A stretch of DNA of 64,000 nt from an uncultured bacterium (GTDB lineage Bacteria > Cyanobacteriota > Vampirovibrionia > Gastranaerophilales > Gastranaerophilaceae): contig CASFXY010000013.1 of assembly GCA_949298805.1 (NCBI GenBank), positions 1-64,000 of the forward strand, given 5' to 3'. This document shows positions 1 through 64,000 of the stretch, in pieces. Numbering within the stretch: the stretch's first letter is position 1; every line of letters begins with the position of its first letter. A program made the translations under genes and the position numbers. Below the pieces are notes generated by a model. The model was not told the origin of the DNA, ran no database searches, and saw only the letters and a program-made list of their open reading frames with translations.

Positions 1-21
1 TTCTGAAGGAGACATTTTATT

Positions 22-525
22 TTAATTACCTTTCTTTTGCTTTTGTAAATATTCTACCACACTTTTTGGTACAAATTTTGATACATCTGTACCAAAATCT
101 GATAATTCTTTTACGATACTTGATGATATAAAGTTGTATTTTGGTTTTGTTGTTAAAAATACAGTATCAATATCCGGTGCAATTGCAGCATTTGTCTGAC
201 AAAGTTGCAATTCATACTCAAAATCACTTACTGCGCGTAGCCCTCTTATTAGAAAGTGTGCACCTTTTGATTGAGCGTATTCTATTGTTAATCCTTCAAA
301 ACTGTCAACTTCAACATTATCAAGTTCTTTTATGCTCTCTTTAATAAGTTTTACCCTGTCATTGACTGGTAAAAAAGATTTTTTTGACGAATTTTTCAGC
401 ACTGCAATTATAACCCTGTCAAACATTTTTGATGCTCTCTCCAATACATCTAGGTGACCTTTTGTAATGGGGTCAAAGCTTCCGGGGTAAATTGCAGTTC
501 TTTTGTTTTGTGATTTAGTTTCCAC
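22..525 (-). CDS. coaD: Pantetheine-phosphate adenylyltransferase
   Basis: This enzyme transfers AMP from ATP to 4'-phosphopantetheine, the penultimate step of coenzyme A synthesis, in the cytoplasm. The protein has 167 residues, a normal CoaD length. It begins with the nucleotidyltransferase signature YPGSFDPITKGH, which contains the T/HxGH-type motif, and carries ISSSIVKEL near the C-terminus, the family's ISSTxVRE-like motif. The start is GTG at 525. An ATG two bases upstream is out of frame, and I see no good ribosome binding site. It is divergent from the amylase-like gene at 664. The family is clear and only the exact start is uncertain. Confidence 0.95.
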   Translation of the reverse strand: METKSQNKRTAIYPGSFDPITKGHLDVLERASKMFDRVIIAVLKNSSKKSFLPVNDRVKLIKESIKELDNVEVDSFEGLTIEYAQSKGAHFLIRGLRAVSDFEYELQLCQTNAAIAPDIDTVFLTTKPKYNFISSSIVKELSDFGTDVSKFVPKSVVEYLQKQKKGN

Positions 526-663
526 ATGGATATTATATTTTAAAAATTTTTATGTTCAAATGCTATTTTTGCCTTAAAAGCTTTTGTAAATTTTTTGTTA
601 CATTTTTTTTCAATAGTCAATTTTTAAGCTTTACAAACTTTATAAAAGAGCTAGGAGTGTGCA

Positions 664-2172
664 ATGATAAATAAAATTTCAAGTGTTTCCGCTTTAAATA
701 ATGCAACAAAGTCTAATTTTTCTTTTAACGTTAAACAAAATACTTCAGTACCAAATGCTAAAAATATTGAGCTTGCACAGCTTCCTTTGGGTAATATTTA
801 TGGCGCAAAAATTAATTTTTCAGGCAGGAAAAGAAAAGCCGATGTGCAAAAAACTCCTGCACAAGAACTTTACTTGAAGGCTGCAAATAAAACAAAAACA
901 AGTGTTGATAATTGGACTCTTGAAAATTTGTACTATGGTGTTAATCATCCCGAAAAAAGATGGATATGCGGAGTTGACCCGAAAGAACTTTTAAACAGAT
1001 CTCTTGAAAATGCAATAAATTCAATAATGACTCTCCAATACGGTGAAAATATGCCGGATAAAATCCCTTCTGATATAAAAACTCCAAATTACGGTGATAA
1101 TTGGGGCAGGCATGCAAATTATATAGAAATTAATAATCGCGCACTTGGTGAAATGCATGGCGATAGGACAACAGGTTCAATTTTAGGTGCAATTAAATTA
1201 CTCCCCATGATACCCCCTTCGCATGATAAGTGGGCTAATTGCCTTTTGATATCACAGCTTTACCCTAATATCTGGGGGGATGGTTGGAATAATAACGGAG
1301 AAAATTCTCTCTATGGTATCAAACTTGAATTTGAACGCGCCTCAGATAATATAGGGTGGATAAAAATAGGAGATAAGGTATTTACTCCGGAAGAACAAGT
1401 TAAGGCTTTTAATGATTTTGCTCATCTTCGCGGTTTTAAAACGTCTTTTAGAATGTTGATATCTGAAGATCAATTGAAACTTGGTGATTCTGGTCAATTC
1501 AGATGGAATAACCCTGAACATGTTGAAGCTTTTATTATAGCATGTTGCAAAGGGATTGAACTTGGATTTGACGGTATTTTCTTTGACTCGCTAAAACATG
1601 TCGGCGGGTACGACTGGGGACATTATGCCGGTGTGGGTGCGGTTCCAAGTTATGACCAAATGGCATATATTTTAGCTGAAGTAAGAAGGCGTACTGGCAG
1701 AAACGATATAAGTTTCTCGGGTGAAAAAGCAGAAGGCGATTCTATGCGCTATAAAAATATGGGTGTTACAGCAGGTGCAAGCCAAATGAGAGCAAATGAT
1801 GTTAACGAAGTTAAAAACAGTGCGCATTCTCAAGCTTGGTGTCAGGATTTTGCATGGGGGCCTGTTGTGTCAGATGATAATGATGAAGGCTTGATTTGTT
1901 ATAATGACAGATTAAATAAAATTAACTCGTCACTTTTCGGATATGATAATGTAGGTGAAAAATTGCCCTCTTTTATGCAGATGCATGATTTGTTCCCTTT
2001 GAATTACAATACAAATACACATGATTTAATGATTCAAAACAGGAGTTTTTCAACCGATGGAACACCAAGCAGCCATTATGATAATCTTTTCGCTACAGGT
2101 GCAATCGAGAGAACATACAGAAAACGTGTAGGTGAAAAATTTGCTTGGGCGTACAATCATAGTTCCGATTAA
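664..2172 (+). CDS. Alpha-amylase-like (GH13-type) TIM-barrel protein with N-terminal tail
   Basis: A 502-residue protein with no close relative that I recognise by name. Its core reads like an alpha-amylase-family barrel. GFDGIFFDSLKH (Asp308) matches the beta-4 nucleophile strand, SGEKAEGD (Glu354) the beta-5 acid/base, and NTNTHD (Asp454) the beta-7 transition-state stabiliser. The segment FNDFAHLRGFKTSFR resembles the region around the usual beta-2/beta-3 strands. Before the barrel lies a tail of about 60 residues rich in Asn, Ser and Lys that ends in INFSGRK (residues 50-56). It is not a Sec signal peptide. The ATG at 664 follows the ribosome binding site AGGAG. A glycan-degrading or transferring role is inference. 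The tail is shared with two other proteins in the window. Confidence 0.7.
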   Translation: MINKISSVSALNNATKSNFSFNVKQNTSVPNAKNIELAQLPLGNIYGAKINFSGRKRKADVQKTPAQELYLKAANKTKTSVDNWTLENLYYGVNHPEKRWICGVDPKELLNRSLENAINSIMTLQYGENMPDKIPSDIKTPNYGDNWGRHANYIEINNRALGEMHGDRTTGSILGAIKLLPMIPPSHDKWANCLLISQLYPNIWGDGWNNNGENSLYGIKLEFERASDNIGWIKIGDKVFTPEEQVKAFNDFAHLRGFKTSFRMLISEDQLKLGDSGQFRWNNPEHVEAFIIACCKGIELGFDGIFFDSLKHVGGYDWGHYAGVGAVPSYDQMAYILAEVRRRTGRNDISFSGEKAEGDSMRYKNMGVTAGASQMRANDVNEVKNSAHSQAWCQDFAWGPVVSDDNDEGLICYNDRLNKINSSLFGYDNVGEKLPSFMQMHDLFPLNYNTNTHDLMIQNRSFSTDGTPSSHYDNLFATGAIERTYRKRVGEKFAWAYNHSSD

Positions 2173-2292
2173 AACATGACTTTTTTAAAAAAATCATTAA
2201 TTTGTATGAAAAATTACGTTTATTTCAATGTTTAATTGAAGTAGCAAGGTTTTGTGTCCGTATCCCCTTATAGGGAGGTAATTTTACATACA

Positions 2293-2916
2293 ATGTTTAA
2301 TCCTAAAATTCAGTCTTATATTAATTCAAGCGGTGAAGCGCAGGCAAAACAGCGTGCGCAACAGCTTAATTCATATATTGAAGCTCTTTATCCCAAACCT
2401 GTTGACAAGAACGAAAATCTGACCGTAAAACCCTTCGACGAGATTTTAAAAGTTACAAAAGACGAGAATACTCCGGTCTTTTCGGTGGATAAACCGCCTG
2501 AAATTCCTTTTGGTTCATTATCAAGAAAAATTAAGTATACAAAAGATGAAATTTTAGACTTAATAGACAGAACAGCGCGTAAATATGGAGTTGATGAAAA
2601 TCTTGTCCGTGCTCTTGTAAAGCAGGAATCAGGTTTTAATCCTAATGCAAAATCACATGCAGGCGCGCTTGGTTTAATGCAGCTTATGCCTTCAACTGCT
2701 GCGGGGCTGGGTGTTAAAAATCCTCTTGACCCTGTCCAAAATGTGGAAGGTGGGGTTAAGTATTTAAAATCTATGTTAGATAGGTTTAACGGGAATAAAA
2801 TTCTGGCACTTGCTGCGTATAATGCGGGACCTAATGCCGTTAAAAAATATGGCGGAGTACCTCCTTATAAAGAAACACAGAACTACGTTCGCTCGATTTT
2901 AAGTCAATATTTATAA
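2293..2916 (+). CDS. Lytic transglycosylase (SLT domain), first gene of the flagellar operon
   Basis: This protein of about 207 residues cleaves the MurNAc-GlcNAc bond of peptidoglycan. The C-terminal half is a complete SLT/goose-lysozyme-like domain. It has the catalytic Glu in [11 protein letters not shown], then [13 protein letters not shown], then [13 protein letters not shown], and it ends in a YVRSIL helix. The first 90 residues look like a linker, and no signal peptide is visible, so export may use the flagellar route. I chose the ATG at 2293. The reading frame is open to GTG 2254, but AGGGAGG at about 2273 lies between the two and favours the later start. Only 13 bases separate it from fliE, which suggests it opens the wall for the rod, as FlgJ does in proteobacteria; that role is inference. 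Confidence 0.88.
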
Positions 2917-2929
2917 AAAGGAAATTAAT

Positions 2930-3262
2930 ATGGAAAATGGAATTGCGCCAAAAATTAATTTGTTTGAAAGAATGGAATTTTCGAAACTTGATGCCCCCGG
3001 TAGTATTAAATCAGCGCGTTTAGATGACATCGAAAAACCTGAAACAACTGATTTTAACGGTGTTCTAACAGGACTTGTCGAACAATTGAACCAAACCGTA
3101 AATGCGCCGGAACAATTAACTCAAGATGCAATGCTTGGTAAAGCTGATGTTCATGATGTAATGGCAGCTATTGCAAAATCCGAGATTAATGTGAATATTG
3201 CAACAACTGTTGTCGGAAAAGTCGTACAAACGTATGAAAAAATTATGCAAATTCAGATATAG
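2930..3262 (+). CDS. fliE: Flagellar hook-basal body protein FliE
   Basis: FliE is the small adaptor between the MS ring (FliF) and the proximal rod, and it is exported by the flagellar type III apparatus. The 110-residue length fits. The C-terminal part is diagnostic: AIAKSEINVNIATTVVGKVV followed by TYEKIMQIQI matches the conserved FliE ending (VRNKVVEAYQEIMRMQI in typical members). The first 35 residues are variable, as usual. The ATG at 2930 is preceded by AAAGGAAA. Its position directly before fliF is the standard arrangement. Confidence 0.93.
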   Translation: MENGIAPKINLFERMEFSKLDAPGSIKSARLDDIEKPETTDFNGVLTGLVEQLNQTVNAPEQLTQDAMLGKADVHDVMAAIAKSEINVNIATTVVGKVVQTYEKIMQIQI

Positions 3263-3328
3263 CGTTAACTATTACCGAAATTAATAGTATAATTAATTGT
3301 GTAGTACTATCACCTGTTGTATAAAGAT

Positions 3329-5041
3329 ATGGACTTTAAGAAAATACTTGAAAATAAGCCTCTTTTTTACGGAATTATCGCGGGTATCGTGATAGTTATC
3401 CTTTTATTTGTCATAACTTTAACGGCAGTTATTTCCTCATCAAATAAAGCGGGCAATTCTGCACAAGTTGTACAGGAAAAAATTATAAAAGAACCTCTTG
3501 ATTTATTTACAACCGATAAAATCGGGCAAGCGCTCGAAGTTCAAGCACTTCTTGCACGTGAAGGAATACATGCGCAAAGAAAAGTTGACGGTACAAAATC
3601 CACCGTTTATTTGGAAGAATATACAATGACCGAGCGTGATAGAGCCTTGTTGGCAATTGTAAAATCGGGTTTAATTGATGAACATACCGGTTTGGAAATC
3701 TTTGATAAAGGAGATTTTACATCCACAAAAGACGATAAAAAAATTCGTCTTGTACGTGCAATCAATGGTGAATTATCCCGTTTGATAAGAAAAATTCCGC
3801 CGATTGAAAATGCTCAAGTGTTTATTTCAATACCGGAACAAACTTTTTTTGCTTCTCAGCAAAAACCCATTACTGCGACTGTTCAAGTCACAATACCCTC
3901 GGGTGAGCGCCTTGATAATATGAAAATAAAAGCCATTACAAACTTGCTTTTAGGCGCAGTACAAGGACTCGACTCAAATAATATTTCAATAACCGATACA
4001 AACGGAACGGTTTATAACAGTATTATAGGTGCGTCTGATGATGCTTTATCTAAAATTGAAGAAAATGATAAATATATGCAATCGAAAGTTGCATCACAAT
4101 TAGACAGACTTGTAGGCAAGGGTAATTATGTTGTGACTGTTTCAACATTTTTAACTCAAGCCCCTGTTGAAAAAACAAGTATTATCTATGACCCTAATCA
4201 AAAAACATCCGTTAGTGAACAAAATTTTACGGAAAAGTTGGGCGATAATACTAATGATATTAATTCGGCAACAAATGCCGTAAGCACATATCTGCCTTTT
4301 GGAGTGCCAAATAGCGGTTCAAATTCATCACAAGACAGAAAATACGTCCGTCAAGCTCAAGAAACTCAATATGGAGTAACAAAAACTCAAGTCAATGAAT
4401 ATATGAAAGCAGGCGTAATTGAGGAAATTTCAATTGCTGTTTCATTGGAGGAATCCTCAATACCTATGAGCATGACAATAACCGAACTAAAAGAGCTTAT
4501 TGCCCATGCTGCCAGTCCAAAAGTTGATCCGGAGAATGTTTCAATTGCATTTGTTGAATCAAACAGTCCTATTCTGGCACCTGATGAAGGTCCTAATTTA
4601 CCTAAACCCGAAGAATCAGGCAATCCTTGGTGGGTAGTTGGTGCAATTTTGCTTACAGGGCTTGGTTTTGGGCTAAGACATATTATGCAAAAAGTTAAAA
4701 AAGAAACACAAAAGCAAGAAGAAGAACTTTTGCTTTTAAGAAAAAAAGCGGAAGAACAAGAAAAACAATTAAATGATGTGAACATGAAAGCTGCAGAGCT
4801 AATTCAAAAACAAGCTCAAATGGCACAAAATCTTATAGAACAACAAAATTTACATGCCGCAGCAATAGCACAAGCTGCTGCAACTCAAGGACAAAATGTT
4901 GCAGATGTGCAACAAAACAATACAGCCCAAATTTCTGAAAGTACTGATATTAAAGATGCCTTGGATGAGCTTAGCATGGACTTTAGCGAGATTGATGAAA
5001 ATGAAGCTGCAGAAAAATTAAAAAATTGGATAGAAAATTAA
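3329..5041 (+). CDS. fliF: Flagellar MS-ring protein FliF
   Basis: FliF builds the membrane-embedded MS ring on which the flagellar export gate and switch assemble. The protein has about 570 residues. A transmembrane helix lies near residues 12-35. It is followed by the YscJ/FliF ring-building domain (segments such as VQALLAREGIHAQR, LVRAINGELSRLI and AQVFISIPEQTFF), a low-complexity middle, and a second helix, NPWWVVGAILLTGLGF. After that comes a Gln/Ala-rich cytoplasmic tail ending in AAEKLKNWIEN, the kind of acidic helix that binds FliG. I chose ATG 3329 over the in-frame TTG at 3317; neither has a clear ribosome binding site. A short inverted repeat (ACTATTA/TAATAGT) lies between fliE and this gene. 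Confidence 0.95.
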   Translation: MDFKKILENKPLFYGIIAGIVIVILLFVITLTAVISSSNKAGNSAQVVQEKIIKEPLDLFTTDKIGQALEVQALLAREGIHAQRKVDGTKSTVYLEEYTMTERDRALLAIVKSGLIDEHTGLEIFDKGDFTSTKDDKKIRLVRAINGELSRLIRKIPPIENAQVFISIPEQTFFASQQKPITATVQVTIPSGERLDNMKIKAITNLLLGAVQGLDSNNISITDTNGTVYNSIIGASDDALSKIEENDKYMQSKVASQLDRLVGKGNYVVTVSTFLTQAPVEKTSIIYDPNQKTSVSEQNFTEKLGDNTNDINSATNAVSTYLPFGVPNSGSNSSQDRKYVRQAQETQYGVTKTQVNEYMKAGVIEEISIAVSLEESSIPMSMTITELKELIAHAASPKVDPENVSIAFVESNSPILAPDEGPNLPKPEESGNPWWVVGAILLTGLGFGLRHIMQKVKKETQKQEEELLLLRKKAEEQEKQLNDVNMKAAELIQKQAQMAQNLIEQQNLHAAAIAQAAATQGQNVADVQQNNTAQISESTDIKDALDELSMDFSEIDENEAAEKLKNWIEN

Positions 5042-5070
5042 AAATCCTGATATACTAATTAAGGGGAGAA

Positions 5071-6015
5071 ATGGCGGAACGTAAAATAGAAGGATTTGAC
5101 CATAAAGCATTTGCAAAAAACCTTGCAGTACAAGCAGGGCAAGTTGTTCCTGCCGATATTTCGTCCGCGGATAAAAAATTTGTAGTAGATATTGTGTACA
5201 AATTTTCCTTTTTATCAGGTGATGCATTGATAAAAGATGAAACCATTACCTTAGATGGTGCTCAAGCATCTTTAATTACACAGTTTATTGGTGAGTGGTC
5301 TTTTCATAAATCAATCGATTTAATACGTTCAAAAATCGACCCTTCTTTAAGAGAGGGGATTTTGCAGCGTGTTGCTTTTACGGTTTTTGAAATAGCAAAA
5401 CAAGCGACATTAAAAAGAATGCCGCAAGAACAAATTATTCCTTTGGTAGAACACCATGTGAATGTTTGTTTTAAACAAGCTTTGGAAGATTTGAAGAAAA
5501 AAGGCGTACTTGATGAGAAAGCAGAAGAAGATGCCTTAAAACAATCAAATATTGATACCATGGCTCAGGTTGAGGCGGAAAAAGAGGCTATAGGCGCAGA
5601 TATGAGCGATACAAAAATACTTAAACTTGCCTCGCTTGCGCTTTTAATTAAAAATTTTCCACAGGCGAAAATTAAAAATATTTTAGCAAAATTCAATAAA
5701 CCGGAACGGGATGTATTGCTTCAATATTTATCAATGAAAGATTTGGAAACTAAAATTGATACAAAAATTACACAAAGGTGCTTGAGTGAGATAAAACAAG
5801 CACTTCCGGAGCCTCAAAATATGTCATTTGAAAGAATTCAGAAAAAAATATTTAAAATTGTAAAAAATTCGGACAAACAAGAAATTTCTAATATTATAAA
5901 GGATGAACGTCCGCAAATACGCGAATTTGTTTTATCCGGCGCACAGTGTGATGTCAATATTCCCGCAAGAGTTGCAAATGTCATTTATAAATATCTGGAA
6001 GAAAAGATTTTATGA
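5071..6015 (+). CDS. Unrecognised flagellar-operon protein in the fliG position
   Basis: A 314-residue, mostly alpha-helical, soluble protein encoded exactly where fliG normally sits, between fliF and fliH. The start has a strong ribosome binding site, AAGGGGAG. I cannot match its sequence to FliG: the C-terminal torque-helix region and the EHPQ-type middle motif are not visible. What can be seen is a helical N-terminal half (about residues 20-150), a charged linker around 150-180, and a C-terminal helical bundle containing ALLIKNFPQAKIKNILAKF and FERIQKKIFKIV. Position and the overlap with fliH make a switch or MS-ring-associated role plausible, either as a very divergent FliG or as a replacement. 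The function is not established from sequence. Confidence 0.6.
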   Translation: MAERKIEGFDHKAFAKNLAVQAGQVVPADISSADKKFVVDIVYKFSFLSGDALIKDETITLDGAQASLITQFIGEWSFHKSIDLIRSKIDPSLREGILQRVAFTVFEIAKQATLKRMPQEQIIPLVEHHVNVCFKQALEDLKKKGVLDEKAEEDALKQSNIDTMAQVEAEKEAIGADMSDTKILKLASLALLIKNFPQAKIKNILAKFNKPERDVLLQYLSMKDLETKIDTKITQRCLSEIKQALPEPQNMSFERIQKKIFKIVKNSDKQEISNIIKDERPQIREFVLSGAQCDVNIPARVANVIYKYLEEKIL

Positions 6016-6794
6016 TTATAAAAAAAAGACAAAAAACAACAGATAATGTAAAAATGCCGACTGTCAAACAAATTATTGACATCCCTTCGGTCGATACGGT
6101 TGAGCAGGAAAATTCGGTAAAAAATCCAGAGACAATACAAGAACAAAAACAAAAAACCGAACAGGATACTTTAAAAGAATTTGAAAAAATAGATATTTCA
6201 AATATTGAATTTAAAGAACGCGTAGAAAGACGCCGAGGTGACAGAAGAAAAGGCTACAGAAGAATTGACGAACGCGCACTTGTATCACGTGCTCAAGAAG
6301 AAGCGCGTTCAATTCGTGAACTTGCTGCAAAAGAAGGGTATAAAAACGGACTTGAAAATGCACAACAAGAGATAGATAAGCTGAAAACGGCGCTTGAAGA
6401 TTTTTTGTCCTCTCGTTATGAAATTTATGACGAGCTTATGCCCCACATATTGGAAATTTCTCTTGAAGTAGCTAAAAAAATCATTAAGAAAGAAGTGGAA
6501 TTATCTGACGATGTATTGAAAAATATTATTAATGAGATTTTAGGTGAATTAACAAACAGTGAAGAAAAAATTACAATACGCGTTGCGCCCGATGATGTTG
6601 ATTTTGCTCGGGCATCATTACCAGAGATAGTTTCATCCAACAGATTGGATGCAAAAGTTGTAATAGCCGCCGATGATGCGATTGAAAAAGGAAGCTGCAT
6701 AGTAGTATCAAGCAACGGTGTAGTAGATGCAAATTTTTCAACACAATTGCAAATAATACAAAACGCATTTGGTATATACAAAGGAGGACAGTAA
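6012..6794 (+). CDS. fliH: Flagellar export apparatus protein FliH
   Basis: FliH is the peripheral stator that holds and restrains the flagellar export ATPase FliI. The 260 residues fit. A disordered Gln/Glu/Thr-rich N-terminus is followed by a very basic patch, RRRGDRRKGYRRIDER (about residues 74-90). Next is a coiled coil with ALVSRAQEEARSIRELAAKEGYKNG, then the conserved C-terminal V-ATPase-E-like domain (ILEISLEVAKKIIKKEV, ITIRVAPDDVDFA, DDAIEKGSCIVVSSNG). It overlaps the preceding stop codon in an ATGA arrangement, so translation is coupled. The fliI gene that normally follows is absent here. The basic patch is unusual and is discussed under findings. Confidence 0.9.
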   Translation: MIIKKRQKTTDNVKMPTVKQIIDIPSVDTVEQENSVKNPETIQEQKQKTEQDTLKEFEKIDISNIEFKERVERRRGDRRKGYRRIDERALVSRAQEEARSIRELAAKEGYKNGLENAQQEIDKLKTALEDFLSSRYEIYDELMPHILEISLEVAKKIIKKEVELSDDVLKNIINEILGELTNSEEKITIRVAPDDVDFARASLPEIVSSNRLDAKVVIAADDAIEKGSCIVVSSNGVVDANFSTQLQIIQNAFGIYKGGQ

Positions 6795-6805
6795 ACTTTT
6801 AAAGG

Positions 6806-8896
6806 ATGGCACAACCCAATACACAATCTAATCCTATAAGTGAAATTTTTCTTGCAATATTTGTAATCGTTTTGATTTTAATATTGCTTATAGAAATGCC
6901 TAATTGGGTTATAAATTTTTCAATAAGCTTAAATATAACCCTTGGTATTGTGCTGTTAATGATTTCCTTATATGTGCAAAAACCTCTTGAGCTTGCTTCT
7001 TTTCCATCTATTATATTGATTGGTACAATGTTTCGACTTGTTTTATCTATTGCCTCAACCCGTCTTATTCTTGCAAAGGGCGATGCCGGAGAAGTAATTC
7101 ATGCCTTTGGCACATTTGTAACAGGTGGAAATATGGTAGTAGGCGGAGTCATATTTCTTATTATTACCGTTGTCCAGTTTATGGTAATTACAAAAGGTGC
7201 GGAACGTATAGCAGAAGTTGCCGCACGTTTTGCATTGGATGCCATGCCCGGTAAACAGATGACAATTGATGCCGATTTTAACGCAGGTTTAATTTCGCCA
7301 GAAGAAGCAGTAAGGCGTCGGGAAGATTTACAAAGAGAATCATCCTTGTTTGGTTCAATGGATGGTGCTATGAAGTTTGTAAAAGGTGACACAATTGCAG
7401 GTATTATCATTACGGTTATAAATATAGTAGGCGGTTTAATTATAGGTATATTAATGAATGGCATGCCTGTTGCAGATGCAGTTTCGAAATATACTATTTT
7501 AACAATAGGTGATGGTCTTGCAGCTCAAGTACCTTCACTTTTAATGGCAATATCCGCCGGTATTATAATGACACGCTCAACTGCAACGGGCTCATCTTTG
7601 GGTATAGATTTATCAAGTCAGATTTTATCAAAACCACAAAGTTTGTTCTTTGCTTGCGGATTTTTATTACTTATTGCAATAACAAGCCCTGTTACGGGGT
7701 TGCCATGGTTGCCATTTGTCTTGTTTACAATTATTCTTGCGCTTGCTGGATTTTCTGTTCTTGTTAATGCGGATGTTCAAGCTCAACTTGGACAGTTGGA
7801 TGCGGTTAAACAAAACATGCAAGATTTAGTTAATCCTAATAAAATGTATGAAAGGCTTGGGGTTGATGTTTTAAGCTTACAAGTAGGCTCAGGGCTTTTA
7901 ATTATTGCGGACCCCGACCAAGACGGTCAACTTTTGGCAAAAATTGCTGCATTAAGACAAAGGGTAACGGATGAATTAGGTTATATTATTCCAAATATAA
8001 GGATTATGGATTCTTCTGCCATTGCGGATAATGAATACTTAATCTCAATACGTTCCAATACGGTTGCAACAGGCATGGTTTACCCTGGTAAATACATGGT
8101 GATTGCCGATCAGTGGGAAGCACTTGGCAAAAAATTGCCAAACAATGCAATTGTAAGTGTTGACCCTACATATCAATCCCAGGCTTATTGGCTTGACCCG
8201 CAATTTATCGATAAAAAAGATAATATTACAGCAGTTGATTCGGTTGATGTAATTGTTACGCATTTGCAGGATTGTGTTCGTAAGTATGTAGATGAAGTTA
8301 TGACAAAAACCGATGTTTTAAAACTTATGGAACTTGTAAAATCACAAGACCCAACACTTGTTAATGACCTTGTGCCGACAATTATTTCAACCAGTGATTT
8401 AAGAAAGATTTTTGTTAACTTAATTCGCGAGAAAGTTTCAATTAAAGATATTATCTTTATTTTTGAAAGATTGTGTGATTATGCAAGATTTTCAAAAGAA
8501 CCTGATATTCTATCCGAAAGATTACGTGCGGCTTTGGGTCGTCAAATATGCTTGGCGCACTGCAATAAAGAAAAAGTTTTATACGCATTGACACTTTCAA
8601 GCGAATGGGAAAAAACCCTTGATGATAGTTGCCAAAGGACCGAATTAGGTACAATGTTTTTGCTTAATCCCATGCAAGTGCAAGAGCTTATTGAAACAAC
8701 CGCAAATACCCTTATGCGTGCTCATCAAGCAGTTGGCACACAGCCTGTTATTCTTTGCTCGCCAAGGATACGTTTACCTCTATATCAAATGCTTGAACGT
8801 CATATACCTACAATTGTGGTTATTTCATATTCCGAACTTATAACTGATATAAGAGTTGAAGCTATAGACACAATTGGTGAAAGTTCATACGTCTAA
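6806..8896 (+). CDS. flhA: Flagellar biosynthesis protein FlhA
   Basis: FlhA is the nonameric export-gate protein of the flagellar type III system. With 696 residues it has the normal length. There are about eight transmembrane helices in the first 330 residues, including LAIFVIVLILILLIEMP and GVIFLIITVVQFMVITKGAER. The FHIPEP signature region RRREDLQRESSLFGSMDGA followed by KFVKGD is intact. The C-terminal half is the soluble substrate-docking domain. The ATG at 6806 follows AAAGG very closely, and GGAGG lies further upstream at about 6782. The end overlaps rnhB on the other strand by 12 bases. No fliI, fliP, fliQ, fliR or flhB is present in the window. Confidence 0.96.
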   Translation: MAQPNTQSNPISEIFLAIFVIVLILILLIEMPNWVINFSISLNITLGIVLLMISLYVQKPLELASFPSIILIGTMFRLVLSIASTRLILAKGDAGEVIHAFGTFVTGGNMVVGGVIFLIITVVQFMVITKGAERIAEVAARFALDAMPGKQMTIDADFNAGLISPEEAVRRREDLQRESSLFGSMDGAMKFVKGDTIAGIIITVINIVGGLIIGILMNGMPVADAVSKYTILTIGDGLAAQVPSLLMAISAGIIMTRSTATGSSLGIDLSSQILSKPQSLFFACGFLLLIAITSPVTGLPWLPFVLFTIILALAGFSVLVNADVQAQLGQLDAVKQNMQDLVNPNKMYERLGVDVLSLQVGSGLLIIADPDQDGQLLAKIAALRQRVTDELGYIIPNIRIMDSSAIADNEYLISIRSNTVATGMVYPGKYMVIADQWEALGKKLPNNAIVSVDPTYQSQAYWLDPQFIDKKDNITAVDSVDVIVTHLQDCVRKYVDEVMTKTDVLKLMELVKSQDPTLVNDLVPTIISTSDLRKIFVNLIREKVSIKDIIFIFERLCDYARFSKEPDILSERLRAALGRQICLAHCNKEKVLYALTLSSEWEKTLDDSCQRTELGTMFLLNPMQVQELIETTANTLMRAHQAVGTQPVILCSPRIRLPLYQMLERHIPTIVVISYSELITDIRVEAIDTIGESSYV

Positions 8897-9559
8897 GAAA
8901 TTTTTTAAAAAACTTTTTCTGTGGTATTTTGTAATTCCGAATTTTTTGATTGCCTCGATATGTTCCTTTGTTAAGTAACCCTTATTTTTTGTCCAATTAT
9001 ATTGAGGGTATTGTTGAGCAATTTTTTTCATAAAATTATCACGCTCGACTTTTGCTAAAATACTTGCAGCAGCTATTGATGCTGATTTTGAGTCACCTTT
9101 TATTACTGTTTTTTGTGCAATCTTTAGTTCTTTAATAGTTTTATTGCCGTCAATTAATAAAAGCGGCATTTGTGCTTCGATGGCGCTTAAAACTTCTTGT
9201 GCCGCAAGCTTCATGGCTAAAAGAGAAGAATTTAGAATATTTATTTTTTCAATTGTTTCTACATTAACGGATTTTATTGAAAATATACTGTTGGCGCAAA
9301 TTTCAGGATATAATTCCTCGCGAGTTTTTTCACTTATTTTTTTTGAATCATTTAATTTTGTGAGTTTTTCTTGAACATCATGGTTGCAAAAATATACACA
9401 TGCTGCCCAGACACCGCCTGCTGCGGGTCCTCTGCCCGCTTCGTCCGTGCCTAAAACGTGGCTGAAATTTTCTAATTCTATACCCAGAGGTGTTTTTCTT
9501 TTTTGTTTAAATTTTTCATCAAAATCAAACAGGGGGTTTTTCAAGAGTGATTCTTCCAA
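8885..9559 (-). CDS. rnhB: Ribonuclease HII
   Basis: This enzyme removes ribonucleotides from DNA by cutting RNA in RNA-DNA hybrids. The 224 residues carry the type II signature GTDEAGRGPAAGGV (catalytic Asp-Glu), LLIDGNK, and the later acidic and substrate-binding segment KGDSKSASIAAASILAKVERD. The start is TTG at 9559, supported by GAGAGGG five bases upstream. This places the first 35 bases inside the end of rbgA, a coupled overlap. Gene order rplS-rbgA-rnhB is the same as in many Gram-positive and cyanobacterial genomes. The 3' end overlaps flhA convergently. Confidence 0.95.
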   Translation of the reverse strand: MEESLLKNPLFDFDEKFKQKRKTPLGIELENFSHVLGTDEAGRGPAAGGVWAACVYFCNHDVQEKLTKLNDSKKISEKTREELYPEICANSIFSIKSVNVETIEKINILNSSLLAMKLAAQEVLSAIEAQMPLLLIDGNKTIKELKIAQKTVIKGDSKSASIAAASILAKVERDNFMKKIAQQYPQYNWTKNKGYLTKEHIEAIKKFGITKYHRKSFLKNFLDV

Positions 9560-10367
9560 TTTTACCCTCTCTAAAATTTGTTAGAATAAACTGTGAAGTT
9601 CTTAAAACGTCGGGTTGCGCGCCTTTTATTAGCCAATTTCTTGCAATTGCAATGTTTTCAAGCGTGATTTCATTTTCGATTTTATAATATTGCCTTAAAT
9701 GTTCTTCATACCCTGCTTCTTCGATTAATTTTAAAAGTTCGCGAGCAACAAATTCACTGTCATAAGCGTTTTCGCTTATTGAATTAACGCAAGCAAGCTT
9801 TATTGCCTGTTTTTGGTCATTTTGAGCGGTAGGAATTATCCCCGGAGTATCCAATAATTCAACTTTTCTGTTAATCCTGACCCACTGTTGTTGGCGCGTA
9901 ACACCTGCTTTTGCACCGGTTTTTGCCTTGCCTTTGCGAATTAGTCGATTTATAGTGCTTGATTTGCCTACGTTTGGCATCCCTACAACCATTGAACGAG
10001 CTGCACGTGGTAAAAGTCCTTTTTTAATAAGTTCAAGTATAACAGGATTTGCTATTTCAACAATTTTATCAATTATTGTGTTTATGTCTTTTTGATTGTT
10101 TAAATCGGTTATTATAACAGGCGCACAACTTTCTTCTTCGATTTTTTGCGCCCATAATTTATTGTATTTTGGGTCAGACAAATCCGCCTTATTCAAAAGA
10201 ATAAGGCGCGATTTATTGCCTATTAAATTTCTAACATTTTTATATGCGCTTGAAAAAGGTATTCTGGCATCAAGAACTTCTACTACAACATCAACAAGGC
10301 TTAATTTTTCTTTTAAGTCGCGTTGAGCTTTGGCAATATGTCCAGGGAACCAGTGTATATGCGCCAT
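9525..10367 (-). CDS. rbgA: Ribosome biogenesis GTPase RbgA/YlqF
   Basis: RbgA is a GTPase needed for late maturation of the 50S ribosomal subunit. The 280 residues show a circularly permuted GTPase order: G4 LLNKADL comes first, then G1 GMPNVGKSS, then G3 LLDTPG. The start MAHIHWFPGHIAKAQR is the family's characteristic N-terminus, and a C-terminal helical domain follows. It lies 33 bases downstream of rplS and overlaps rnhB, so the three genes are probably one transcript that couples ribosomal protein supply with assembly. Confidence 0.95.
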   Translation of the reverse strand: MAHIHWFPGHIAKAQRDLKEKLSLVDVVVEVLDARIPFSSAYKNVRNLIGNKSRLILLNKADLSDPKYNKLWAQKIEEESCAPVIITDLNNQKDINTIIDKIVEIANPVILELIKKGLLPRAARSMVVGMPNVGKSSTINRLIRKGKAKTGAKAGVTRQQQWVRINRKVELLDTPGIIPTAQNDQKQAIKLACVNSISENAYDSEFVARELLKLIEEAGYEEHLRQYYKIENEITLENIAIARNWLIKGAQPDVLRTSQFILTNFREGKIGRITLEKPPV

Positions 10368-10400
10368 AAGACCTCTTTATCGGAAAAGTTTAGTGTCAGA

Positions 10401-10754
10401 TTAACGTCTGTCCATCTTTTCGCGGATACGAGTTGCTTTACCTGAACGCTCTCTTAAATAGTAAAGTTTTGAACGTCTTACATGACCTTTTCTTAATACT
10501 TGAATTTTTTCAATTCGGGGAGAGTAGATAGCAAAAACTCTTTCTACACCTACACCTTGGAAAATTTTTCTTACGGTAATGGTTTTATTGATGCCTGAAC
10601 CATGCTTTTTAATAACCGTACCTTCAAAGGCCTGAGTTCTTTCTTTGTTACCTTCAATGATGCGTACAAAAACTTTAACTGTATCACCCGGATTAGTTTC
10701 CGGCATTTCTTTTTGAGTATATTCTTTTTCTAATTCTTGAATAATAGGATTCAT
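10401..10754 (-). CDS. rplS: 50S ribosomal protein L19
   Basis: L19 sits at the 30S-50S interface. The 117-residue protein matches throughout: [51 protein letters not shown], then the basic end [21 protein letters not shown] 10754 follows AAAAGGTG. It is the first gene of the rplS-rbgA-rnhB unit. The 150-base divergent gap upstream should hold its promoter, but I could not place one confidently. Confidence 0.97.
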
Positions 10755-10905
10755 TTTGCACCTTTTCTGACTTATATTCTATGTAACAATGATGATAACT
10801 AAAACATACTTAATATTCAAGCGTTTTTTAACCGTAGTTTGTTTTTTGTAAATATTTGTTAAAATTTTATTTTACAGCCTCTTTTTGTCGGATAATTCGG
10901 CATAT

Positions 10906-12498
10906 ATGAGAATTAAAATCTTATATGTGTTTTTGGTATTAACTTTATGTATGGCTTTTTTGTTTACAATACGAAAAAGTTCCATGCCTTTGTATAAAAT
11001 TTTAAATGTTAATGAAACGGGTCAAATTTGTATTGATACAAATTGTGATTCAAAGTGTCAAAGTAGCGAATATTACAAATTAAAAGACATTATTTATTAT
11101 TTCTCGGATAATGATAAGTCCGCAGAAGAAACCTGTATTTTTCTCAAAAAGCTTTTGGGAGGGAAATATATTAAACTAAAAGAGCCGCTGTCATTGTTCT
11201 ATAAATACGCAAGAATAGAAATTAATAATCAAGATGTTGCAATCCTTCTTTTAAAAGAAGGTTATGCAATGCCTTACGGGAAAAATGTTCCTATTGAATA
11301 TTTTCTTGAGTTTAATAAAAATAAGTATTTAAAGCGTATAAAAGATTCAAAAGCAACTATTCCAAAAGCAAAAATAAGTTATAAAGAAATCATTGAAAGA
11401 AGAACTCCAAATTTTGTAAACGGTTCTATAGAGATGTATTTTATTAATCCCAATTCATATCCGCTGCCTTCAAAAAGGGCTCGGACAAATTTGGCTCAGG
11501 CAATTATTTATAATATTGATAATTCAAAAATGTCAATAGATGCCGCGCTTTATGGGTTAGAAGGACAGGATGAAATATTAAATGCGCTTATCAGGGCAAA
11601 AAACAGAGGTATAAATGTTAGGATTGTAACTGATTCTAATCCTTGTGCAGATGACACGTATGCGGATACTTATAAATTAAGAAAGTACTTTGATGCAAAA
11701 AGCGATAACAGTCCTTTTATAATGCACAATAAATTTTTTATTTTTGATAATCAAAAAGTTTTAACTACAAGTGCAAATATATCTTCAACAGGAACAGGCG
11801 GTTATAATTCCAATACGGCTGCTTTAATAAATTCAACAGTTGTTGCAAATGTATATAAAAAAGAATTTGAGCAAATGTACAACGGTTTATTCCATAAATT
11901 TAAAACAAAAAATGAACTTCTGGATTTCAAACTTGATAACAATACTGTTATAAGCGTATATTTTGCCCCGATTTCAGATATTTTAACTCCTGTTGTAAAT
12001 GAAATTAATAATGCTGAAAAAGAAATTTTGGTAAGTGCTTTTTATTTGACACACAGAGAAATTATTAATGCATTAATCGCTGCGAAAAATCGTGGAGTAA
12101 GTATTTCAATTACTATTGATGCGCTTGGTGCACAAAAGTTTAAAGAAAGAATCAATTGGCTTAAACAAGCAAATATTAAAGTAAAAGCTGAAAATTGGGG
12201 TGGTAAAAATCACCAGAAAAATATTTTAATTGACGGTTGTGTATTTATAACAGGAAGTGCAAATTTTTCCAAAAATGCTGTTATAAAGAATGATGAAAAT
12301 CTTGTAATTTTAAAAAATTGTACAATTGGTAACCGGTATCGCAAGTATTATTTTAAACTTTACAATTCAATTGATGAAAAATACCTTTTTAAATATCCGA
12401 TACCTGAAAGTTTTGAATCCGGAAATTCTTGTTATGACGGTATTGATAATGATTTTGACGGCAAAATTGATAAAGAAGATGAAAGATGTGCAAAATGA
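10906..12498 (+). CDS. Secreted or anchored phospholipase D-family protein with nuclease-like N-terminus
   Basis: About 530 residues. The N-terminal hydrophobic segment (YVFLVLTLCMAFLFTI) is a signal anchor. Residues of about 40-150 contain YARIEINNQDVAILLLKEGYA, which resembles the end of a staphylococcal-nuclease-like fold. Two phospholipase D repeats follow. The first has MHNKFFIFDN with TSANISSTG and the second has NHQKNILIDG with TGSANFSKNA, so both HxK pairs are present. The last 25 residues, CYDGIDNDFDGKIDKEDERC, form a calcium-binding MopE-type loop flanked by cysteines. This suggests an extracytoplasmic nuclease or phosphodiesterase. I prefer ATG 10906 over the in-frame TTG 10885 because it gives a clean signal anchor. 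Confidence 0.82.
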   Translation: MRIKILYVFLVLTLCMAFLFTIRKSSMPLYKILNVNETGQICIDTNCDSKCQSSEYYKLKDIIYYFSDNDKSAEETCIFLKKLLGGKYIKLKEPLSLFYKYARIEINNQDVAILLLKEGYAMPYGKNVPIEYFLEFNKNKYLKRIKDSKATIPKAKISYKEIIERRTPNFVNGSIEMYFINPNSYPLPSKRARTNLAQAIIYNIDNSKMSIDAALYGLEGQDEILNALIRAKNRGINVRIVTDSNPCADDTYADTYKLRKYFDAKSDNSPFIMHNKFFIFDNQKVLTTSANISSTGTGGYNSNTAALINSTVVANVYKKEFEQMYNGLFHKFKTKNELLDFKLDNNTVISVYFAPISDILTPVVNEINNAEKEILVSAFYLTHREIINALIAAKNRGVSISITIDALGAQKFKERINWLKQANIKVKAENWGGKNHQKNILIDGCVFITGSANFSKNAVIKNDENLVILKNCTIGNRYRKYYFKLYNSIDEKYLFKYPIPESFESGNSCYDGIDNDFDGKIDKEDERCAK

Positions 12499-12581
12499 TA
12501 CAAATTTCTTTATAATTTGCACTTAGAGCCTTTTTTGGTTAAAATATTATTAATAACAGAGTTGGTGAGAGTTTTAAACTA

Positions 12582-12689
12582 ATGGAATTTTTTAGAAAAC
12601 ACAGAAAGATTATAATTTTAATATTAACCGTTATGTTTGCCACATGGATGATTGGTGCAACGGTACTGTTGCCGATTTTGTTCAATTAA
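12582..12689 (+). CDS. Small membrane protein, 35 residues
   Basis: A short reading frame between the phospholipase D-like gene and the M23 gene. It starts MEFFRKHRKIIILI and continues as one hydrophobic helix ending in VLLPILFN. A basic N-terminus (RKHRK) before a single helix predicts an N-in membrane peptide. GGTGAGAG lies upstream at a rather long spacing. It resembles the anchor segment at the start of SurA/PpiD-type proteins (FRKH followed by a helix), but nothing follows it. Same strand and tight packing (7 bases to the next gene) support it as real; function unknown. Confidence 0.5.
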   Translation: MEFFRKHRKIIILILTVMFATWMIGATVLLPILFN

Positions 12690-12696
12690 TTAAATT

Positions 12697-13851
12697 ATGC
12701 ACTATTTTTGTAAAAAAATTTTATTATTAATTTTTATTTGCACATTATTATTAAGTGCAAGTCCTTTGGTGTGTGCTCAGCAGAATAATATAAATACTGC
12801 AAAACAAGTAGAACAAAAGCGTGCCGTTGCAAAGCAGCAAATTCACAAACTAAAGCTTTTAGAGAAAATAGAGACAAATAAGCTTTACAAAAATCAAAGA
12901 AATCTTGAGCGTACCGAACAGACCTTAAACGAGAATAAAGCACAATATAAAAATGCACAAGATGAACTTATTACCCTTGAAAATAAACTTCAAAAACTTA
13001 CGGCAGATTATAAAGCACTTCAAAATGCAACAAATAAGAGAATTATACAAATTTTTAAAACCAAAAGAAAAAGCTATGTTGAGTTTTTGTTGTCTTCAAA
13101 TAACGTAAACAATTTTTTAGACAGGTTGTATTTTGAAAACATTGTTATGAAACAAGATAAAGACAATATTATTAAAATGCAGCGTCAAACAAGAAAGATT
13201 ATTGAAGTTAAACGTCAGATTGAAATGCAAAAAAGATATCTGGCAAGTTCTATAAAATCAATCGACAGAGAACAAAAAAATATTCAAGATGCAATAAGTC
13301 AAAATGAGAAAATGATTTACAAGTTAAAAACAGACCGCGCAACTTGGGAAAAGGCAGAAAGGGATTTGGCACGTCAAAGCAGAGAAATTGCGGAGATGAT
13401 TAATAAACAAACCGTTAAATCAGAAAAAAATCAACAAAAAATTACTGTTTCCGGTGGTTTTATAAGGCCTGTCGGGGGTCCGATTACTTCACCTTTCGGA
13501 TGGAGAGTTCACCCTATATTTAAAAGAAAAATATTTCACTCGGGCGTTGACCTCGGCATGCCCATGAATTCGCCTGTTAAAGCGGCAAATTCGGGCAAAG
13601 TTATTTTCGTAGGCTGGTATGGCGGATATGGTAAAGTTGTAATTATTGACCATGGCAGAATAAACGGAGTTCCTACAACTACATTATATGCACACTTAAA
13701 CAGCTATAGGGTATCTGTAGGTTCAACCGTTGTAAAAGGGCAAGTAATTGCAAATGTCGGTACAACAGGTTATTCTACAGGACCTCATTTGCATTTTGAG
13801 GTTCGTCAGAATGGTAATCCGACCAATCCTTTTAATTTTATTCCTAGATAA
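12697..13851 (+). CDS. EnvC-type murein hydrolase activator / M23 endopeptidase
   Basis: A 384-residue periplasmic protein. A signal peptide (KKILLLIFICTLLLSASPLVCA) is followed by about 220 residues of charged coiled coil (residues 30-245). The C-terminal LytM/M23 domain has HSGVDLG (zinc His and Asp), LYAHL and GPHLHFEVR. Because both HxxxD and HxH zinc motifs are intact, it may be a true endopeptidase and not only an amidase activator like EnvC, whose site is degenerate. The coiled coil plus LytM layout is the EnvC layout, linked with septal wall splitting. It stands directly upstream of the OstA-like gene. Confidence 0.9.
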   Translation: MHYFCKKILLLIFICTLLLSASPLVCAQQNNINTAKQVEQKRAVAKQQIHKLKLLEKIETNKLYKNQRNLERTEQTLNENKAQYKNAQDELITLENKLQKLTADYKALQNATNKRIIQIFKTKRKSYVEFLLSSNNVNNFLDRLYFENIVMKQDKDNIIKMQRQTRKIIEVKRQIEMQKRYLASSIKSIDREQKNIQDAISQNEKMIYKLKTDRATWEKAERDLARQSREIAEMINKQTVKSEKNQQKITVSGGFIRPVGGPITSPFGWRVHPIFKRKIFHSGVDLGMPMNSPVKAANSGKVIFVGWYGGYGKVVIIDHGRINGVPTTTLYAHLNSYRVSVGSTVVKGQVIANVGTTGYSTGPHLHFEVRQNGNPTNPFNFIPR

Positions 13852-13932
13852 TAAGCATTTTGCATGGTGTAAAAAAAATGTTTTTGCGATAAAATATTTT
13901 TGGTCAGTCTTATAGAGGAAGCTTGTAAAAAA

Positions 13933-15885
13933 GTGAGGAATGCTAAAAGACTTATAATATCTCTTTTTTCTCTGGTTGCGTTTAATTATTTTATTGATGC
14001 TGCCCATGCTTTTGAAATTATAAATGCCCCCACTATTGACCCTTCAAAAATTGAAAAAAAAGTTGTAAAAGATGTTCAAGATGTTACTTTGGGAGGGCTT
14101 GAGTCAGAAGATGTCTATGAGGGGCCGGGGGTTGAAGTTCCTAATCTTATCGATGTTATAAAAGAAAAAAAACAAAAAAAAGAAGAAATACAGACTGAAC
14201 AGACAATAACCCCTAATGAAAATTCATCTTCATCGCAATCAAACAAGCCAAAGCAGGGAATAACTCTTGATGCTGATGAAATGGAGTATTTTGAGGATAG
14301 AAATGAGATAGAAGCAAGGGGCAATATTTTTATAAAAACTTATTCCGACAATACTACATTAAGCGCGGATAAGGCAATTTACAATAAAGATACGAACATT
14401 ATTCGTCTTTTTGATAACGTAGTTTTAACAAAAGGAAACTCAAGTATAAAAGGTGATTTTATGAGCATTAATCTGAACGAAGAAAATGTGCTTATGAATG
14501 AACCGGAAGGTACTGTAGGCATGATGACTTTAAGGGCCCAAGAAGGTTATGCTTATGCTGATGAAATACAAATGTTAAATGGCGATATGAAGCTTGCAAA
14601 AGAAATTGAACTTACATTGCAGTCAAAAGGTTTCGGTTATTTAGACCCGACCATTGTACAAGAAGAATTTGCCACATCCGATTTAAAAAAGAGAAGGAGT
14701 GAGCCTTTAAAAATTAAGACAAAAGAAATTATTATTGAAAGCAAAAGAGACCATGACACAATAACATTTAAAAATGCGGATATTTATTATAAAAAATTTA
14801 AGGTTGCAACAGCTGCCAGTGCTGAAATTTTAACAGATAAAAGCCAATCTTATGTTGAAACAAATTTGCCGGAAGTTGGTATGATAAGGGATTTTGGTAC
14901 GTATTTTGGTTGGGGATACGCAACTGAGGTGCCTTTTGGAGGTACACTTAAACTTATGCCCGCCATTGTTTATGATTCGGGTATAGGAATTGGCGGTATT
15001 GCCAGATATAGGTCAAAGAGAAATTTTATTGAGGCAGCTTATGCAACTTCAAGTGAAAATTTTATAGTTCGCGGTAAGTATGAGTTTAATAAAAATTGGT
15101 ATATTGATTACGGTCGCCATGCTTATTTTGACGAGTGGTTTTTTGGTAGAAGACAACCGGGTTATATTGCCCAATTGGTTTATGATAAAGCATACAAAGT
15201 TAAAGATTTGGATGCAACATTTAGCCAAAGAATATCAGGCGGTTATGTAACAGACTATGGTGTCAGCGAGAAAGACAGCAGGTTTGGTACTGCACGTTTC
15301 AGGTGGCAAGGTCAATTGTCAAAGAAGATTTTTGAAAAGAAAAATGAAGAACAAGATATGTATATAAGAGGTTATTTATATACGCAAGCGGGTGCAACTT
15401 TATATGGTACGGGCGATGTAACCGGAATTGTAAGGTTTGGACCTTCCCTCCAAACACGTGTTAAAAATTGGGGTTCTCGCATAAGCTATGGTATGGCCGG
15501 CGTACATGGTGTAAGCCCTTTATTTTTCGACCAATATATATACGGTAAACAATTTATAACGATTGATGAAAATATAAGGCTCGGCAAGTATCTTGCAGTC
15601 GGTTATCAGGGTACCATATCTTTATTAAAAGATAATCCTGACAAGGATTTATTGACCGAAAATAAATTTTATGTTGTTGCGGGACCTGAAGATGTAAAAG
15701 TTGCTTTTTCTTATGATACATATCGCGAAAGAATGTTGTTCGACGTATTATTTCTGGTAGGAAAAGATAATTCAAGAATTCAATATGATAAACTTACCAT
15801 TAAAAACCCTGATAAAGCAGGCAAAAAGACAAGTCCTTTTGAAAATCTAAAATACTATAGAGTAAAAGTTCCCGAGAATATTTAG
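13933..15885 (+). CDS. OstA/LptD-like outer membrane protein
   Basis: About 650 residues. The GTG start at 13933 gives a normal signal peptide ending AAHA. An acidic, lysine-rich linker follows, then an OstA/LptA-type beta-jellyroll (ITLDADEMEYFEDRNEIEA, LSADKAIYNKDTNIIRL, VVLTKGNSSIKGDFMSINL). The C-terminal half of about 350 residues has alternating aromatic strands (YEFNKNWYIDYGRHAYF, YIRGYLYTQAGATLYG) typical of a beta-barrel. This layout fits an LPS-assembly protein of the LptD or cyanobacterial OstA type. An upstream TTG (13900) is in frame but would bury the signal peptide. It implies an outer membrane, which agrees with the LptG-like permease at 48-49 kb. Confidence 0.75.
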   Translation: MRNAKRLIISLFSLVAFNYFIDAAHAFEIINAPTIDPSKIEKKVVKDVQDVTLGGLESEDVYEGPGVEVPNLIDVIKEKKQKKEEIQTEQTITPNENSSSSQSNKPKQGITLDADEMEYFEDRNEIEARGNIFIKTYSDNTTLSADKAIYNKDTNIIRLFDNVVLTKGNSSIKGDFMSINLNEENVLMNEPEGTVGMMTLRAQEGYAYADEIQMLNGDMKLAKEIELTLQSKGFGYLDPTIVQEEFATSDLKKRRSEPLKIKTKEIIIESKRDHDTITFKNADIYYKKFKVATAASAEILTDKSQSYVETNLPEVGMIRDFGTYFGWGYATEVPFGGTLKLMPAIVYDSGIGIGGIARYRSKRNFIEAAYATSSENFIVRGKYEFNKNWYIDYGRHAYFDEWFFGRRQPGYIAQLVYDKAYKVKDLDATFSQRISGGYVTDYGVSEKDSRFGTARFRWQGQLSKKIFEKKNEEQDMYIRGYLYTQAGATLYGTGDVTGIVRFGPSLQTRVKNWGSRISYGMAGVHGVSPLFFDQYIYGKQFITIDENIRLGKYLAVGYQGTISLLKDNPDKDLLTENKFYVVAGPEDVKVAFSYDTYRERMLFDVLFLVGKDNSRIQYDKLTIKNPDKAGKKTSPFENLKYYRVKVPENI

Positions 15886-15899
15886 TTTTTTAAATATTC
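15876..15899. terminator. AT-rich hairpin between convergent genes
   Basis: A perfect nine-base inverted repeat, GAATATTTA and TAAATATTC around a six-base loop, spans the stop codons of the convergent OstA-like and cysteine-cluster genes. The stem is all A/T except one pair, so it would be a weak bidirectional terminator at best. Confidence 0.35.
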
Positions 15900-16322
15900 A
15901 TTAAATTTTTTATCTACATCAAAATAATATCCGCAATTATCAAGAGTTGTGCCGCCCATTTGTATGAATGCGGGATTTATTGACGGATAATCTCTGCAAA
16001 AAAACGGACGAAAGAAATATTTGCCACACTCGCCATTATCTTTAAGGGATTTGCACTTAAAAAGCAGTGCGCCGTATTGCACATTATTTTCATCAACATC
16101 TGTAATTTTGCCGTTTATTGTAAAACTCGATAAACTTTTGTTTCTTTTGCACAGTTTTATGAAATCCTCTGATGTCTTTATATATCCGTTTTCATCGGAA
16201 AACAAAATTGTAGAGCAGCATTGCCCGCATTTTTTACATTTTCCTTTAATTATATATTTGGATGAAAATAATTTATTTTTTATATGTTGTATTAAGTCCT
16301 CAAATAAATTTTTAATTTGCAT
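15882..16322 (-). CDS. YkgJ-family cysteine cluster protein
   Basis: About 146 residues with the zinc/iron-chelating YkgJ pattern: CKKCGQCC near residue 32, then CKSLKDNGECGKYFFRPFFCRDYP, then a final NCGYYF. These proteins probably bind a metal cluster, but no activity is well defined. ATG 16322 is preferred; an in-frame TTG at 16346 would lengthen the overlap with the upstream lipoprotein gene from 11 to 35 bases. It is the last gene of a three-gene overlapping unit with the lipoprotein and the large TPR protein. Confidence 0.8.
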   Translation of the reverse strand: MQIKNLFEDLIQHIKNKLFSSKYIIKGKCKKCGQCCSTILFSDENGYIKTSEDFIKLCKRNKSLSSFTINGKITDVDENNVQYGALLFKCKSLKDNGECGKYFFRPFFCRDYPSINPAFIQMGGTTLDNCGYYFDVDKKFNEYLKN

Positions 16323-16719
16323 ATACCCTAAAAACCCCTGTTGCAATAGGTTTGCTTAAGTTTCTTAAATGAAAAGCTTGCAATACAAATATGCCTTCTT
16401 CTCTTATTATAAAATAATCACTGTAATAATTTTCACCCTTTAGTTTAATTGTTTTATTACGGTAATTGCTATATCCCCAAAATTCACTTTTAGTGTCTTT
16501 TTTGCTTAGGGATATTCTTACCATATCATCTTCAAAACCCTCAGGCGAAATTATTGCATAGTAAATCGGTTGTCCTGTTTTGAAATTGTATTCAATTTGA
16601 TTTTTATTCAGACCGTTTTTTGGATTTTGCTCGCTAAAAACTATAAGAGGCTCTTTGCTGCACCCGCAAAAGATAAAAATCTGTGCAAAAGCACATAAAA
16701 TAAGTATTATTTTTTTCAT
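16312..16719 (-). CDS. Small putative lipoprotein
   Basis: A 135-residue protein starting MKKIILILCAFAQIFIFCGC, a lipoprotein-type signal with Cys20 as the probable lipid-modified residue. The mature part is predicted beta-rich (IYYAIISPEGFEDDMVRISL, YFIIREEGIFVLQAF). I recognise no family. Its start overlaps the TPR gene's stop by four bases and its end overlaps the cysteine-cluster gene, so the three are translationally linked. It probably works on the periplasmic face with the exported TPR protein; this is inference. Confidence 0.65.
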   Translation of the reverse strand: MKKIILILCAFAQIFIFCGCSKEPLIVFSEQNPKNGLNKNQIEYNFKTGQPIYYAIISPEGFEDDMVRISLSKKDTKSEFWGYSNYRNKTIKLKGENYYSDYFIIREEGIFVLQAFHLRNLSKPIATGVFRVYAN

Positions 16720-18749
16720 TTAACAAGTTCTTTGTATAATTGATCTACTTTTTCTTGTGCTTTGGTTTTTGAATCTTCATCAGGCGCATATTCGGTATAT
16801 TTTTCATAATTATAAATAGCATCTTTTGGCTGATTTATAATTTCGTAACAAGAGCCAAGACCCCAATATGCATAGGCAAAATCAGGTTTTAATTCTATTG
16901 CCTTTGAAAAGTTTGCAATTGCTTCATTGTATTCTTCATTTTCATAATTAATAAGCCCGATATTAAAATAAGCATTTTCATTTACAGGGTTGATGCTAAG
17001 CGTTTTTGTGTAATATTCCATTGCTTTCGTATTTTCATTTGAATACTTGTAACAATTACCTATTTTAATTGTGATTGAATCATCATCGTCTGCAAGTTCA
17101 AAAGCTTTTTTATATTGTTCAATAGCTTTTTCAAGATTTTTTTGTTTTAAATAATTGTCGCCTGATAGAACATAAGCTTCGCTCGATTTATTATCCAGCT
17201 CGATTGCCTTTGAAAAAGCACCTTGAGCTTGTTCTAAGTCATTCAAATGCTCAAGAGTTTCTCCATAGCTCATAAACAGACTTGGATTTTCCGGTTCGAT
17301 TTGAATTGCTTTTTCGTAATTTTCAACTGCCAAGTCTTTAATTCCCATATGTTCGTATGTTTTTGCCAGTCCTTTGTAAGCATTTGTGTTATCCGGATTT
17401 ATTGCAAGTGCTTTTGCATAAGTTTCTTTCGCATTTTTATAATCTTTTTTGGTATTGTAATAATTCGCCCAAGCAATATAGTTTGAAACTAATGCTTGTT
17501 GAATATCAGGGTATTCAAGTTTGTATTTTGTAAGATTTTCGACAGATTCTTTTAAAAGAGAGCTGTATATTGTTTCCGCTTTTTTAAATTCTTTTAAACC
17601 TTGATAGGCAAGCGCCTTGTTGAATAAGGCTTGGAGGTTATTTTTATTCTGTGTGAGTATTTGATTGTATATAATTATGGCTTTATCATATTCTTTGTTA
17701 TCAAAATAACTTTTACCAAGTTCGTTTTTCATATCCGTATTTGTTACATCAAGTTTGACACCTTTTTGCAGAACTGCAATTGCTTCTTTTGGTTTTTGCG
17801 TACCCTTATATAAAATGCCAAGATTTAAGTAAGCATTTGTATCATTCGGATATTTTTTCAGATAATCATTATAAGCAACTATTGCCTCATCGTATTTGCC
17901 CATTCTTGTTAAAAGTGAAGCGTAATCAAATTTTAAAGATGTAAGATTTGGCTCAAGTTCAAATGCTTTTTTAAAGTTGGCATAAGCATTTTCCTGTTCA
18001 TTTAAATAAGATTGTACGACTGCAAGATTTCCGTATGATGTATAATCTGACGGATTTATTTTGACTGCTTTGTCAAAAGCTTCTTTTGCTTCGTTATATT
18101 TTTTGTCCCTCAAAAGAGCAAGCCCATAGCTGCCCCATTCTTTAAAGTCTGATGAGTTTTCTTTTATTACATCTTGAAATGTTTCTATTGAGTTTTTATA
18201 ATCTTTGCTGTCTAAATAACATGTTGCAAGATTAGTTGCTGCTTGAGTATTGTCCGGATACTGTGCTAAAAATATTTTATAGTTTTTTATTGCATTTGCA
18301 TAATCTTTTAATATATATTCAACATTTGCGATATTTAAGTAATTATACTTATAATCAGGCATAAGAGAAAGGGCTTCTTTGTATGAGTATAGGGCATTTT
18401 CATAATCGTTTTTTTGTTCAAGAAGATTGCCTATGCTTATGTATAAAAACCCGTCGTCAGGCTTTAGCCTTAATGTTTTTTGATATATATTTAAAGCTTT
18501 GTCGTAATCACCTGTTTGAGAATATAAACCTGCAAGTTTTGTGTTTAATGTAATATCATCCGGTGAAGTTGCAAGAGCTTTTTCCATAAGGTCAATTGCA
18601 TCTTTTAATCTGTTTTGGGATTCAAATTTTTGAGCGCTTTTATATAATTTTATTGATTCTTTTGTCATTGCGCCAAAACATATATTTGTGCTCATTGTAA
18701 TGGCTAAAATGAGCGCTGCAACCGTAGTTTTTGTTAATTTCTTATCCAT
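16716..18749 (-). CDS. Large exported tetratricopeptide-repeat protein
   Basis: A 677-residue protein made almost wholly of tandem 34-residue TPRs (roughly 17 or 18) after a signal peptide (TTVAALILAITMSTNICFG). Repeats such as YEKAIQIEPENPSLFMSYGE and FSKAIELKPDFAYAYWGLGS keep the W/L/G/Y/A/F/A/P positions. It should form a periplasmic superhelix that docks other proteins. It heads the unit containing the lipoprotein and the cysteine-cluster protein. No enzymatic domain is fused, and partners are unknown. Confidence 0.88.
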   Translation of the reverse strand: MDKKLTKTTVAALILAITMSTNICFGAMTKESIKLYKSAQKFESQNRLKDAIDLMEKALATSPDDITLNTKLAGLYSQTGDYDKALNIYQKTLRLKPDDGFLYISIGNLLEQKNDYENALYSYKEALSLMPDYKYNYLNIANVEYILKDYANAIKNYKIFLAQYPDNTQAATNLATCYLDSKDYKNSIETFQDVIKENSSDFKEWGSYGLALLRDKKYNEAKEAFDKAVKINPSDYTSYGNLAVVQSYLNEQENAYANFKKAFELEPNLTSLKFDYASLLTRMGKYDEAIVAYNDYLKKYPNDTNAYLNLGILYKGTQKPKEAIAVLQKGVKLDVTNTDMKNELGKSYFDNKEYDKAIIIYNQILTQNKNNLQALFNKALAYQGLKEFKKAETIYSSLLKESVENLTKYKLEYPDIQQALVSNYIAWANYYNTKKDYKNAKETYAKALAINPDNTNAYKGLAKTYEHMGIKDLAVENYEKAIQIEPENPSLFMSYGETLEHLNDLEQAQGAFSKAIELDNKSSEAYVLSGDNYLKQKNLEKAIEQYKKAFELADDDDSITIKIGNCYKYSNENTKAMEYYTKTLSINPVNENAYFNIGLINYENEEYNEAIANFSKAIELKPDFAYAYWGLGSCYEIINQPKDAIYNYEKYTEYAPDEDSKTKAQEKVDQLYKELVK

Positions 18750-18791
18750 AAAAATATTATCTTATGATTTTATTTAAAAATCAACTGCCGA

Positions 18792-19661
18792 TTATAATAT
18801 CATAGCAAGTATCATAAGAATCAAAGTGCCTATTTGCAGCCCTGTAGAGGTAAATTTTTGCGCTTTATTCATATCGTAATATTTTGCTGTTTTCTTTGCA
18901 CTTGCTGCTGCTTGCAGTCTTTGCATACGCAAAACATCGTCATCGGAAGAAAAATCTCTTTGAAAAATTTTACGTTCAAGCCTGTTTAGCCTTAAACCAA
19001 TCGGGTCTTGGGAAAAAGTTTTGCCAAAAAGAGAATTTTCAAGACCGGAAATTTGTATGCCCATATCGGAATTGTAAGAGTCATATTCATTGTATGAGCC
19101 ATAAGGGTTTGAGGGATTTCTATAGCTTTGAAACGTATCTTCCCTTGTATATACAGTTTTTGGAGTAGTATCAATGTTTAAATAGCCTTTAAGCTTATCT
19201 GTCCTTGATGCCAAATCTCCTTCCTGCGGCGAGCCGAAAATCTTTTTTTCAAGTCTTTCAAGGCGTTTATATATATTTTCTTTGTCGTAAACTTTTGAAA
19301 ACAGTTTTAATTCCAACTGGTCAATTTGAGGGTAATTTACACCGTCTACTTCTTCTTGCATAAGTTCGCCCGCGCTGCTTTGCGCTTCTTTTTGTGATTC
19401 TATACCCAGCGCTTGATTAATTTTTTCAATTCTTTTTTCTATGCTTTCATTAGCGTTTGCCTGACCAAAAACATTTTTTTCAATTCTGCTTATTCGTTCG
19501 CTTTCCGTATCGCTGCCATATTCAAAACCCCAAAGATCGTTTTCTATTTTTGAAAGATGGTTTGCAAGAGGAAGTGTGGGTGCTGCAAATGTTTTTGTGC
19601 AGAAACCGCATAGAGTAAATATAAAAGCCGTTATAATAAATTTAGTAAGGATTTTTTTCAT
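18792..19661 (-). CDS. Exported LE-x-x-[IL]-F(G) repeat protein with C-terminal membrane helix
   Basis: About 289 residues, family not recognised by name. A signal peptide (MKKILTKFIITAFIFTLCGF, cleaved near TFA) is followed by four degenerate units of about 40-70 residues. Each pairs an I/LExxL(F/W) element with a later R(I/L)xR(I/L)E(K/R)x(I/V)F element: IENDLWGFEY with RISRIEKNVFG; LELKLFSKVY with RLERLEKKIFG; LENSLFGKTF with RLNRLERKIFQ. The first 14 codons of the longer reading frame (to 19703) are left out because they would precede the signal peptide. A final hydrophobic stretch (GLQIGTLILMILAMIL) could anchor it. Neither strand order nor motifs show a function; it looks structural. 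Confidence 0.7.
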   Translation of the reverse strand: MKKILTKFIITAFIFTLCGFCTKTFAAPTLPLANHLSKIENDLWGFEYGSDTESERISRIEKNVFGQANANESIEKRIEKINQALGIESQKEAQSSAGELMQEEVDGVNYPQIDQLELKLFSKVYDKENIYKRLERLEKKIFGSPQEGDLASRTDKLKGYLNIDTTPKTVYTREDTFQSYRNPSNPYGSYNEYDSYNSDMGIQISGLENSLFGKTFSQDPIGLRLNRLERKIFQRDFSSDDDVLRMQRLQAAASAKKTAKYYDMNKAQKFTSTGLQIGTLILMILAMIL

Positions 19662-19742
19662 ATTTTCAATTATATCAATCTTAATCTTATATTTTATAGT
19701 CATTTATTACTAAAATTAAAATTGCCATAAAGTTTAATTTTA

Positions 19743-21254
19743 TTATACTTTTGTACTTGTGTGTTTTTCAACAAGTTTATTTGTTAAATTGCAAAGAATA
19801 TCTTGGTAATTTTCACATTTTTCTTTTGTTTTTGCTTCAAATCTGAGTGTAAAAACAGGTTCCGTATTACTTTGCCTTATGAGTGCAAAACCGTCATCAA
19901 AAATAATTCTCAACCCGTCAATTGTAATAATTTCTTTTATTTTTGAATTAAAAAGCTTATCCGATATTTCGCCTTTAAGTTCTTCAAGCACTGCTTTTTT
20001 ATACTCGTTAGGACATTTTAATCTCGCTTCTTGTGATAAATGAACTTTGTCAAAGGGCGCAATAAGCTCTTTTAAATCAAAATGAGGGTTTAGTTTTTTC
20101 TTTTTTGCCACAATTTCAATGAGTCTGCAACCTGCATAAATTGCATCGTCATAACCGAAATATCTGTCTTTAAAGAATACATGTCCGCTCATTTCACCTG
20201 CTAAAAGTGCATTTGTTTCCTTCATTTTTGATTTTATATAGCCATGTCCGGTTTTGTGCATTATTGCAATGCCGCCATTTTCATTTATTGTGTCATACAA
20301 AACTTGCGAACATTTTACTTCGCTTACAACAGTTGGTTTTTCGCCTCTTGCTTTAAGCTCGTTTATTAGGTCAAGTGCATAAATTAAAAGTAATTTATCG
20401 CCGGAAATTGTTTTTCCTTGCGAGCTTACAATACCTATTCTGTCTGAATCACCGTCAAATGCTATACCAAAATCTGCTTTGTTTTCGACAACCGCTTTTT
20501 TTAAGGCTTCAAGAGTTTTATCATCAGAGGGGTTGGGGTGGTGGTTTGGAAAATTTCCGTCAGGTTCCGAGAATAATTCTATTACCTCGCAGCCCAATTC
20601 TCTGTATAATTGAGGCGCAACAAGCCCACCGGTTGCATTTGCAGAGTCTACTACAATTTTAATGTTATTGCCTATTTTGTCAAACATATCCGAAATTTTG
20701 TCACAGTAGTTTTCAATAATATCGTATTTTTTATTAAAACCGCAGGCTATTGTCCTATATGTGTCTTCTTTTGCATTTTCAAAAGCTTTTATTGAATATT
20801 CTTTTACTTCTTTAATTTGTTCTTCGCTGAGTGATGCCTTGTTAAATGTCATTTTAAGTCCGTTATATTCACTCGGATTGTGAGAAGCTGTAACTATAAG
20901 AGCACCATTTACGGTTTTACCTTCCGTTATTTCTTTTTCTATTTTTGCAAATTCACTAAAATATCCCAGCGGTGTCGGGGCAAGACCCAAGTCTATAACA
21001 TTTGCACCTTGCGACAAAATACCTTGTATAATTGCATCTTTTAATTCTTTCGAATGCAATCTGGCATCCATACAAACACAAAAAAGCATATCTTCTGCGG
21101 GTATTTTTTCGTTATTGAGTTTTATCATTTGTTCGCGAACCCAATTTACATATCCTTTTGCGGCATAAAAAAACAATTGCGAATTAACTTCCGAAGGGAA
21201 AATGCCTCTTATATCGTTTTTGCCGAAAGCCTTTGTGTTTAATGTTTCTTGCAT
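19743..21254 (-). CDS. Phosphomannomutase/phosphoglucomutase
   Basis: A 503-residue alpha-D-phosphohexomutase that interconverts hexose 1- and 6-phosphates for polysaccharide precursors. The active-site serine loop is VTASHNPSEYNGLKM. The metal-binding loop is IAFDGDSDRIG, the sugar-binding segment GEMSGHVFFKDRYFGYDDA, and the phosphate-binding loop RQSNTEPVFTLRFEA. The start at 21254 follows GGGGG. Length and motifs fit the ManB/AlgC type. Together with the manC-like gene at 32.7 kb it could supply GDP-mannose; whether mannose or glucose is preferred cannot be told. Confidence 0.9.
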   Translation of the reverse strand: MQETLNTKAFGKNDIRGIFPSEVNSQLFFYAAKGYVNWVREQMIKLNNEKIPAEDMLFCVCMDARLHSKELKDAIIQGILSQGANVIDLGLAPTPLGYFSEFAKIEKEITEGKTVNGALIVTASHNPSEYNGLKMTFNKASLSEEQIKEVKEYSIKAFENAKEDTYRTIACGFNKKYDIIENYCDKISDMFDKIGNNIKIVVDSANATGGLVAPQLYRELGCEVIELFSEPDGNFPNHHPNPSDDKTLEALKKAVVENKADFGIAFDGDSDRIGIVSSQGKTISGDKLLLIYALDLINELKARGEKPTVVSEVKCSQVLYDTINENGGIAIMHKTGHGYIKSKMKETNALLAGEMSGHVFFKDRYFGYDDAIYAGCRLIEIVAKKKKLNPHFDLKELIAPFDKVHLSQEARLKCPNEYKKAVLEELKGEISDKLFNSKIKEIITIDGLRIIFDDGFALIRQSNTEPVFTLRFEAKTKEKCENYQDILCNLTNKLVEKHTSTKV

Positions 21255-21348
21255 TATGAACACCCCCGTTGTTGTCCCTTTTGTTTATTATTATATTACA
21301 AAAATTTTTCTTGTAGCATTTTAGAGATAATATTGTATAATTAAAATT

Positions 21349-22260
21349 ATGGAAGATGAAATTAAACTTACACATGAACAATTTTTAAATTTAGTAAAAC
21401 TTTCGGGAATTGATGTCAGTCCCGAGATTGAGAGTTCGGAAACTGTTTCGCGCGCTCTTATAGCTCTTGAAAGGAAGTTAAACTTTTTTAATTATCCGTT
21501 AAGTTTTTTTACTGCAGAAAGCATTAATGTTCTTATTGTTGATGATATGGAGTTGTCTATTTATCAACTTACTTCGATGTTGAAGAAAATAGGTATCAAT
21601 GTTTATGTTGCAAGAAATAAAGAAGAAGCGTTAACCGAACTTAAAAAGAAAAAAATTGATTATTTAATTATTGACCTATTTTTGCCGGATGCAAAAGACG
21701 GCTTTGAACTAATAGCGGAAGCAAATAAAATTAAAAATGAGGAGGAAAAAGATTTCAAACTCATTGTAATTTCAGGTACTGATGATACAAAAATGATTCA
21801 GGAGTGCTATAAGTTTGGTGTGGATGAGTTTATTCCGAAACAACCTCAGTGGCATGAAGGTATTTTGAAATTTATATCAAATTCGACAAATAAAGTAGTT
21901 AATGAAGAATTCCAAAAGTATTATATTAATGATTCTATTTGCGTAATGACGATATACAAAATTAACAATGAAAAATATCTTGATAAAATTTTAAAAGAAG
22001 CAACTACAAATGTTTTAACCGGCAAGCCAAATATTATATTTAATTTGGAACATATAAAAATATTTTCCGACAGTTATGCAAGCATATTTGCAGATGTGTA
22101 TAAAGCCACTTCGCAAAAAGAAGGTTTGTTTATTTTGGTTAAGCCTTGTGAAGATGTTAAAAAAGCGCTTAATTATGTATTTTTAAATAATATAATTCAC
22201 ACTTTTGATACGATAGAAGAAGCGGTTGAATTTATTGACCTAAATGAATTTATGAAGTAG
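21349..22260 (+). CDS. Response regulator receiver fused to a STAS-like domain
   Basis: A 303-residue protein. After a helical N-terminus of 55 residues comes a full receiver domain (about 58-175) with acidic pair Asp65/Asp66 (VLIVDDM), phosphoacceptor Asp109 (LIIDLFLP), Ser142 (VISG) and Lys164 (FIPKQ). The last 115 residues read as a STAS-like fold: ICVMTIYKINNEKYLDKIL, NIIFNLEHIKIFSDSYASIF, then GLFILVKPCEDVKKAL and TFDTIEEAVEFID. There is no DNA-binding domain, so output is probably by protein contact, as with anti-sigma partners or sensory complexes. A possible -10 (TATAAT) lies at 21336. No kinase is adjacent. Confidence 0.8.
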   Translation: MEDEIKLTHEQFLNLVKLSGIDVSPEIESSETVSRALIALERKLNFFNYPLSFFTAESINVLIVDDMELSIYQLTSMLKKIGINVYVARNKEEALTELKKKKIDYLIIDLFLPDAKDGFELIAEANKIKNEEEKDFKLIVISGTDDTKMIQECYKFGVDEFIPKQPQWHEGILKFISNSTNKVVNEEFQKYYINDSICVMTIYKINNEKYLDKILKEATTNVLTGKPNIIFNLEHIKIFSDSYASIFADVYKATSQKEGLFILVKPCEDVKKALNYVFLNNIIHTFDTIEEAVEFIDLNEFMK

Positions 22261-22263
22261 TTT

Positions 22264-24708
22264 TTATTCTTCTTGCAGCTCTCTTATATTTGCTATATCA
22301 GGGTCTAAAAGTCTTTTGCCTACTTCTTCGAAATTAATTTGCAATAATGAACGATTTGCGTAGTTAATTACTTTTATAACTTCGCCTTTTCCATATTTAT
22401 CATGTTCAACCATATCGCCTGTTTTGAATTTGATAACCTCTTTTTTTGCAGATTTATTTTTAAATATTGGTAATTCACTTCCGTTTTGTGTATCAATATG
22501 TTCTTTGATTTTTTCTAAATCTATAACCACATTTTCATCTACAATAAGTTTATCTTTTGTATCCGGAGAATTTTGTGTGTTTGTTTCTTCATCTTCTTTA
22601 TCGATTACTTCGCTGAAAGTGTTTTCTATCGATTGTGCCGCAAGTGCATCCAGAGATAATGCATCGTCATTATTTTCTTCGCTTTCATTTTCTTGCTCGG
22701 ATTCTTCAAGTATATTTTGAAATACATCTTGCGTAGTTTCTGTTTCTGTTTTTGAATCCTCAATATTTTCTTCAGCAGCTGTTTGCGAAATTTCTTCAAA
22801 AGTTGTTTCTATTGTTTCGGTATCAGGCAAAACGGTATCTTCAAAATTTTCTTGCGAAATTTCTTCAAAAGTTGTTTCTATTGTTTCTTCAATTGGATTT
22901 TCATTTATTTCAATTGTTTCTTGTTCGATTTCCGTTGATTCTATAACCAATTCCTCAATGCTTTCCTGTGTGACAGGTTCAAATGTTTCTTGGATTATTT
23001 CAGCCTGTTGTTGCTGTTCAATAATTTCTTCCGCTTGCACTTGCGCGGGTTCTTCCGCTGTTTCTAAAGAGTATTCTTCTTGTGGGGCATCTTGAACAAT
23101 TTCTTCCGCTTGCATTTCCTCTACTGTTTTGGCATTTTCAATTATTTGAATTTCTTGTGCTGTTTTCTCAAGGTCATTTTGGCTACCTTCAGGTTTATCT
23201 TTTTCAGGGGTTTGTATTTCTTCTGAAAATTGGTCTTTTTCGTAATGTTCTTCAACATTACTTTCCTCAGGCTTTTTTACAAGGGTTTTTTCTTCCTCCG
23301 TTTTATTTTTAATTTCCATTTGTTCGAAAAAATCAAGTTCTTCTTCTGTCGGAATTTGTTCCTGCGCAGTATTTTCGTATTCGTTTTCCGCTATGCTGCG
23401 ATTTTTAAATTTTTCCCTTAAGTCAATTTCTTTTGAAGCGCCTTCATTGAGTTTTAGATTTATAATTTTTTGAGTTTTTTTATCTGTATCGTCATTATTT
23501 AAAAATCTGTCATTTTTTATTGTGAATATGAAGTTTTCGCTGTTTTGCCCGAACAAAATACATTCGTCTTTGGCAATTGAAGCCAGCTCAAAATTTGCAG
23601 CACCAAAATCGCGCCTTGGATTAAGTGTCGGCAAAAGAAAGTAATTGTTAACATGTTCTATGATGTGCGGCATTTTTGAATATGTGTATGAAATACTCGG
23701 CACAAGTGAAATATTGGGCTTTTTATCATAAATAAAGTTTATTAAATCGGCATCCGCATTTGTTTCATTTAATCTTATAAATACAAATGCGTTTTCAATA
23801 TTTCTTATGGCAAATTCACAAAATTCTTTATGCCAGCTTGTTTTGAGTTCAGAAAAGTCAATGATTGTTATTTCATTTTCTTCTACGGATTTTTTTATTA
23901 TTTCAAAATCCTTTTTCCGATTGGCAAAAATGTTATTTTTTTGATATGCGTTTAATTTGTTTAATAATACCGTAAGTTCGACAATTGGGGTTGCTTTGTA
24001 TTGAATCTCAATTACGTCAAGGAATTTTTTAAAAGGTATAAAACCTTCGGGCGCACTTTTTGCAAATGTTTGGACTTCATTAAATATTTCTCTGCAAATA
24101 GCCTGAGTTTCAAGAGAAGCTGTGGAAAGACCCCTCTCCCATATATAATTTATGCTGTTAAAATCAAGCGGAAGTTTTGCATCTTTTGTCATAACAAGTT
24201 TTTTAGCTTTTTTGATTTCTATTGTGCCGCTGAAATCAAAAATAACGCTATGTTTTTTATATCTTGAAAGAACATTTGCAAGATGAAGACTTATGTTGTT
24301 TGACTGCTCTATTTTATCTGCAAAAATTACAGGATTATTTCTGAGAAAATCAAAATTAATATCAAAAGGCTCGCCGCTTTGGTAATCAAGCCCTATTGTC
24401 AGCGATTCTTTTCCTTCATTAATAAAAGTTAAAATTTCGTCACGTTTTATTTTTTTAATTTCACATTCTTTAGAAGGTGTAAAATGGTCATAACCAAACA
24501 CTTCGCCTTTTTCATTTACTTTAAAAAACAGCTTAACTCTTGCCACATTTTGAGAGGCATCATATTTATCGTCGTATATTTCAATAATCTGGGCAAGGTA
24601 TCTGTTGTCAGCTTCTTGGACCAAAAGAAAATCCAGAAGCTTAAAGTCCTCCTCAATGGGGCTAAAGAGGATTCTTATTGTATCGTTTATAGTTTGAATA
24701 ACCTGCAT
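22264..24708 (-). CDS. HerA-like fold protein lacking Walker A, with acidic linker and PcrA-like C-terminus
   Basis: An 814-residue protein, not recognised as a named family. Residues 1-110 look like the HAS-barrel that starts HerA/FtsK-type ATPases (FLLVQEADNRYLAQIIEIYD). Residues 110-400 follow the HerA order, but at the Walker A position the sequence is FADKIEQSNNISLHL, with no GxxGxGK[ST], and the Walker B acidic pair is not evident. Then comes a Glu/Gln/Thr-rich linker (about 430-720) containing repeats. The last 60 residues (FKTGDMVEHDKYGKGEVIKVI) match the small domain found at the C-terminus of PcrA/UvrD helicases and related to CarD. No ATPase activity is expected. A scaffolding or nucleic-acid role is inference. 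Confidence 0.55.
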   Translation of the reverse strand: MQVIQTINDTIRILFSPIEEDFKLLDFLLVQEADNRYLAQIIEIYDDKYDASQNVARVKLFFKVNEKGEVFGYDHFTPSKECEIKKIKRDEILTFINEGKESLTIGLDYQSGEPFDINFDFLRNNPVIFADKIEQSNNISLHLANVLSRYKKHSVIFDFSGTIEIKKAKKLVMTKDAKLPLDFNSINYIWERGLSTASLETQAICREIFNEVQTFAKSAPEGFIPFKKFLDVIEIQYKATPIVELTVLLNKLNAYQKNNIFANRKKDFEIIKKSVEENEITIIDFSELKTSWHKEFCEFAIRNIENAFVFIRLNETNADADLINFIYDKKPNISLVPSISYTYSKMPHIIEHVNNYFLLPTLNPRRDFGAANFELASIAKDECILFGQNSENFIFTIKNDRFLNNDDTDKKTQKIINLKLNEGASKEIDLREKFKNRSIAENEYENTAQEQIPTEEELDFFEQMEIKNKTEEEKTLVKKPEESNVEEHYEKDQFSEEIQTPEKDKPEGSQNDLEKTAQEIQIIENAKTVEEMQAEEIVQDAPQEEYSLETAEEPAQVQAEEIIEQQQQAEIIQETFEPVTQESIEELVIESTEIEQETIEINENPIEETIETTFEEISQENFEDTVLPDTETIETTFEEISQTAAEENIEDSKTETETTQDVFQNILEESEQENESEENNDDALSLDALAAQSIENTFSEVIDKEDEETNTQNSPDTKDKLIVDENVVIDLEKIKEHIDTQNGSELPIFKNKSAKKEVIKFKTGDMVEHDKYGKGEVIKVINYANRSLLQINFEEVGKRLLDPDIANIRELQEE
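22783..22887 (-). repeat. 36-base perfect direct repeat inside the acidic linker
   Basis: Bases 22783-22818 and 22852-22887 are identical over 36 bases, 69 bases apart. They encode two copies of ETIETTFEEISQ in the linker of the HerA-like protein. The spacing is an exact codon multiple (23 codons), so the linker has grown in frame by duplication. Confidence 0.85.
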
Positions 24709-24776
24709 CTGCTTTCTCTACTTAAAAACTGTTTTAATTAATTATAACAAATGAACTTTTATTGTAAAATTATAAT

Positions 24777-25688
24777 ATGAAAAGCTCTTTTTTTTCAATC
24801 GTCATAACTGCGTATAATAGTGAAAAATACATCAAACAGTGTATTTTTAGTGTGCTAAACCAAAACTTTGGGGATTATGAGTTAATTATAGTAGATGATT
24901 GTTCTTATGACAATACTTTGGAAATTATAAAAAAAATTGAAGATAACAGAATTAAAATTATACATTTGAAACAAAACAATGGTGTTGCAAATGCAAGGAA
25001 TATCGCCTTAAAAGAGTGCAGAGGCGAGTATGTATTATTTTTAGACAGTGATGATTATATCGAAGAAAATATGCTTAAAGATGCCTTTTGTGAGCTTTCG
25101 CGTGCAGATGTCGATGTGCTTTTTTGCCCTTATTTTGTTTTTTGGGAAAATAAAAATAAATTTAAATTCTCAAATAAGTGTTATCGTCTTGATAAAATTA
25201 AAAAACTTCCGCGCCCTTTTGATAAAGCTGATGCAAAGAATGCTTTGTATGAAACAAATTATGAATTGTGTACAAAATTTTATAAAAGAGATTTTTTACT
25301 TAAAAACAATATAAATTTTAAACCGCTTTTATTTGCAGAAGATTTACCTTTTTATTGGGAGGTTTTGCAAAAGGCAAAGAGTTTTTCATATATTAAAAAG
25401 CAATATTATTGCTACAGAAAAGGGCACAAGAGCTTAAATAAAGGACTCATTGTGCATTTTTTGCCACTTGCACTCAACTATTCAAGAGATTATGTTATGG
25501 GCATTGAAAATATCTTTTATAAAAAAACTGTTTCCATGCTTAATTTTTGGATTGTAAAAACTGATTTTGATTTAGAATTATATGAATTTGCAAGAAATTT
25601 TTGTAAAAATTATAAAATTTTGAATATAAATTTGCTGATTATGCGACTAAAGTATAAAATATCTCTCAAACTGTGGGGTAAAATATAA
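24777..25688 (+). CDS. Family 2 glycosyltransferase
   Basis: A 303-residue GT-A glycosyltransferase, presumably using a nucleotide sugar to build a surface glycan on the inner face of the membrane. The N-terminus is typical: FSIVITAYNSEKYIKQCIFS, IIVDDCSYDNT, GVANARNIALKECRGEYVLF, then LDSDDYI with the metal-binding DxD. The C-terminal 150 residues are family-variable and basic. There is no transmembrane helix. It stands alone between the HerA-like gene and the tRNA-tuf operon, so the acceptor is unknown. Confidence 0.88.
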   Translation: MKSSFFSIVITAYNSEKYIKQCIFSVLNQNFGDYELIIVDDCSYDNTLEIIKKIEDNRIKIIHLKQNNGVANARNIALKECRGEYVLFLDSDDYIEENMLKDAFCELSRADVDVLFCPYFVFWENKNKFKFSNKCYRLDKIKKLPRPFDKADAKNALYETNYELCTKFYKRDFLLKNNINFKPLLFAEDLPFYWEVLQKAKSFSYIKKQYYCYRKGHKSLNKGLIVHFLPLALNYSRDYVMGIENIFYKKTVSMLNFWIVKTDFDLELYEFARNFCKNYKILNINLLIMRLKYKISLKLWGKI

Positions 25689-25695
25689 ATTTTGC

Positions 25696-25724
25696 TTGAC
25701 AGTTTGCCTTGTCCTTAATAATAT
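25696..25724 (+). promoter_or_regulatory. Sigma-70-type promoter of the tRNA-tuf operon
   Basis: TTGACA at 25696-25701 and TAATAT at 25719-25724 are separated by 17 bases, a near-consensus housekeeping promoter. Transcription would start near 25731, about 13 bases before the first tRNA. This is the strongest promoter I can see in the window, as expected for stable RNA and EF-Tu. Confidence 0.85.
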
Positions 25725-25743
25725 TGTACATGTCAACTAAAAT

Positions 25744-25815
25744 GCCGATGTGGCTCAATGGTAGAGCAACGGTTTTGTAAACCGTAGGTTGGGGGTTCGA
25801 TTCCCTCCATCGGCA
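25744..25815 (+). tRNA. tRNA-Thr (anticodon TGT)
   Basis: A 72-base cloverleaf: acceptor stem GCCGATG/CATCGGC with discriminator A, D-arm GCTC-AATGGTA-GAGC, anticodon loop TTTGTAA with anticodon TGT, and T-arm loop GTTCGATTC. CCA is not encoded. Confidence 0.95.
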
Positions 25816-25882
25816 GATTTTCTACAATTGCACATTAAAAATAAATTTTAAAGACATGGCGCACCCGTCAAGGGTTGTATAT

Positions 25883-25954
25883 GCCCTTGTGGCGCAGGGG
25901 TAGCGCACTCCCTTGGTAAGGGAGAGGCCACGAGTTCAAATCTCGTCAAGGGCA
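25883..25954 (+). tRNA. tRNA-Thr (anticodon GGT)
   Basis: A 72-base cloverleaf: acceptor GCCCTTG/CAAGGGC with discriminator A, D-arm GCGC-AGGGGTA-GCGC, anticodon stem CTCCC/GGGAG with loop TTGGTAA (anticodon GGT), and T-loop GTTCAAATC. CCA is not encoded. It is the second threonine isoacceptor in the same transcript. Confidence 0.95.
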
Positions 25955-25975
25955 TTTGTGTTTAAATTTTAATAT

Positions 25976-26062
<87 letters not shown>

Positions 26063-26085
26063 TTTTAAAAAGGAGAATCTATCTT

Positions 26086-27294
26086 ATGGCTAGAGAAAAA
26101 TTTGAAAGAACCAAACCGCACGTTAACGTGGGTACCATTGGTCACGTTGACCATGGTAAAACTACATTAACTGCTGCTATTACAGGTTCTATGGCTGCTG
26201 CGGGTAAGGCCGAAGCTAAAAAATTCGACGAAATTGATGCAGCTCCCGAAGAAAAAGCACGTGGTATTACAATTTCAACTGCACACGTTGAATATGAAAC
26301 TGACACACGTCACTATGCACACGTTGACTGCCCCGGCCACGCTGACTATGTAAAAAATATGATTACAGGTGCAGCTCAAATGGACGGTGCAATTCTTGTA
26401 GTTGCTGCAACTGACGGTGCAATGCCTCAAACTCGTGAACACATTTTGCTTGCTCGTCAAGTTGGTGTTCCTCGTTTGGTTGTATTTATGAACAAATGCG
26501 ATATGGTCGATGATGAAGAACTTCTTGACTTGGTTGAAATGGAAGTTCGTGAAATGTTATCATCTTATGAATTTGACGGTGACAACATTCCTTTCATCAG
26601 AGGTTCAGCTCTAAAAGCTTTAGAAGCTGTTCAAGCTAATCCTTCCGTACAACGTGGCGAAGATAAATGGGTAGATAAAATTTGGGAACTTATGGATGCT
26701 ATCGACAGCTACATTCCTACTCCCGAACGTGATTTAGACAAACCATTCTTGATGCCTGTTGAAGACGTTTTCTCTATCACAGGTCGTGGTACTGTTGCAA
26801 CCGGTAGAGTAGAACGTGGCGTTGTTAAAGTTGGTGATGAAGTTGAAATCGTTGGATTTGGCGAAACTAAAAAATCAACTGTAACAGGTGTAGAAATGTT
26901 TAGAAAACTTCTTGACCAAGGTCAAGCAGGTGATAACATTGGTGCTCTACTCCGCGGTATTGATAAAAAAGATATTCAACGCGGTCAAGTACTTGCTAAA
27001 CCGGGTACAATTCACCCTCACACTAAATTTACTGCTAACGTGTATGTATTAACAAAAGATGAAGGTGGTCGTCATACTCCGTTCTTCCCCGGATATCGTC
27101 CTCAGTTTTATATCAGAACAACTGACGTTACAGGTTCAATTAAATTTGACGGCGAAATGGTTATGCCTGGTGATAACGTTGTAATGGACGTTGAACTAAT
27201 TGCACCGGTTGCTATCGAACAAGGTATGAGATTTGCAATCCGTGAAGGTGGCAGAACTGTTGGTGCCGGCGTTGTAGATAAAATTATCGAATAA
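26086..27294 (+). CDS. tuf: Translation elongation factor Tu
   Basis: EF-Tu delivers aminoacyl-tRNA to the ribosome as a GTP complex. The 402 residues have all GTPase motifs: G1 [10 protein letters not shown]3 DCPGHADY, G4 NKCD, G5 GSAL. Domains 2 and 3 are complete. The true start is [17 protein letters not shown] at 26086, behind AAGGAG at about 26070; the in-frame region upstream lies inside tRNA-Tyr. The tRNA-Thr/Tyr-tuf arrangement is an ancient operon form, like thrU-tyrU-glyT-thrT-tufB of enterobacteria. Codon use is more C- and G-rich than in its neighbours, as expected for a highly expressed gene. Confidence 0.98.
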
Positions 27295-27314
27295 TTTATT
27301 TGCAATATAAGTTT

Positions 27315-27342
27315 AAACCCCGATTTTTTATCGGGGTTTTTT
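27315..27342 (+). terminator. Intrinsic terminator after tuf
   Basis: AAACCCCGA pairs with TCGGGGTTT around a short T-rich loop and is followed by more T, about 20 bases after the tuf stop codon. This is a textbook rho-independent terminator. Confidence 0.9.
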
Positions 27343-27359
27343 AGTATAATATTTTAGAA

Positions 27360-28733
27360 ATGTTTAAAAAAAGTAATTTAAAAGTTTTACCTTATATTAT
27401 TATTTTTATATTTGCGCTTTTTGTTGTTTCGTTCAAGTTTTTACTTTGTCGTTCTCTTTGGTTGGATGAAGCAGCACTTGCAAATAATATTTTATTGAAA
27501 GACAGCATTTTAAATAATGTGACTTTTCTGCAAAGTGCACCACCATTATTTAAGTTAATATCTTTGTTTTCAACTAAATTATTTGGTGTTAATGAGTATG
27601 CATTAAGGCTTTTTCCGCTTTTGTGTTTTATTTTTTCGACAGTTCTTTTTTATTTTTGCGTGAATAAACTTTTCAAAACTGATTTTCAGAAAATATGTGC
27701 TTTTTTTGCATTTTGTTTTAATCCTTTTGTTATTTATTATGCCGTTGAATTTAAGCAATACAGTTGTGATTTATTTGTTGCGCTTTTGTTTATTTATTTT
27801 TGTCTTTATTTTGATTTTAAAAATATGCGACTTAAAAACTTTGCAATATTTAGCATCTTTTATGCATTGGTAATTTGGTTATCACATTTTGCACTTTTTC
27901 TTTTTATACCTCTTTTAATGTTTTTTATATTTAATTTTAAGTCTTGTATCTTTTCAAAAAAAATTTTTATATTTATATTTACTTTTTTAATTTCTTTTTT
28001 GCCTTTTTATTTTTTGCATCTGAATTTTATTTCCGGTAATGTTCAGTTGCATAATTATTGGCAGGATAGTTTTGTATATTCTTTTGGAAACTTTTTTGTA
28101 CTTTTTAAACTTTTTCTTTCGGCTCTATTTCCTTTTGCAAATTTTATAATTATTTCCGTTTTGCTTATTATCTCTTTTTTCCTTTTTAAAAATGACTGTA
28201 AAAAAGTTTTTTTAATATTATTTTTTATAAGTCCTTTTTTGGCATCTTTTTTATCGTTGTATCCCTTTAATGCAAGGCTTTTTTTGCCGCTTGTGCCGTT
28301 AATTTTAATTTTTATTTTTTCAATAGGTAATAATAAAAATGTGTTGAATTATCTGTTATTTCTAGTATTTTTGCCATATTTTGCTTATTCTATTTTTTTT
28401 ACGGTTAACAAAAATACACTCTATCGTGAAGAAATGCGCCCTTTACTTTCTTATTTGTCAAAAAATGTGGTCAATGATGAAATTATATATCTGAAACGCG
28501 GTGCACATCAGGCTTTTAGGTTTTATACATTAAATTATGATAAACCATATAATTTTGATAATGAGATAATATATGAACAAAATTGTCCGCAAAATAGTGA
28601 ATTTTGCAATCTAAAGAAGGGTAAAATTTGGGTTATTTGTGCGCAAAATTCGGATAATTTGCCAAAAAACGCGCATTTGTTAAAAAGATTGAACTTTAGG
28701 GGAAATAATCTTTACTATATTGTGATAGAATAA
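27360..28733 (+). CDS. Polytopic GT39/PMT-like membrane glycosyltransferase
   Basis: A 457-residue protein with about ten transmembrane helices and very high Phe and Leu content. The first extracytoplasmic loop holds SLWLDEAALANNILL, the acidic motif of GT-C enzymes that use polyprenyl-phosphate sugars. ALRLFPLLCFIF and YYAVEFKQYSCDLFVAL are also family-like. The last 100 residues form a soluble C-terminal domain. It lies just behind the tuf terminator and 16 bases before gloA. Substrate unknown; protein O-glycosylation or envelope sugar transfer are both possible. Confidence 0.75.
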   Translation: MFKKSNLKVLPYIIIFIFALFVVSFKFLLCRSLWLDEAALANNILLKDSILNNVTFLQSAPPLFKLISLFSTKLFGVNEYALRLFPLLCFIFSTVLFYFCVNKLFKTDFQKICAFFAFCFNPFVIYYAVEFKQYSCDLFVALLFIYFCLYFDFKNMRLKNFAIFSIFYALVIWLSHFALFLFIPLLMFFIFNFKSCIFSKKIFIFIFTFLISFLPFYFLHLNFISGNVQLHNYWQDSFVYSFGNFFVLFKLFLSALFPFANFIIISVLLIISFFLFKNDCKKVFLILFFISPFLASFLSLYPFNARLFLPLVPLILIFIFSIGNNKNVLNYLLFLVFLPYFAYSIFFTVNKNTLYREEMRPLLSYLSKNVVNDEIIYLKRGAHQAFRFYTLNYDKPYNFDNEIIYEQNCPQNSEFCNLKKGKIWVICAQNSDNLPKNAHLLKRLNFRGNNLYYIVIE

Positions 28734-28749
28734 TTTTCAGGAGGTTATT

Positions 28750-29151
28750 ATGAAATATTTGCATTCAATGATAAGAGTTAACAACTTAAGAGAATCTTTG
28801 AGATTTTATCAAGAATTAATTGGTTTGAAATTGCAAAATAAAAAAGATTTAGATGATTGTACGCTTTATTTTTTAGCAGAATATGAAGGTGCGCCGGAAA
28901 TTGAACTTACCGATAATTGGCAAAAACCGCTTGCCCCATATAAAACAGGTCAAACATTCGGACATTTTGCTTTTGAGTGTGAAGATATGGGGGCATTTGT
29001 GCAAAAAGTTAAAGATATGGGCTATGAGCTTATGTATGGTGAACCTTTTAATCTTGATTTAAAAAATGAGGATGGCACTGTTACAATAAAAAGAATTGCT
29101 TTTATAAAAGACCCTGACGGCAATGAAGTTGAAATAATTTATAAAAATTAA
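28750..29151 (+). CDS. Lactoylglutathione lyase / glyoxalase I family protein
   Basis: A 133-residue vicinal-oxygen-chelate protein. It begins MKYLHSMIRVNNLRESLRFY with His5 as a metal ligand, then IELTDNW (Glu), FGHFAFECEDM (His) and a final EVEIIYKN (Glu), the four positions of the glyoxalase I metal site. The start follows AGGAGG. The role is methylglyoxal detoxification if the thiol cofactor exists; the sequence alone cannot separate GloA from related dioxygenase-fold members. Confidence 0.85.
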   Translation: MKYLHSMIRVNNLRESLRFYQELIGLKLQNKKDLDDCTLYFLAEYEGAPEIELTDNWQKPLAPYKTGQTFGHFAFECEDMGAFVQKVKDMGYELMYGEPFNLDLKNEDGTVTIKRIAFIKDPDGNEVEIIYKN

Positions 29152-29177
29152 ATAGCGAGGTATTTGCCTCGCTATTT
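29150..29177. terminator. Bidirectional terminator between gloA-like and SIMPL genes
   Basis: AAATAGCGAGG pairs perfectly with CCTCGCTATTT around a short loop, with A's on the left and T's on the right, so it can end transcription from both convergent genes. Confidence 0.88.
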
Positions 29178-29180
29178 AAT

Positions 29181-29906
29181 TTATCTTACCGAAAATACTA
29201 CATTTGCAACTGCTGTAATTTTCTTGTCAATAGTTGATGAGTCGTTTATACCCCAGTCTGATACTTCATTTGAATCGGCAGGAGTTATTTGCATAACACC
29301 CATTTTAAGAGATGAAATTTTGCCAACATGATTGTTTGTTGCCTTTAACATGCCTTCTGCGCGTACTTTAGCATCTGCTGTTGCTGCTTTTAAAAGTTCC
29401 GCTTTTTTCTTGTTTAAATCGCTGTAATAGTATTCGGGAGAAAAGGCTTGCAATGTAATACCTTTTTGAATTAAAGACGGAATTTGCAGGTAGACTTTGT
29501 TAACAAGCTCAGGATTGTCTGATGTAATTTTTAATATTTGGTCATAATTATAAAAAGCGACATCCTGAGTATAGTTGCCTTTTGCATCTCTTTTGTATGT
29601 AGGGTAGTTTGTTATTCCAAGATATGAAATTTGCTCTTTTTTAATTCCTGATTGAATTAAAAAATCTACAACAAGGGGCATTTGCGATACAAGTTTATTA
29701 TATGCTTCAACTGAAGTCGGTGCTTTTGCTGAAACTTGAACTTTCCAGCTTGCACTGTCTGATTTTACAATTTCATAAGCCGAGCCTGTTACTGTAATTT
29801 CATTTTTCTTAAAGTTGCTTGATAGTACTGATGCGCCAATAATAAGACATAAACCTAAAATCAGCCCAAGCATAACAACTTGAATTTTTGCAAGTTTTTC
29901 AATCAT
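29181..29906 (-). CDS. SIMPL-domain (DUF541) membrane-anchored protein
   Basis: About 241 residues. One N-terminal helix (VVMLGLILGLCLIIGASVL) is followed by a SIMPL domain: ITVTGSAYEIVKSDSASWKV, AYNKLVSQM, and the C-terminal SSTIDKKITAVANVVFSVR. The true start is ATG 29906, seven bases behind GAGGAG, which overlaps the stop of the upstream substrate-binding protein. A longer TTG form would begin inside the binding site. The family is periplasmic and of poorly known function (BP26-like in Brucella). Confidence 0.85.
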   Translation of the reverse strand: MIEKLAKIQVVMLGLILGLCLIIGASVLSSNFKKNEITVTGSAYEIVKSDSASWKVQVSAKAPTSVEAYNKLVSQMPLVVDFLIQSGIKKEQISYLGITNYPTYKRDAKGNYTQDVAFYNYDQILKITSDNPELVNKVYLQIPSLIQKGITLQAFSPEYYYSDLNKKKAELLKAATADAKVRAEGMLKATNNHVGKISSLKMGVMQITPADSNEVSDWGINDSSTIDKKITAVANVVFSVR

Positions 29907-29917
29907 TCTTTTTCTCC

Positions 29918-31765
29918 TCAATCAATGTAAATTTCTTCTATATTGTGCAAAGTGCCGCCTAATTCAGTAGGGTAAATATTTTTAAATTTTTTTCTTATTG
30001 CGATAATATTCGCAGGACTGTACAGATAAATTACAGGATTTTGTTCTGCTACAATTTGTTGATACTTGTTATAAAGCTCTTTTCTTTTTTTAAAATCAAG
30101 TTCGAGAGCTGCTTGTTTGAAAATTTTATCAAGTTCTTTTTCAAATGGCAATATTTTATCCGTACTTTTCAAATCTTCTTCACTTCGCTGGTTAAAAAGG
30201 TGTAAAGCCCCGTCAGACGTCCAGACATTGTGCCCAGAATGCGGCTCGAGCGGGTTGCCTGTAAGCGCAATTAAAATGGCATCCCAATCATAAGTATTTG
30301 AAAGTTTTGCAACAAGCGAATTAAACTCAACAGGTTTAAAATTTACTTTCATCCCTAACTGCTGCAGGTCTTCTTTAATACTAACGCCTGTTGCCTCTCT
30401 TTGTGTGTTACCTGCATTTGTTAAAAGTTCAAATTCCACTCTGTTGCCGAATTTATCATATAATTTATTGTCTTTTAAATAAAACCCTGATTTTTTTAAA
30501 AGTTCTTTTGCATAGTTAATGTCTTGCTTGTGTCCTTTTGCAATTTCTTCATTTAAAAATATGCTTGAAATAGATTCTGAAGTATACAGAGGTTCCCCAA
30601 CACCGGATAAAACATTTAAGACAAGATTTTCTCTGTCGATTGCCCAATCGACAGCGCTTCTAAAGTTAGAATCATTAAACCATCTTTGTTTTATAGGATT
30701 GACGTAATATTTTCCTTCCTTGTTTTTTCTTGTGTTCATATTAAAGACAATAAAAGTTGTACTTGTTGTAGGTCCAAGATTATATAAAGTAAAATCACCA
30801 TGTTTTTCAAGCTCGCGATAACGTGCTACCATTGAGCCTTGCAGATTTACAATATCTGTTTCCAAGCCTTCAAATTTTAGCGTGTCATTGTTTAAATCTC
30901 CAACAATTAAAATTACGTATTTATCTAAATAGGGCAGTTTTCGACCGTTTTTATCAATCATATAATAATTTGGGTTTCTTTTGTAAATCACCCTTTGCGC
31001 GGGTACGTATTCGGAAATTTTAAATGCCCCCGATGTTACAAAGTCGCTCGGTTTAGCGTTTGTGCTCAAATAACTCCTAAAATAGTTTTTTCCTTTGTCT
31101 GTTGCTATTTTAAAAACATGTTTTGGCGCAATTGGCGTGGTAAGCATTCTTAAAAATGGTGCAAAGGGTTTTGGGGTAGTAAATTTAACCGTATATTTAT
31201 CAATTTTTTCCACGCTTGGTAACTTTCCTTCAATATAAAGAGAATCTCTTGTCGCAGTGTCGCCAAAGCCACCAAAAATTATTGTTCCATAAGTATAAAT
31301 AACGTCATCTGCGGTTATTTCTTTGCCGTCAGACCACTTTATTCCATGGCGAAGATGTACTATGTATGTTTTTTTATCAGGTAAAATTTCTATGCTTTTT
31401 GCAAGTTTTGGAATGATTGAGCCATCATAAGGATCTGTTGTAAATAACCCGTCATACATTATTCCTGCGAGTTGTGCGGAAGTATTGTCATTTGCATTGA
31501 AAGGATTAAAAGTTTTAGGTCCTTCGCCAATTGTTGAGGATATTATCTCTCCGCCAAATTTTCCTGTTTCGCCACGTGCTTGAAGATAGTCAACACCATC
31601 TATTGTTATATTTTTTGGTTTTTCAAAATCGTAATTTGTAACCTCGAGTGCTCGAATGTCGCCAAGATAAACATTTTCATCAAAACCAAAATCTTTTTTA
31701 AGGCAACTTTTTAAAAGTAAAAGTGTAGCCAGTAATATTAAAATTATGTATACAATTCTTTTCAT
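29918..31765 (-). CDS. Family 5 (oligopeptide/dipeptide-type) substrate-binding protein
   Basis: A 615-residue extracytoplasmic binding protein of an ABC importer. The N-terminus MKRIVYIILILLATLLLLKSC is a signal sequence with a possible lipobox Cys21. Family 5 features follow: GPKTFNPFNANDNTSA, LAKSIEILPDKKTYIVHLR, GIKWSDGKEITADDVIYTY, and the C-terminal SGHNVWTSDGALHLF. No permease or ATPase genes are near, so its transporter must be encoded elsewhere. It lies upstream of the SIMPL gene in one unit. Probable ligand peptides; other ligands are known in this family. Confidence 0.88.
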   Translation of the reverse strand: MKRIVYIILILLATLLLLKSCLKKDFGFDENVYLGDIRALEVTNYDFEKPKNITIDGVDYLQARGETGKFGGEIISSTIGEGPKTFNPFNANDNTSAQLAGIMYDGLFTTDPYDGSIIPKLAKSIEILPDKKTYIVHLRHGIKWSDGKEITADDVIYTYGTIIFGGFGDTATRDSLYIEGKLPSVEKIDKYTVKFTTPKPFAPFLRMLTTPIAPKHVFKIATDKGKNYFRSYLSTNAKPSDFVTSGAFKISEYVPAQRVIYKRNPNYYMIDKNGRKLPYLDKYVILIVGDLNNDTLKFEGLETDIVNLQGSMVARYRELEKHGDFTLYNLGPTTSTTFIVFNMNTRKNKEGKYYVNPIKQRWFNDSNFRSAVDWAIDRENLVLNVLSGVGEPLYTSESISSIFLNEEIAKGHKQDINYAKELLKKSGFYLKDNKLYDKFGNRVEFELLTNAGNTQREATGVSIKEDLQQLGMKVNFKPVEFNSLVAKLSNTYDWDAILIALTGNPLEPHSGHNVWTSDGALHLFNQRSEEDLKSTDKILPFEKELDKIFKQAALELDFKKRKELYNKYQQIVAEQNPVIYLYSPANIIAIRKKFKNIYPTELGGTLHNIEEIYID

Positions 31766-31862
31766 TATATTGATTTTAGCACAATTATCTGATATATAAA
31801 TGGATTAAAGGATGATTTATCCGTATTATTTTCCCCGAATTAGAATATACAGGAATTAATTT

Positions 31863-32684
31863 ATGAGAATATTGGTTACAGGTGCAACAGGGAGTTTAGG
31901 GCAAGAGTTATGTCCTATGTTAGAGCAAGAAGGTTGGCTTTTTTGGGCAACTAACAGTAAAATTTTCGATATTACCAATACAAAAATGGTTAATGAAATA
32001 ATAAACAAAGTTAGCTTAGATTTTATTATCCACCTTGCTGCATACACAAATATTGATTTAGCGGAAACTCATAAAGAAGAAGCCTTCAGGGTTAATCATA
32101 TTGGGACAAAAAATCTTGCAAAAATAGCTAAAAAACTTGATGTGCCGATTTTATACGTGAGTACGGATAATGTTTTTGACGGTACAAAAGATTCGCCTTA
32201 TAAAACTTCTGACAATGCTAATCCTTTAAATGTTTACGGTTTATCTAAATTAAAAGGTGAAGAAGAAATATTAAAAACATGCAAAAAATACTACATAATA
32301 AGGACGGGCTGGTTGTATGGCAAAGGGTCAAAAAATTATGTTGATACCATGCTTACCTTTTCAATGCTAAGGCGCGAGATAAGTGTTGTTGATGATCAAA
32401 TAGGCTGCCCCACTTGGACAAAGGATTTATGCGAACAAATTATTAATATAATGAAAGAAAATAAACCATACGGTACTTATCATCTATGCTCGTCCGGTCA
32501 AGCGGGCTGGGCCGATTTTACAAAGAAAATTTTTGAAATTAAAAAACGCAATGTAAGTGTTAATGCTATTGATAAAAGTGATTTTCCGCGTCCGGCGAAA
32601 AGACCGCATTATTGCGTGTTAAATAATGATAATTTAATGCCGGATTGGGAGGAATCGCTGGAAAAATATCTTATTGGCAAATAG
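31863..32684 (+). CDS. dTDP-4-dehydrorhamnose reductase-like (RmlD family)
   Basis: A 273-residue NAD(P)-dependent short-chain reductase. The cofactor loop is LVTGATGSLGQELC, followed by IIHLAAYTNIDLAE, the Ser/Thr region YVSTDNVFDG and the catalytic YGLSK. The C-terminal substrate region GTYHLCSSGQAGWADF is RmlD-like. It completes dTDP-rhamnose if rmlABC are present elsewhere; none are here. It is followed 48 bases later by the manC-like gene, so both probably feed surface polysaccharide synthesis. Confidence 0.85.
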   Translation: MRILVTGATGSLGQELCPMLEQEGWLFWATNSKIFDITNTKMVNEIINKVSLDFIIHLAAYTNIDLAETHKEEAFRVNHIGTKNLAKIAKKLDVPILYVSTDNVFDGTKDSPYKTSDNANPLNVYGLSKLKGEEEILKTCKKYYIIRTGWLYGKGSKNYVDTMLTFSMLRREISVVDDQIGCPTWTKDLCEQIINIMKENKPYGTYHLCSSGQAGWADFTKKIFEIKKRNVSVNAIDKSDFPRPAKRPHYCVLNNDNLMPDWEESLEKYLIGK

Positions 32685-32732
32685 GTCAAAGTTGTTGTAT
32701 AATCAATAAAGACAGATTGCAGGGAGTAAAAG

Positions 32733-34127
32733 ATGTACGGGATTATTTTAGCAGGCGGTTCAGGTTCAAGATTATGGCCATTGTCGCGTGAACTTTATCC
32801 TAAGCAGCTTTTAAGATTAAATAATTCTAAAAAAAGCTTGCTTGAAATGACATTTTTAAGACTTCTTGACTTAATAGATGAAAAAAATATTATTAGCATT
32901 ACAAATCAAAAGCATGCCGGCGATGTCAAAACTCAATTAAATGCACTTGCGCAAAATCCTGTTGTATTGAGTGAGCCTGCGGCAAAAAATACGGCATCCG
33001 CCATTGCTGCTGCAGTTAAGTACATTCTTGATAAAGGCAAAGATGATGTTGTAATAGTGGTGCCTTCAGATCATTTAATAGAGGATGTAAAGGCTTTTTC
33101 AAAAACTGTTCTTGAAGGTGAAAAGCTTGCTAAAGATGGTCATATTGTTACCTTTGGTATTAAACCGGATTTTCCGCACACCGGTTTTGGTTATATAAAA
33201 ACACATAAAGAATTAAAAGGCGGGTTTGAGGTAGAAGAATTTAAAGAGAAACCCGATGAAAAAACTGCAAGAAAATATTTAAAAGACGGTAATTATTATT
33301 GGAACAGCGGCATATTTATGTTTAAGGCTTCCGTTTTTGTTAATGCTCTTAAAGAATATGCCAAAGATATTTATGAAAATTATGAAAAATTTGACTTTGC
33401 AAAAGATGATAACATACCTTATGTAATCTTTAATCAAATGCCTTCTATATCAGTAGATTACGCAATTATGGAACATGCAAAAAATATTGCTCTTGTTCCT
33501 TTGCAATCGGATTGGAATGACTTGGGTTGTTGGGAAGCGATTTATGACATAAACAAAAAAGATGATAATGGCAATGTTAAAATCGGTAATATTATGGAAA
33601 CCGACTGCAAAAATACCCTTTTGTACGGTTCAGACAGGCTTGTTGCAGGCGTCGGTCTTGAAGACGTTGTGATTGTGGAAACATCAGATGCTGTCCTTGC
33701 TTGTAAAAAAGATAAGGCACAAGATGTTAAAAAGATTTTTGATAAATTAAAAGAAATTAAGGATGATACTTTTAAAATCCATAGAACAGTTTATCGCCCT
33801 TGGGGTTACTATACTGTGTTAAACCAAGGTGAAGGTTATTTAACAAAGACAATTTGTGTATATAAAAAAGGTCAGTTAAGCTTGCAATCGCATAATTATC
33901 GTTCGGAACACTGGGTTGTATTAACAGGGACTGCGCGTGTAACGCTTGATGATAAAACATTTATGTTAAAACCGGGGCAAAGCATAGATATACCTGTAAA
34001 AGTTAAGCATTCTCTTGCAAACCCTTATGATGAAGAATTGAAAATTGTTGAAGTTCAAAAGGGTGATAAGCTTATTGAGGATGATATTATTCGTTATAAA
34101 GATATTTATGGCAGGGTTAAGGCTTAG
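32733..34127 (+). CDS. manC: Mannose-1-phosphate guanylyltransferase / mannose-6-phosphate isomerase
   Basis: A 464-residue bifunctional ManC/CpsB/AlgA-type protein. The nucleotidyltransferase signature LAGGSGSRLWPLSRELYPKQ opens the sequence; VVPSDHLI, FGYIKTH, FKEKPDEKTA and YYWNSGIFMF follow, with SDWNDLGCWEA near residue 260. The C-terminal cupin (about 350-460) has RPWGYYTVL and SLQSHNYRSEHWVVLTGTAR, the isomerase half. It makes GDP-mannose from mannose phosphates, matching the phosphohexomutase at 19.7-21.3 kb. The 3' end overlaps the TPR gene convergently by four bases. Confidence 0.93.
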   Translation: MYGIILAGGSGSRLWPLSRELYPKQLLRLNNSKKSLLEMTFLRLLDLIDEKNIISITNQKHAGDVKTQLNALAQNPVVLSEPAAKNTASAIAAAVKYILDKGKDDVVIVVPSDHLIEDVKAFSKTVLEGEKLAKDGHIVTFGIKPDFPHTGFGYIKTHKELKGGFEVEEFKEKPDEKTARKYLKDGNYYWNSGIFMFKASVFVNALKEYAKDIYENYEKFDFAKDDNIPYVIFNQMPSISVDYAIMEHAKNIALVPLQSDWNDLGCWEAIYDINKKDDNGNVKIGNIMETDCKNTLLYGSDRLVAGVGLEDVVIVETSDAVLACKKDKAQDVKKIFDKLKEIKDDTFKIHRTVYRPWGYYTVLNQGEGYLTKTICVYKKGQLSLQSHNYRSEHWVVLTGTARVTLDDKTFMLKPGQSIDIPVKVKHSLANPYDEELKIVEVQKGDKLIEDDIIRYKDIYGRVKA

Positions 34128-35836
34128 AATATCTTGTCTATAATTTCTTTTAGCTTTTTTGCACCTTCTTGATCGCCTAAAGTCTTGAGTAGTTTTAATT
34201 TTGCGCTGTATAGGGCTTTTGCTTCGGGCATTTTTTTTATGCCATTGTCAAGAATGGTTTTTGCAATATCACTTTGTCCTCTGTCATAGTATATTGTGCT
34301 TAAATCAATGTAGTCTTGAGTGCTTTTTGGTTCAAAACGTAAAATTTTATTGTATAGTTTCTGATATAAATCATCTTGTCGTGTGCTTTTGTATACAAGA
34401 GAAAGATTATACATATAAATTACATTATCGGGTTCAAGTTCAACTGCTTTTTGAAGATTTATTAAAGCACGTTTTAAATCTTTTGTTTTATAGTAACAAA
34501 GTCCAAGATAGTTATGTAACTCTGATGTATTTTTTAAGCGTACATCTTGAGTGATTGCTTTTTGAAAATTTTCAAAAGCACTTTTGTAATCGTTTTTATA
34601 ATAATAAATTTTACCTAACTCAAGATAATACTCTGGATTTTCCGCCTTTGAAACGGCATCTTCAAGGTATTCTTGTGCTTCATCAAATCTGTTATCGAGA
34701 ATACACATTTTTGCAAGGTAATAAGAAATTTCATCTGATTTAGAATTTAGTGCACCTGCATTTCTTAGGGCTAAAAGAGCCTTTTGAGGATTGTTCATTT
34801 CAATATATGCTATTGCCAAGCCCAAATATGCCTCATAGTATTCATCGTCATATATTAGAGCGGTATCAAAGTTTTTGACGGCATTTTCATATTCTTTTTG
34901 TTCAATGTAATAATTACCGAGCTGCAAATATGCCCTTTTATCATTTGGATTGGTTTTTATGGCTTGTTTTAAATAATTTTGCTGTTCTTTTAAATGTTTT
35001 TTTCTGCTAAATTCGCTTATGTCTGCCTTTGTGCTTTCCATTTTTGCTATATGTGCCAAGTTCATATAGGTTTCAAAATATTTAGGATTAAAAATGCGGG
35101 CTTTTTTAAGGGCATTTTTTGCTTTATCAAATTGTTGCAATTTAATGTATGCGCGTACAAGATTATTGAGCGCAACCACATTTTTAAAATTCATATCAAG
35201 GGATTTTTCAAAACAGCTTACTGCATTTTTAATTTCGCCTCTGTAAAAATATTCGACACCTTTTGAATTGTAATATTCAAAATCAAAAGGGGGAACTTCA
35301 ACAATATCAAATTCTTTGGCTAATTCCGAATTTAAAAGAGTATTATCTGCCTGAATTGCTCTTGTTGCGGCAATGCGAGCGTTGTCTTTATCATTTTGCG
35401 CAATATAAATTTTTGCCCTCATTGTATAGGCATCAGCATTATCGGGATTTAATTTTAATGTCATATCGCAATATGTATGCGCTTTATCAAAATCCCCGCT
35501 TTCAAGATACATCTGGGCAATATCGAGATAATCATTTTGATTTTTAAAGCCGATGGGTTCTGTTATATCTATATCTTCAATAACTTGTGAAAGTTCAAAA
35601 GATTTTTGCAGATGATATGCACTCAGCTGATTTTGTCCTGCTCGTTTGTAACATAGACCCAGCCAATAATGTCCGTCAGGGTCGTTTGGTTTGTTATCGG
35701 TATAATTTTTAAAAAATTCACATGCTTTATTTAATTTATTTGAATTTAAGAGTTTTATTCCATCCATAAGTTCTTGTGCTTGAACTTTTGAGATAAGTGT
35801 AAAAAATATAAACAGTGCAACAATTATTTTTTTCAT
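34124..35836 (-). CDS. Exported tetratricopeptide-repeat protein
   Basis: A 570-residue protein with a signal peptide (MKKIIVALFIFFTLISKVQA) and about 14 TPR-like units covering the rest, for example YLQLGNYYIEQKEYENAVKN and FENFQKAITQDVRLKN. It overlaps the tmk stop by four bases and is co-transcribed with it. No catalytic domain is seen. It resembles the 677-residue TPR protein at 16.7 kb in layout but is clearly a different gene. Confidence 0.85.
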   Translation of the reverse strand: MKKIIVALFIFFTLISKVQAQELMDGIKLLNSNKLNKACEFFKNYTDNKPNDPDGHYWLGLCYKRAGQNQLSAYHLQKSFELSQVIEDIDITEPIGFKNQNDYLDIAQMYLESGDFDKAHTYCDMTLKLNPDNADAYTMRAKIYIAQNDKDNARIAATRAIQADNTLLNSELAKEFDIVEVPPFDFEYYNSKGVEYFYRGEIKNAVSCFEKSLDMNFKNVVALNNLVRAYIKLQQFDKAKNALKKARIFNPKYFETYMNLAHIAKMESTKADISEFSRKKHLKEQQNYLKQAIKTNPNDKRAYLQLGNYYIEQKEYENAVKNFDTALIYDDEYYEAYLGLAIAYIEMNNPQKALLALRNAGALNSKSDEISYYLAKMCILDNRFDEAQEYLEDAVSKAENPEYYLELGKIYYYKNDYKSAFENFQKAITQDVRLKNTSELHNYLGLCYYKTKDLKRALINLQKAVELEPDNVIYMYNLSLVYKSTRQDDLYQKLYNKILRFEPKSTQDYIDLSTIYYDRGQSDIAKTILDNGIKKMPEAKALYSAKLKLLKTLGDQEGAKKLKEIIDKIF

Positions 35837-36456
35837 ATACTTAAAAGCTCTCCGATAATTTTTTGAACATCTGAAAATACTTCTTCAATTGTTTTGTTTG
35901 CATCAATTATTTTAATTCTTTCAGGATTTTGCTTCGCAAGTTCAAGATAACCATTGCGTACTTTTTTGTGAAATTGTATACCTTGAGATTCCAATCTGTC
36001 TTTTGTTTTGCCAAGTCTACTTTGGGCAATTTCGCTTTCGACATCAAACAAAAGAGTTAAATCGCTTTTTAGTCCTTTGGTCGCAATTTCATTTAAGGTA
36101 TTAATTTTTTCAATATTTCCGTTTCTGCCATAGCCTTGGTATGCAACAGTTGAGTCTGTGTATCTGTCACAAAGGACAATTGTCTTATCTTCAAGTGCCG
36201 GCTTTATAATCATTTGAGCATGTTGAGCCCTATCGGCCAAGTACATAAACATCTCCGCCTCATCAGATACGGGCTTTTCATAGTGCAGGAGGATTTGTCT
36301 TAAGTTTTTACCTAAATCCGTTGCGCCCGGTTCTAGTGTAACAATGGTTTTATAGTTTTTTTTGTTCAGCCATTCATTTAAAAGTTTAATTTGAGTAGTT
36401 TTTCCGCAGCCGTCAGCTCCCTCAAAGGTTATAAAAAATCCTTTTTTTAACTCCAT
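35833..36456 (-). CDS. tmk: Thymidylate kinase
   Basis: It phosphorylates dTMP to dTDP. The 207 residues carry the P-loop FEGADGCGKTTQI, the DRY motif LCDRYTDSTVAYQGYGR, and a lid with RLGKTKDRLES. The length is standard. ATG 36456 sits just before the conserved first strand (KGFFITFEGADG). It is divergent from the MerR-like gene, with 130 bases between. Confidence 0.96.
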   Translation of the reverse strand: MELKKGFFITFEGADGCGKTTQIKLLNEWLNKKNYKTIVTLEPGATDLGKNLRQILLHYEKPVSDEAEMFMYLADRAQHAQMIIKPALEDKTIVLCDRYTDSTVAYQGYGRNGNIEKINTLNEIATKGLKSDLTLLFDVESEIAQSRLGKTKDRLESQGIQFHKKVRNGYLELAKQNPERIKIIDANKTIEEVFSDVQKIIGELLSI

Positions 36457-36588
36457 TTAAAGTAAAATCCCCTATCCGTCTTACTTTTAAAATTATATTA
36501 CAATTTTTGTAAAATTTAAATAATAAAACTACTTTTTTGAAAAATTTAATCTATAATATTGTTATCTAGTTTTTGAGGAATTTATCAG

Positions 36589-37263
36589 GTGGGAATTTAT
36601 ACAGCCAATCAAGCAACGGATACCAATGTCGAAGAAATAATTAACGCAAGTCAGGTACAGGAAATCTTAAATACAAGTGCGGCACAAATGTCCAGTTGGT
36701 GTCAAAAAGCCTGTTTAAAGCCTAAAAAAGACGGTTTTGGTAATGTTTATTTTTCTAAAAGCGATATTGATGTTCTTAGAAAAGTTAAGGAACTATATGA
36801 ACATACACATTCAACGCGTGATGCAAAGAGAGCAAAGGTGGATAGAGTAGTAGAGCGCATGAAGCTTAAAAAACAAGAGGAAGAAATGAGAACCCAAGAT
36901 ATTGAAACTTCAGTTGTAAACTTAAGTGAGGGAAATTTTTTAACCCGTGCAAAATCAAGATATAATAAAGAAAATGCTGTAGCATCTCTCGCCTCGTATC
37001 AATCTTTAGATGTCGGTGCTAAGCTGGAAAATCTTGAAAATAATATTGTTTCAAAAATCTCTGATGTCCTAAGTGAAAAAATGGACGGGCTTGACGAGAT
37101 TATAGTTGAACTTATACGTTCTAAAACAGAGAACGAAACTCTAAGGCAAAGACTTAATGAGCTTAATAAAGAAAACTTTAATCTAAAAAATGAAAATGCA
37201 AGCTACAAGCCAATTGGTCTTGGTCTTTACGTTAAAAAAACAACGGATGATTTTGTTCTATAA
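36589..37263 (+). CDS. MerR-like HTH protein with coiled-coil C-terminus
   Basis: A 224-residue protein starting at GTG 36589, with GAGGAA upstream. Residues 20-70 resemble a MerR-type winged helix: INASQVQEILNTSAAQMSSW, then FGNVYFSKSDIDVLRKVKEL. The middle is charged. Residues 145-210 form a coiled coil with heptads (LENLENNIVSKISDVL, LRQRLNELNKENFNLKNEN). The HTH is short and lacks the canonical MerR second-helix signature, so DNA binding is probable but not certain. It is 21 bases upstream of a histidine kinase, and the two are probably one operon. Confidence 0.65.
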   Translation: MGIYTANQATDTNVEEIINASQVQEILNTSAAQMSSWCQKACLKPKKDGFGNVYFSKSDIDVLRKVKELYEHTHSTRDAKRAKVDRVVERMKLKKQEEEMRTQDIETSVVNLSEGNFLTRAKSRYNKENAVASLASYQSLDVGAKLENLENNIVSKISDVLSEKMDGLDEIIVELIRSKTENETLRQRLNELNKENFNLKNENASYKPIGLGLYVKKTTDDFVL

Positions 37264-37284
37264 TCATTTTTTTGTGTATAATCT

Positions 37285-38988
37285 ATGAGTAAAATTTTAA
37301 GAAGTTTTTATCATAATTTAAAAGAACCTGTGATAATTTATGATATTAACGAGTGTGTTTTGTATTGCAATAAAGCGTTTGGCAAGTCTTTTGCCAGACT
37401 AAACGGTTCTTTGGGACTCGATGCGCTAAAAAAACTTAATTATAAATTTTATTGTGACATTTGCTTGCTCGAGAGCAGCGAGCTTATGTCTTATTCTCCC
37501 ATTATTGCTGCAATTAAAGCAAAAACAGATTTTACAACTTATGCACTGTATCAATTTGAAGAACGTAAATATCTTTATTATATTATTAAATCCTTTACAT
37601 TTAAAAAGTATAAGGTTGTATATTTCTATGATGTTACTAAAGAGTTAGAACTTGAAAAGTTGAGAAAAGAAAATGAGATTTTGAAAATTCAAAATCTTGA
37701 ATTTTCAAATACTAATTCAAAGGCTCAAAATCAGGCGCTTAAAATGGCTCTTTTAAACAGAATTTCAACAAGCATCAGAGAAACTCTTGATACCAAAAGC
37801 CTTATAAGAACTGCACTTAAAGAACTAAGCATGATTTTTGGTGCGCATAAGGTATATTATGCAACCGAATCAAAGGAAAGATTTATATTAGAGTATATTT
37901 ATCCTACGTCTTTTTCTTCTCAAATCGGCGAAATGCTGACCTACGATAAAAAAATTTTAAAAAATATTTATGACAATAAAAATTCTTTCCAATTTTGCCT
38001 AAAAGAACATAATAATTCAAAAGAGCCGCTAAAAGCACCTTTGAACAGAATTATTATACCGGTTATTAAAAGTTCGGAGGTTTTGGGGATTATCGTAATT
38101 TTAACTCCCAAAAAAGAAATTGGGGAAATCGAAAAAGAACTTTTGCTGGGTATTTCAGGGCAAATTTCAAGTGCAATTTTTCAAGCTATTTTATTTAATC
38201 AGGTGACTAAAAAGAAAGAGGAATTGGAAGATACTATAAAAGAGCTTAAAGAAACCCAGTTGCAACTTATAAATGCCGAAAAAATGGCTTCTTTGGGTCA
38301 ACTGATTGCATCAGTTGCCCATGAAATAAATACTCCTTTAGCATCAATTAGTGCCAATAATGAAATAGCAAAAAAAATTTATGACAGTAAAGAAAACAAT
38401 ACGGAAATTTTAAAAGATTTAAATTCAATTGATTATGAGGCTATAAAACGTATTAATAATTTGGTTCAATCCCTAAAACGGTTTGTAAGATTGGATGAGA
38501 TGGTTCAACAAGAAGCAGATATTAATCAAGAGTTGGATTTGACCTTAGATTTATTGAAACATAAAACAAAAAAAGGAATTAAAATAGAAAAAAAATATGG
38601 CAATATTCCGCTTGTTAAATGTTATCCAAATATGCTTAATCAGGTATTTTTAAATATACTTATGAATTCAATTCAATCAATTGAAAAAAAGATACAAAAA
38701 ATTGGCGAATATGGCGCATGTATTGAAATTGAAACACAAGTTTGCGATGAAAAACTTGTTGTTTCAATTAAGGATAATGGGCTTGGAATTGAAGAAAAGA
38801 ATAAGAAAAAAATATTTCAAGCAGGCTTTACTACAAAAAAAGTAGGGGAAGGTACGGGACTTGGGCTTGCAATTTGCAAGAAAATAATTGAAAAGCATAA
38901 CGGTTCAATATTTTTCGATTGTAAAAAATGTGACAAAACAAAACCCGATACTTTTTGTACCGAGTTTTGCGTATTTATTCCATTGTAG
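37285..38988 (+). CDS. Soluble sensor histidine kinase (PAS-GAF-HisKA-HATPase) with cysteine cluster
   Basis: A 567-residue kinase with no transmembrane helix. Residues 1-125 read as PAS (PVIIYDINECVLYCNKAFG), 155-310 as GAF, then a coiled coil into the H-box SLGQLIASVAHEINTPLASI with His346. The N-box NQVFLNILMNSIQSIEKK and G-boxes IKDNGLGIEE and GTGLGLAICKKII are intact. Between the last two strands of the ATPase domain the loop holds Cys546, Cys549, Cys558 and Cys562 (CxxC-x8-C-xxx-C), which I have not seen in ordinary kinases. No response regulator is adjacent; the receiver-STAS protein at 21 kb is one candidate partner. It ends directly against the convergent ArnT-like gene. Confidence 0.88.
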   Translation: MSKILRSFYHNLKEPVIIYDINECVLYCNKAFGKSFARLNGSLGLDALKKLNYKFYCDICLLESSELMSYSPIIAAIKAKTDFTTYALYQFEERKYLYYIIKSFTFKKYKVVYFYDVTKELELEKLRKENEILKIQNLEFSNTNSKAQNQALKMALLNRISTSIRETLDTKSLIRTALKELSMIFGAHKVYYATESKERFILEYIYPTSFSSQIGEMLTYDKKILKNIYDNKNSFQFCLKEHNNSKEPLKAPLNRIIIPVIKSSEVLGIIVILTPKKEIGEIEKELLLGISGQISSAIFQAILFNQVTKKKEELEDTIKELKETQLQLINAEKMASLGQLIASVAHEINTPLASISANNEIAKKIYDSKENNTEILKDLNSIDYEAIKRINNLVQSLKRFVRLDEMVQQEADINQELDLTLDLLKHKTKKGIKIEKKYGNIPLVKCYPNMLNQVFLNILMNSIQSIEKKIQKIGEYGACIEIETQVCDEKLVVSIKDNGLGIEEKNKKKIFQAGFTTKKVGEGTGLGLAICKKIIEKHNGSIFFDCKKCDKTKPDTFCTEFCVFIPL

Positions 38989-40713
38989 TTATTTCACCAG
39001 AAGAATGTATTTTTTAGCCTTTTCAACAGTAGTGTAGGATTTGAATAATCCTTGGGGTTTAAAAACTTCATATACATCATTTCTGATAATTACATAGACT
39101 TTTTTATTGCCTTTGTTTGTCGTAGCATTTTTAAGCTCTTTAATTCCATTTGCATCAGAATGTACTATGTAGATGATTTTCTTATCAAAATCGTTCATTA
39201 ATGAATATTTTTTGGCAAATCCAAACGTTACAAGTTCGTTACTTGTTTCAGATGCTGCCATTTTTGAAAATTTTTCAAGCTCATCTTGCCCATAGTTTGT
39301 AATCATAGGGAAAACATATACTGTTGTAATCATTATTACGCCAAGCATTAAAAATACGTGTGAAATAAATAAAAGAGAGCGATTTTTCGCAATTATACAC
39401 AGGCAACCGATTAAAGGCATTACTATAAGCCAAGTGCAAGCATAATGATAAAAAGAGTTTGCCTGTTGTATGTATGATGCTAATGCTTGGGGCGGGAAAT
39501 ATAAGCATATTGCACCTAAAATACCTGTAAAAATAAGTATGACAAAAGTTATCAGGCTGGAGATTTTGATATTTTTTGTGTATTTATCAAAACAAACATA
39601 TCCCCACCAAAAATAACCTATAATCAATGCAAGCGCGGGGAAAAGAGCAAGCACGTATGTAGGAAGTTTTGAGCTTGAAACCGAAAAGAATAAAAATGTT
39701 GAAATAGCATAAATTACAGCAAAAAGAATGATTTTTTTATCATTTGTGTCTGATGTAAACCAAACCTTTATTGATTTTGCGGCTTTATAGTTTTTAATTG
39801 CGGATTTTATACCTCTGAATATTTGAGATATGAATGAGATTGTCCAAGGCATAATACCTGCAAATACTATTGGTAGATAGAATAAAAACGGTTGTTTTCT
39901 GCCAAGACCCAAAGAAGAATCTATAAAGCGTGCAAAATGGTGCTTTACAATATAGTCATTAAACCAAAGCATGCCATGGGTCTTAAATACCAATATATGC
40001 CAAGGTATACAAACCAGTAAAAATATTAAAATCCCGGGAATAATGTATATTGGTCTAAAAAGCTCTTTAATTTTTCTAAATGCAAGGAAGCATAAAAATA
40101 CGACCATTGCAGGGATAATTATGCCTATTAAACCTTTTGCCAGAACAGATAATGCCATAAAGAAATATGCAAAATACCAGCAATATTTTTTATTTTGTTC
40201 TTTTGAAAATTCACTTAAGATTGCACAATAAATGGCTGCCATAGAAAACGCCATAAATCCCATATCTAAAATCGCTATGTGGGATAAAAGCAAAAACCAA
40301 ACTGAGGATAAAAGAACAAAAGCACAAATTAAGCCATAAGCTTTTGATTGCATGGTCTTTGTGCCAAAGAAATAAGTAAAAAACACGCTAAAAGCAGCAA
40401 TAAGAGCCGTAGCAAACCTTGATGCAAAAACTCCGGTGTCATTAAAAATATGATATATAATAACATTTAGCCAGAAATACAACGGGGGTTTTTCAAGGAA
40501 ATTTTCAAAATTAAGATAAGGTGTAATATAATCCCTTAAAAAAAACATATCTCGTGACATATTTACATATCTTGTTTCGTCTATGTCAATCAACGGATAA
40601 ACTCCGAGATTTTGAAATAAAAATAAATAACAAAACAGTGCCAAAATAACTACATTCAAAATATTTGAATGCTTTTGGCAGAATGTTTTAATCGTAAGAT
40701 AAAATTTCTCCAT
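38989..40713 (-). CDS. ArnT-like (GT39/GT83) membrane glycosyltransferase
   Basis: A 574-residue polytopic protein. The first periplasmic loop has the ArnT-type signature IDETRYVNMSRDMF, then FENFLEKPPLYFWL with a conserved KPP. About eleven transmembrane helices are followed by a small soluble C-terminal domain. Enzymes of this class move sugars from undecaprenyl phosphate to lipid A or proteins on the periplasmic side. It follows a phosphoesterase gene by 16 bases in the same direction. The substrate cannot be decided here. Confidence 0.85.
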   Translation of the reverse strand: MEKFYLTIKTFCQKHSNILNVVILALFCYLFLFQNLGVYPLIDIDETRYVNMSRDMFFLRDYITPYLNFENFLEKPPLYFWLNVIIYHIFNDTGVFASRFATALIAAFSVFFTYFFGTKTMQSKAYGLICAFVLLSSVWFLLLSHIAILDMGFMAFSMAAIYCAILSEFSKEQNKKYCWYFAYFFMALSVLAKGLIGIIIPAMVVFLCFLAFRKIKELFRPIYIIPGILIFLLVCIPWHILVFKTHGMLWFNDYIVKHHFARFIDSSLGLGRKQPFLFYLPIVFAGIMPWTISFISQIFRGIKSAIKNYKAAKSIKVWFTSDTNDKKIILFAVIYAISTFLFFSVSSSKLPTYVLALFPALALIIGYFWWGYVCFDKYTKNIKISSLITFVILIFTGILGAICLYFPPQALASYIQQANSFYHYACTWLIVMPLIGCLCIIAKNRSLLFISHVFLMLGVIMITTVYVFPMITNYGQDELEKFSKMAASETSNELVTFGFAKKYSLMNDFDKKIIYIVHSDANGIKELKNATTNKGNKKVYVIIRNDVYEVFKPQGLFKSYTTVEKAKKYILLVK

Positions 40714-40729
40714 TGTAACTCCTTGGCTT

Positions 40730-41551
40730 TTATTGTTCTACACTGTAAATTCTTGTTTTAACAAATGTTTCTTTTGTTTTTTCATTATAGTCAATAAATA
40801 TTTTTTTGTATTCATTTGTTTTTTCTAAACCTTGAACACTTATGTTATATATATTTTCATATTTGTATTCTTCATCAATATTGTGATGTCCTGAAATTAT
40901 TGCTATAACATTGTTGTGGTGAGAAAGTATTGTTTGAAAATCACCTATTTTGTTGGGCAACATGCTTTCTTTTATTTCATTAGAGGCAAAGATTGGATAA
41001 TGCCCTACAATAATCACGGGATAGTTTTTGTATTTTCTTAGCATCTCATCCAAAAATGCAATTTCATCTTCCTTATAATATCCGTTTTGCGTTGGTATAA
41101 ATTGGTTTACTCCATCCATAAAAACAAAGACAAAGCCGTTGATTTTTTTAATACATGGTAGTTCTTTTATTTTGTTTTTTGAAAATAATTTTAAAACCCT
41201 GTAATATTCTTTTTTATCTAAATTTTTTGTTTGTGAAACATCTTTGTCGCCTACATTTACATAGGTTGGTCTTTTAATTTTTCTGATTATTTTTGCAAAC
41301 ATTACAAGATTGTATTTGTCGGGTCCTTTTAAATTGTCACCTAAAAAAAGTGCAAACTCACAACCGTTGTTGTTTAATTGTTCTGTTGCAGTAAGTAAAT
41401 TACTGATGGTTGGGGTCATTATATCTGCATATTTTGTTGATTTGTTAACTTCAAGTCCAATATTTGAAATTGCACAAAATTCAATAGTTTTAGCGCTCGT
41501 AGCACATGTGAAAAAAAACGTAAAAATGAAAAATAAAATAATTTTTTTCAT
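40730..41551 (-). CDS. Exported metallophosphoesterase-like protein, first motif degenerate
   Basis: A 273-residue calcineurin-like phosphoesterase with a signal peptide (ILFFIFTFFFTCATSA). Motif II FLGDNL and the later VGHYPIF and ISGHHNID motifs are present. The usual first DxH is replaced by AISNIGLEV, and GNHE/D by GDKDV. The di-metal site may therefore be partial. Layout and length resemble purple-acid-phosphatase-like proteins. It is co-directional with hisG, mazG and the ArnT-like gene. Confidence 0.72.
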   Translation of the reverse strand: MKKIILFFIFTFFFTCATSAKTIEFCAISNIGLEVNKSTKYADIMTPTISNLLTATEQLNNNGCEFALFLGDNLKGPDKYNLVMFAKIIRKIKRPTYVNVGDKDVSQTKNLDKKEYYRVLKLFSKNKIKELPCIKKINGFVFVFMDGVNQFIPTQNGYYKEDEIAFLDEMLRKYKNYPVIIVGHYPIFASNEIKESMLPNKIGDFQTILSHHNNVIAIISGHHNIDEEYKYENIYNISVQGLEKTNEYKKIFIDYNEKTKETFVKTRIYSVEQ

Positions 41552-41590
41552 AGGCTGATTATACGTTAAAATGGTTTTAGTGTAAAGGTT

Positions 41591-42346
41591 TTACAATGTT
41601 TGTTTTTTGGCTTGAACCCATAAATTTTCCCACTCGTCAAAAGTTAAATTTTCAAGCGGTTTTCTGGTTATTTCTTCCATTTTTTTAAACCTTTTTATAA
41701 ATTTTTCATTTGCTATATTAAGTGCTTGTTCGGCATCGATTTTATTCCACCTTGCTAAATTTACAAGCGCAAAGAGTATATCTCCGAATTCTTCCTCTTT
41801 TTCCTCTTGTGTTTTTGCTGTTTTGAATTCTTGAAACTCGCTTTTTATACATTCTTGTAATTGTTCAATGTTTTGCCATTCAAATCCTGCCCTGACCGCT
41901 TTTTTTGAGATTTTTTGTGCTTTCATAAGAGCACTTTGAGATTTTGAAATACCATCCAAAATACTTTTTCGGTGGGGTTTTTCTTCAAGTTTTAGTTTTT
42001 CCCAGTTGGATAAAATTTCTTTTACATTTTCTACTTTTGTGTCGGAAAAAACATGCGGATGACGATGTATTAATTTTTCATTGATTGTTTTTGCTACATC
42101 ATCAAAATTAAAAAAACCTTCATCATCGGCAATTTGCGAATGTAATACAACTTGCAAAAGAACATCTCCGAGTTCTTCTTTTAAATGTGCCATATCATTT
42201 GAATTAATGGCATCAATTGCTTCATAAGCTTCTTCAAGCATATTTTCGCGAACACTTTTATGTGTTTGCTCTCTGTCCCATTTACAACCGTTTTCACTCC
42301 TTAAGATTTTCATTGTTTCAAGGAGTTTTTCAATATTGCTTTTCAT
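41591..42346 (-). CDS. mazG: Nucleoside triphosphate pyrophosphohydrolase MazG
   Basis: MazG hydrolyses NTPs, including damaged ones and dNTPs, to NMP and PPi. The 251 residues contain two all-alpha MazG domains. The first has CKWDREQTHKSVRENMLEEA with ELGDVLLQVVLHS, including the metal-binding EExxE/ExxD pairs. The second has SEFQEFKTAKTQEEKEEEFG with DILFALVNLARW. It starts inside the hisG stop codon (TAATG), so the two are translationally coupled. Confidence 0.94.
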   Translation of the reverse strand: MKSNIEKLLETMKILRSENGCKWDREQTHKSVRENMLEEAYEAIDAINSNDMAHLKEELGDVLLQVVLHSQIADDEGFFNFDDVAKTINEKLIHRHPHVFSDTKVENVKEILSNWEKLKLEEKPHRKSILDGISKSQSALMKAQKISKKAVRAGFEWQNIEQLQECIKSEFQEFKTAKTQEEKEEEFGDILFALVNLARWNKIDAEQALNIANEKFIKRFKKMEEITRKPLENLTFDEWENLWVQAKKQTL

Positions 42347-43215
42347 TATTGTACCATTTGGTCAACTGTTAAAATTAATATTCCCTTTCCGCCAATTGCT
42401 TTCAGATGGTCTATGCTGTCGTAAACTTTGTCTTTATCTACAACAACATGGATTACAACATTATCATTATTGCCCCAGAGCTGTGTAACTGTGGGGGAGG
42501 ACAATCCGGGCATAAAGCTTTTGACTTCTTCAATTTTATCTTTCGGTACATGCACCATAAGATACTTTTTCTCTTGAGCGTCAATAACCGAATTTAGTGC
42601 CCTCATAAGAGAATTTAATTTTTTTTGTTTATCTTCTTCCAGATTTTTTCTTGCAACAACAACTGCAGATGATTTTAAAATTTTGTCTATAATTCTCAAT
42701 CTGTTTGATTTTAATGTAGAACCTGTTGAAGTTATATCAATTACAACATCGGATAAACCAAGCGAAGGTGTAATTTCGACAGCACCTGAAACTTCAATAA
42801 TATTAGCTTTTTTGCCTAATTTTTCAAAGTATTTTTTTGCTATGTTAGGAAAAGATGTTGCAACATTAAGTTCATTCGGTAAATCTGCAGCTGTTTTATA
42901 AGGGTCGTCATCTTTGACCGCTACAACCATTTCGCATGCGCCAAAATCAAATTCTTTTATTTTGCTAAGTTCAACTCCGACTTCTGTTACTACATCCCAA
43001 CCGGTAAAGCCGACATCTGCTACTTTTGCTTCCAAAAATCTTGGTATATCTTGTGTTCTTACAAAAATTAATGAATATTTACCGTCACGAGTAGCAATTT
43101 TAAGACATCTCTCGTCTTTTGTGCCAAAACTGAGACCTGCATTATTTAATAATTCATAAATTTTTGTTGAAAGTCTTCCTTTATTGGGAATAGCTATTTT
43201 TAATGTGTTATCCAT
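42346..43215 (-). CDS. hisG: ATP phosphoribosyltransferase (long form)
   Basis: It catalyses the first, feedback-controlled step of histidine synthesis. The 289 residues include IAIPNKGRLSTKIYELL, RTQDIPRFLEAKVADVGFTG, and the C-terminal regulatory domain (about residues 215-289, ending LKAIGGKGILILTVDQMV). This is the long HisG that does not need HisZ. It is the only his gene in the window and is coupled to mazG. There is no visible his leader. Confidence 0.95.
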   Translation of the reverse strand: MDNTLKIAIPNKGRLSTKIYELLNNAGLSFGTKDERCLKIATRDGKYSLIFVRTQDIPRFLEAKVADVGFTGWDVVTEVGVELSKIKEFDFGACEMVVAVKDDDPYKTAADLPNELNVATSFPNIAKKYFEKLGKKANIIEVSGAVEITPSLGLSDVVIDITSTGSTLKSNRLRIIDKILKSSAVVVARKNLEEDKQKKLNSLMRALNSVIDAQEKKYLMVHVPKDKIEEVKSFMPGLSSPTVTQLWGNNDNVVIHVVVDKDKVYDSIDHLKAIGGKGILILTVDQMVQ

Positions 43216-43257
43216 AGTTTTCAGGGTAACACATTAAAAATTAAAAGCAAGTAAATA

Positions 43258-44217
43258 TTACTGTTTTAAGAAAATTGCTTGGGCAAGATAATTTATACTT
43301 TCTTCTAAATCTTCGGGATTTGAAGAAAAAGCAAGCATATTGCTGCAGACTTCATAATATTTGGGATTATTAGGCTCAAGTCTTATTGCTTCTTTCATAT
43401 CAGATATTGCATCTGCTTGCTCGGGGTTTACAAGTGCCCTTCTGTAAAATGCAAAAGCAGAATTGGGGTTATAATTAATTGCCATACTAAATGCTTCAAA
43501 AGCACTGTTTATTTCTTTTGAGTATTTTGAAGTTGCCATTGCTCTGTAGCATAAACCTTTTTTCAAATATGCATCGTACAATTTTGTTTTTATTTTTTGA
43601 TTGTCAGGATTTTGTGCAAGTTCTTGCTCATTGAGCTCGATGCTTATATCAAGAGCTTCTACCGCACTTTTATAATCTCCAATTGTCATGTAAACTTTGC
43701 CTTTTAGTGTTTGCAAATCAGGATTTTGCACTAATTCGTAACTGCTTGTAAAGTCATCCAATGCACTTCTTAAAAGTTTTTGCATTTCGTATTCTTCTTT
43801 ACCTTTTTTTGCTTGCGCCAGTTTTGTTTTGGCAATACCCCTCATGCGATATGCCGTTGAGTCGGCTTGTATATCCAAAGACTTATCATAGCTTGCAATT
43901 GCTTCTTCGTATTTTTTTTGTTCGCTATACATGTTGCCAACTGCAAAGTATGCTTTTGCGCTTCCCCTTACTTCAAGTGCTTTTTCAAGGTAAACAAGTC
44001 CGGTTGAATATTCTTTTTTTCTAAAAGCTTCCAGCCCTCTTTTTTCCAGTTGCTCTGCAAGCGCAATATCTTTTTTGTCTGCCTGTGATTTTTCAAAAGT
44101 ATCTTGTTGCGGACCGTCAATATTTCCTTTGAAATTCATTGCATTATTTTTTATGCTTGTATATAGTTTTGTTGTCGGTTTTACCGCGTTTGTAAAATTT
44201 GATGTAATGCTTAACAT
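43258..44217 (-). CDS. TPR protein with N-terminal FKG tag
   Basis: A 319-residue protein with about six TPR units from residue 50 (AFRKKEYSTGLVYLEKALEV, KKYEEAIASYDKSLDIQADS, NPNSAFAFYRRALVNPEQAD). There is no Sec signal. The first 45 residues are a disordered Asn/Thr-rich tail with MNFKGN at 27-32. That tail resembles those of the amylase-like protein (664) and the GT5-like protein (52349). It is divergent from ileS. Function unknown. Confidence 0.8.
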   Translation of the reverse strand: MLSITSNFTNAVKPTTKLYTSIKNNAMNFKGNIDGPQQDTFEKSQADKKDIALAEQLEKRGLEAFRKKEYSTGLVYLEKALEVRGSAKAYFAVGNMYSEQKKYEEAIASYDKSLDIQADSTAYRMRGIAKTKLAQAKKGKEEYEMQKLLRSALDDFTSSYELVQNPDLQTLKGKVYMTIGDYKSAVEALDISIELNEQELAQNPDNQKIKTKLYDAYLKKGLCYRAMATSKYSKEINSAFEAFSMAINYNPNSAFAFYRRALVNPEQADAISDMKEAIRLEPNNPKYYEVCSNMLAFSSNPEDLEESINYLAQAIFLKQ

Positions 44218-44331
44218 ATTTTTCCTTTTAAATTAGTATGCGTATTTTTTTAAAACAGGTGAAGAATAATTTTTGCTAATAATATTTTTTTATCATAAAA
44301 TATTTATATAAATATAAGAGGAATTAAGTAT

Positions 44332-47145
44332 ATGCCAGAGGAAAAAAAAGAATTTAAAAATACGCTTAATCTGCCGCAAACAACACTTGCCATGCGCGCT
44401 AATGCATCTGTTAGAGAGGTAGAAATTCAAAAATTTTGGGAAGAAAACAAAATTTATGAAAAAAATATTGCTCAAAGAGATAAAGCAAATAAATTCATTC
44501 TGCATGACGGTCCTCCTTATTTAAGTTCTGATAAAATTCATATCGGGACAGCATTAAATAAAATATTAAAAGATATTGTTGTTAAATATAAATCTCAAAA
44601 AGGATACTATGCACCTTATGTTCCGGGATATGACGCTCATGGGTTGCCTATAGAAAATGCGGTTGTAAAAAATATAAAGGGTGGCAGAGAAGCAATTACT
44701 CCTTATGAACTAAGACAAAAATGCAGAGAATTTGCACTTAAAAATTTAAAAGGTCAAGAGGCGAATTTTAAACGTCTTGGCGTATGGGGCGATTGGGAAA
44801 ATCCATATTTGTCTATTGCGCCTGAATTTGAAGCACGTCAAATCAGAATTTTTTATGAAATGTATAAAAAAGGCTATATTGAAAAAGGTCTAAAGCCTGT
44901 TTATTGGTGTGCAAGTTGTGAAACTGCTTTGGCTGAAGCAGAAGTTGAATATGCAGATCATACATCAGAGTCAATATATGTGAAATTTAAATTTATTGAT
45001 GATGACTGCAAAAAAATTTACAGTATGGCAAATATTGAATCAAATTTACCGCTCTACAGTATAATTTGGACAACAACTCCTTGGACAATTCCTTCGAATA
45101 TGGCAATAAGCCTGCATCCTGATTTTGAATATCAAATTTTTGAATATCAAGGTGCAAATTACATTGTTGCCAAGGAACTTCTGGAAAGTTTTACAAAAGA
45201 TGTAGAGTGGGAAAATATTAACCTTGAGGGCAAAACACTCAGAGGTTCTCAGCTTGAAAATCTTAAAACAAAACATCCCATGTATGAAAGATTTTCTCCA
45301 ATCCTTACAGGTGAACATGTAACTCTTGAGGCAGGCACAGGCGCTGTTCACACCGCCCCCGGTCATGGTCTTGAGGACTGGGAGGTTTGTCAAAAATACG
45401 GTATAGAAACATTTTCACCTTTTGATTCAAAAGGACGTTGGACATCACAAGTTCCGGAACTTGAAGGAGTGCCTTATTACAAGGGTAATCAAATTGTGAT
45501 TGACAAATTAAAAGAATTAAATGCGCTAATAAAACAAACGCCCATTACTCACAGTTATCCGCATTGTTGGAGGTGCAAAAATCCGGTTATGTACAGAGCA
45601 ACTCCGCAGTGGTTTGTAAGAGTTGGTGAATATAAAAATCAAACATTAAACGCTATTAAAAATGTTCAGTGGATACCCTCGGCAGGTGAAAAAAGAATTT
45701 CAAATATGGTGGAAAATCGCTCTGACTGGTGTATTTCACGTCAAAGAGCATGGGGTGTGCCAATTCCTGTATTGTATTGTAAGAAATGCGGTAAAGCAAT
45801 TGTCAGCGATGAAACAATTGACATAATTGCTGATAAATTTGAAAAAGAATCTTCCGATGCTTGGGTTAAATACGAAGCAAAGGATTTTATGCCCGAAGGG
45901 TATAAATGTGAATGTGGCTGTGATGAGTTTGAAAAAGAGTCAGATATTATGGATGTATGGTTTGATTCCGGTTCCTCCTGGTCTGCAGTTGTCGAAAAGC
46001 GCTCAAGTGAACTTGGTACAATTCCTGTTGAGATGTACCTTGAAGGTTCAGATCAGCATCGCGGCTGGTTTCAATCATCTCTTTTGACATGTGTTGCAAC
46101 GCGCGGAGTTGCCCCTTACAAGACAGTATTGACACATGGTTTTGTTTTGGACGGCGAAGGACGAAAAATGTCAAAATCATTGGGCAATGTTGTTCTGCCG
46201 CAGGAAGTTACAAAAGTATACGGTGCTGATGTATTAAGATTGTGGGCTGCAAGCGTTGACTACAGAAATGATATCAAAATCGGCGAAAATATCATCAAAC
46301 AACTTGTTGAAATTTTTAAGAAAACAAGAAATACGGCAAGATTTTTACTCGGTAATTTGTTTGATTTTGACCCTAAAACAGATTATGTAAAATACGAAGA
46401 CTTAAAAAGCATTGACAAGTTTGCACTTTCAAGACTAAATAAACTTATAGAGAATGTTGATGAGGCTTTTGAAAAATATGAGTTTTATAAGTATTTTCAA
46501 TACCTTCAAAACTTTGCAGCGGTTGACTTGAGCTCTTTTTATTTGGATATTGTAAAAGACAGACTTTATACGTCCGGTAAAAAGTCATTATCTAGATGTG
46601 CTTGTCAAACGGTAATGCATGAAATTTTGCAAACGCTTGTCAGAATTTTGGTTCCTGTTATGCCCCACCAAGCGGAAGACATCTGGCAAAATATGCCTGA
46701 GTGCCAAAGAAACGGTCTTGAAAGTATTTTGCTTTCGGATTGGGTAAAAGTTCAGCCGCAATGGAATAATGAAGAACTTGAACATGAATTTACAGAGCTG
46801 CTTAAAACTCGTGATATTGTTTCACATGCAATTGAGCCATTGAGATCCGGTGATGAAAAAATCGTAGGAAGCTCTTTGGAAGTTGATATTTTAATAACTT
46901 GTGAGAACTCCTCTAATCAAAAACTTCTTGAAAAATATAAAGATGATTTGGGAGATTTATACATTGTTTCTCATGTTCTGACGGATGATAGTGCAGAATT
47001 TGATACTATAAGCGAGTTTGAGCAGGACGGTTACAAAGTGAAAATTCAAAAAGCCAAAGGACAAAAGTGCGAACGCTGCTGGAAATATCGTAATCTTAAT
47101 GCAGAAGGAATTTGCGCTGATTGTGCTCAGGCTATAAATTGTTAA
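44332..47145 (+). CDS. ileS: Isoleucyl-tRNA synthetase
   Basis: A 937-residue class I synthetase that charges tRNA-Ile. The HIGH-type motif is DKIHIGTALNKILKD after FILHDGPPYLSS, the KMSKS loop is GRKMSKSLGN, and the editing domain has IIWTTTPWTIPSN. The C-terminal zinc finger is KCERCWKYRN...CADC. AGAGGA precedes ATG 44332. No T-box leader is seen in the 114-base upstream gap. It is a complete, standard bacterial IleS. Confidence 0.98.
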   Translation: MPEEKKEFKNTLNLPQTTLAMRANASVREVEIQKFWEENKIYEKNIAQRDKANKFILHDGPPYLSSDKIHIGTALNKILKDIVVKYKSQKGYYAPYVPGYDAHGLPIENAVVKNIKGGREAITPYELRQKCREFALKNLKGQEANFKRLGVWGDWENPYLSIAPEFEARQIRIFYEMYKKGYIEKGLKPVYWCASCETALAEAEVEYADHTSESIYVKFKFIDDDCKKIYSMANIESNLPLYSIIWTTTPWTIPSNMAISLHPDFEYQIFEYQGANYIVAKELLESFTKDVEWENINLEGKTLRGSQLENLKTKHPMYERFSPILTGEHVTLEAGTGAVHTAPGHGLEDWEVCQKYGIETFSPFDSKGRWTSQVPELEGVPYYKGNQIVIDKLKELNALIKQTPITHSYPHCWRCKNPVMYRATPQWFVRVGEYKNQTLNAIKNVQWIPSAGEKRISNMVENRSDWCISRQRAWGVPIPVLYCKKCGKAIVSDETIDIIADKFEKESSDAWVKYEAKDFMPEGYKCECGCDEFEKESDIMDVWFDSGSSWSAVVEKRSSELGTIPVEMYLEGSDQHRGWFQSSLLTCVATRGVAPYKTVLTHGFVLDGEGRKMSKSLGNVVLPQEVTKVYGADVLRLWAASVDYRNDIKIGENIIKQLVEIFKKTRNTARFLLGNLFDFDPKTDYVKYEDLKSIDKFALSRLNKLIENVDEAFEKYEFYKYFQYLQNFAAVDLSSFYLDIVKDRLYTSGKKSLSRCACQTVMHEILQTLVRILVPVMPHQAEDIWQNMPECQRNGLESILLSDWVKVQPQWNNEELEHEFTELLKTRDIVSHAIEPLRSGDEKIVGSSLEVDILITCENSSNQKLLEKYKDDLGDLYIVSHVLTDDSAEFDTISEFEQDGYKVKIQKAKGQKCERCWKYRNLNAEGICADCAQAINC

Positions 47146-47232
47146 GCAATGTTACAATTTATTGAATCTGCGTAATTCAAAGTAAAAATTTTTGTTAATT
47201 TATATAGCAGCAAAATTTTTACGGGGTTAAAA

Positions 47233-48129
47233 GTGATTCAACTCAATTTAGATTTGAATTATTTAACGCAATACTTTGAAATTACTACTCAAAGGCTTAA
47301 TCAGTATGCTTCAAAAAGCATTGAAGAAGTAATGGAATTAGAGCTTGAGCAAGGCAATGATTATGCTGCACTAATTTCATCTGCCATGCAAAACCCGCAA
47401 AAGCTTGCTAAGCTTTTGCAGTTAATGGACCCTAAGAACCGATATTTAATTATAAGAAATTTATCCGAAAATGACCTTGACAAGCTTATCCCGTATCTTG
47501 AACAAGATGATTTACTATGGGGTTTGAGATATTTTAAGGTTGATAAAATTATCGAAATGTTAAATAAACTCCCGACCGAAGAATTGATGAGTGTTGTGCT
47601 GCAAAGATTTACACTTAAAGATATTTTTCTTCTCATGCCAACAGAAGAAATGGATAAGTTTTTTGAAAATGAAAAAGTTGAACGCAAGGATGTAATGAAA
47701 CATTTTGAAGCCCTTGACCCTTCCGAACTAGAGCGAATTTTGGTTGAGCAATTTGGTCCTGTCATGAAAGAAAAAAATCAGGAAGAACAACTTAAATTTA
47801 TGGAATCGCTTAAAGATGATGATTTCACAAAAATGCTGCAAGGTATGAAAAAACGTGATAAGGTTGACCTTATGGTTAGTTTATGCAAAGAAAAACCGAA
47901 GCTGCTTGAAGAAATTAACCCCGAGAATTTAACTAATCCAATGAGGACAATGGAAAAACATGATATATTGCAGTGTATGTCTGTTCTTGATCCGGAGTTT
48001 TTAATACCTATGGTTCAAGAACTTCCGCCTGATTTGCTGCAAGTTGTTGCAACGCAAATCGACCCTCTTGTTTTTGCTCAAGTGCTGATAGATGAATTTC
48101 CTGATGTTCTTTCAAAAATTGCACTTTAA
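47233..48129 (+). CDS. Armadillo-type MgtE-N/FliG-like helical repeat protein
   Basis: A 298-residue, all-helical, soluble protein that starts at GTG. Short repeats of about 30-35 residues recur: MDPKNRYLIIRNLSENDLDK, LPTEELMSVVLQRFTLKDI, LDPSELERILVEQF, LDPEFLIPMVQELPPDLLQVV. The pattern, LxxLPPExLxxVLxxL, is that of the MgtE N-terminal domain and of the FliG middle domain, but neither a magnesium channel nor the FliG C-terminal torque domain follows. It lies alone between ileS and the convergent LptG-like gene. It could replace part of FliG, or be unrelated to motility. Confidence 0.55.
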   Translation: MIQLNLDLNYLTQYFEITTQRLNQYASKSIEEVMELELEQGNDYAALISSAMQNPQKLAKLLQLMDPKNRYLIIRNLSENDLDKLIPYLEQDDLLWGLRYFKVDKIIEMLNKLPTEELMSVVLQRFTLKDIFLLMPTEEMDKFFENEKVERKDVMKHFEALDPSELERILVEQFGPVMKEKNQEEQLKFMESLKDDDFTKMLQGMKKRDKVDLMVSLCKEKPKLLEEINPENLTNPMRTMEKHDILQCMSVLDPEFLIPMVQELPPDLLQVVATQIDPLVFAQVLIDEFPDVLSKIAL

Positions 48130-49229
48130 GTTATAGTATAGGCTTTTTTATAGTACAAGAAAGAGCCTATTATAAATATTGAAATAACGGGCAGCCATGC
48201 TGCCATAAACGGTGATATTGTTTTTGTTTCCCCAAGATTAAGCGAAAAGGCTCTTATTAAATAATATACAAAAATAATTAGTACACTGAATAAAAATCCC
48301 CTGTTATACCTTACTCTCGGAGGTGTTATTGCAAGCGGAATGCCTACAAGAGTAAGAGCAATAGTAGTAACAGGCAGTGCTAATTTATCATATAAGTCTA
48401 CCTGATATTTTATTTTTAATTTTTCCATAAAATCTTTGTTGAGTTTGTTTTTGTTTATGTATTTTAAAAGTTTAAAGAAATTATATTGACTTGCTGTTTC
48501 TTTAACAAGACCTTCGGCATTTTCAATACCAAAACTTACCGTTGAATCATCAAAAAGACTTGTGTTAAAGATTTTTCCGCTTTTTGAAATTGTATAAATT
48601 ACTCCGCCGTTAAAAATCCAGCCCAGCGCCCCTGTTCTTCCCGCTTTTGCTTGAACAATTTGAATTGCATCTTTGTCGGATAAATCAACTAAAGTAATAT
48701 TGTTTAGGGTTTTGTTTTTGCATTCTTCAATGTATATAAGCCTCTTTAGAACATTGTTTTTGTCCGCATCTTTTATGGTGAAATTCATTCTTCCTTCAGG
48801 AACATGTTTTTTTTGAAGCGAGTATATAGCAAGGTGCTTTGATGTCATACTGGTTGCAGGAACTATAACTTCGCTTATAAAAAAACTCACAAATGTCATA
48901 ACTATTGCAAAAGCAAATATTGGACGTGCCATTCTTGAAATACTTATGCCACAAGCTTTTAAGACCGTTACTTCTGAATTAAGACTTAACCTGTTAACGG
49001 TCATAACCGTTGCAAAAAGTGTTGAAATAGGTATTGTCATTACAAAAACCTGTGGCAAATTTAAAATAATCATCATAAAAGCTATGTTAAACGGTATACC
49101 ATACAGAGTTATTTGTTTAATCAGTTGCGTAAAAGTTTCTGAGGCAAAAATAATGGAAGTAAAAATAATTACACCCATTAAAAATACTTCTAAAAGTTGT
49201 TTTAGTATATATTTATCCAAAATGGGCAT
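48126..49229 (-). CDS. LptG/LptF-family (YjgP/YjgQ) permease
   Basis: About 367 residues. Three helices at the start (QLLEVFLMGVIIFTSIIFAS) and three at the end (FLFSVLIIFVYYLIRAFSL) flank a periplasmic jellyroll, the layout of LPS-export permeases. The family-typical opening MPILDKYILKQLLE suggests ATG 49229; the frame continues to 49301, overlapping tyrA. It would work with LptB to pull LPS from the inner membrane towards an OstA/LptD-like protein, which is also encoded in the window. The genes lptA, lptB and lptC are not here. Confidence 0.88.
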   Translation of the reverse strand: MPILDKYILKQLLEVFLMGVIIFTSIIFASETFTQLIKQITLYGIPFNIAFMMIILNLPQVFVMTIPISTLFATVMTVNRLSLNSEVTVLKACGISISRMARPIFAFAIVMTFVSFFISEVIVPATSMTSKHLAIYSLQKKHVPEGRMNFTIKDADKNNVLKRLIYIEECKNKTLNNITLVDLSDKDAIQIVQAKAGRTGALGWIFNGGVIYTISKSGKIFNTSLFDDSTVSFGIENAEGLVKETASQYNFFKLLKYINKNKLNKDFMEKLKIKYQVDLYDKLALPVTTIALTLVGIPLAITPPRVRYNRGFLFSVLIIFVYYLIRAFSLNLGETKTISPFMAAWLPVISIFIIGSFLYYKKAYTIT

Positions 49230-49263
49230 TTGGCGATATTTTTGATAAATATAATTTTTTATA

Positions 49264-50061
49264 TTATTTAGGATTAAATATATTCTTGCCTTTTTTGTCA
49301 TACATCAGCGCTCTTTTTTGACTTATGTTTTTAAGCACCTCTATTCTCTCATCATCTTTAAGGTTTTTCAAGTAAGTTAAAGATTCAAGAAACAAATCTA
49401 TACTTTTATCAATATTTTTTTTATTTAATTTCAACATGTCAGCTGCCAAGATTTCATTTGTTGCAGCAAGTCTTGTTGTATCTCTAAATCCGCTTGCAGC
49501 AATTGTTTTAGCTTCATTAGTTTTAACGGAATTAAAAAGTGCAAAAGACAAAAGCATTGGTAAATGAGAAATTTGTGCAGCAGCAAAATCGTGAGTTTTT
49601 GAATCCATTAAAACAGGCTCAGCACCCATAAATTTTATTACTTCTTCTAAAATGGCATTTCTTTTTGTAATAACCCATTTTGCACCACAAAACAACTCGC
49701 TTTTAGAAGCATCAAATCCTGATTCTTCAGTTCCCGCCATTGGATGAGTGCCTATATAGTTAAATTTATATCCGCCTTCCAAAAAACTTTTTAGCGAACA
49801 TACATCACATACAATACATTTTGGAGATACAATATTTTCAAGTCTTTTTAAGACATTTTTCGCTTCATTCATTGGTGAACATACAAAAACCACATCTGCA
49901 CCCCTTGCATCTTCTATCATATCCGAAGCGTAAGGGGTGTAGCTCTTTGCCTTGTCGTAACTTGATTTTGAAATAGCAGCAACTTCCCAATCACTTTCAC
50001 TGAGCGATTTTAAAATTGAACCGCCTATCAACCCTAAACCTATAACAGCGATTTTTAACAT
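49264..50061 (-). CDS. tyrA: Prephenate dehydrogenase
   Basis: It oxidises prephenate (or arogenate) for tyrosine synthesis. From ATG 50061 the protein has 265 residues. It opens with the NAD-binding LKIAVIGLGLIGGSILKSL and then has VVFVCSPMNEAKNVL, the catalytic HPMAGTEESGFDA, and SHLPMLLSFAL. An upstream in-frame extension to 50184 is not family-like. A cyanobacterial relative would be likely to use arogenate, but the sequence does not decide it. Confidence 0.9.
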   Translation of the reverse strand: MLKIAVIGLGLIGGSILKSLSESDWEVAAISKSSYDKAKSYTPYASDMIEDARGADVVFVCSPMNEAKNVLKRLENIVSPKCIVCDVCSLKSFLEGGYKFNYIGTHPMAGTEESGFDASKSELFCGAKWVITKRNAILEEVIKFMGAEPVLMDSKTHDFAAAQISHLPMLLSFALFNSVKTNEAKTIAASGFRDTTRLAATNEILAADMLKLNKKNIDKSIDLFLESLTYLKNLKDDERIEVLKNISQKRALMYDKKGKNIFNPK

Positions 50062-50137
50062 AATATATATTATAGTATAAATTTTGTTTTTTGTATTATA
50101 ATGGTTAAGAAAAATAAAGCATTTTTGGAGGTATAAA

Positions 50138-50644
50138 ATGGAGTTAATAAAAAAAGGACGTGCTTTTAAATTTGGCGATAACATCTCTACAGACCATATT
50201 GCGCCCGGCAGACTCTTTCATTTAAGAAGTAATCTTGAAGAATTTTCAAAGCATGTTCTAGAAGATGCCGATCCTGAATTTGCCTCAAAAATGCAAAAAG
50301 GTGATTTTGTTGTTGCAGGAAATAATTTCGGGCTTGGTTCTTCTCGTGAGCATGCGCCGCAAATTATTAAAATAGCAGGAGTCGGCGCTGTTATAGCAAA
50401 AAGTTTTGCAAGAATCTTCTACAGAAATGCAATTAATATCGGGCTTTTGGCAATAGAATGCAATACCGATAATATTGAGGCGGGAGATGAGCTTGAGCTT
50501 GATATCAGAAACGGCATTTTAAAAAATATTACAAAAAATGAAACAATAAAAATTACCCCTCTGCCTGACGTTATGATAAAACTTTTAAACGACGGTGGTT
50601 TGATTGAACACTTGAGAAAGCATGGAGATTTTGACCTTGTATAA
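50138..50644 (+). CDS. Aconitase/isopropylmalate-dehydratase small subunit
   Basis: A 168-residue LeuD-like swivel domain. RAFKFGDNISTDHIAPGRL opens it, with NFGLGSSREHAPQIIK in the middle and SFARIFYRNAINIGL after. The substrate loop PGRLFHLRSN is neither YLRT (homoaconitase) nor YLVY (isopropylmalate), and resembles aconitase-like small subunits of anaerobes. The large subunit is not adjacent. The start follows TTTGGAGG. It overlaps the next dehydrogenase gene by 23 bases, implying citrate-to-2-oxoglutarate chemistry as an alternative to leucine synthesis. Confidence 0.8.
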   Translation: MELIKKGRAFKFGDNISTDHIAPGRLFHLRSNLEEFSKHVLEDADPEFASKMQKGDFVVAGNNFGLGSSREHAPQIIKIAGVGAVIAKSFARIFYRNAINIGLLAIECNTDNIEAGDELELDIRNGILKNITKNETIKITPLPDVMIKLLNDGGLIEHLRKHGDFDLV

Positions 50645-51635
50645 TGTAACTTTAATTAATGGTGATGGTATAGGACCTGAAATAACCGATGCGGTTGTAA
50701 AAATTTTAGAGGCTTCAGGTGTTAAAATTAATTGGGATTTACAAACTGCCGGTGCTGATGTTGTTGCAGCAGGCGATGTGCCGTTACCAAATCGTGTAAT
50801 TGAGTCGATTAAGAAAAATAAAGTAGCGCTTAAAGCGCCTGTTACAACACCTATTGGTAAGGGTTTTCGTTCCGTAAATGTACAACTTAGGCGCGAACTT
50901 GATTTATTTGCAAACCTTCGCCCTTCAAAAAATCTCCCGGGGATTAAAACTCCTTTTAATGATGTTGATTTAATTGTTGTTAGAGAAAATACCGAAGATT
51001 TGTACGCCGGAATTGAAAATAAAATAAACGAAGATAGAGTTGAGGGTATTAAATTAATTACCCGTCAAGGTTCAACTAGAATATGCAAATGGGCTTTTGA
51101 ATATGCAGTTAAACATAACAGAAGCGAAGTTTGTGCCGTTACAAAAGCAAATATTTGTAAACTTTCAGACGGTTTATTTTTAGAATGTTTTAGAGAAGTT
51201 TCAAAAGAATACCCAAATATTACACCAAGAGAAATTCTTGTTGATAATCTTTGTATGCAACTTGTTCAAAACCCTTCTCAATTTGATGTTTTGGTTTTGC
51301 CAAATTTGTATGGTGATATTGTATCCGACCTTTGCGCCGGTTTAATCGGAGGTTTAGGGGTTGCTCAAGGTGCGAATATAGGTCTTGATTGTGCCGTATT
51401 TGAACCCGTGCATGGCAGTGCGCCTGATATAAAAGGTAAGAATATCGCAAATCCTACGGCATTATTATTAAGCGCAATTGAAATGGTTAAACATTTGGGC
51501 GAATTTGAAATTGCGCAAAAAATTCAAAATGCACTTTTTAAAACCCTTAGGGAAGGCAAAGTGCTAACATGTGATCTTGGTGGAAGTGCCAAAACTACCG
51601 AGTTTAGGGATGAAATTATTAAAAATTTAAGTTAA
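50622..51635 (+). CDS. NAD-type isocitrate/isopropylmalate dehydrogenase family enzyme
   Basis: A 337-residue beta-decarboxylating dehydrogenase. The nucleotide end reads LINGDGIGPEITDAV, with RENTEDLYAGIE, NLYGDIVSDLCAGLIGGLG and FEPVHGSAPDIKGKNIANPT. The RENTEDLYAGIE motif is that of isocitrate and homoisocitrate dehydrogenases; LeuB normally has a different helix there. The start ATG 50622 lies inside the previous gene. Together with that small subunit it probably supplies 2-oxoglutarate; leucine-pathway use cannot be excluded. Confidence 0.85.
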   Translation: MEILTLYNVTLINGDGIGPEITDAVVKILEASGVKINWDLQTAGADVVAAGDVPLPNRVIESIKKNKVALKAPVTTPIGKGFRSVNVQLRRELDLFANLRPSKNLPGIKTPFNDVDLIVVRENTEDLYAGIENKINEDRVEGIKLITRQGSTRICKWAFEYAVKHNRSEVCAVTKANICKLSDGLFLECFREVSKEYPNITPREILVDNLCMQLVQNPSQFDVLVLPNLYGDIVSDLCAGLIGGLGVAQGANIGLDCAVFEPVHGSAPDIKGKNIANPTALLLSAIEMVKHLGEFEIAQKIQNALFKTLREGKVLTCDLGGSAKTTEFRDEIIKNLS

Positions 51636-51644
51636 AAGTATTAT

Positions 51645-52016
51645 ATGAAATTAGAAAATATAGGTCTTGGTATAGATGTTGAAAATGTTGAGCGTTTCAA
51701 AAAATATACCCAAAAAGATAACCCTTTTATAAATAGAATTTTTACAAAAAAGGAAATAGAGTATTCTTATAAAAGTAAAAAATTTGCACAGCATCTTTGT
51801 GCAAGATATTGCGCAAAAGAAGCTTGCGTTAAGGCACTTTATTCTCTTGGTGTAGACGGCTATTTTTGCCGCGATTTTGAAGTGGAAAACCTGCCTTCAG
51901 GAGTGCCGAAAATTAATCTTATAGGTCCAAAAAAGGGTGATAATATTACCTTTAAATTATCTTTGTCACATACCGACAGTTTTGCTGCTGCCACAGTTAT
52001 AGCACTTATTAACTGA
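51645..52016 (+). CDS. acpS: Holo-[acyl-carrier-protein] synthase
   Basis: It attaches 4'-phosphopantetheine to acyl carrier protein. The 123 residues contain the metal-binding LGIDVENVERFKKY and ARYCAKEACVKAL, then LSLSHTDSFAAATVI. The length is standard. It follows the dehydrogenase gene by nine bases, so it is in the same transcript. Confidence 0.93.
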   Translation: MKLENIGLGIDVENVERFKKYTQKDNPFINRIFTKKEIEYSYKSKKFAQHLCARYCAKEACVKALYSLGVDGYFCRDFEVENLPSGVPKINLIGPKKGDNITFKLSLSHTDSFAAATVIALIN

Positions 52017-52108
52017 ATATATACTTTTGTAATTTTTTATAAAGTTGTGTAAAAATTTATTTAAAACATGATGAGATTAATGTAAAAAAGCGTTAAACTC
52101 AGCATGTT

Positions 52109-52318
52109 ATGAATATTGTAAAAGTACTCGATGATTATTCTAAAACAGAAGATCAAAGAGAGCTGGTTGAGTATTTAAAGGGCATTTTGCCTTCGACAAT
52201 TTGTTATGAACCCATTAAAAATAAAGATTTCATAAGAAAGTACATGACCCCTCTCAATGATTTTGTAATTTACACAACGGCTATGCCTTGTGCAGATGTT
52301 CGTCGTGTATTGAGATAG
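52109..52318 (+). CDS. Small conserved-looking orphan protein
   Basis: A 69-residue frame starting MNIVKVLDDYSKTEDQRELV and ending MPCADVRRVLR, followed immediately by a strong terminator. It is soluble, acidic first and basic last, with two Cys. No recognisable family. The ribosome binding site is poor. The terminator placed three bases after the stop and codon use like its neighbours argue that it is real. Confidence 0.55.
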   Translation: MNIVKVLDDYSKTEDQRELVEYLKGILPSTICYEPIKNKDFIRKYMTPLNDFVIYTTAMPCADVRRVLR

Positions 52319-52320
52319 TT

Positions 52321-52347
52321 AAAACCCGCTTATTAAAGCGGGTTTTT
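52321..52347. terminator. Bidirectional terminator at 52.3 kb
   Basis: ACCCGCTT pairs with AAGCGGGT around a four-base loop, with A's before and T's after. It ends the acpS transcript and, from the other strand, the GT5-like gene. Confidence 0.9.
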
Positions 52348-52348
52348 C

Positions 52349-54736
52349 TTATTTGCTAACTTTTATTTTCATTTGGTTTAAATAATTTTGTATTGCGCCT
52401 TTGTTCCAACTCACATCCGTCTTGAGTGCATTTAAGTCCATTTTTATAGAATCTTCTTTTGAAAGCTCGATATCTTTTTCCATGGCTTGTGCCAGTTTTG
52501 TGGAATTTCTGTCTTTTCTTGCAGCTTTATCCCAGTCCGGCGAAATGCATATAAATTCGTAATCTTTAACTGTTATGGCATTTGCTTTGTCTGCACCGTA
52601 ATCATCATAGGCATAAATTTTTCTTGAAATTTCACCATCAGAGCGCATACCTCCTACCTCTGTTGCTATAACATGAGAGCCTGCATATAGTCCTTTTAAT
52701 TCTGAAATTCCATAAGGCTCAAAATCTGAGGGCATGCAATTTCTTGTTGTCATATTCATTAAGAGCAGTCCGGAATTTGAAATTCGATTTTGGGTAAATA
52801 ATATTCTTTTGCCATATTCGCCCAATTCGTCTTTTTTGGCTTTAATGTAGTTTGCAATGTTTTCATCTCCGCCGCCTGAAATTAATAAAATAGGGAATTT
52901 GCGGCTGTTAGGATTGTATTTTTTGACAAGTTTTGTATAAGCATCAATCATTGTGTCAAAGCCCTTTTGCGAATCAAGGCGACTTGCCATAGTAAATATG
53001 GGCGTATCAACACTGGCGTTTGATATATCAATTCCGGATGTACCCTCGTAAAAATTAGCAGGATTATTTTGGTGAATAAATGGTGTTTGTTGATTATTAT
53101 TTTTAACTGCATCTTGAATTAAACCGATAAAAAGCTTTTTGTTATGAGTCTTTCTGCGCGAAAATGTGCTAGGATTGATTAAACTAACATCTTCGTCGGC
53201 TTGTTCCAGATAGGGCATTATTCTTTGTTCGGTTCCGAAAATTTCGCTTAATTTGCCCCCAAGGTCCTTGTTGAGAGTTTCTATATTTTTTCTTGTTGCT
53301 GCGAGCGGTTCTTTATCAACTCCATTAGGGTAAACATTTAAAGAGCCTTTTGAATTTTTTATTCTTATTACCTCATTTAACTTTGAAGAAAGACCTTTTG
53401 TTGCAAGTTCGTCTTTGTATCCTTCAGAAACCGGACCTATGCTTGTTGCAAGTACACATGAAGCATGGGCGGGATTTAGAGCATCTTCGTAAAATCCTAT
53501 TCTTTGCGATGGTGTTCCGAAAAGTAAAAATTGTCTGTTACCAATATCTGCTATACAGCTGTTTTCCACTATATCTCTTGCAAAATCACCATAAAGAATA
53601 TTAAAGTATTCTTCTATTACTTTTTTATCCCAACTTTGTCCTTGGTATCCGTCGCCTAAATTATGAACTACAACTGATGTGTTATTGGCAAGGTTTCTTA
53701 AATAATCTGTTGTATCTTTTCTTCTTGAGTGGATTGAGTCTTCGGCTCTTGAATAAAGACGCATTTTGCATAATAGCCCACCTGATTGCCAAGCTTCATG
53801 CGCAACAAGTTTATCCGGAGCTTTTAATAATGTACCGTCAGGAAGTTTCATTTCTCCTTCTTTTGCTTGAGCCAAAAGCTCGTATGTCATATTATTAAAT
53901 TGGGCCATACGTGCTCTTTCCGGACTGTGGGTTAAGTCTTGGTAAATCATTGCTGTATCGGTATCTCCGAAATTAAACATATCATCGTCATACAAGAATA
54001 ATGTTTTTTGTTTAAAAGGGCCGAACTCACCAAAATATACACTAAATTTGTCTGTTCTGTTACCTGTTTGTATGTCCCCTTCGTATATTTTTTCAACACG
54101 TGTTTTGTTGTTTGGGGTTATGTAATAAGTATTTCCGTTTTCATCCTTTTCAATATAATTAATTTTTTTGCCTTTTACACTTATATTGAACATTGGCGAA
54201 ATTGCAAGTGTATTAACACCCGCCTGTTCAAGCGCATGAGGCATTTCGCGTGCAATGTCCGTTTGACCTCCTACAGGGTTTGTATATTCATAACTTATTG
54301 ACCAGACATCAGGATTTACTACTCTGGCAGCTTTTGTTTCTCCGTTTAAAACTTTTGCAATATCTCTTGCCATCATACCTTTTGTGCTTGCTGGGAGTTT
54401 TAAATCATCTTTCAAATCAAGATAGAGCCCACCCCAAATACTCAAAAGATTATTGGGAATTTCAACCGGTATAGGCAGATTTTTTGCGGCTTGAATTGCT
54501 TTAAACTCAAGTTTATCTAACTCGCTTGCAGGATAACCGTTTGCTGCAATGGTGCGCAATTCCTGCAGAAGTTCTCTTGCTTTATCATTAATGCTTGAAC
54601 AATATAATAAAATTGCGCTGGCAGAAGTTAAGACATTTCTTTCTTTTTGGCTTTGCACATTTTTTTGGTTTGAATTAGTTTTTTTTGCCCCAAAAGATAT
54701 ATTTGTACTATATCTGTACGGCTGAATTTTTAGCAT
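52349..54736 (-). CDS. GT5 glycogen/starch-synthase-like protein with N-terminal FGA tag
   Basis: A 795-residue protein. The glycogen-synthase-type start WSISYEYTNPVGGQTDIARE (NPVGG replaces KxGG) and the C-terminal half of the GT-B fold are clear: SRLDSQKGFDTMIDAY, LLISGGG, NCMPSDFEPYGISELKGL with the catalytic Glu region, then AGSHVIATEVGGM. It is about 300 residues longer than bacterial GlgA, the extra being inserted between residues 170 and 500. The first 30 residues are a disordered tail with NISFGAKK. ATG 54736, after GAGGG, is chosen over an in-frame start at 54763. The substrate may be a storage or exported glycan. Confidence 0.78.
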   Translation of the reverse strand: MLKIQPYRYSTNISFGAKKTNSNQKNVQSQKERNVLTSASAILLYCSSINDKARELLQELRTIAANGYPASELDKLEFKAIQAAKNLPIPVEIPNNLLSIWGGLYLDLKDDLKLPASTKGMMARDIAKVLNGETKAARVVNPDVWSISYEYTNPVGGQTDIAREMPHALEQAGVNTLAISPMFNISVKGKKINYIEKDENGNTYYITPNNKTRVEKIYEGDIQTGNRTDKFSVYFGEFGPFKQKTLFLYDDDMFNFGDTDTAMIYQDLTHSPERARMAQFNNMTYELLAQAKEGEMKLPDGTLLKAPDKLVAHEAWQSGGLLCKMRLYSRAEDSIHSRRKDTTDYLRNLANNTSVVVHNLGDGYQGQSWDKKVIEEYFNILYGDFARDIVENSCIADIGNRQFLLFGTPSQRIGFYEDALNPAHASCVLATSIGPVSEGYKDELATKGLSSKLNEVIRIKNSKGSLNVYPNGVDKEPLAATRKNIETLNKDLGGKLSEIFGTEQRIMPYLEQADEDVSLINPSTFSRRKTHNKKLFIGLIQDAVKNNNQQTPFIHQNNPANFYEGTSGIDISNASVDTPIFTMASRLDSQKGFDTMIDAYTKLVKKYNPNSRKFPILLISGGGDENIANYIKAKKDELGEYGKRILFTQNRISNSGLLLMNMTTRNCMPSDFEPYGISELKGLYAGSHVIATEVGGMRSDGEISRKIYAYDDYGADKANAITVKDYEFICISPDWDKAARKDRNSTKLAQAMEKDIELSKEDSIKMDLNALKTDVSWNKGAIQNYLNQMKIKVSK

Positions 54737-54868
54737 ATTACCCTCGTTTATATCTAACAACACTATATAAAAATACCAGAAAAAATTTTTTTGCTATTTT
54801 AATATTAAAAAATGTAAATAAGATTTTCTCTTTAGACAAACAGTGATATGTTGTTGTAATATATTATC

Positions 54869-55153
54869 ATGAGCGAAAATTTAAAAGAACTTAAAAACTC
54901 ATATCCTGATTTTAACTTTGAAAATCTTGCCAAAATTGCAAATGTTGAGGTTAGATTAACTGCGCAATTAGGTAAGACAAAAGTTCCTCTAAAGGATATC
55001 TTGCGATACGAGCAAGGTGCAATTGTTATGCTTGATAATAAAGAAGAAGAACCAGTAGATATTTTTGTAGATAATGTTCTTGTGGCGCGTGGGGTTGTTG
55101 TTGCCGTTGATAATTGTTATGGTGTTAAAATAACGGAAATTATTGAACGATAA
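54869..55153 (+). CDS. fliN: Flagellar motor switch protein FliN (SpoA domain)
   Basis: A 94-residue protein that is little more than the SpoA domain of FliN: NVEVRLTAQLGKTKVPLKDI, GAIVMLDNKEEEPVDIFVDN and VVVAVDNCYGVKITEII match the FliN signature strand order. It forms part of the C-ring that reverses or powers the motor. It is alone and 46 kb from the fliE-flhA operon. A strong hairpin terminator follows. Confidence 0.88.
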   Translation: MSENLKELKNSYPDFNFENLAKIANVEVRLTAQLGKTKVPLKDILRYEQGAIVMLDNKEEEPVDIFVDNVLVARGVVVAVDNCYGVKITEIIER

Positions 55154-55163
55154 AAATAAAACC

Positions 55164-55200
55164 ATAAAATGTGAGCAGCTAAAAGCTGCTCACATTTTAT
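55164..55200. terminator. Terminator hairpin after fliN
   Basis: A perfect 17-base-pair stem with a three-base AAA loop; the core is TGTGAGCAGCT/AGCTGCTCACA. It is flanked by A's on the left and TTTTAT on the right, so it can stop transcription in both directions. Its right arm is also the start of the GC-rich repeat that follows. Confidence 0.85.
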
Positions 55201-55369
55201 AGGTTGCTTGTTCTCATTTTGCGCAGTCGCGCTAAAATTCGAACTTCGCTTCAGTCCAGTTTCGAAATTGCCGCCTTGCCCTTCGGCAAGCCGTCTAATT
55301 TCTCACATTCTATAGGTCGCTTGTTCTCATTTTGCGCAGTCGCGCTAAAATTCGAACTTCGCTTCAGTC

Positions 55370-55370
<1 letters not shown>
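55189..55370. repeat. GC-rich tandem repeat between fliN and ilvC
   Basis: Bases 55189-55257 and 55302-55370 are 69-base direct copies with only two transitions, 113 bases apart. The spacer holds a CTTGCC/GGCAAG hairpin. The copies contain CGCAGTCGCG and TTCGAACTTCG-type motifs, visibly richer in G+C than the surroundings. The second copy runs into the last base of the ilvC stop codon. Short ORFs crossing it look like shadows, not genes. Confidence 0.85.
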
Positions 55371-56395
<1,025 letters not shown>

Positions 56396-56449
56396 TTAGT
56401 GTAGCTTTAAAATATGTTATGGTCAATCTTTTTGTGATATATTTAAGCT

Positions 56450-57652
56450 ATGAATGAACTTTTATTATTAAATTATAAACTTTTAAGTTTAAGTATTTTT
56501 AATGGCATTTCAAAAGATAGTGCCATGATGTCTTTAATGGGTCTTTTTGCTTATTCTTCAAAGTCACTGAGTGAATCTTTAATATACTGCTCAAAATTTA
56601 TAAAAACTCTTTATGAAAGCGAATATAGAGGGGATTTTTCGGGGTATTTAAATGATTTAATTATGCATGACGAAAATGTTTTTACAAAAAATATTGCAAG
56701 GGGAATAAAACTAAACGAAAATATTTTAAATGCCGCAAAAACAGAGCTTGACGTATTAAATCAACTTTTTATGTATGACATGGACAAAATAAAAGAAATT
56801 TTGAAATTACAGTTTAAAGATAGCGAACATATTGTAAATCTTTTGGGAAATTATGACATAAGCAAAAAATGCATTAGTTTTGATGAACTTTGTGAGTATA
56901 TAAAAAATAATTGCTTTGGAATATATGCAAAATATGGCGCATTTTTTTATAAGGAACATGAAATTAAACCTGTCAAACATACTGACAATACTACATTTGA
57001 GGATTTAAAAGATTATAAAACGCAACAAAATACATTAATCCAAAATACACGCGCATTTATTGAAGGTAAAGGCGCGAATAATATCTTATTATATGGTGAT
57101 AGAGGTTGCGGTAAATCTTCCAGTGTAAAGGCAGTTTTTAATGAGTTTAAAAAACAAGGGCTAAAAATTGTTCAAATATTAAAACAGGATTTATCAGCAC
57201 TTGACACTTTACTTGAAAAACTTGCAAAAATTCCTGCCAAGTTTATTGTTTTTATTGATGATTTATCCTTTTCTCAAGAAGATGAAAATTTAAGTACAAT
57301 TAAGTCCGCTCTTGAAGGTGCAATCTCCAAAAGAAGTGAAAATATTGTAATTTATGCTACGACAAACAGAAGAAATATAGTAAAAGAAACTTTTTCTTCG
57401 CGCGAGGGAAATGAAGTTCATTTATCAGATACAATTGATGAAAATGCTTCATTGTCAGACAGATTTGGAATAACTCTTACTTTTCTTTCTCCGAATAAAG
57501 ATAAGTTTATTGAGATTGCAAGAAAAATAGCTGTCGATAAAGGTATTGAAATAAAAGAAGACTTTAATTTAAAAGCTGAAAGATTTGCACTGCTAAAAGC
57601 TTCGCGCTCGCCCAGAGTGGCGCAGCAATTTGTAAAGCAATACGGCGCATAA
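56450..57652 (+). CDS. DUF815-family AAA+ ATPase
   Basis: A 400-residue protein. The N-terminal 200 residues are helical. Then comes a P-loop ATPase: Walker A LLYGDRGCGKSSSVKAVF, Walker B FIVFIDDLSF, and IVIYATTNRRNIVKETF (sensor region). LSLSDRFGI-like sequence (ASLSDRFGITLTF) and SRSPRVAQQFV end the domain. DUF815 proteins are widespread AAA+ ATPases without an assigned role. It stands alone between ilvC and the 57.7-kb hairpin region. Confidence 0.85.
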   Translation: MNELLLLNYKLLSLSIFNGISKDSAMMSLMGLFAYSSKSLSESLIYCSKFIKTLYESEYRGDFSGYLNDLIMHDENVFTKNIARGIKLNENILNAAKTELDVLNQLFMYDMDKIKEILKLQFKDSEHIVNLLGNYDISKKCISFDELCEYIKNNCFGIYAKYGAFFYKEHEIKPVKHTDNTTFEDLKDYKTQQNTLIQNTRAFIEGKGANNILLYGDRGCGKSSSVKAVFNEFKKQGLKIVQILKQDLSALDTLLEKLAKIPAKFIVFIDDLSFSQEDENLSTIKSALEGAISKRSENIVIYATTNRRNIVKETFSSREGNEVHLSDTIDENASLSDRFGITLTFLSPNKDKFIEIARKIAVDKGIEIKEDFNLKAERFALLKASRSPRVAQQFVKQYGA

Positions 57653-57660
57653 ATGGAAAA

Positions 57661-57726
57661 ATCGCCTCAATTTATGAGGCGATCTCCTTTGCCCTGAGAC
57701 GTCTGGCACGACGGGCAAATCTTTTT
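57661..57726 (+). ncRNA. Two-hairpin structured element with T-run (terminator or small RNA)
   Basis: Right after the DUF815 stop codon, ATCGCCTCA pairs with TGAGGCGAT (five-base loop). A second hairpin, TTTGCCC/GGGCAAA, encloses an 18-base loop that contains the palindrome AGACGTCT and a possible GTC/GAC inner pairing, and is followed by TCTTTTTT. The second hairpin plus T-run is a plausible terminator. The structured, GC-rich loop is more than a simple terminator needs. I could not match it to a known riboswitch. Confidence 0.45.
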
Positions 57727-57730
57727 TGCA

Positions 57731-57780
57731 TTCAAATTATATTTATAATTTGAACATATAAATACAATATTCAAATTATA
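57731..57780. repeat. TTCAAATTATA inverted and direct repeats
   Basis: TTCAAATTATA at 57731-57741 is followed after two bases by its exact inverse at 57744-57754, and a third copy stands at 57770-57780. The site lies 70-120 bases upstream of the DUF486 gene and could be an operator for a dimeric repressor; nothing else supports that. Confidence 0.5.
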
Positions 57781-57851
57781 TATAAATAACAAGTATATGT
57801 AAATATATTTTACAACTGTTAATATTTTATTTGAGATATAATTAAAATGTT

Positions 57852-58193
57852 ATGTTGAAATCACTTACTCCGGTTATCTTATTAACAATTTCAAACGTAT
57901 TTATGACATTTGCTTGGTATGGTCACTTACGCCATAAACAAAGTGCTCTTTGGTTGGTAATACTTGTTAGTTGGGGAATTGCTTTTTTTGAGTACTGTTT
58001 TCAGGTTCCTGCAAATAGAATAGGGTCTTTTTATTACTCGGCAGCTCAACTAAAAACAATCCAAGAAATAATTACACTTGTGATTTTTAGCATTTTTTCA
58101 GTTACTTATTTAAAAGAACAATTCAAATGGAATTATCTTGTAGGATTTTTATTCATAATCCTTGCTGCTTTTTTCATATTTAAAAAATGGTAA
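57852..58193 (+). CDS. DUF486 (DMT-type) small membrane protein
   Basis: A 113-residue protein with four hydrophobic helices (VILLTISNVFMTFAWYGHL, LWLVILVSWGIAFFEYCF, IITLVIFSIFSVTYL, YLVGFLFIILAAFFIF). The motif QVPANRIG is typical of DUF486, a relative of small drug/metabolite transporters of unproven substrate. The upstream inverted repeat and hairpins may regulate it. Confidence 0.85.
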   Translation: MLKSLTPVILLTISNVFMTFAWYGHLRHKQSALWLVILVSWGIAFFEYCFQVPANRIGSFYYSAAQLKTIQEIITLVIFSIFSVTYLKEQFKWNYLVGFLFIILAAFFIFKKW

Positions 58194-58234
58194 CATTTAA
58201 TTTTCATGACACTACTTTATGTTAAATTGTTAAT

Positions 58235-61200
58235 ATGAAATACGTTCCATTGCATTTACATACGGAATATTCACTGCTTGACGGTGCAATTAAAATAAAA
58301 GATTTATTTGATTTTGCCAAAGAGCACAATATGCCTGCAGTTGCACTAACAGACCACGGTGTTATGTTTGGTGTTATTGATATGGTATTAAATGCAAAAG
58401 AATGTCCCGAGGTAAAACCACTTATAGGCTGCGAATTTTATATTTGTGAAGGTGATGTTATCAACGATAAAACAACTAAAAAAACTCTGTATCACCTTGT
58501 TTTAATTGCAAAAAATAATGAAGGTTATCAAAATTTAATAAAATTAGATTCTATTGCCTCAACTCAAGGTTATTATTATAAACCGCGAATTAACCATGAA
58601 ATGCTCGAAAAGTATTCTGCAGGCATAATATGTTTGAGCGCGTGTATTCAGGGTGAGGTTGCAAGAAATATTTTAGACGGAGATGAACAAAAAGCACTTG
58701 AAAAAGCTAAATGGTATAAAAATTTATTTGGAGAAGATTTTTATATTGAATTACAAGATCATGGCTTGCAAGAACAAAAAGAGTCAAACCCTAAACTTAT
58801 TCAAATAGCAAAAGATTTGGGTTTAAAAATGGTTATCACAAATGATTCTCATTATCTTAGAGCTCAAGATGCTCTTTGGCATGATACACTTTTATGCGAA
58901 CAAACAAAATCTTCTAAATCGGATACTAACCGTTTTAAGTTTTCAAATAACGAGTTTTATGTAAAAACTGTTGAAGAATTAAGACACGCTTTTGATTGGA
59001 TGGATGAAGATACATTTAATCAATGTATTGAAAATACTGTTGAAGTTGCAAACAAGTGCGATGTTCATATTGAATTGGGCAAGTCCCACCTTCCGTCTTA
59101 CCCTGTACCTGAAGGCTATACGATAAGCTCTTATTTTGATTATTTGTGCCGAGAAGGTCTGAAGAAAAGATACGGAGAAAATTATCCCAAGGAAATTGAA
59201 GAACGCTATGAATATGAGCGTGGAGTAATCGAGAAAATGGGCTTTCCTGCTTACTTCTTGATTACGTGGGATTTTATAAATTGGGCAAAAGAACATGGTG
59301 TTCCAACAGGTCCCGGACGTGGTTCTGCTGCAGGAAGTATAGTTGCTTATGTTTTAGGTATAACTGAACTTGATCCTATAAGGCATCATCTGTTATTTGA
59401 AAGATTTTTGAATCCTGAACGTATTTCAATGCCCGATGTCGATATTGATTTTTGTAAACGTCGCAGGGGCGAGGTTATTGACTATGTTACCAGAAAATAC
59501 GGAGAAGACCACGTATGCCAGATTATAACATTTGGTACACTTGCTGCAAAAGCAGCTCTTAAGGCTGTTTGCAGAGTTTATGACATTCCTTTTTCCGATT
59601 CAAACAAATGGGCAGGTATGATACCTTCTGCCCCGGGGACTAAGCTTGACGATGCCCTAAAAGATGGGATGGAGTTAAAAAAACTTTGTGATGAAAATGA
59701 AATGGTAAGACGCTTGGTGGATGAAGCACGACATCTTGAAGGTCTTAAGAACCAAGTGGGAACACATGCTGCAGGTGTTATTATTTCACATAAACCGCTT
59801 GATGAGATTATTCCTATTGCTCTATCAAAAGAAAAAGCCACAACAACACAATATCCTATGGTCCATATTGAAAAACTCGGGCTTTTAAAAATGGACTTTC
59901 TGGGGCTTGAAACTCTTACTATTATCAGAGATACTCTTGATTTGATTAAAATGCGCCATGGAATTGATTTTGATATCAATAAAATTCCTCTTGATGACCC
60001 TAAAACATTTGAGCTTTTAAAACGTGGTGATACAGACGGCGTTTTTCAGCTTGAATCCGGTGGTATGAAAAAGCTTGTGAAAGATTTAAAACCAACGGTA
60101 TTTGAAGATTTAGGTGCCCTTGTAGCTCTTTTTCGCCCCGGTCCTCTGGAATCAGGCATGGTAAAAGACTTTGTAGACAGAAAACATGGACGTCAAAAAA
60201 TTGAGTATGCTCATCCTTTGCTGGAAAAGATTTTAAAAGATACATACGGGACAATTGTTTATCAAGAGCAAATTATGCAAATATTTCAAACTCTTGCCGG
60301 ATATACGCTTGGTGGTGCGGATATGGTCCGTCGTATGATGGGTAAGAAAAAACTCGATGAAATGGCAAAACAAAAGGGTATTTTTATTGAAGGTGCAGCT
60401 AAGAACGGCATGTCAAATAATGACGCGGCAGCACTTTTTGAACAAATTGAAAGTTTTGCAAAATATTGCTTTAACAGAAGTCACAGTGCAGCTTATGCTT
60501 TTGTTGCCTATCAAACGGCTTATCTAAAAGCACATTATCCTGTTGAGTATATGTGCTCAATTTTAACTTCACAAGCCGATAATCAGGATAAAACTCAGCA
60601 ATACATTTTGCAATGTCAGGCCTTAGGGATTAAAGTTTTGCCGCCCGATATAAATAAATCATCATCTCAATTTTTCCCTGACGGTGATAATATTCGTTTT
60701 GGGCTTGCATCAATTAAAAATGTCGGCGGGGCGGTTATTGATGAAATTGAAAAAGAACGCAAAAATAAAGAATTTGAAAGCTTTTTTGATTTTTGTTCGC
60801 GGGTAGACACTAAGTGTTTAAATAAAAAGACACTCGAGAGTTTAATTAAAGCAGGTGCATTTGCCGGTCTTGAAAAAAGCAGGAAACAACTTTTGGATAA
60901 TATTGATAATGTTGTCGATTATGTTCATAAGGATAAGAAAGCTCAAAGCAGCGGACAGGTAAGTCTTTTTGCAGCATTGGGCGAAGAAGCTCAAGATTTA
61001 AATATTCCGACTTTTGAGCTTTTAGGTTCTTCTGATGACGAGTTTTCAGATTCAGAAATTCAACAATTTGAGCATGAATTGCTGGGGATTTATGTAACTT
61101 CACACCCGTTATCATCAATAAGAGATACCCTAAAGTATATTACAACAGATACCGTCAATGATATTTTGGAAAATCCGGAAAATGATAAAAATGTTACAAT

Positions 61201-61684
61201 TTGCGGACTTTTATCGCAAGTTGTGCAAAAAGCAACAAGAAAAGACCCTTCCAAGTTTTTAAAGACAGGAATCATTGAAGATTTAACAGGTAGAGTTGAA
61301 GTTGTTATGTTTCCTAAAACCGTTGAAACTTGCGGGCAGTATATGAATAGTGAAGAAAGAGTTATTATAAAAGGAAAAATTCAAAACCGCGAGGAACAAA
61401 TTAATCTTGTTGTTCAGGAAATAAAACCGATTGGCACAATTAATCTTGTAAAAATAAAATATAAAGAAGATTTAGGTTTTGAAGAAAATATTTATTTAAA
61501 AGAAGTTCTTTCAAGATATAGGGGTGATGACCCTGTCATTATTGATTTTGCCGATGATGATAATGAACGTGTTCAAATGCTTACAAGTTCAAATTTATGG
61601 GTAAAAAATGCCCCCCAGCTTGAAGATGATATCATGAAAGCTTTTAAAGATAAACTTGAAATGGAAGTGGTCGCGCTTAATTAA
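58235..61684 (+). CDS. dnaE: DNA polymerase III alpha subunit
   Basis: The replicative polymerase subunit, 1149 residues. The PHP domain (about 1-280) keeps its metal-binding motifs PLHLHTEYSLLDGA, ALTDHGVMFG and TNDSHYL, so it may still be an active nuclease. The palm has PTGPGRGSAAGSIVAY and the catalytic MPDVDIDFC. DTDGVFQLESGGMK and the helix-hairpin-helix region follow, then an OB-fold (VTICGLLSQVVQK) near residue 1000. Its stop overlaps the convergent SNF2 gene by four bases. Confidence 0.97.
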   Translation: MKYVPLHLHTEYSLLDGAIKIKDLFDFAKEHNMPAVALTDHGVMFGVIDMVLNAKECPEVKPLIGCEFYICEGDVINDKTTKKTLYHLVLIAKNNEGYQNLIKLDSIASTQGYYYKPRINHEMLEKYSAGIICLSACIQGEVARNILDGDEQKALEKAKWYKNLFGEDFYIELQDHGLQEQKESNPKLIQIAKDLGLKMVITNDSHYLRAQDALWHDTLLCEQTKSSKSDTNRFKFSNNEFYVKTVEELRHAFDWMDEDTFNQCIENTVEVANKCDVHIELGKSHLPSYPVPEGYTISSYFDYLCREGLKKRYGENYPKEIEERYEYERGVIEKMGFPAYFLITWDFINWAKEHGVPTGPGRGSAAGSIVAYVLGITELDPIRHHLLFERFLNPERISMPDVDIDFCKRRRGEVIDYVTRKYGEDHVCQIITFGTLAAKAALKAVCRVYDIPFSDSNKWAGMIPSAPGTKLDDALKDGMELKKLCDENEMVRRLVDEARHLEGLKNQVGTHAAGVIISHKPLDEIIPIALSKEKATTTQYPMVHIEKLGLLKMDFLGLETLTIIRDTLDLIKMRHGIDFDINKIPLDDPKTFELLKRGDTDGVFQLESGGMKKLVKDLKPTVFEDLGALVALFRPGPLESGMVKDFVDRKHGRQKIEYAHPLLEKILKDTYGTIVYQEQIMQIFQTLAGYTLGGADMVRRMMGKKKLDEMAKQKGIFIEGAAKNGMSNNDAAALFEQIESFAKYCFNRSHSAAYAFVAYQTAYLKAHYPVEYMCSILTSQADNQDKTQQYILQCQALGIKVLPPDINKSSSQFFPDGDNIRFGLASIKNVGGAVIDEIEKERKNKEFESFFDFCSRVDTKCLNKKTLESLIKAGAFAGLEKSRKQLLDNIDNVVDYVHKDKKAQSSGQVSLFAALGEEAQDLNIPTFELLGSSDDEFSDSEIQQFEHELLGIYVTSHPLSSIRDTLKYITTDTVNDILENPENDKNVTICGLLSQVVQKATRKDPSKFLKTGIIEDLTGRVEVVMFPKTVETCGQYMNSEERVIIKGKIQNREEQINLVVQEIKPIGTINLVKIKYKEDLGFEENIYLKEVLSRYRGDDPVIIDFADDDNERVQMLTSSNLWVKNAPQLEDDIMKAFKDKLEMEVVALN

Positions 61685-64000
61685 ACACTAAAGATGTCTT
61701 TAATGTCTTGGTATGTAAGTGTTTTTGCTATATTTCTGTCAATTGAAATTACACTATCTACAAGCGAGCGTTTTTTGGATTTTAGTCTTTGAATTTTTTC
61801 TTCTACGGTACCTTTTGTAATTAAGCGGTAGACAAAAACTTTCTTTGTTTGTCCGATACGATAAGCTCTGTCTGTTGCCTGGTCTTCAACAGCAGGGTTC
61901 CACCAAGGGTCATAATGAATAACATAATCTGCACCGGTTAGGTTTAAACCGGTACCGCCCGCCTTAAGTGATACAAGGAATATTGGAATTGTTGAATCGT
62001 TATTAAATCTTTCAACAACTTCTTGGCGATTTTTAGTAGCACCCGATAAATACTCATGCTTGATACCTTTTGTTTCAAGCCAAGATTTAATGATATCAAG
62101 CATACCTACAAACTGACTGAACAATAAAATTCTGTGACCTTCGGAGATTATTTCTTCAAGCATTTCTTGCAAATGCTCAAATTTACCCGATTCGTTTATG
62201 CCCAAAGTACCCTCTTTGTCGTAAAGTCTGGGGTGACAGCATATTTGTCTTAATCTTAAAAGGGCAGAGAATATTGACATTCTTGATTTTTCAAGTCCGA
62301 CAGTTTCAATTGATTTAAATAATTCTTCTTTTGTTGAATCAAGCACTTGTAAATATAAATCTTTTTGTTCCGGAGTAAGTTCACAATATGCAACAGATTC
62401 AATTTTATCAGGCAAGTCTTTTGCAACATCACGTTTCATGCGGCGTAAAATGAACGGAAATATTTGCCCCTTTAAGCGTTTTTCAACTGCTTTGTCCTCT
62501 TTTTCAACTATCGGATTAACATATCGATAGTTAAATTCATTTGCATCAAATAAAAATCCGCTCATAAGAAAATCAAAAATACTCCAAAGTTCTTCTAATC
62601 TGTTTTCAATCGGAGTACCGCTTAGAGCCAATCGGTGTTTTGATTTAAGCTCTTTTACGGCTTTTGATGTTTGTGATGTAGCATTTTTAATGTTTTGCGA
62701 CTCATCCAATATTACATAACGAAATTCAAATTTTTTTAATTCTTCTATATCTCGTCTGACAAGTGCATAAGATGTTATTATAACATCGTATTTCGGAATA
62801 TTTTTAAATTGTGATTTTCTTTCAACTCCCGATAAAACAAGATATTTTAAATTAGGCGCAAATTTCTCAATTTCATTTTCCCAGTTGAATACTACCGATG
62901 TCGGGCAAATAACAAGAGATGGTTCTTTACCGTCTTTTTCTTTTGCTTTTTGCAAAAGTGTTAGTGTCTGCAAAGTTTTGCCTAGCCCCATATCATCTGC
63001 TAAAATGCCATTTAAGCCGTATTTGTATAAAAACCAAAGCCAACTGTATCCTTTTGCTTGATATTCCCGAAGGGTTGCAACGGTAGATTTTGGCAGGGGC
63101 GTATTTTCCATATTTGAAAAAGTTGAAATTTCTTTCCAAAATTTTGAAAACTTGCGCGACATTTTGAGTTTTACGCCCATTGATTCCATTTCCGAAACAA
63201 CTCCGGCGCGGTAAGTTTTTACTATAAATTTGTCTTCATCATTTTTGTAAACATCGTAAGTGTTGAATGATTTTAAAAGAGATAAAATATCATCACAAGG
63301 AATTGCTGCTTGCCCTTTGCCTTTTGTATTGTAGTATTTTACTCCTTCATAAACCAAATCCTGAATTTTTTCAAATTCTATTATTTCACCGTCAACTTCG
63401 CCATGGAGTTCTATTTCAAATTTATCGGTTGATTCTTCAATGAAATCAATCGTCGCTTTAAGTTCAAAGCCTTTATTGTTTAATTTATACAGGCTCATGT
63501 CGTCTTTTTCTATAAATTCCCAACCGTCCCCTGCTTTGTTTATGTAATAGTTATAAAAATCAATTGCATATTCTTTTTCGAGTGCAAGGTTATTGGTCTG
63601 CATTGGCGCAAAACGACATGCAAGAAGCATTTGATAAGCACGTTCTTCAAATTGCATATCTCGTTTAACCCAATAAAGAAGGTCTTTTTCAGGTTGTTTT
63701 ATTGTAACATAAGGACTTTTCGGTGTTTTTGAATAAGGAACCTTGACACCGTCATATTCAAAATCTAAAGATGCCTTTAAAGATAAATCGTAGTCTATGC
63801 TAAGTTCCACAATGCATTTTGGCGGACGTTTTTCGAAAGCGAGTTTTTCCATTTCTTCGCTTAAATATACGTTCATCATTTTTCTTAATTTTGGCAATTC
63901 TTCATAAATAAATTTGCCGCCTTCAGCATCTTTAATATCAGTGAATGAAGCTTTTGTAAGATATTGTGGCAAAATTGACACTTGTGCATCCGTTTGGAAA
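61681..64000 (-). CDS. SNF2-family DEAD-like helicase, 5' end beyond the window
   Basis: A partial gene. The reading frame is still open at the right edge, so its start lies outside. At least 773 residues are present. Helicase motifs: Walker A ILADDMGLGKTLQTL, motif II VILDESQNIKN (DESQ), TSYALVRRDI, HRLALSGTPIENRLEELWSI, and in the C-terminal half VSLKAGGTGLNLTGADYVIH followed by RAYRIGQTKKVFVYRL. The N-terminal part (substrate-associated region) precedes the helicase. A GTG at 63981 could be mistaken for the start, but no ribosome binding site supports it. Confidence 0.92.
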   Translation of the reverse strand, partial: FQTDAQVSILPQYLTKASFTDIKDAEGGKFIYEELPKLRKMMNVYLSEEMEKLAFEKRPPKCIVELSIDYDLSLKASLDFEYDGVKVPYSKTPKSPYVTIKQPEKDLLYWVKRDMQFEERAYQMLLACRFAPMQTNNLALEKEYAIDFYNYYINKAGDGWEFIEKDDMSLYKLNNKGFELKATIDFIEESTDKFEIELHGEVDGEIIEFEKIQDLVYEGVKYYNTKGKGQAAIPCDDILSLLKSFNTYDVYKNDEDKFIVKTYRAGVVSEMESMGVKLKMSRKFSKFWKEISTFSNMENTPLPKSTVATLREYQAKGYSWLWFLYKYGLNGILADDMGLGKTLQTLTLLQKAKEKDGKEPSLVICPTSVVFNWENEIEKFAPNLKYLVLSGVERKSQFKNIPKYDVIITSYALVRRDIEELKKFEFRYVILDESQNIKNATSQTSKAVKELKSKHRLALSGTPIENRLEELWSIFDFLMSGFLFDANEFNYRYVNPIVEKEDKAVEKRLKGQIFPFILRRMKRDVAKDLPDKIESVAYCELTPEQKDLYLQVLDSTKEELFKSIETVGLEKSRMSIFSALLRLRQICCHPRLYDKEGTLGINESGKFEHLQEMLEEIISEGHRILLFSQFVGMLDIIKSWLETKGIKHEYLSGATKNRQEVVERFNNDSTIPIFLVSLKAGGTGLNLTGADYVIHYDPWWNPAVEDQATDRAYRIGQTKKVFVYRLITKGTVEEKIQRLKSKKRSLVDSVISIDRNIAKTLTYQDIKDIFSV

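What the first reader, a model, noticed from the sequence alone, without database searches (positions are those of the whole stretch)
664..829. Shared N-terminal tag [IM][NS]F[SKG][GA][RKN] on three unrelated proteins
The amylase-like protein (INFSGRK at residues 50-56), the TPR protein at 43258-44217 (MNFKGN at 27-32) and the GT5-like protein at 52349-54736 (ISFGAK at 13-18) have unrelated folds. All three begin with a short Asn/Ser/Thr/Lys-rich, non-Sec tail that ends in the same six-residue pattern before the fold. All start M-[IL]-x-[IK]. Two of the three are carbohydrate-active. A common tail on different folds suggests a targeting, export or polymer-docking signal that, to my knowledge, has no name. 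The flagellar type III system also reads disordered N-termini, so an export signal is one possibility.
Basis: partly seen in the sequence, partly recalled or inferred. Interest (0 to 1): 0.78.

Follow-up and report, generated by a model that had tools for sequence, protein, structure and literature searches.

The report
Order-wide Phe-Gly protein tag, unnamed
In an order of gut-dwelling, non-photosynthetic relatives of cyanobacteria, about 2% of proteins, of many unrelated kinds, carry the same short floppy tag built round an Asn/Ser-Phe-x-Gly motif, which points to a docking or processing signal that I found described nowhere.

Summary
All three motifs are in frame at the stated residues. Unsupervised motif discovery on 197 non-redundant polar N-termini from Gastranaerophilales recovers N-[ILV]-[SNT]-F-x-[GA] as the top motif; shuffled controls do not. 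In polar N-terminal segments [NS]F[KGSTNQR]G occurs 28 times against 6.0 expected. About 20 proteins in 863 kb of the host genome carry it: GH13-like, GT5-like, TPR, PARP-like, GNAT, amidohydrolase, cupin and multi-pass membrane proteins. Tails diverge between orthologues while the motif stays (29/30, 21/24, 19/22 and 8/11 in four families; shuffled means 1.6-3.6), with changing codons, so selection acts on protein. Four genomes hold tagged and untagged GH13 paralogues. AlphaFold leaves the tail of the GH13-like protein disordered. In six natural gene fusions the second partner's motif is kept inside the protein, twice after the N-terminal copy was lost. That argues against an N-terminal export signal and for a linear docking motif or protease site. 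Three genomes of the class outside the order show no excess despite having FlhA. The partner is unknown.

The parts
664..2172 (+). GH13-like (amylase/GlgE-type barrel) protein, 502 aa, carrying the tag
   Evidence: no Pfam or NCBIfam family
664..843 (+). disordered N-terminal tail, residues 1-60, starting MINKI
   Evidence: pLDDT about 28-33 with no secondary structure; start and motif conserved while the middle varies
811..831 (+). tag core INFSGRK (residues 50-56)
43258..44217 (-). TPR protein, 319 aa, carrying the tag
44122..44139 (-). tag core MNFKGN (residues 27-32)
52349..54736 (-). starch/glycogen-synthase-like (GT5 N-part plus GT1-type C-part) protein, 795 aa, carrying the tag
54683..54700 (-). 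tag core ISFGAK (residues 13-18)
   Evidence: Phe kept in all nine close orthologues, but the residue two after it is G/A in only three and S/T in the rest

Best explanation
It is an order-specific short linear docking motif, N-[ILV]-[SN]-F-x-[GA], carried in a disordered, Asn/Ser/Thr/Lys-rich tail that usually also starts M-[KN]-I-x-x-I. Shown: the motif exists as a tag on unrelated folds, is selected at protein level, and is retained internally after gene fusion. Predicted by AlphaFold for one protein: the tail does not pack on its own domain. Inferred: a common partner in these cells binds the motif as an extended strand. The hydrophobic residues at -2 and 0 would sit on one face, and Gly/Ala at +2 would fit a tight turn. 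Unrelated enzymes and order-specific membrane proteins would thereby be brought to one place. Proteins without the tail, such as the untagged GH13 paralogues, would stay elsewhere. The identity and location of the partner are not known.
For: Unsupervised recovery of the motif. Enrichment in polar N-terminal segments, 28 against 6.0. Retention through divergent tails in four of five families tested. Several synonymous codons for Gly, both TCN and AGY for Ser, TTT and TTC for Phe. Disordered tail in the AlphaFold model. Tagged and untagged GH13 paralogues in G002, G015, G019 and G033. Six fusions of the 294- and 304-aa membrane proteins keep NNVSFTGL, KKVSFSGA, PQFKGK, KTLSFGAR, KQLSFNGK or DIKFTGG at the junction. 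Two of them (L274, L147) have lost the N-terminal copy, as expected if one motif per polypeptide is enough. Unrelated tagged enzymes.
Against: No partner was found, and no co-occurring receptor gene was screened for. The motif is degenerate: the P0003 family drifts to S/T at +2, and single orthologues have lost it (L199, L083). Internal polar segments in general show only weak enrichment, 24 against 16.3, so the N-terminal position is strongly preferred; a pure docking motif need not show that. A processing site would explain the fusions equally well.
Confidence: 0.45

Rival explanations
1. A protease processing site: one order-specific protease cuts at or near F-x-G, releasing the tail. The tail may be a targeting presequence, with the conserved M-[KN]-I start doing the targeting and NxSF-x-G being the cut site.
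For: The tag is bipartite, like a presequence with a cut site. Conservation ends at +2, just before the fold. In fusions an internal site would separate the two membrane proteins, and the N-terminal copy could be lost without harm. One M16 peptidase-like protein has KISFGSKCLSFKGS between its two halves.
Against: No cognate protease is known. The +1 position is very variable. Several cytosolic-type enzymes have untagged paralogues that need no maturation.
Confidence: 0.25
2. An N-terminal export signal, for example read by a flagellar or injectisome type III system, exporting enzymes such as the GH13- and GT5-like proteins, as Chlamydia does with its glycogen enzymes.
For: Disordered, Ser/Asn/Ile-rich, non-Sec tails. 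Every order genome searched has FlhA, most have two full-length copies. Precedent: T3S signals on nearly all C. trachomatis glycogen enzymes (PMC4829429). One genome has neighbouring tagged GlgC-like and GT5-like genes.
Against: Internal retention in fusions, with the N-terminal copy lost in two. Multi-pass membrane proteins carry the tag. Phe at or before residue 29 in 22 of 42 sequences. No excess in FlhA-bearing genomes outside the order. T3 substrates share no common peptide sequence (PMC8983047).
Confidence: 0.15
3. A post-translational modification site (lipid, glycan or other) or a degron read on the linear motif.
For: Works at internal positions; short core with one invariant Phe.
Against: No modifiable residue is invariant except Phe; the flanking N/S/T is interchangeable.
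Confidence: 0.08
4. No function: low-complexity Asn-rich N-termini of AT-rich genomes produce such words by chance, or an RNA-level start signal produces them.
For: Polar, AT-rich N-termini are common; the single 200-kb samples of relatives are not significant by themselves.
Against: Composition-preserving shuffles, retention in orthologues with changing codons, and absence of excess in an equally AT-rich class genome outside the order (G054, GC 0.34).
Confidence: 0.03

Closest known systems
Flagellar early-subunit type III signals (N-terminal hydrophobic signal plus gate recognition motif; Bryant et al. 2022, PMC8983047)
   Same: Bipartite: short hydrophobic element at the extreme N-terminus, disordered spacer, then a short motif
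   Different: Tag Phe often lies before residue 30; works internally in fusions; sits on enzymes and multi-pass membrane proteins
Chlamydial glycogen enzymes exported by type III secretion (Gehre et al. 2016, PMC4829429)
   Same: Alpha-glucan enzymes of cytosolic type carrying an N-terminal non-Sec signal
   Different: No shared sequence motif is reported there; here a shared motif on many other proteins too
Encapsulation peptides of microcompartments and cargo peptides of encapsulins (from general knowledge)
   Same: Short terminal extension on unrelated enzymes that recruits them to one structure
   Different: Those are amphipathic helices or C-terminal peptides; this tail is predicted disordered with a Phe-x-Gly core and also sits on membrane proteins
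Phe-based plastid transit peptides and the ASAFAP-type motif of algae (from general knowledge)
   Same: Disordered presequence whose key residue is a Phe, sometimes at a cut site
   Different: Eukaryotic organelle import; no relation tested, resemblance only

Membership tests
[quoted passage not shown]
   Phe at residue 29 or earlier in 22 of 42 tagged sequences; rule from PMC8983047
Flagellar early-subunit export signal | small hydrophobic signal at extreme N-terminus | tested here: met
   Ile/Val enriched about 3-fold at position 3, Ile 2.8-fold at position 6
Flagellar early-subunit export signal | hydrophobic residue four after the Phe (FxxxPhi, recalled form of the gate recognition motif) | tested here: not met
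   hydrophobic at +4 in only 16 of 42
Flagellar early-subunit export signal | actual export by the system | not testable with these tools
   needs secretion assays
Sec/Tat signal peptide | hydrophobic core near the N-terminus | tested here: not met
   tails of all three window proteins lack any hydrophobic stretch
Microcompartment encapsulation peptide | amphipathic helix in the extension | tested here: not met
   residues 1-60 of P0001 without helix and with pLDDT of about 30; only this protein was modelled
Microcompartment or encapsulin cargo peptide | shell genes in the genome | not tested
   not searched
GH13 (fold of the 664-2172 protein) | TIM-barrel fold of the amylase family | tested here: met
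   Foldseek E 4e-10 to amylases and branching enzymes; VIA-align Z 23.4, rmsd 3.8, 352 residues aligned to T. maritima maltosyltransferase 1gju, and GlgE next
GH13 (fold of the 664-2172 protein) | catalytic Asp, Glu, Asp | tested here: inconclusive
   D308, E354 and D442 are invariant in 25 relatives and lie in GH13-like contexts; assignment of roles is from general knowledge

The most novel reading that the evidence does not exclude
Gastranaerophilales possess an unnamed protein-sorting system: one receptor or processing machine reads N-[ILV]-[SN]-F-x-[GA] in disordered tails and gathers some 35-40 unrelated proteins per genome, membrane proteins included, at a common site or compartment that other bacteria lack.
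Probability: 0.5. Interest if true: 0.87.

Novelty: new variant of a known kind. Interest (0 to 1): 0.74.

Why it matters
A sequence-defined tag on about 2% of a bacterial proteome, confined as far as sampled to one order of gut bacteria with little or no culture, would name a sorting or maturation route that no annotation shows. It would also give a handle on dozens of proteins without any known family. The fusions, and the paralogue pairs with and without the tag, are natural experiments that make the function directly testable.

Tried and rejected
Chance from composition: rejected by shuffles and by conservation. RNA-level signal: codons vary at fixed residues. Tag as part of the fold: the tail is disordered in the model of P0001. 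Tag as a mark of membrane proteins: 12 of 37 tagged have a membrane helix against 512 of 1511 others, no difference. A FlhA-cytoplasmic-domain-only protein, present in most order genomes and in none of the other-order class genomes listed, was considered as a receptor. In G034 it is an ordinary member of a flagellar cluster with FliJ, FliK and FlgD, so it is only a lead. Viral relatives of the PARP-like tagged protein: none. Literature searches for the tag gave nothing relevant.

Full report
Observation. The window lies in contig 13 of a 1.68-Mb genome. The first protein has no Pfam or NCBIfam family, the second is a TPR protein, and the third resembles glycogen/starch synthases.

Is it more than chance? 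I read 863 kb of the host genome plus stretches of relatives. In the first 75 residues of 812 crude host genes, [NS]F[GKSTQRN]G occurs in 19 against 8.2+-2.7 in shuffles. From 2644 genes I took 1730 non-redundant representatives, selected 197 with polar N-termini that lack a membrane segment, and ran an expectation-maximisation motif search. The top motif was N-[ILV]-[SNT]-F-[KGS]-[GA]; shuffled and internal controls gave nothing like it. In polar N-terminal segments the core is found 28 times against 6.0 expected. In polar internal segments it is found 24 times against 16.3. The start is also biased, M-[KN]-I-x-x-I-N, and in proteins with that start the core is 6.5-fold over shuffles. Single 200-kb samples of relatives are not significant alone; their weight lies in orthologue conservation.

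Which proteins carry it? In the host sample there are about 20, which extrapolates to 35-40 per genome. They include a PARP-like protein, an amidohydrolase, a GNAT acetyltransferase, a cupin protein, several without any family, and several multi-pass membrane proteins. In relatives there are also a nucleotidyl transferase (GlgC-like), an M16 peptidase, a GNAT enzyme and a second amidohydrolase. Tagged proteins are not enriched in membrane helices.

Is it selected? Tails diverge in length and sequence between orthologues while the core stays. Membrane family 294 keeps [NST]F.[GA] in 29 of 30 (shuffled mean 3.6, maximum 9 in 2000 shuffles). Membrane family 304 keeps it in 21 of 24 (2.9), the GH13-like tagged branch in 19 of 22 (2.6) and the TPR family in 8 of 11 (1.6). 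Orthologues are related, so these are not independent counts, but some are only 22-45% identical. Gly is written with all four codons, Ser with TCN and AGY, Phe with TTT and TTC, so the protein is what is kept. The GT5-like family is weaker: Phe is kept in all nine, but G/A at +2 in only three, S/T in the others.

Paralogues. Genomes G002, G015, G019 and G033 each hold a tagged and an untagged GH13-like paralogue; the untagged ones start close to where the fold begins. The tag is therefore dispensable for the fold. AlphaFold agrees: residues 1-60 of P0001 have pLDDT of about 30, and the fold from residue 65 is mostly above 90. That fold is of the GH13 type.

Fusions. In the host, the 294- and 304-aa membrane proteins are adjacent genes, each with the tag. 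In six other genomes they are one open frame, and in all six the motif of the second partner survives inside the protein: NNVSFTGL (L262), KKVSFSGA (L264), PQFKGK (L270), KTLSFGAR (L274), KQLSFNGK (L134) and DIKFTGG (L147). In L274 and L147 the N-terminal copy is gone. The six are homologous and may not be independent events. A signal that needs a free N-terminus would not be expected to persist there. A linear docking motif or a protease site would.

Export. Every one of 39 order genomes has FlhA, most of them two full-length copies, so type III export is available. But the motif often lies too close to the N-terminus for the flagellar rule. It persists internally. In three class genomes outside the order that have FlhA (G040, G045, G054) the core is found in 2 proteins against 2.0 expected; G054 has the same GC content as the host. 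These three samples are small (241 non-membrane genes).

Reading. Best supported is a short linear motif read by one order-specific partner: docking 0.45, processing 0.25, export 0.15. Existence, selection at protein level and internal retention are shown; disorder is predicted for one protein; the partner and the destination are inferred. The resemblance to Chlamydia's exported glycogen enzymes (PMC4829429) and to Phe-based transit peptides is a lead only.

Noticed in passing
window 6806-8896; L244-L246 (host C20, C13, C18); G034 contig 1 at 53538-55019 (L129): Nearly every Gastranaerophilales genome has two full-length FlhA proteins and a third, about 490-aa protein with only the FlhA cytoplasmic domain; the third form was not seen in class genomes outside the order. 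In G034 it lies in a flagellar cluster beside FliJ, FliK and FlgD.
   Followed up: partly
L048/L040, L031/L047, L050/L042, L049/L041: Four genomes hold both a tagged and an untagged GH13-like paralogue of the window's amylase-like protein.
   Followed up: yes
L166:12931-19941 (G028): Three neighbouring tagged genes: a GlgC-like nucleotidyl transferase, a GT5-like protein with an added membrane helix, and a 747-aa protein; looks like a tagged alpha-glucan cluster.
   Followed up: partly
host C2:708-3473(+) (L007): A 921-aa protein with the tag (ISFGSSD), then a lipoprotein-like signal (LLLTFNLSAC), then a very long Asp-Thr repeat.
   Followed up: no
L180:6967-9846 (G032): A double M16 peptidase-like protein with two copies of the motif (KISFGSKCLSFKGS) between its two halves.
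   Followed up: no
L012:8505-10300 and L262, L264, L270, L274, L134, L147: An adjacent gene pair for two order-specific membrane proteins that is fused into one gene in several genera; function unknown.
   Followed up: partly
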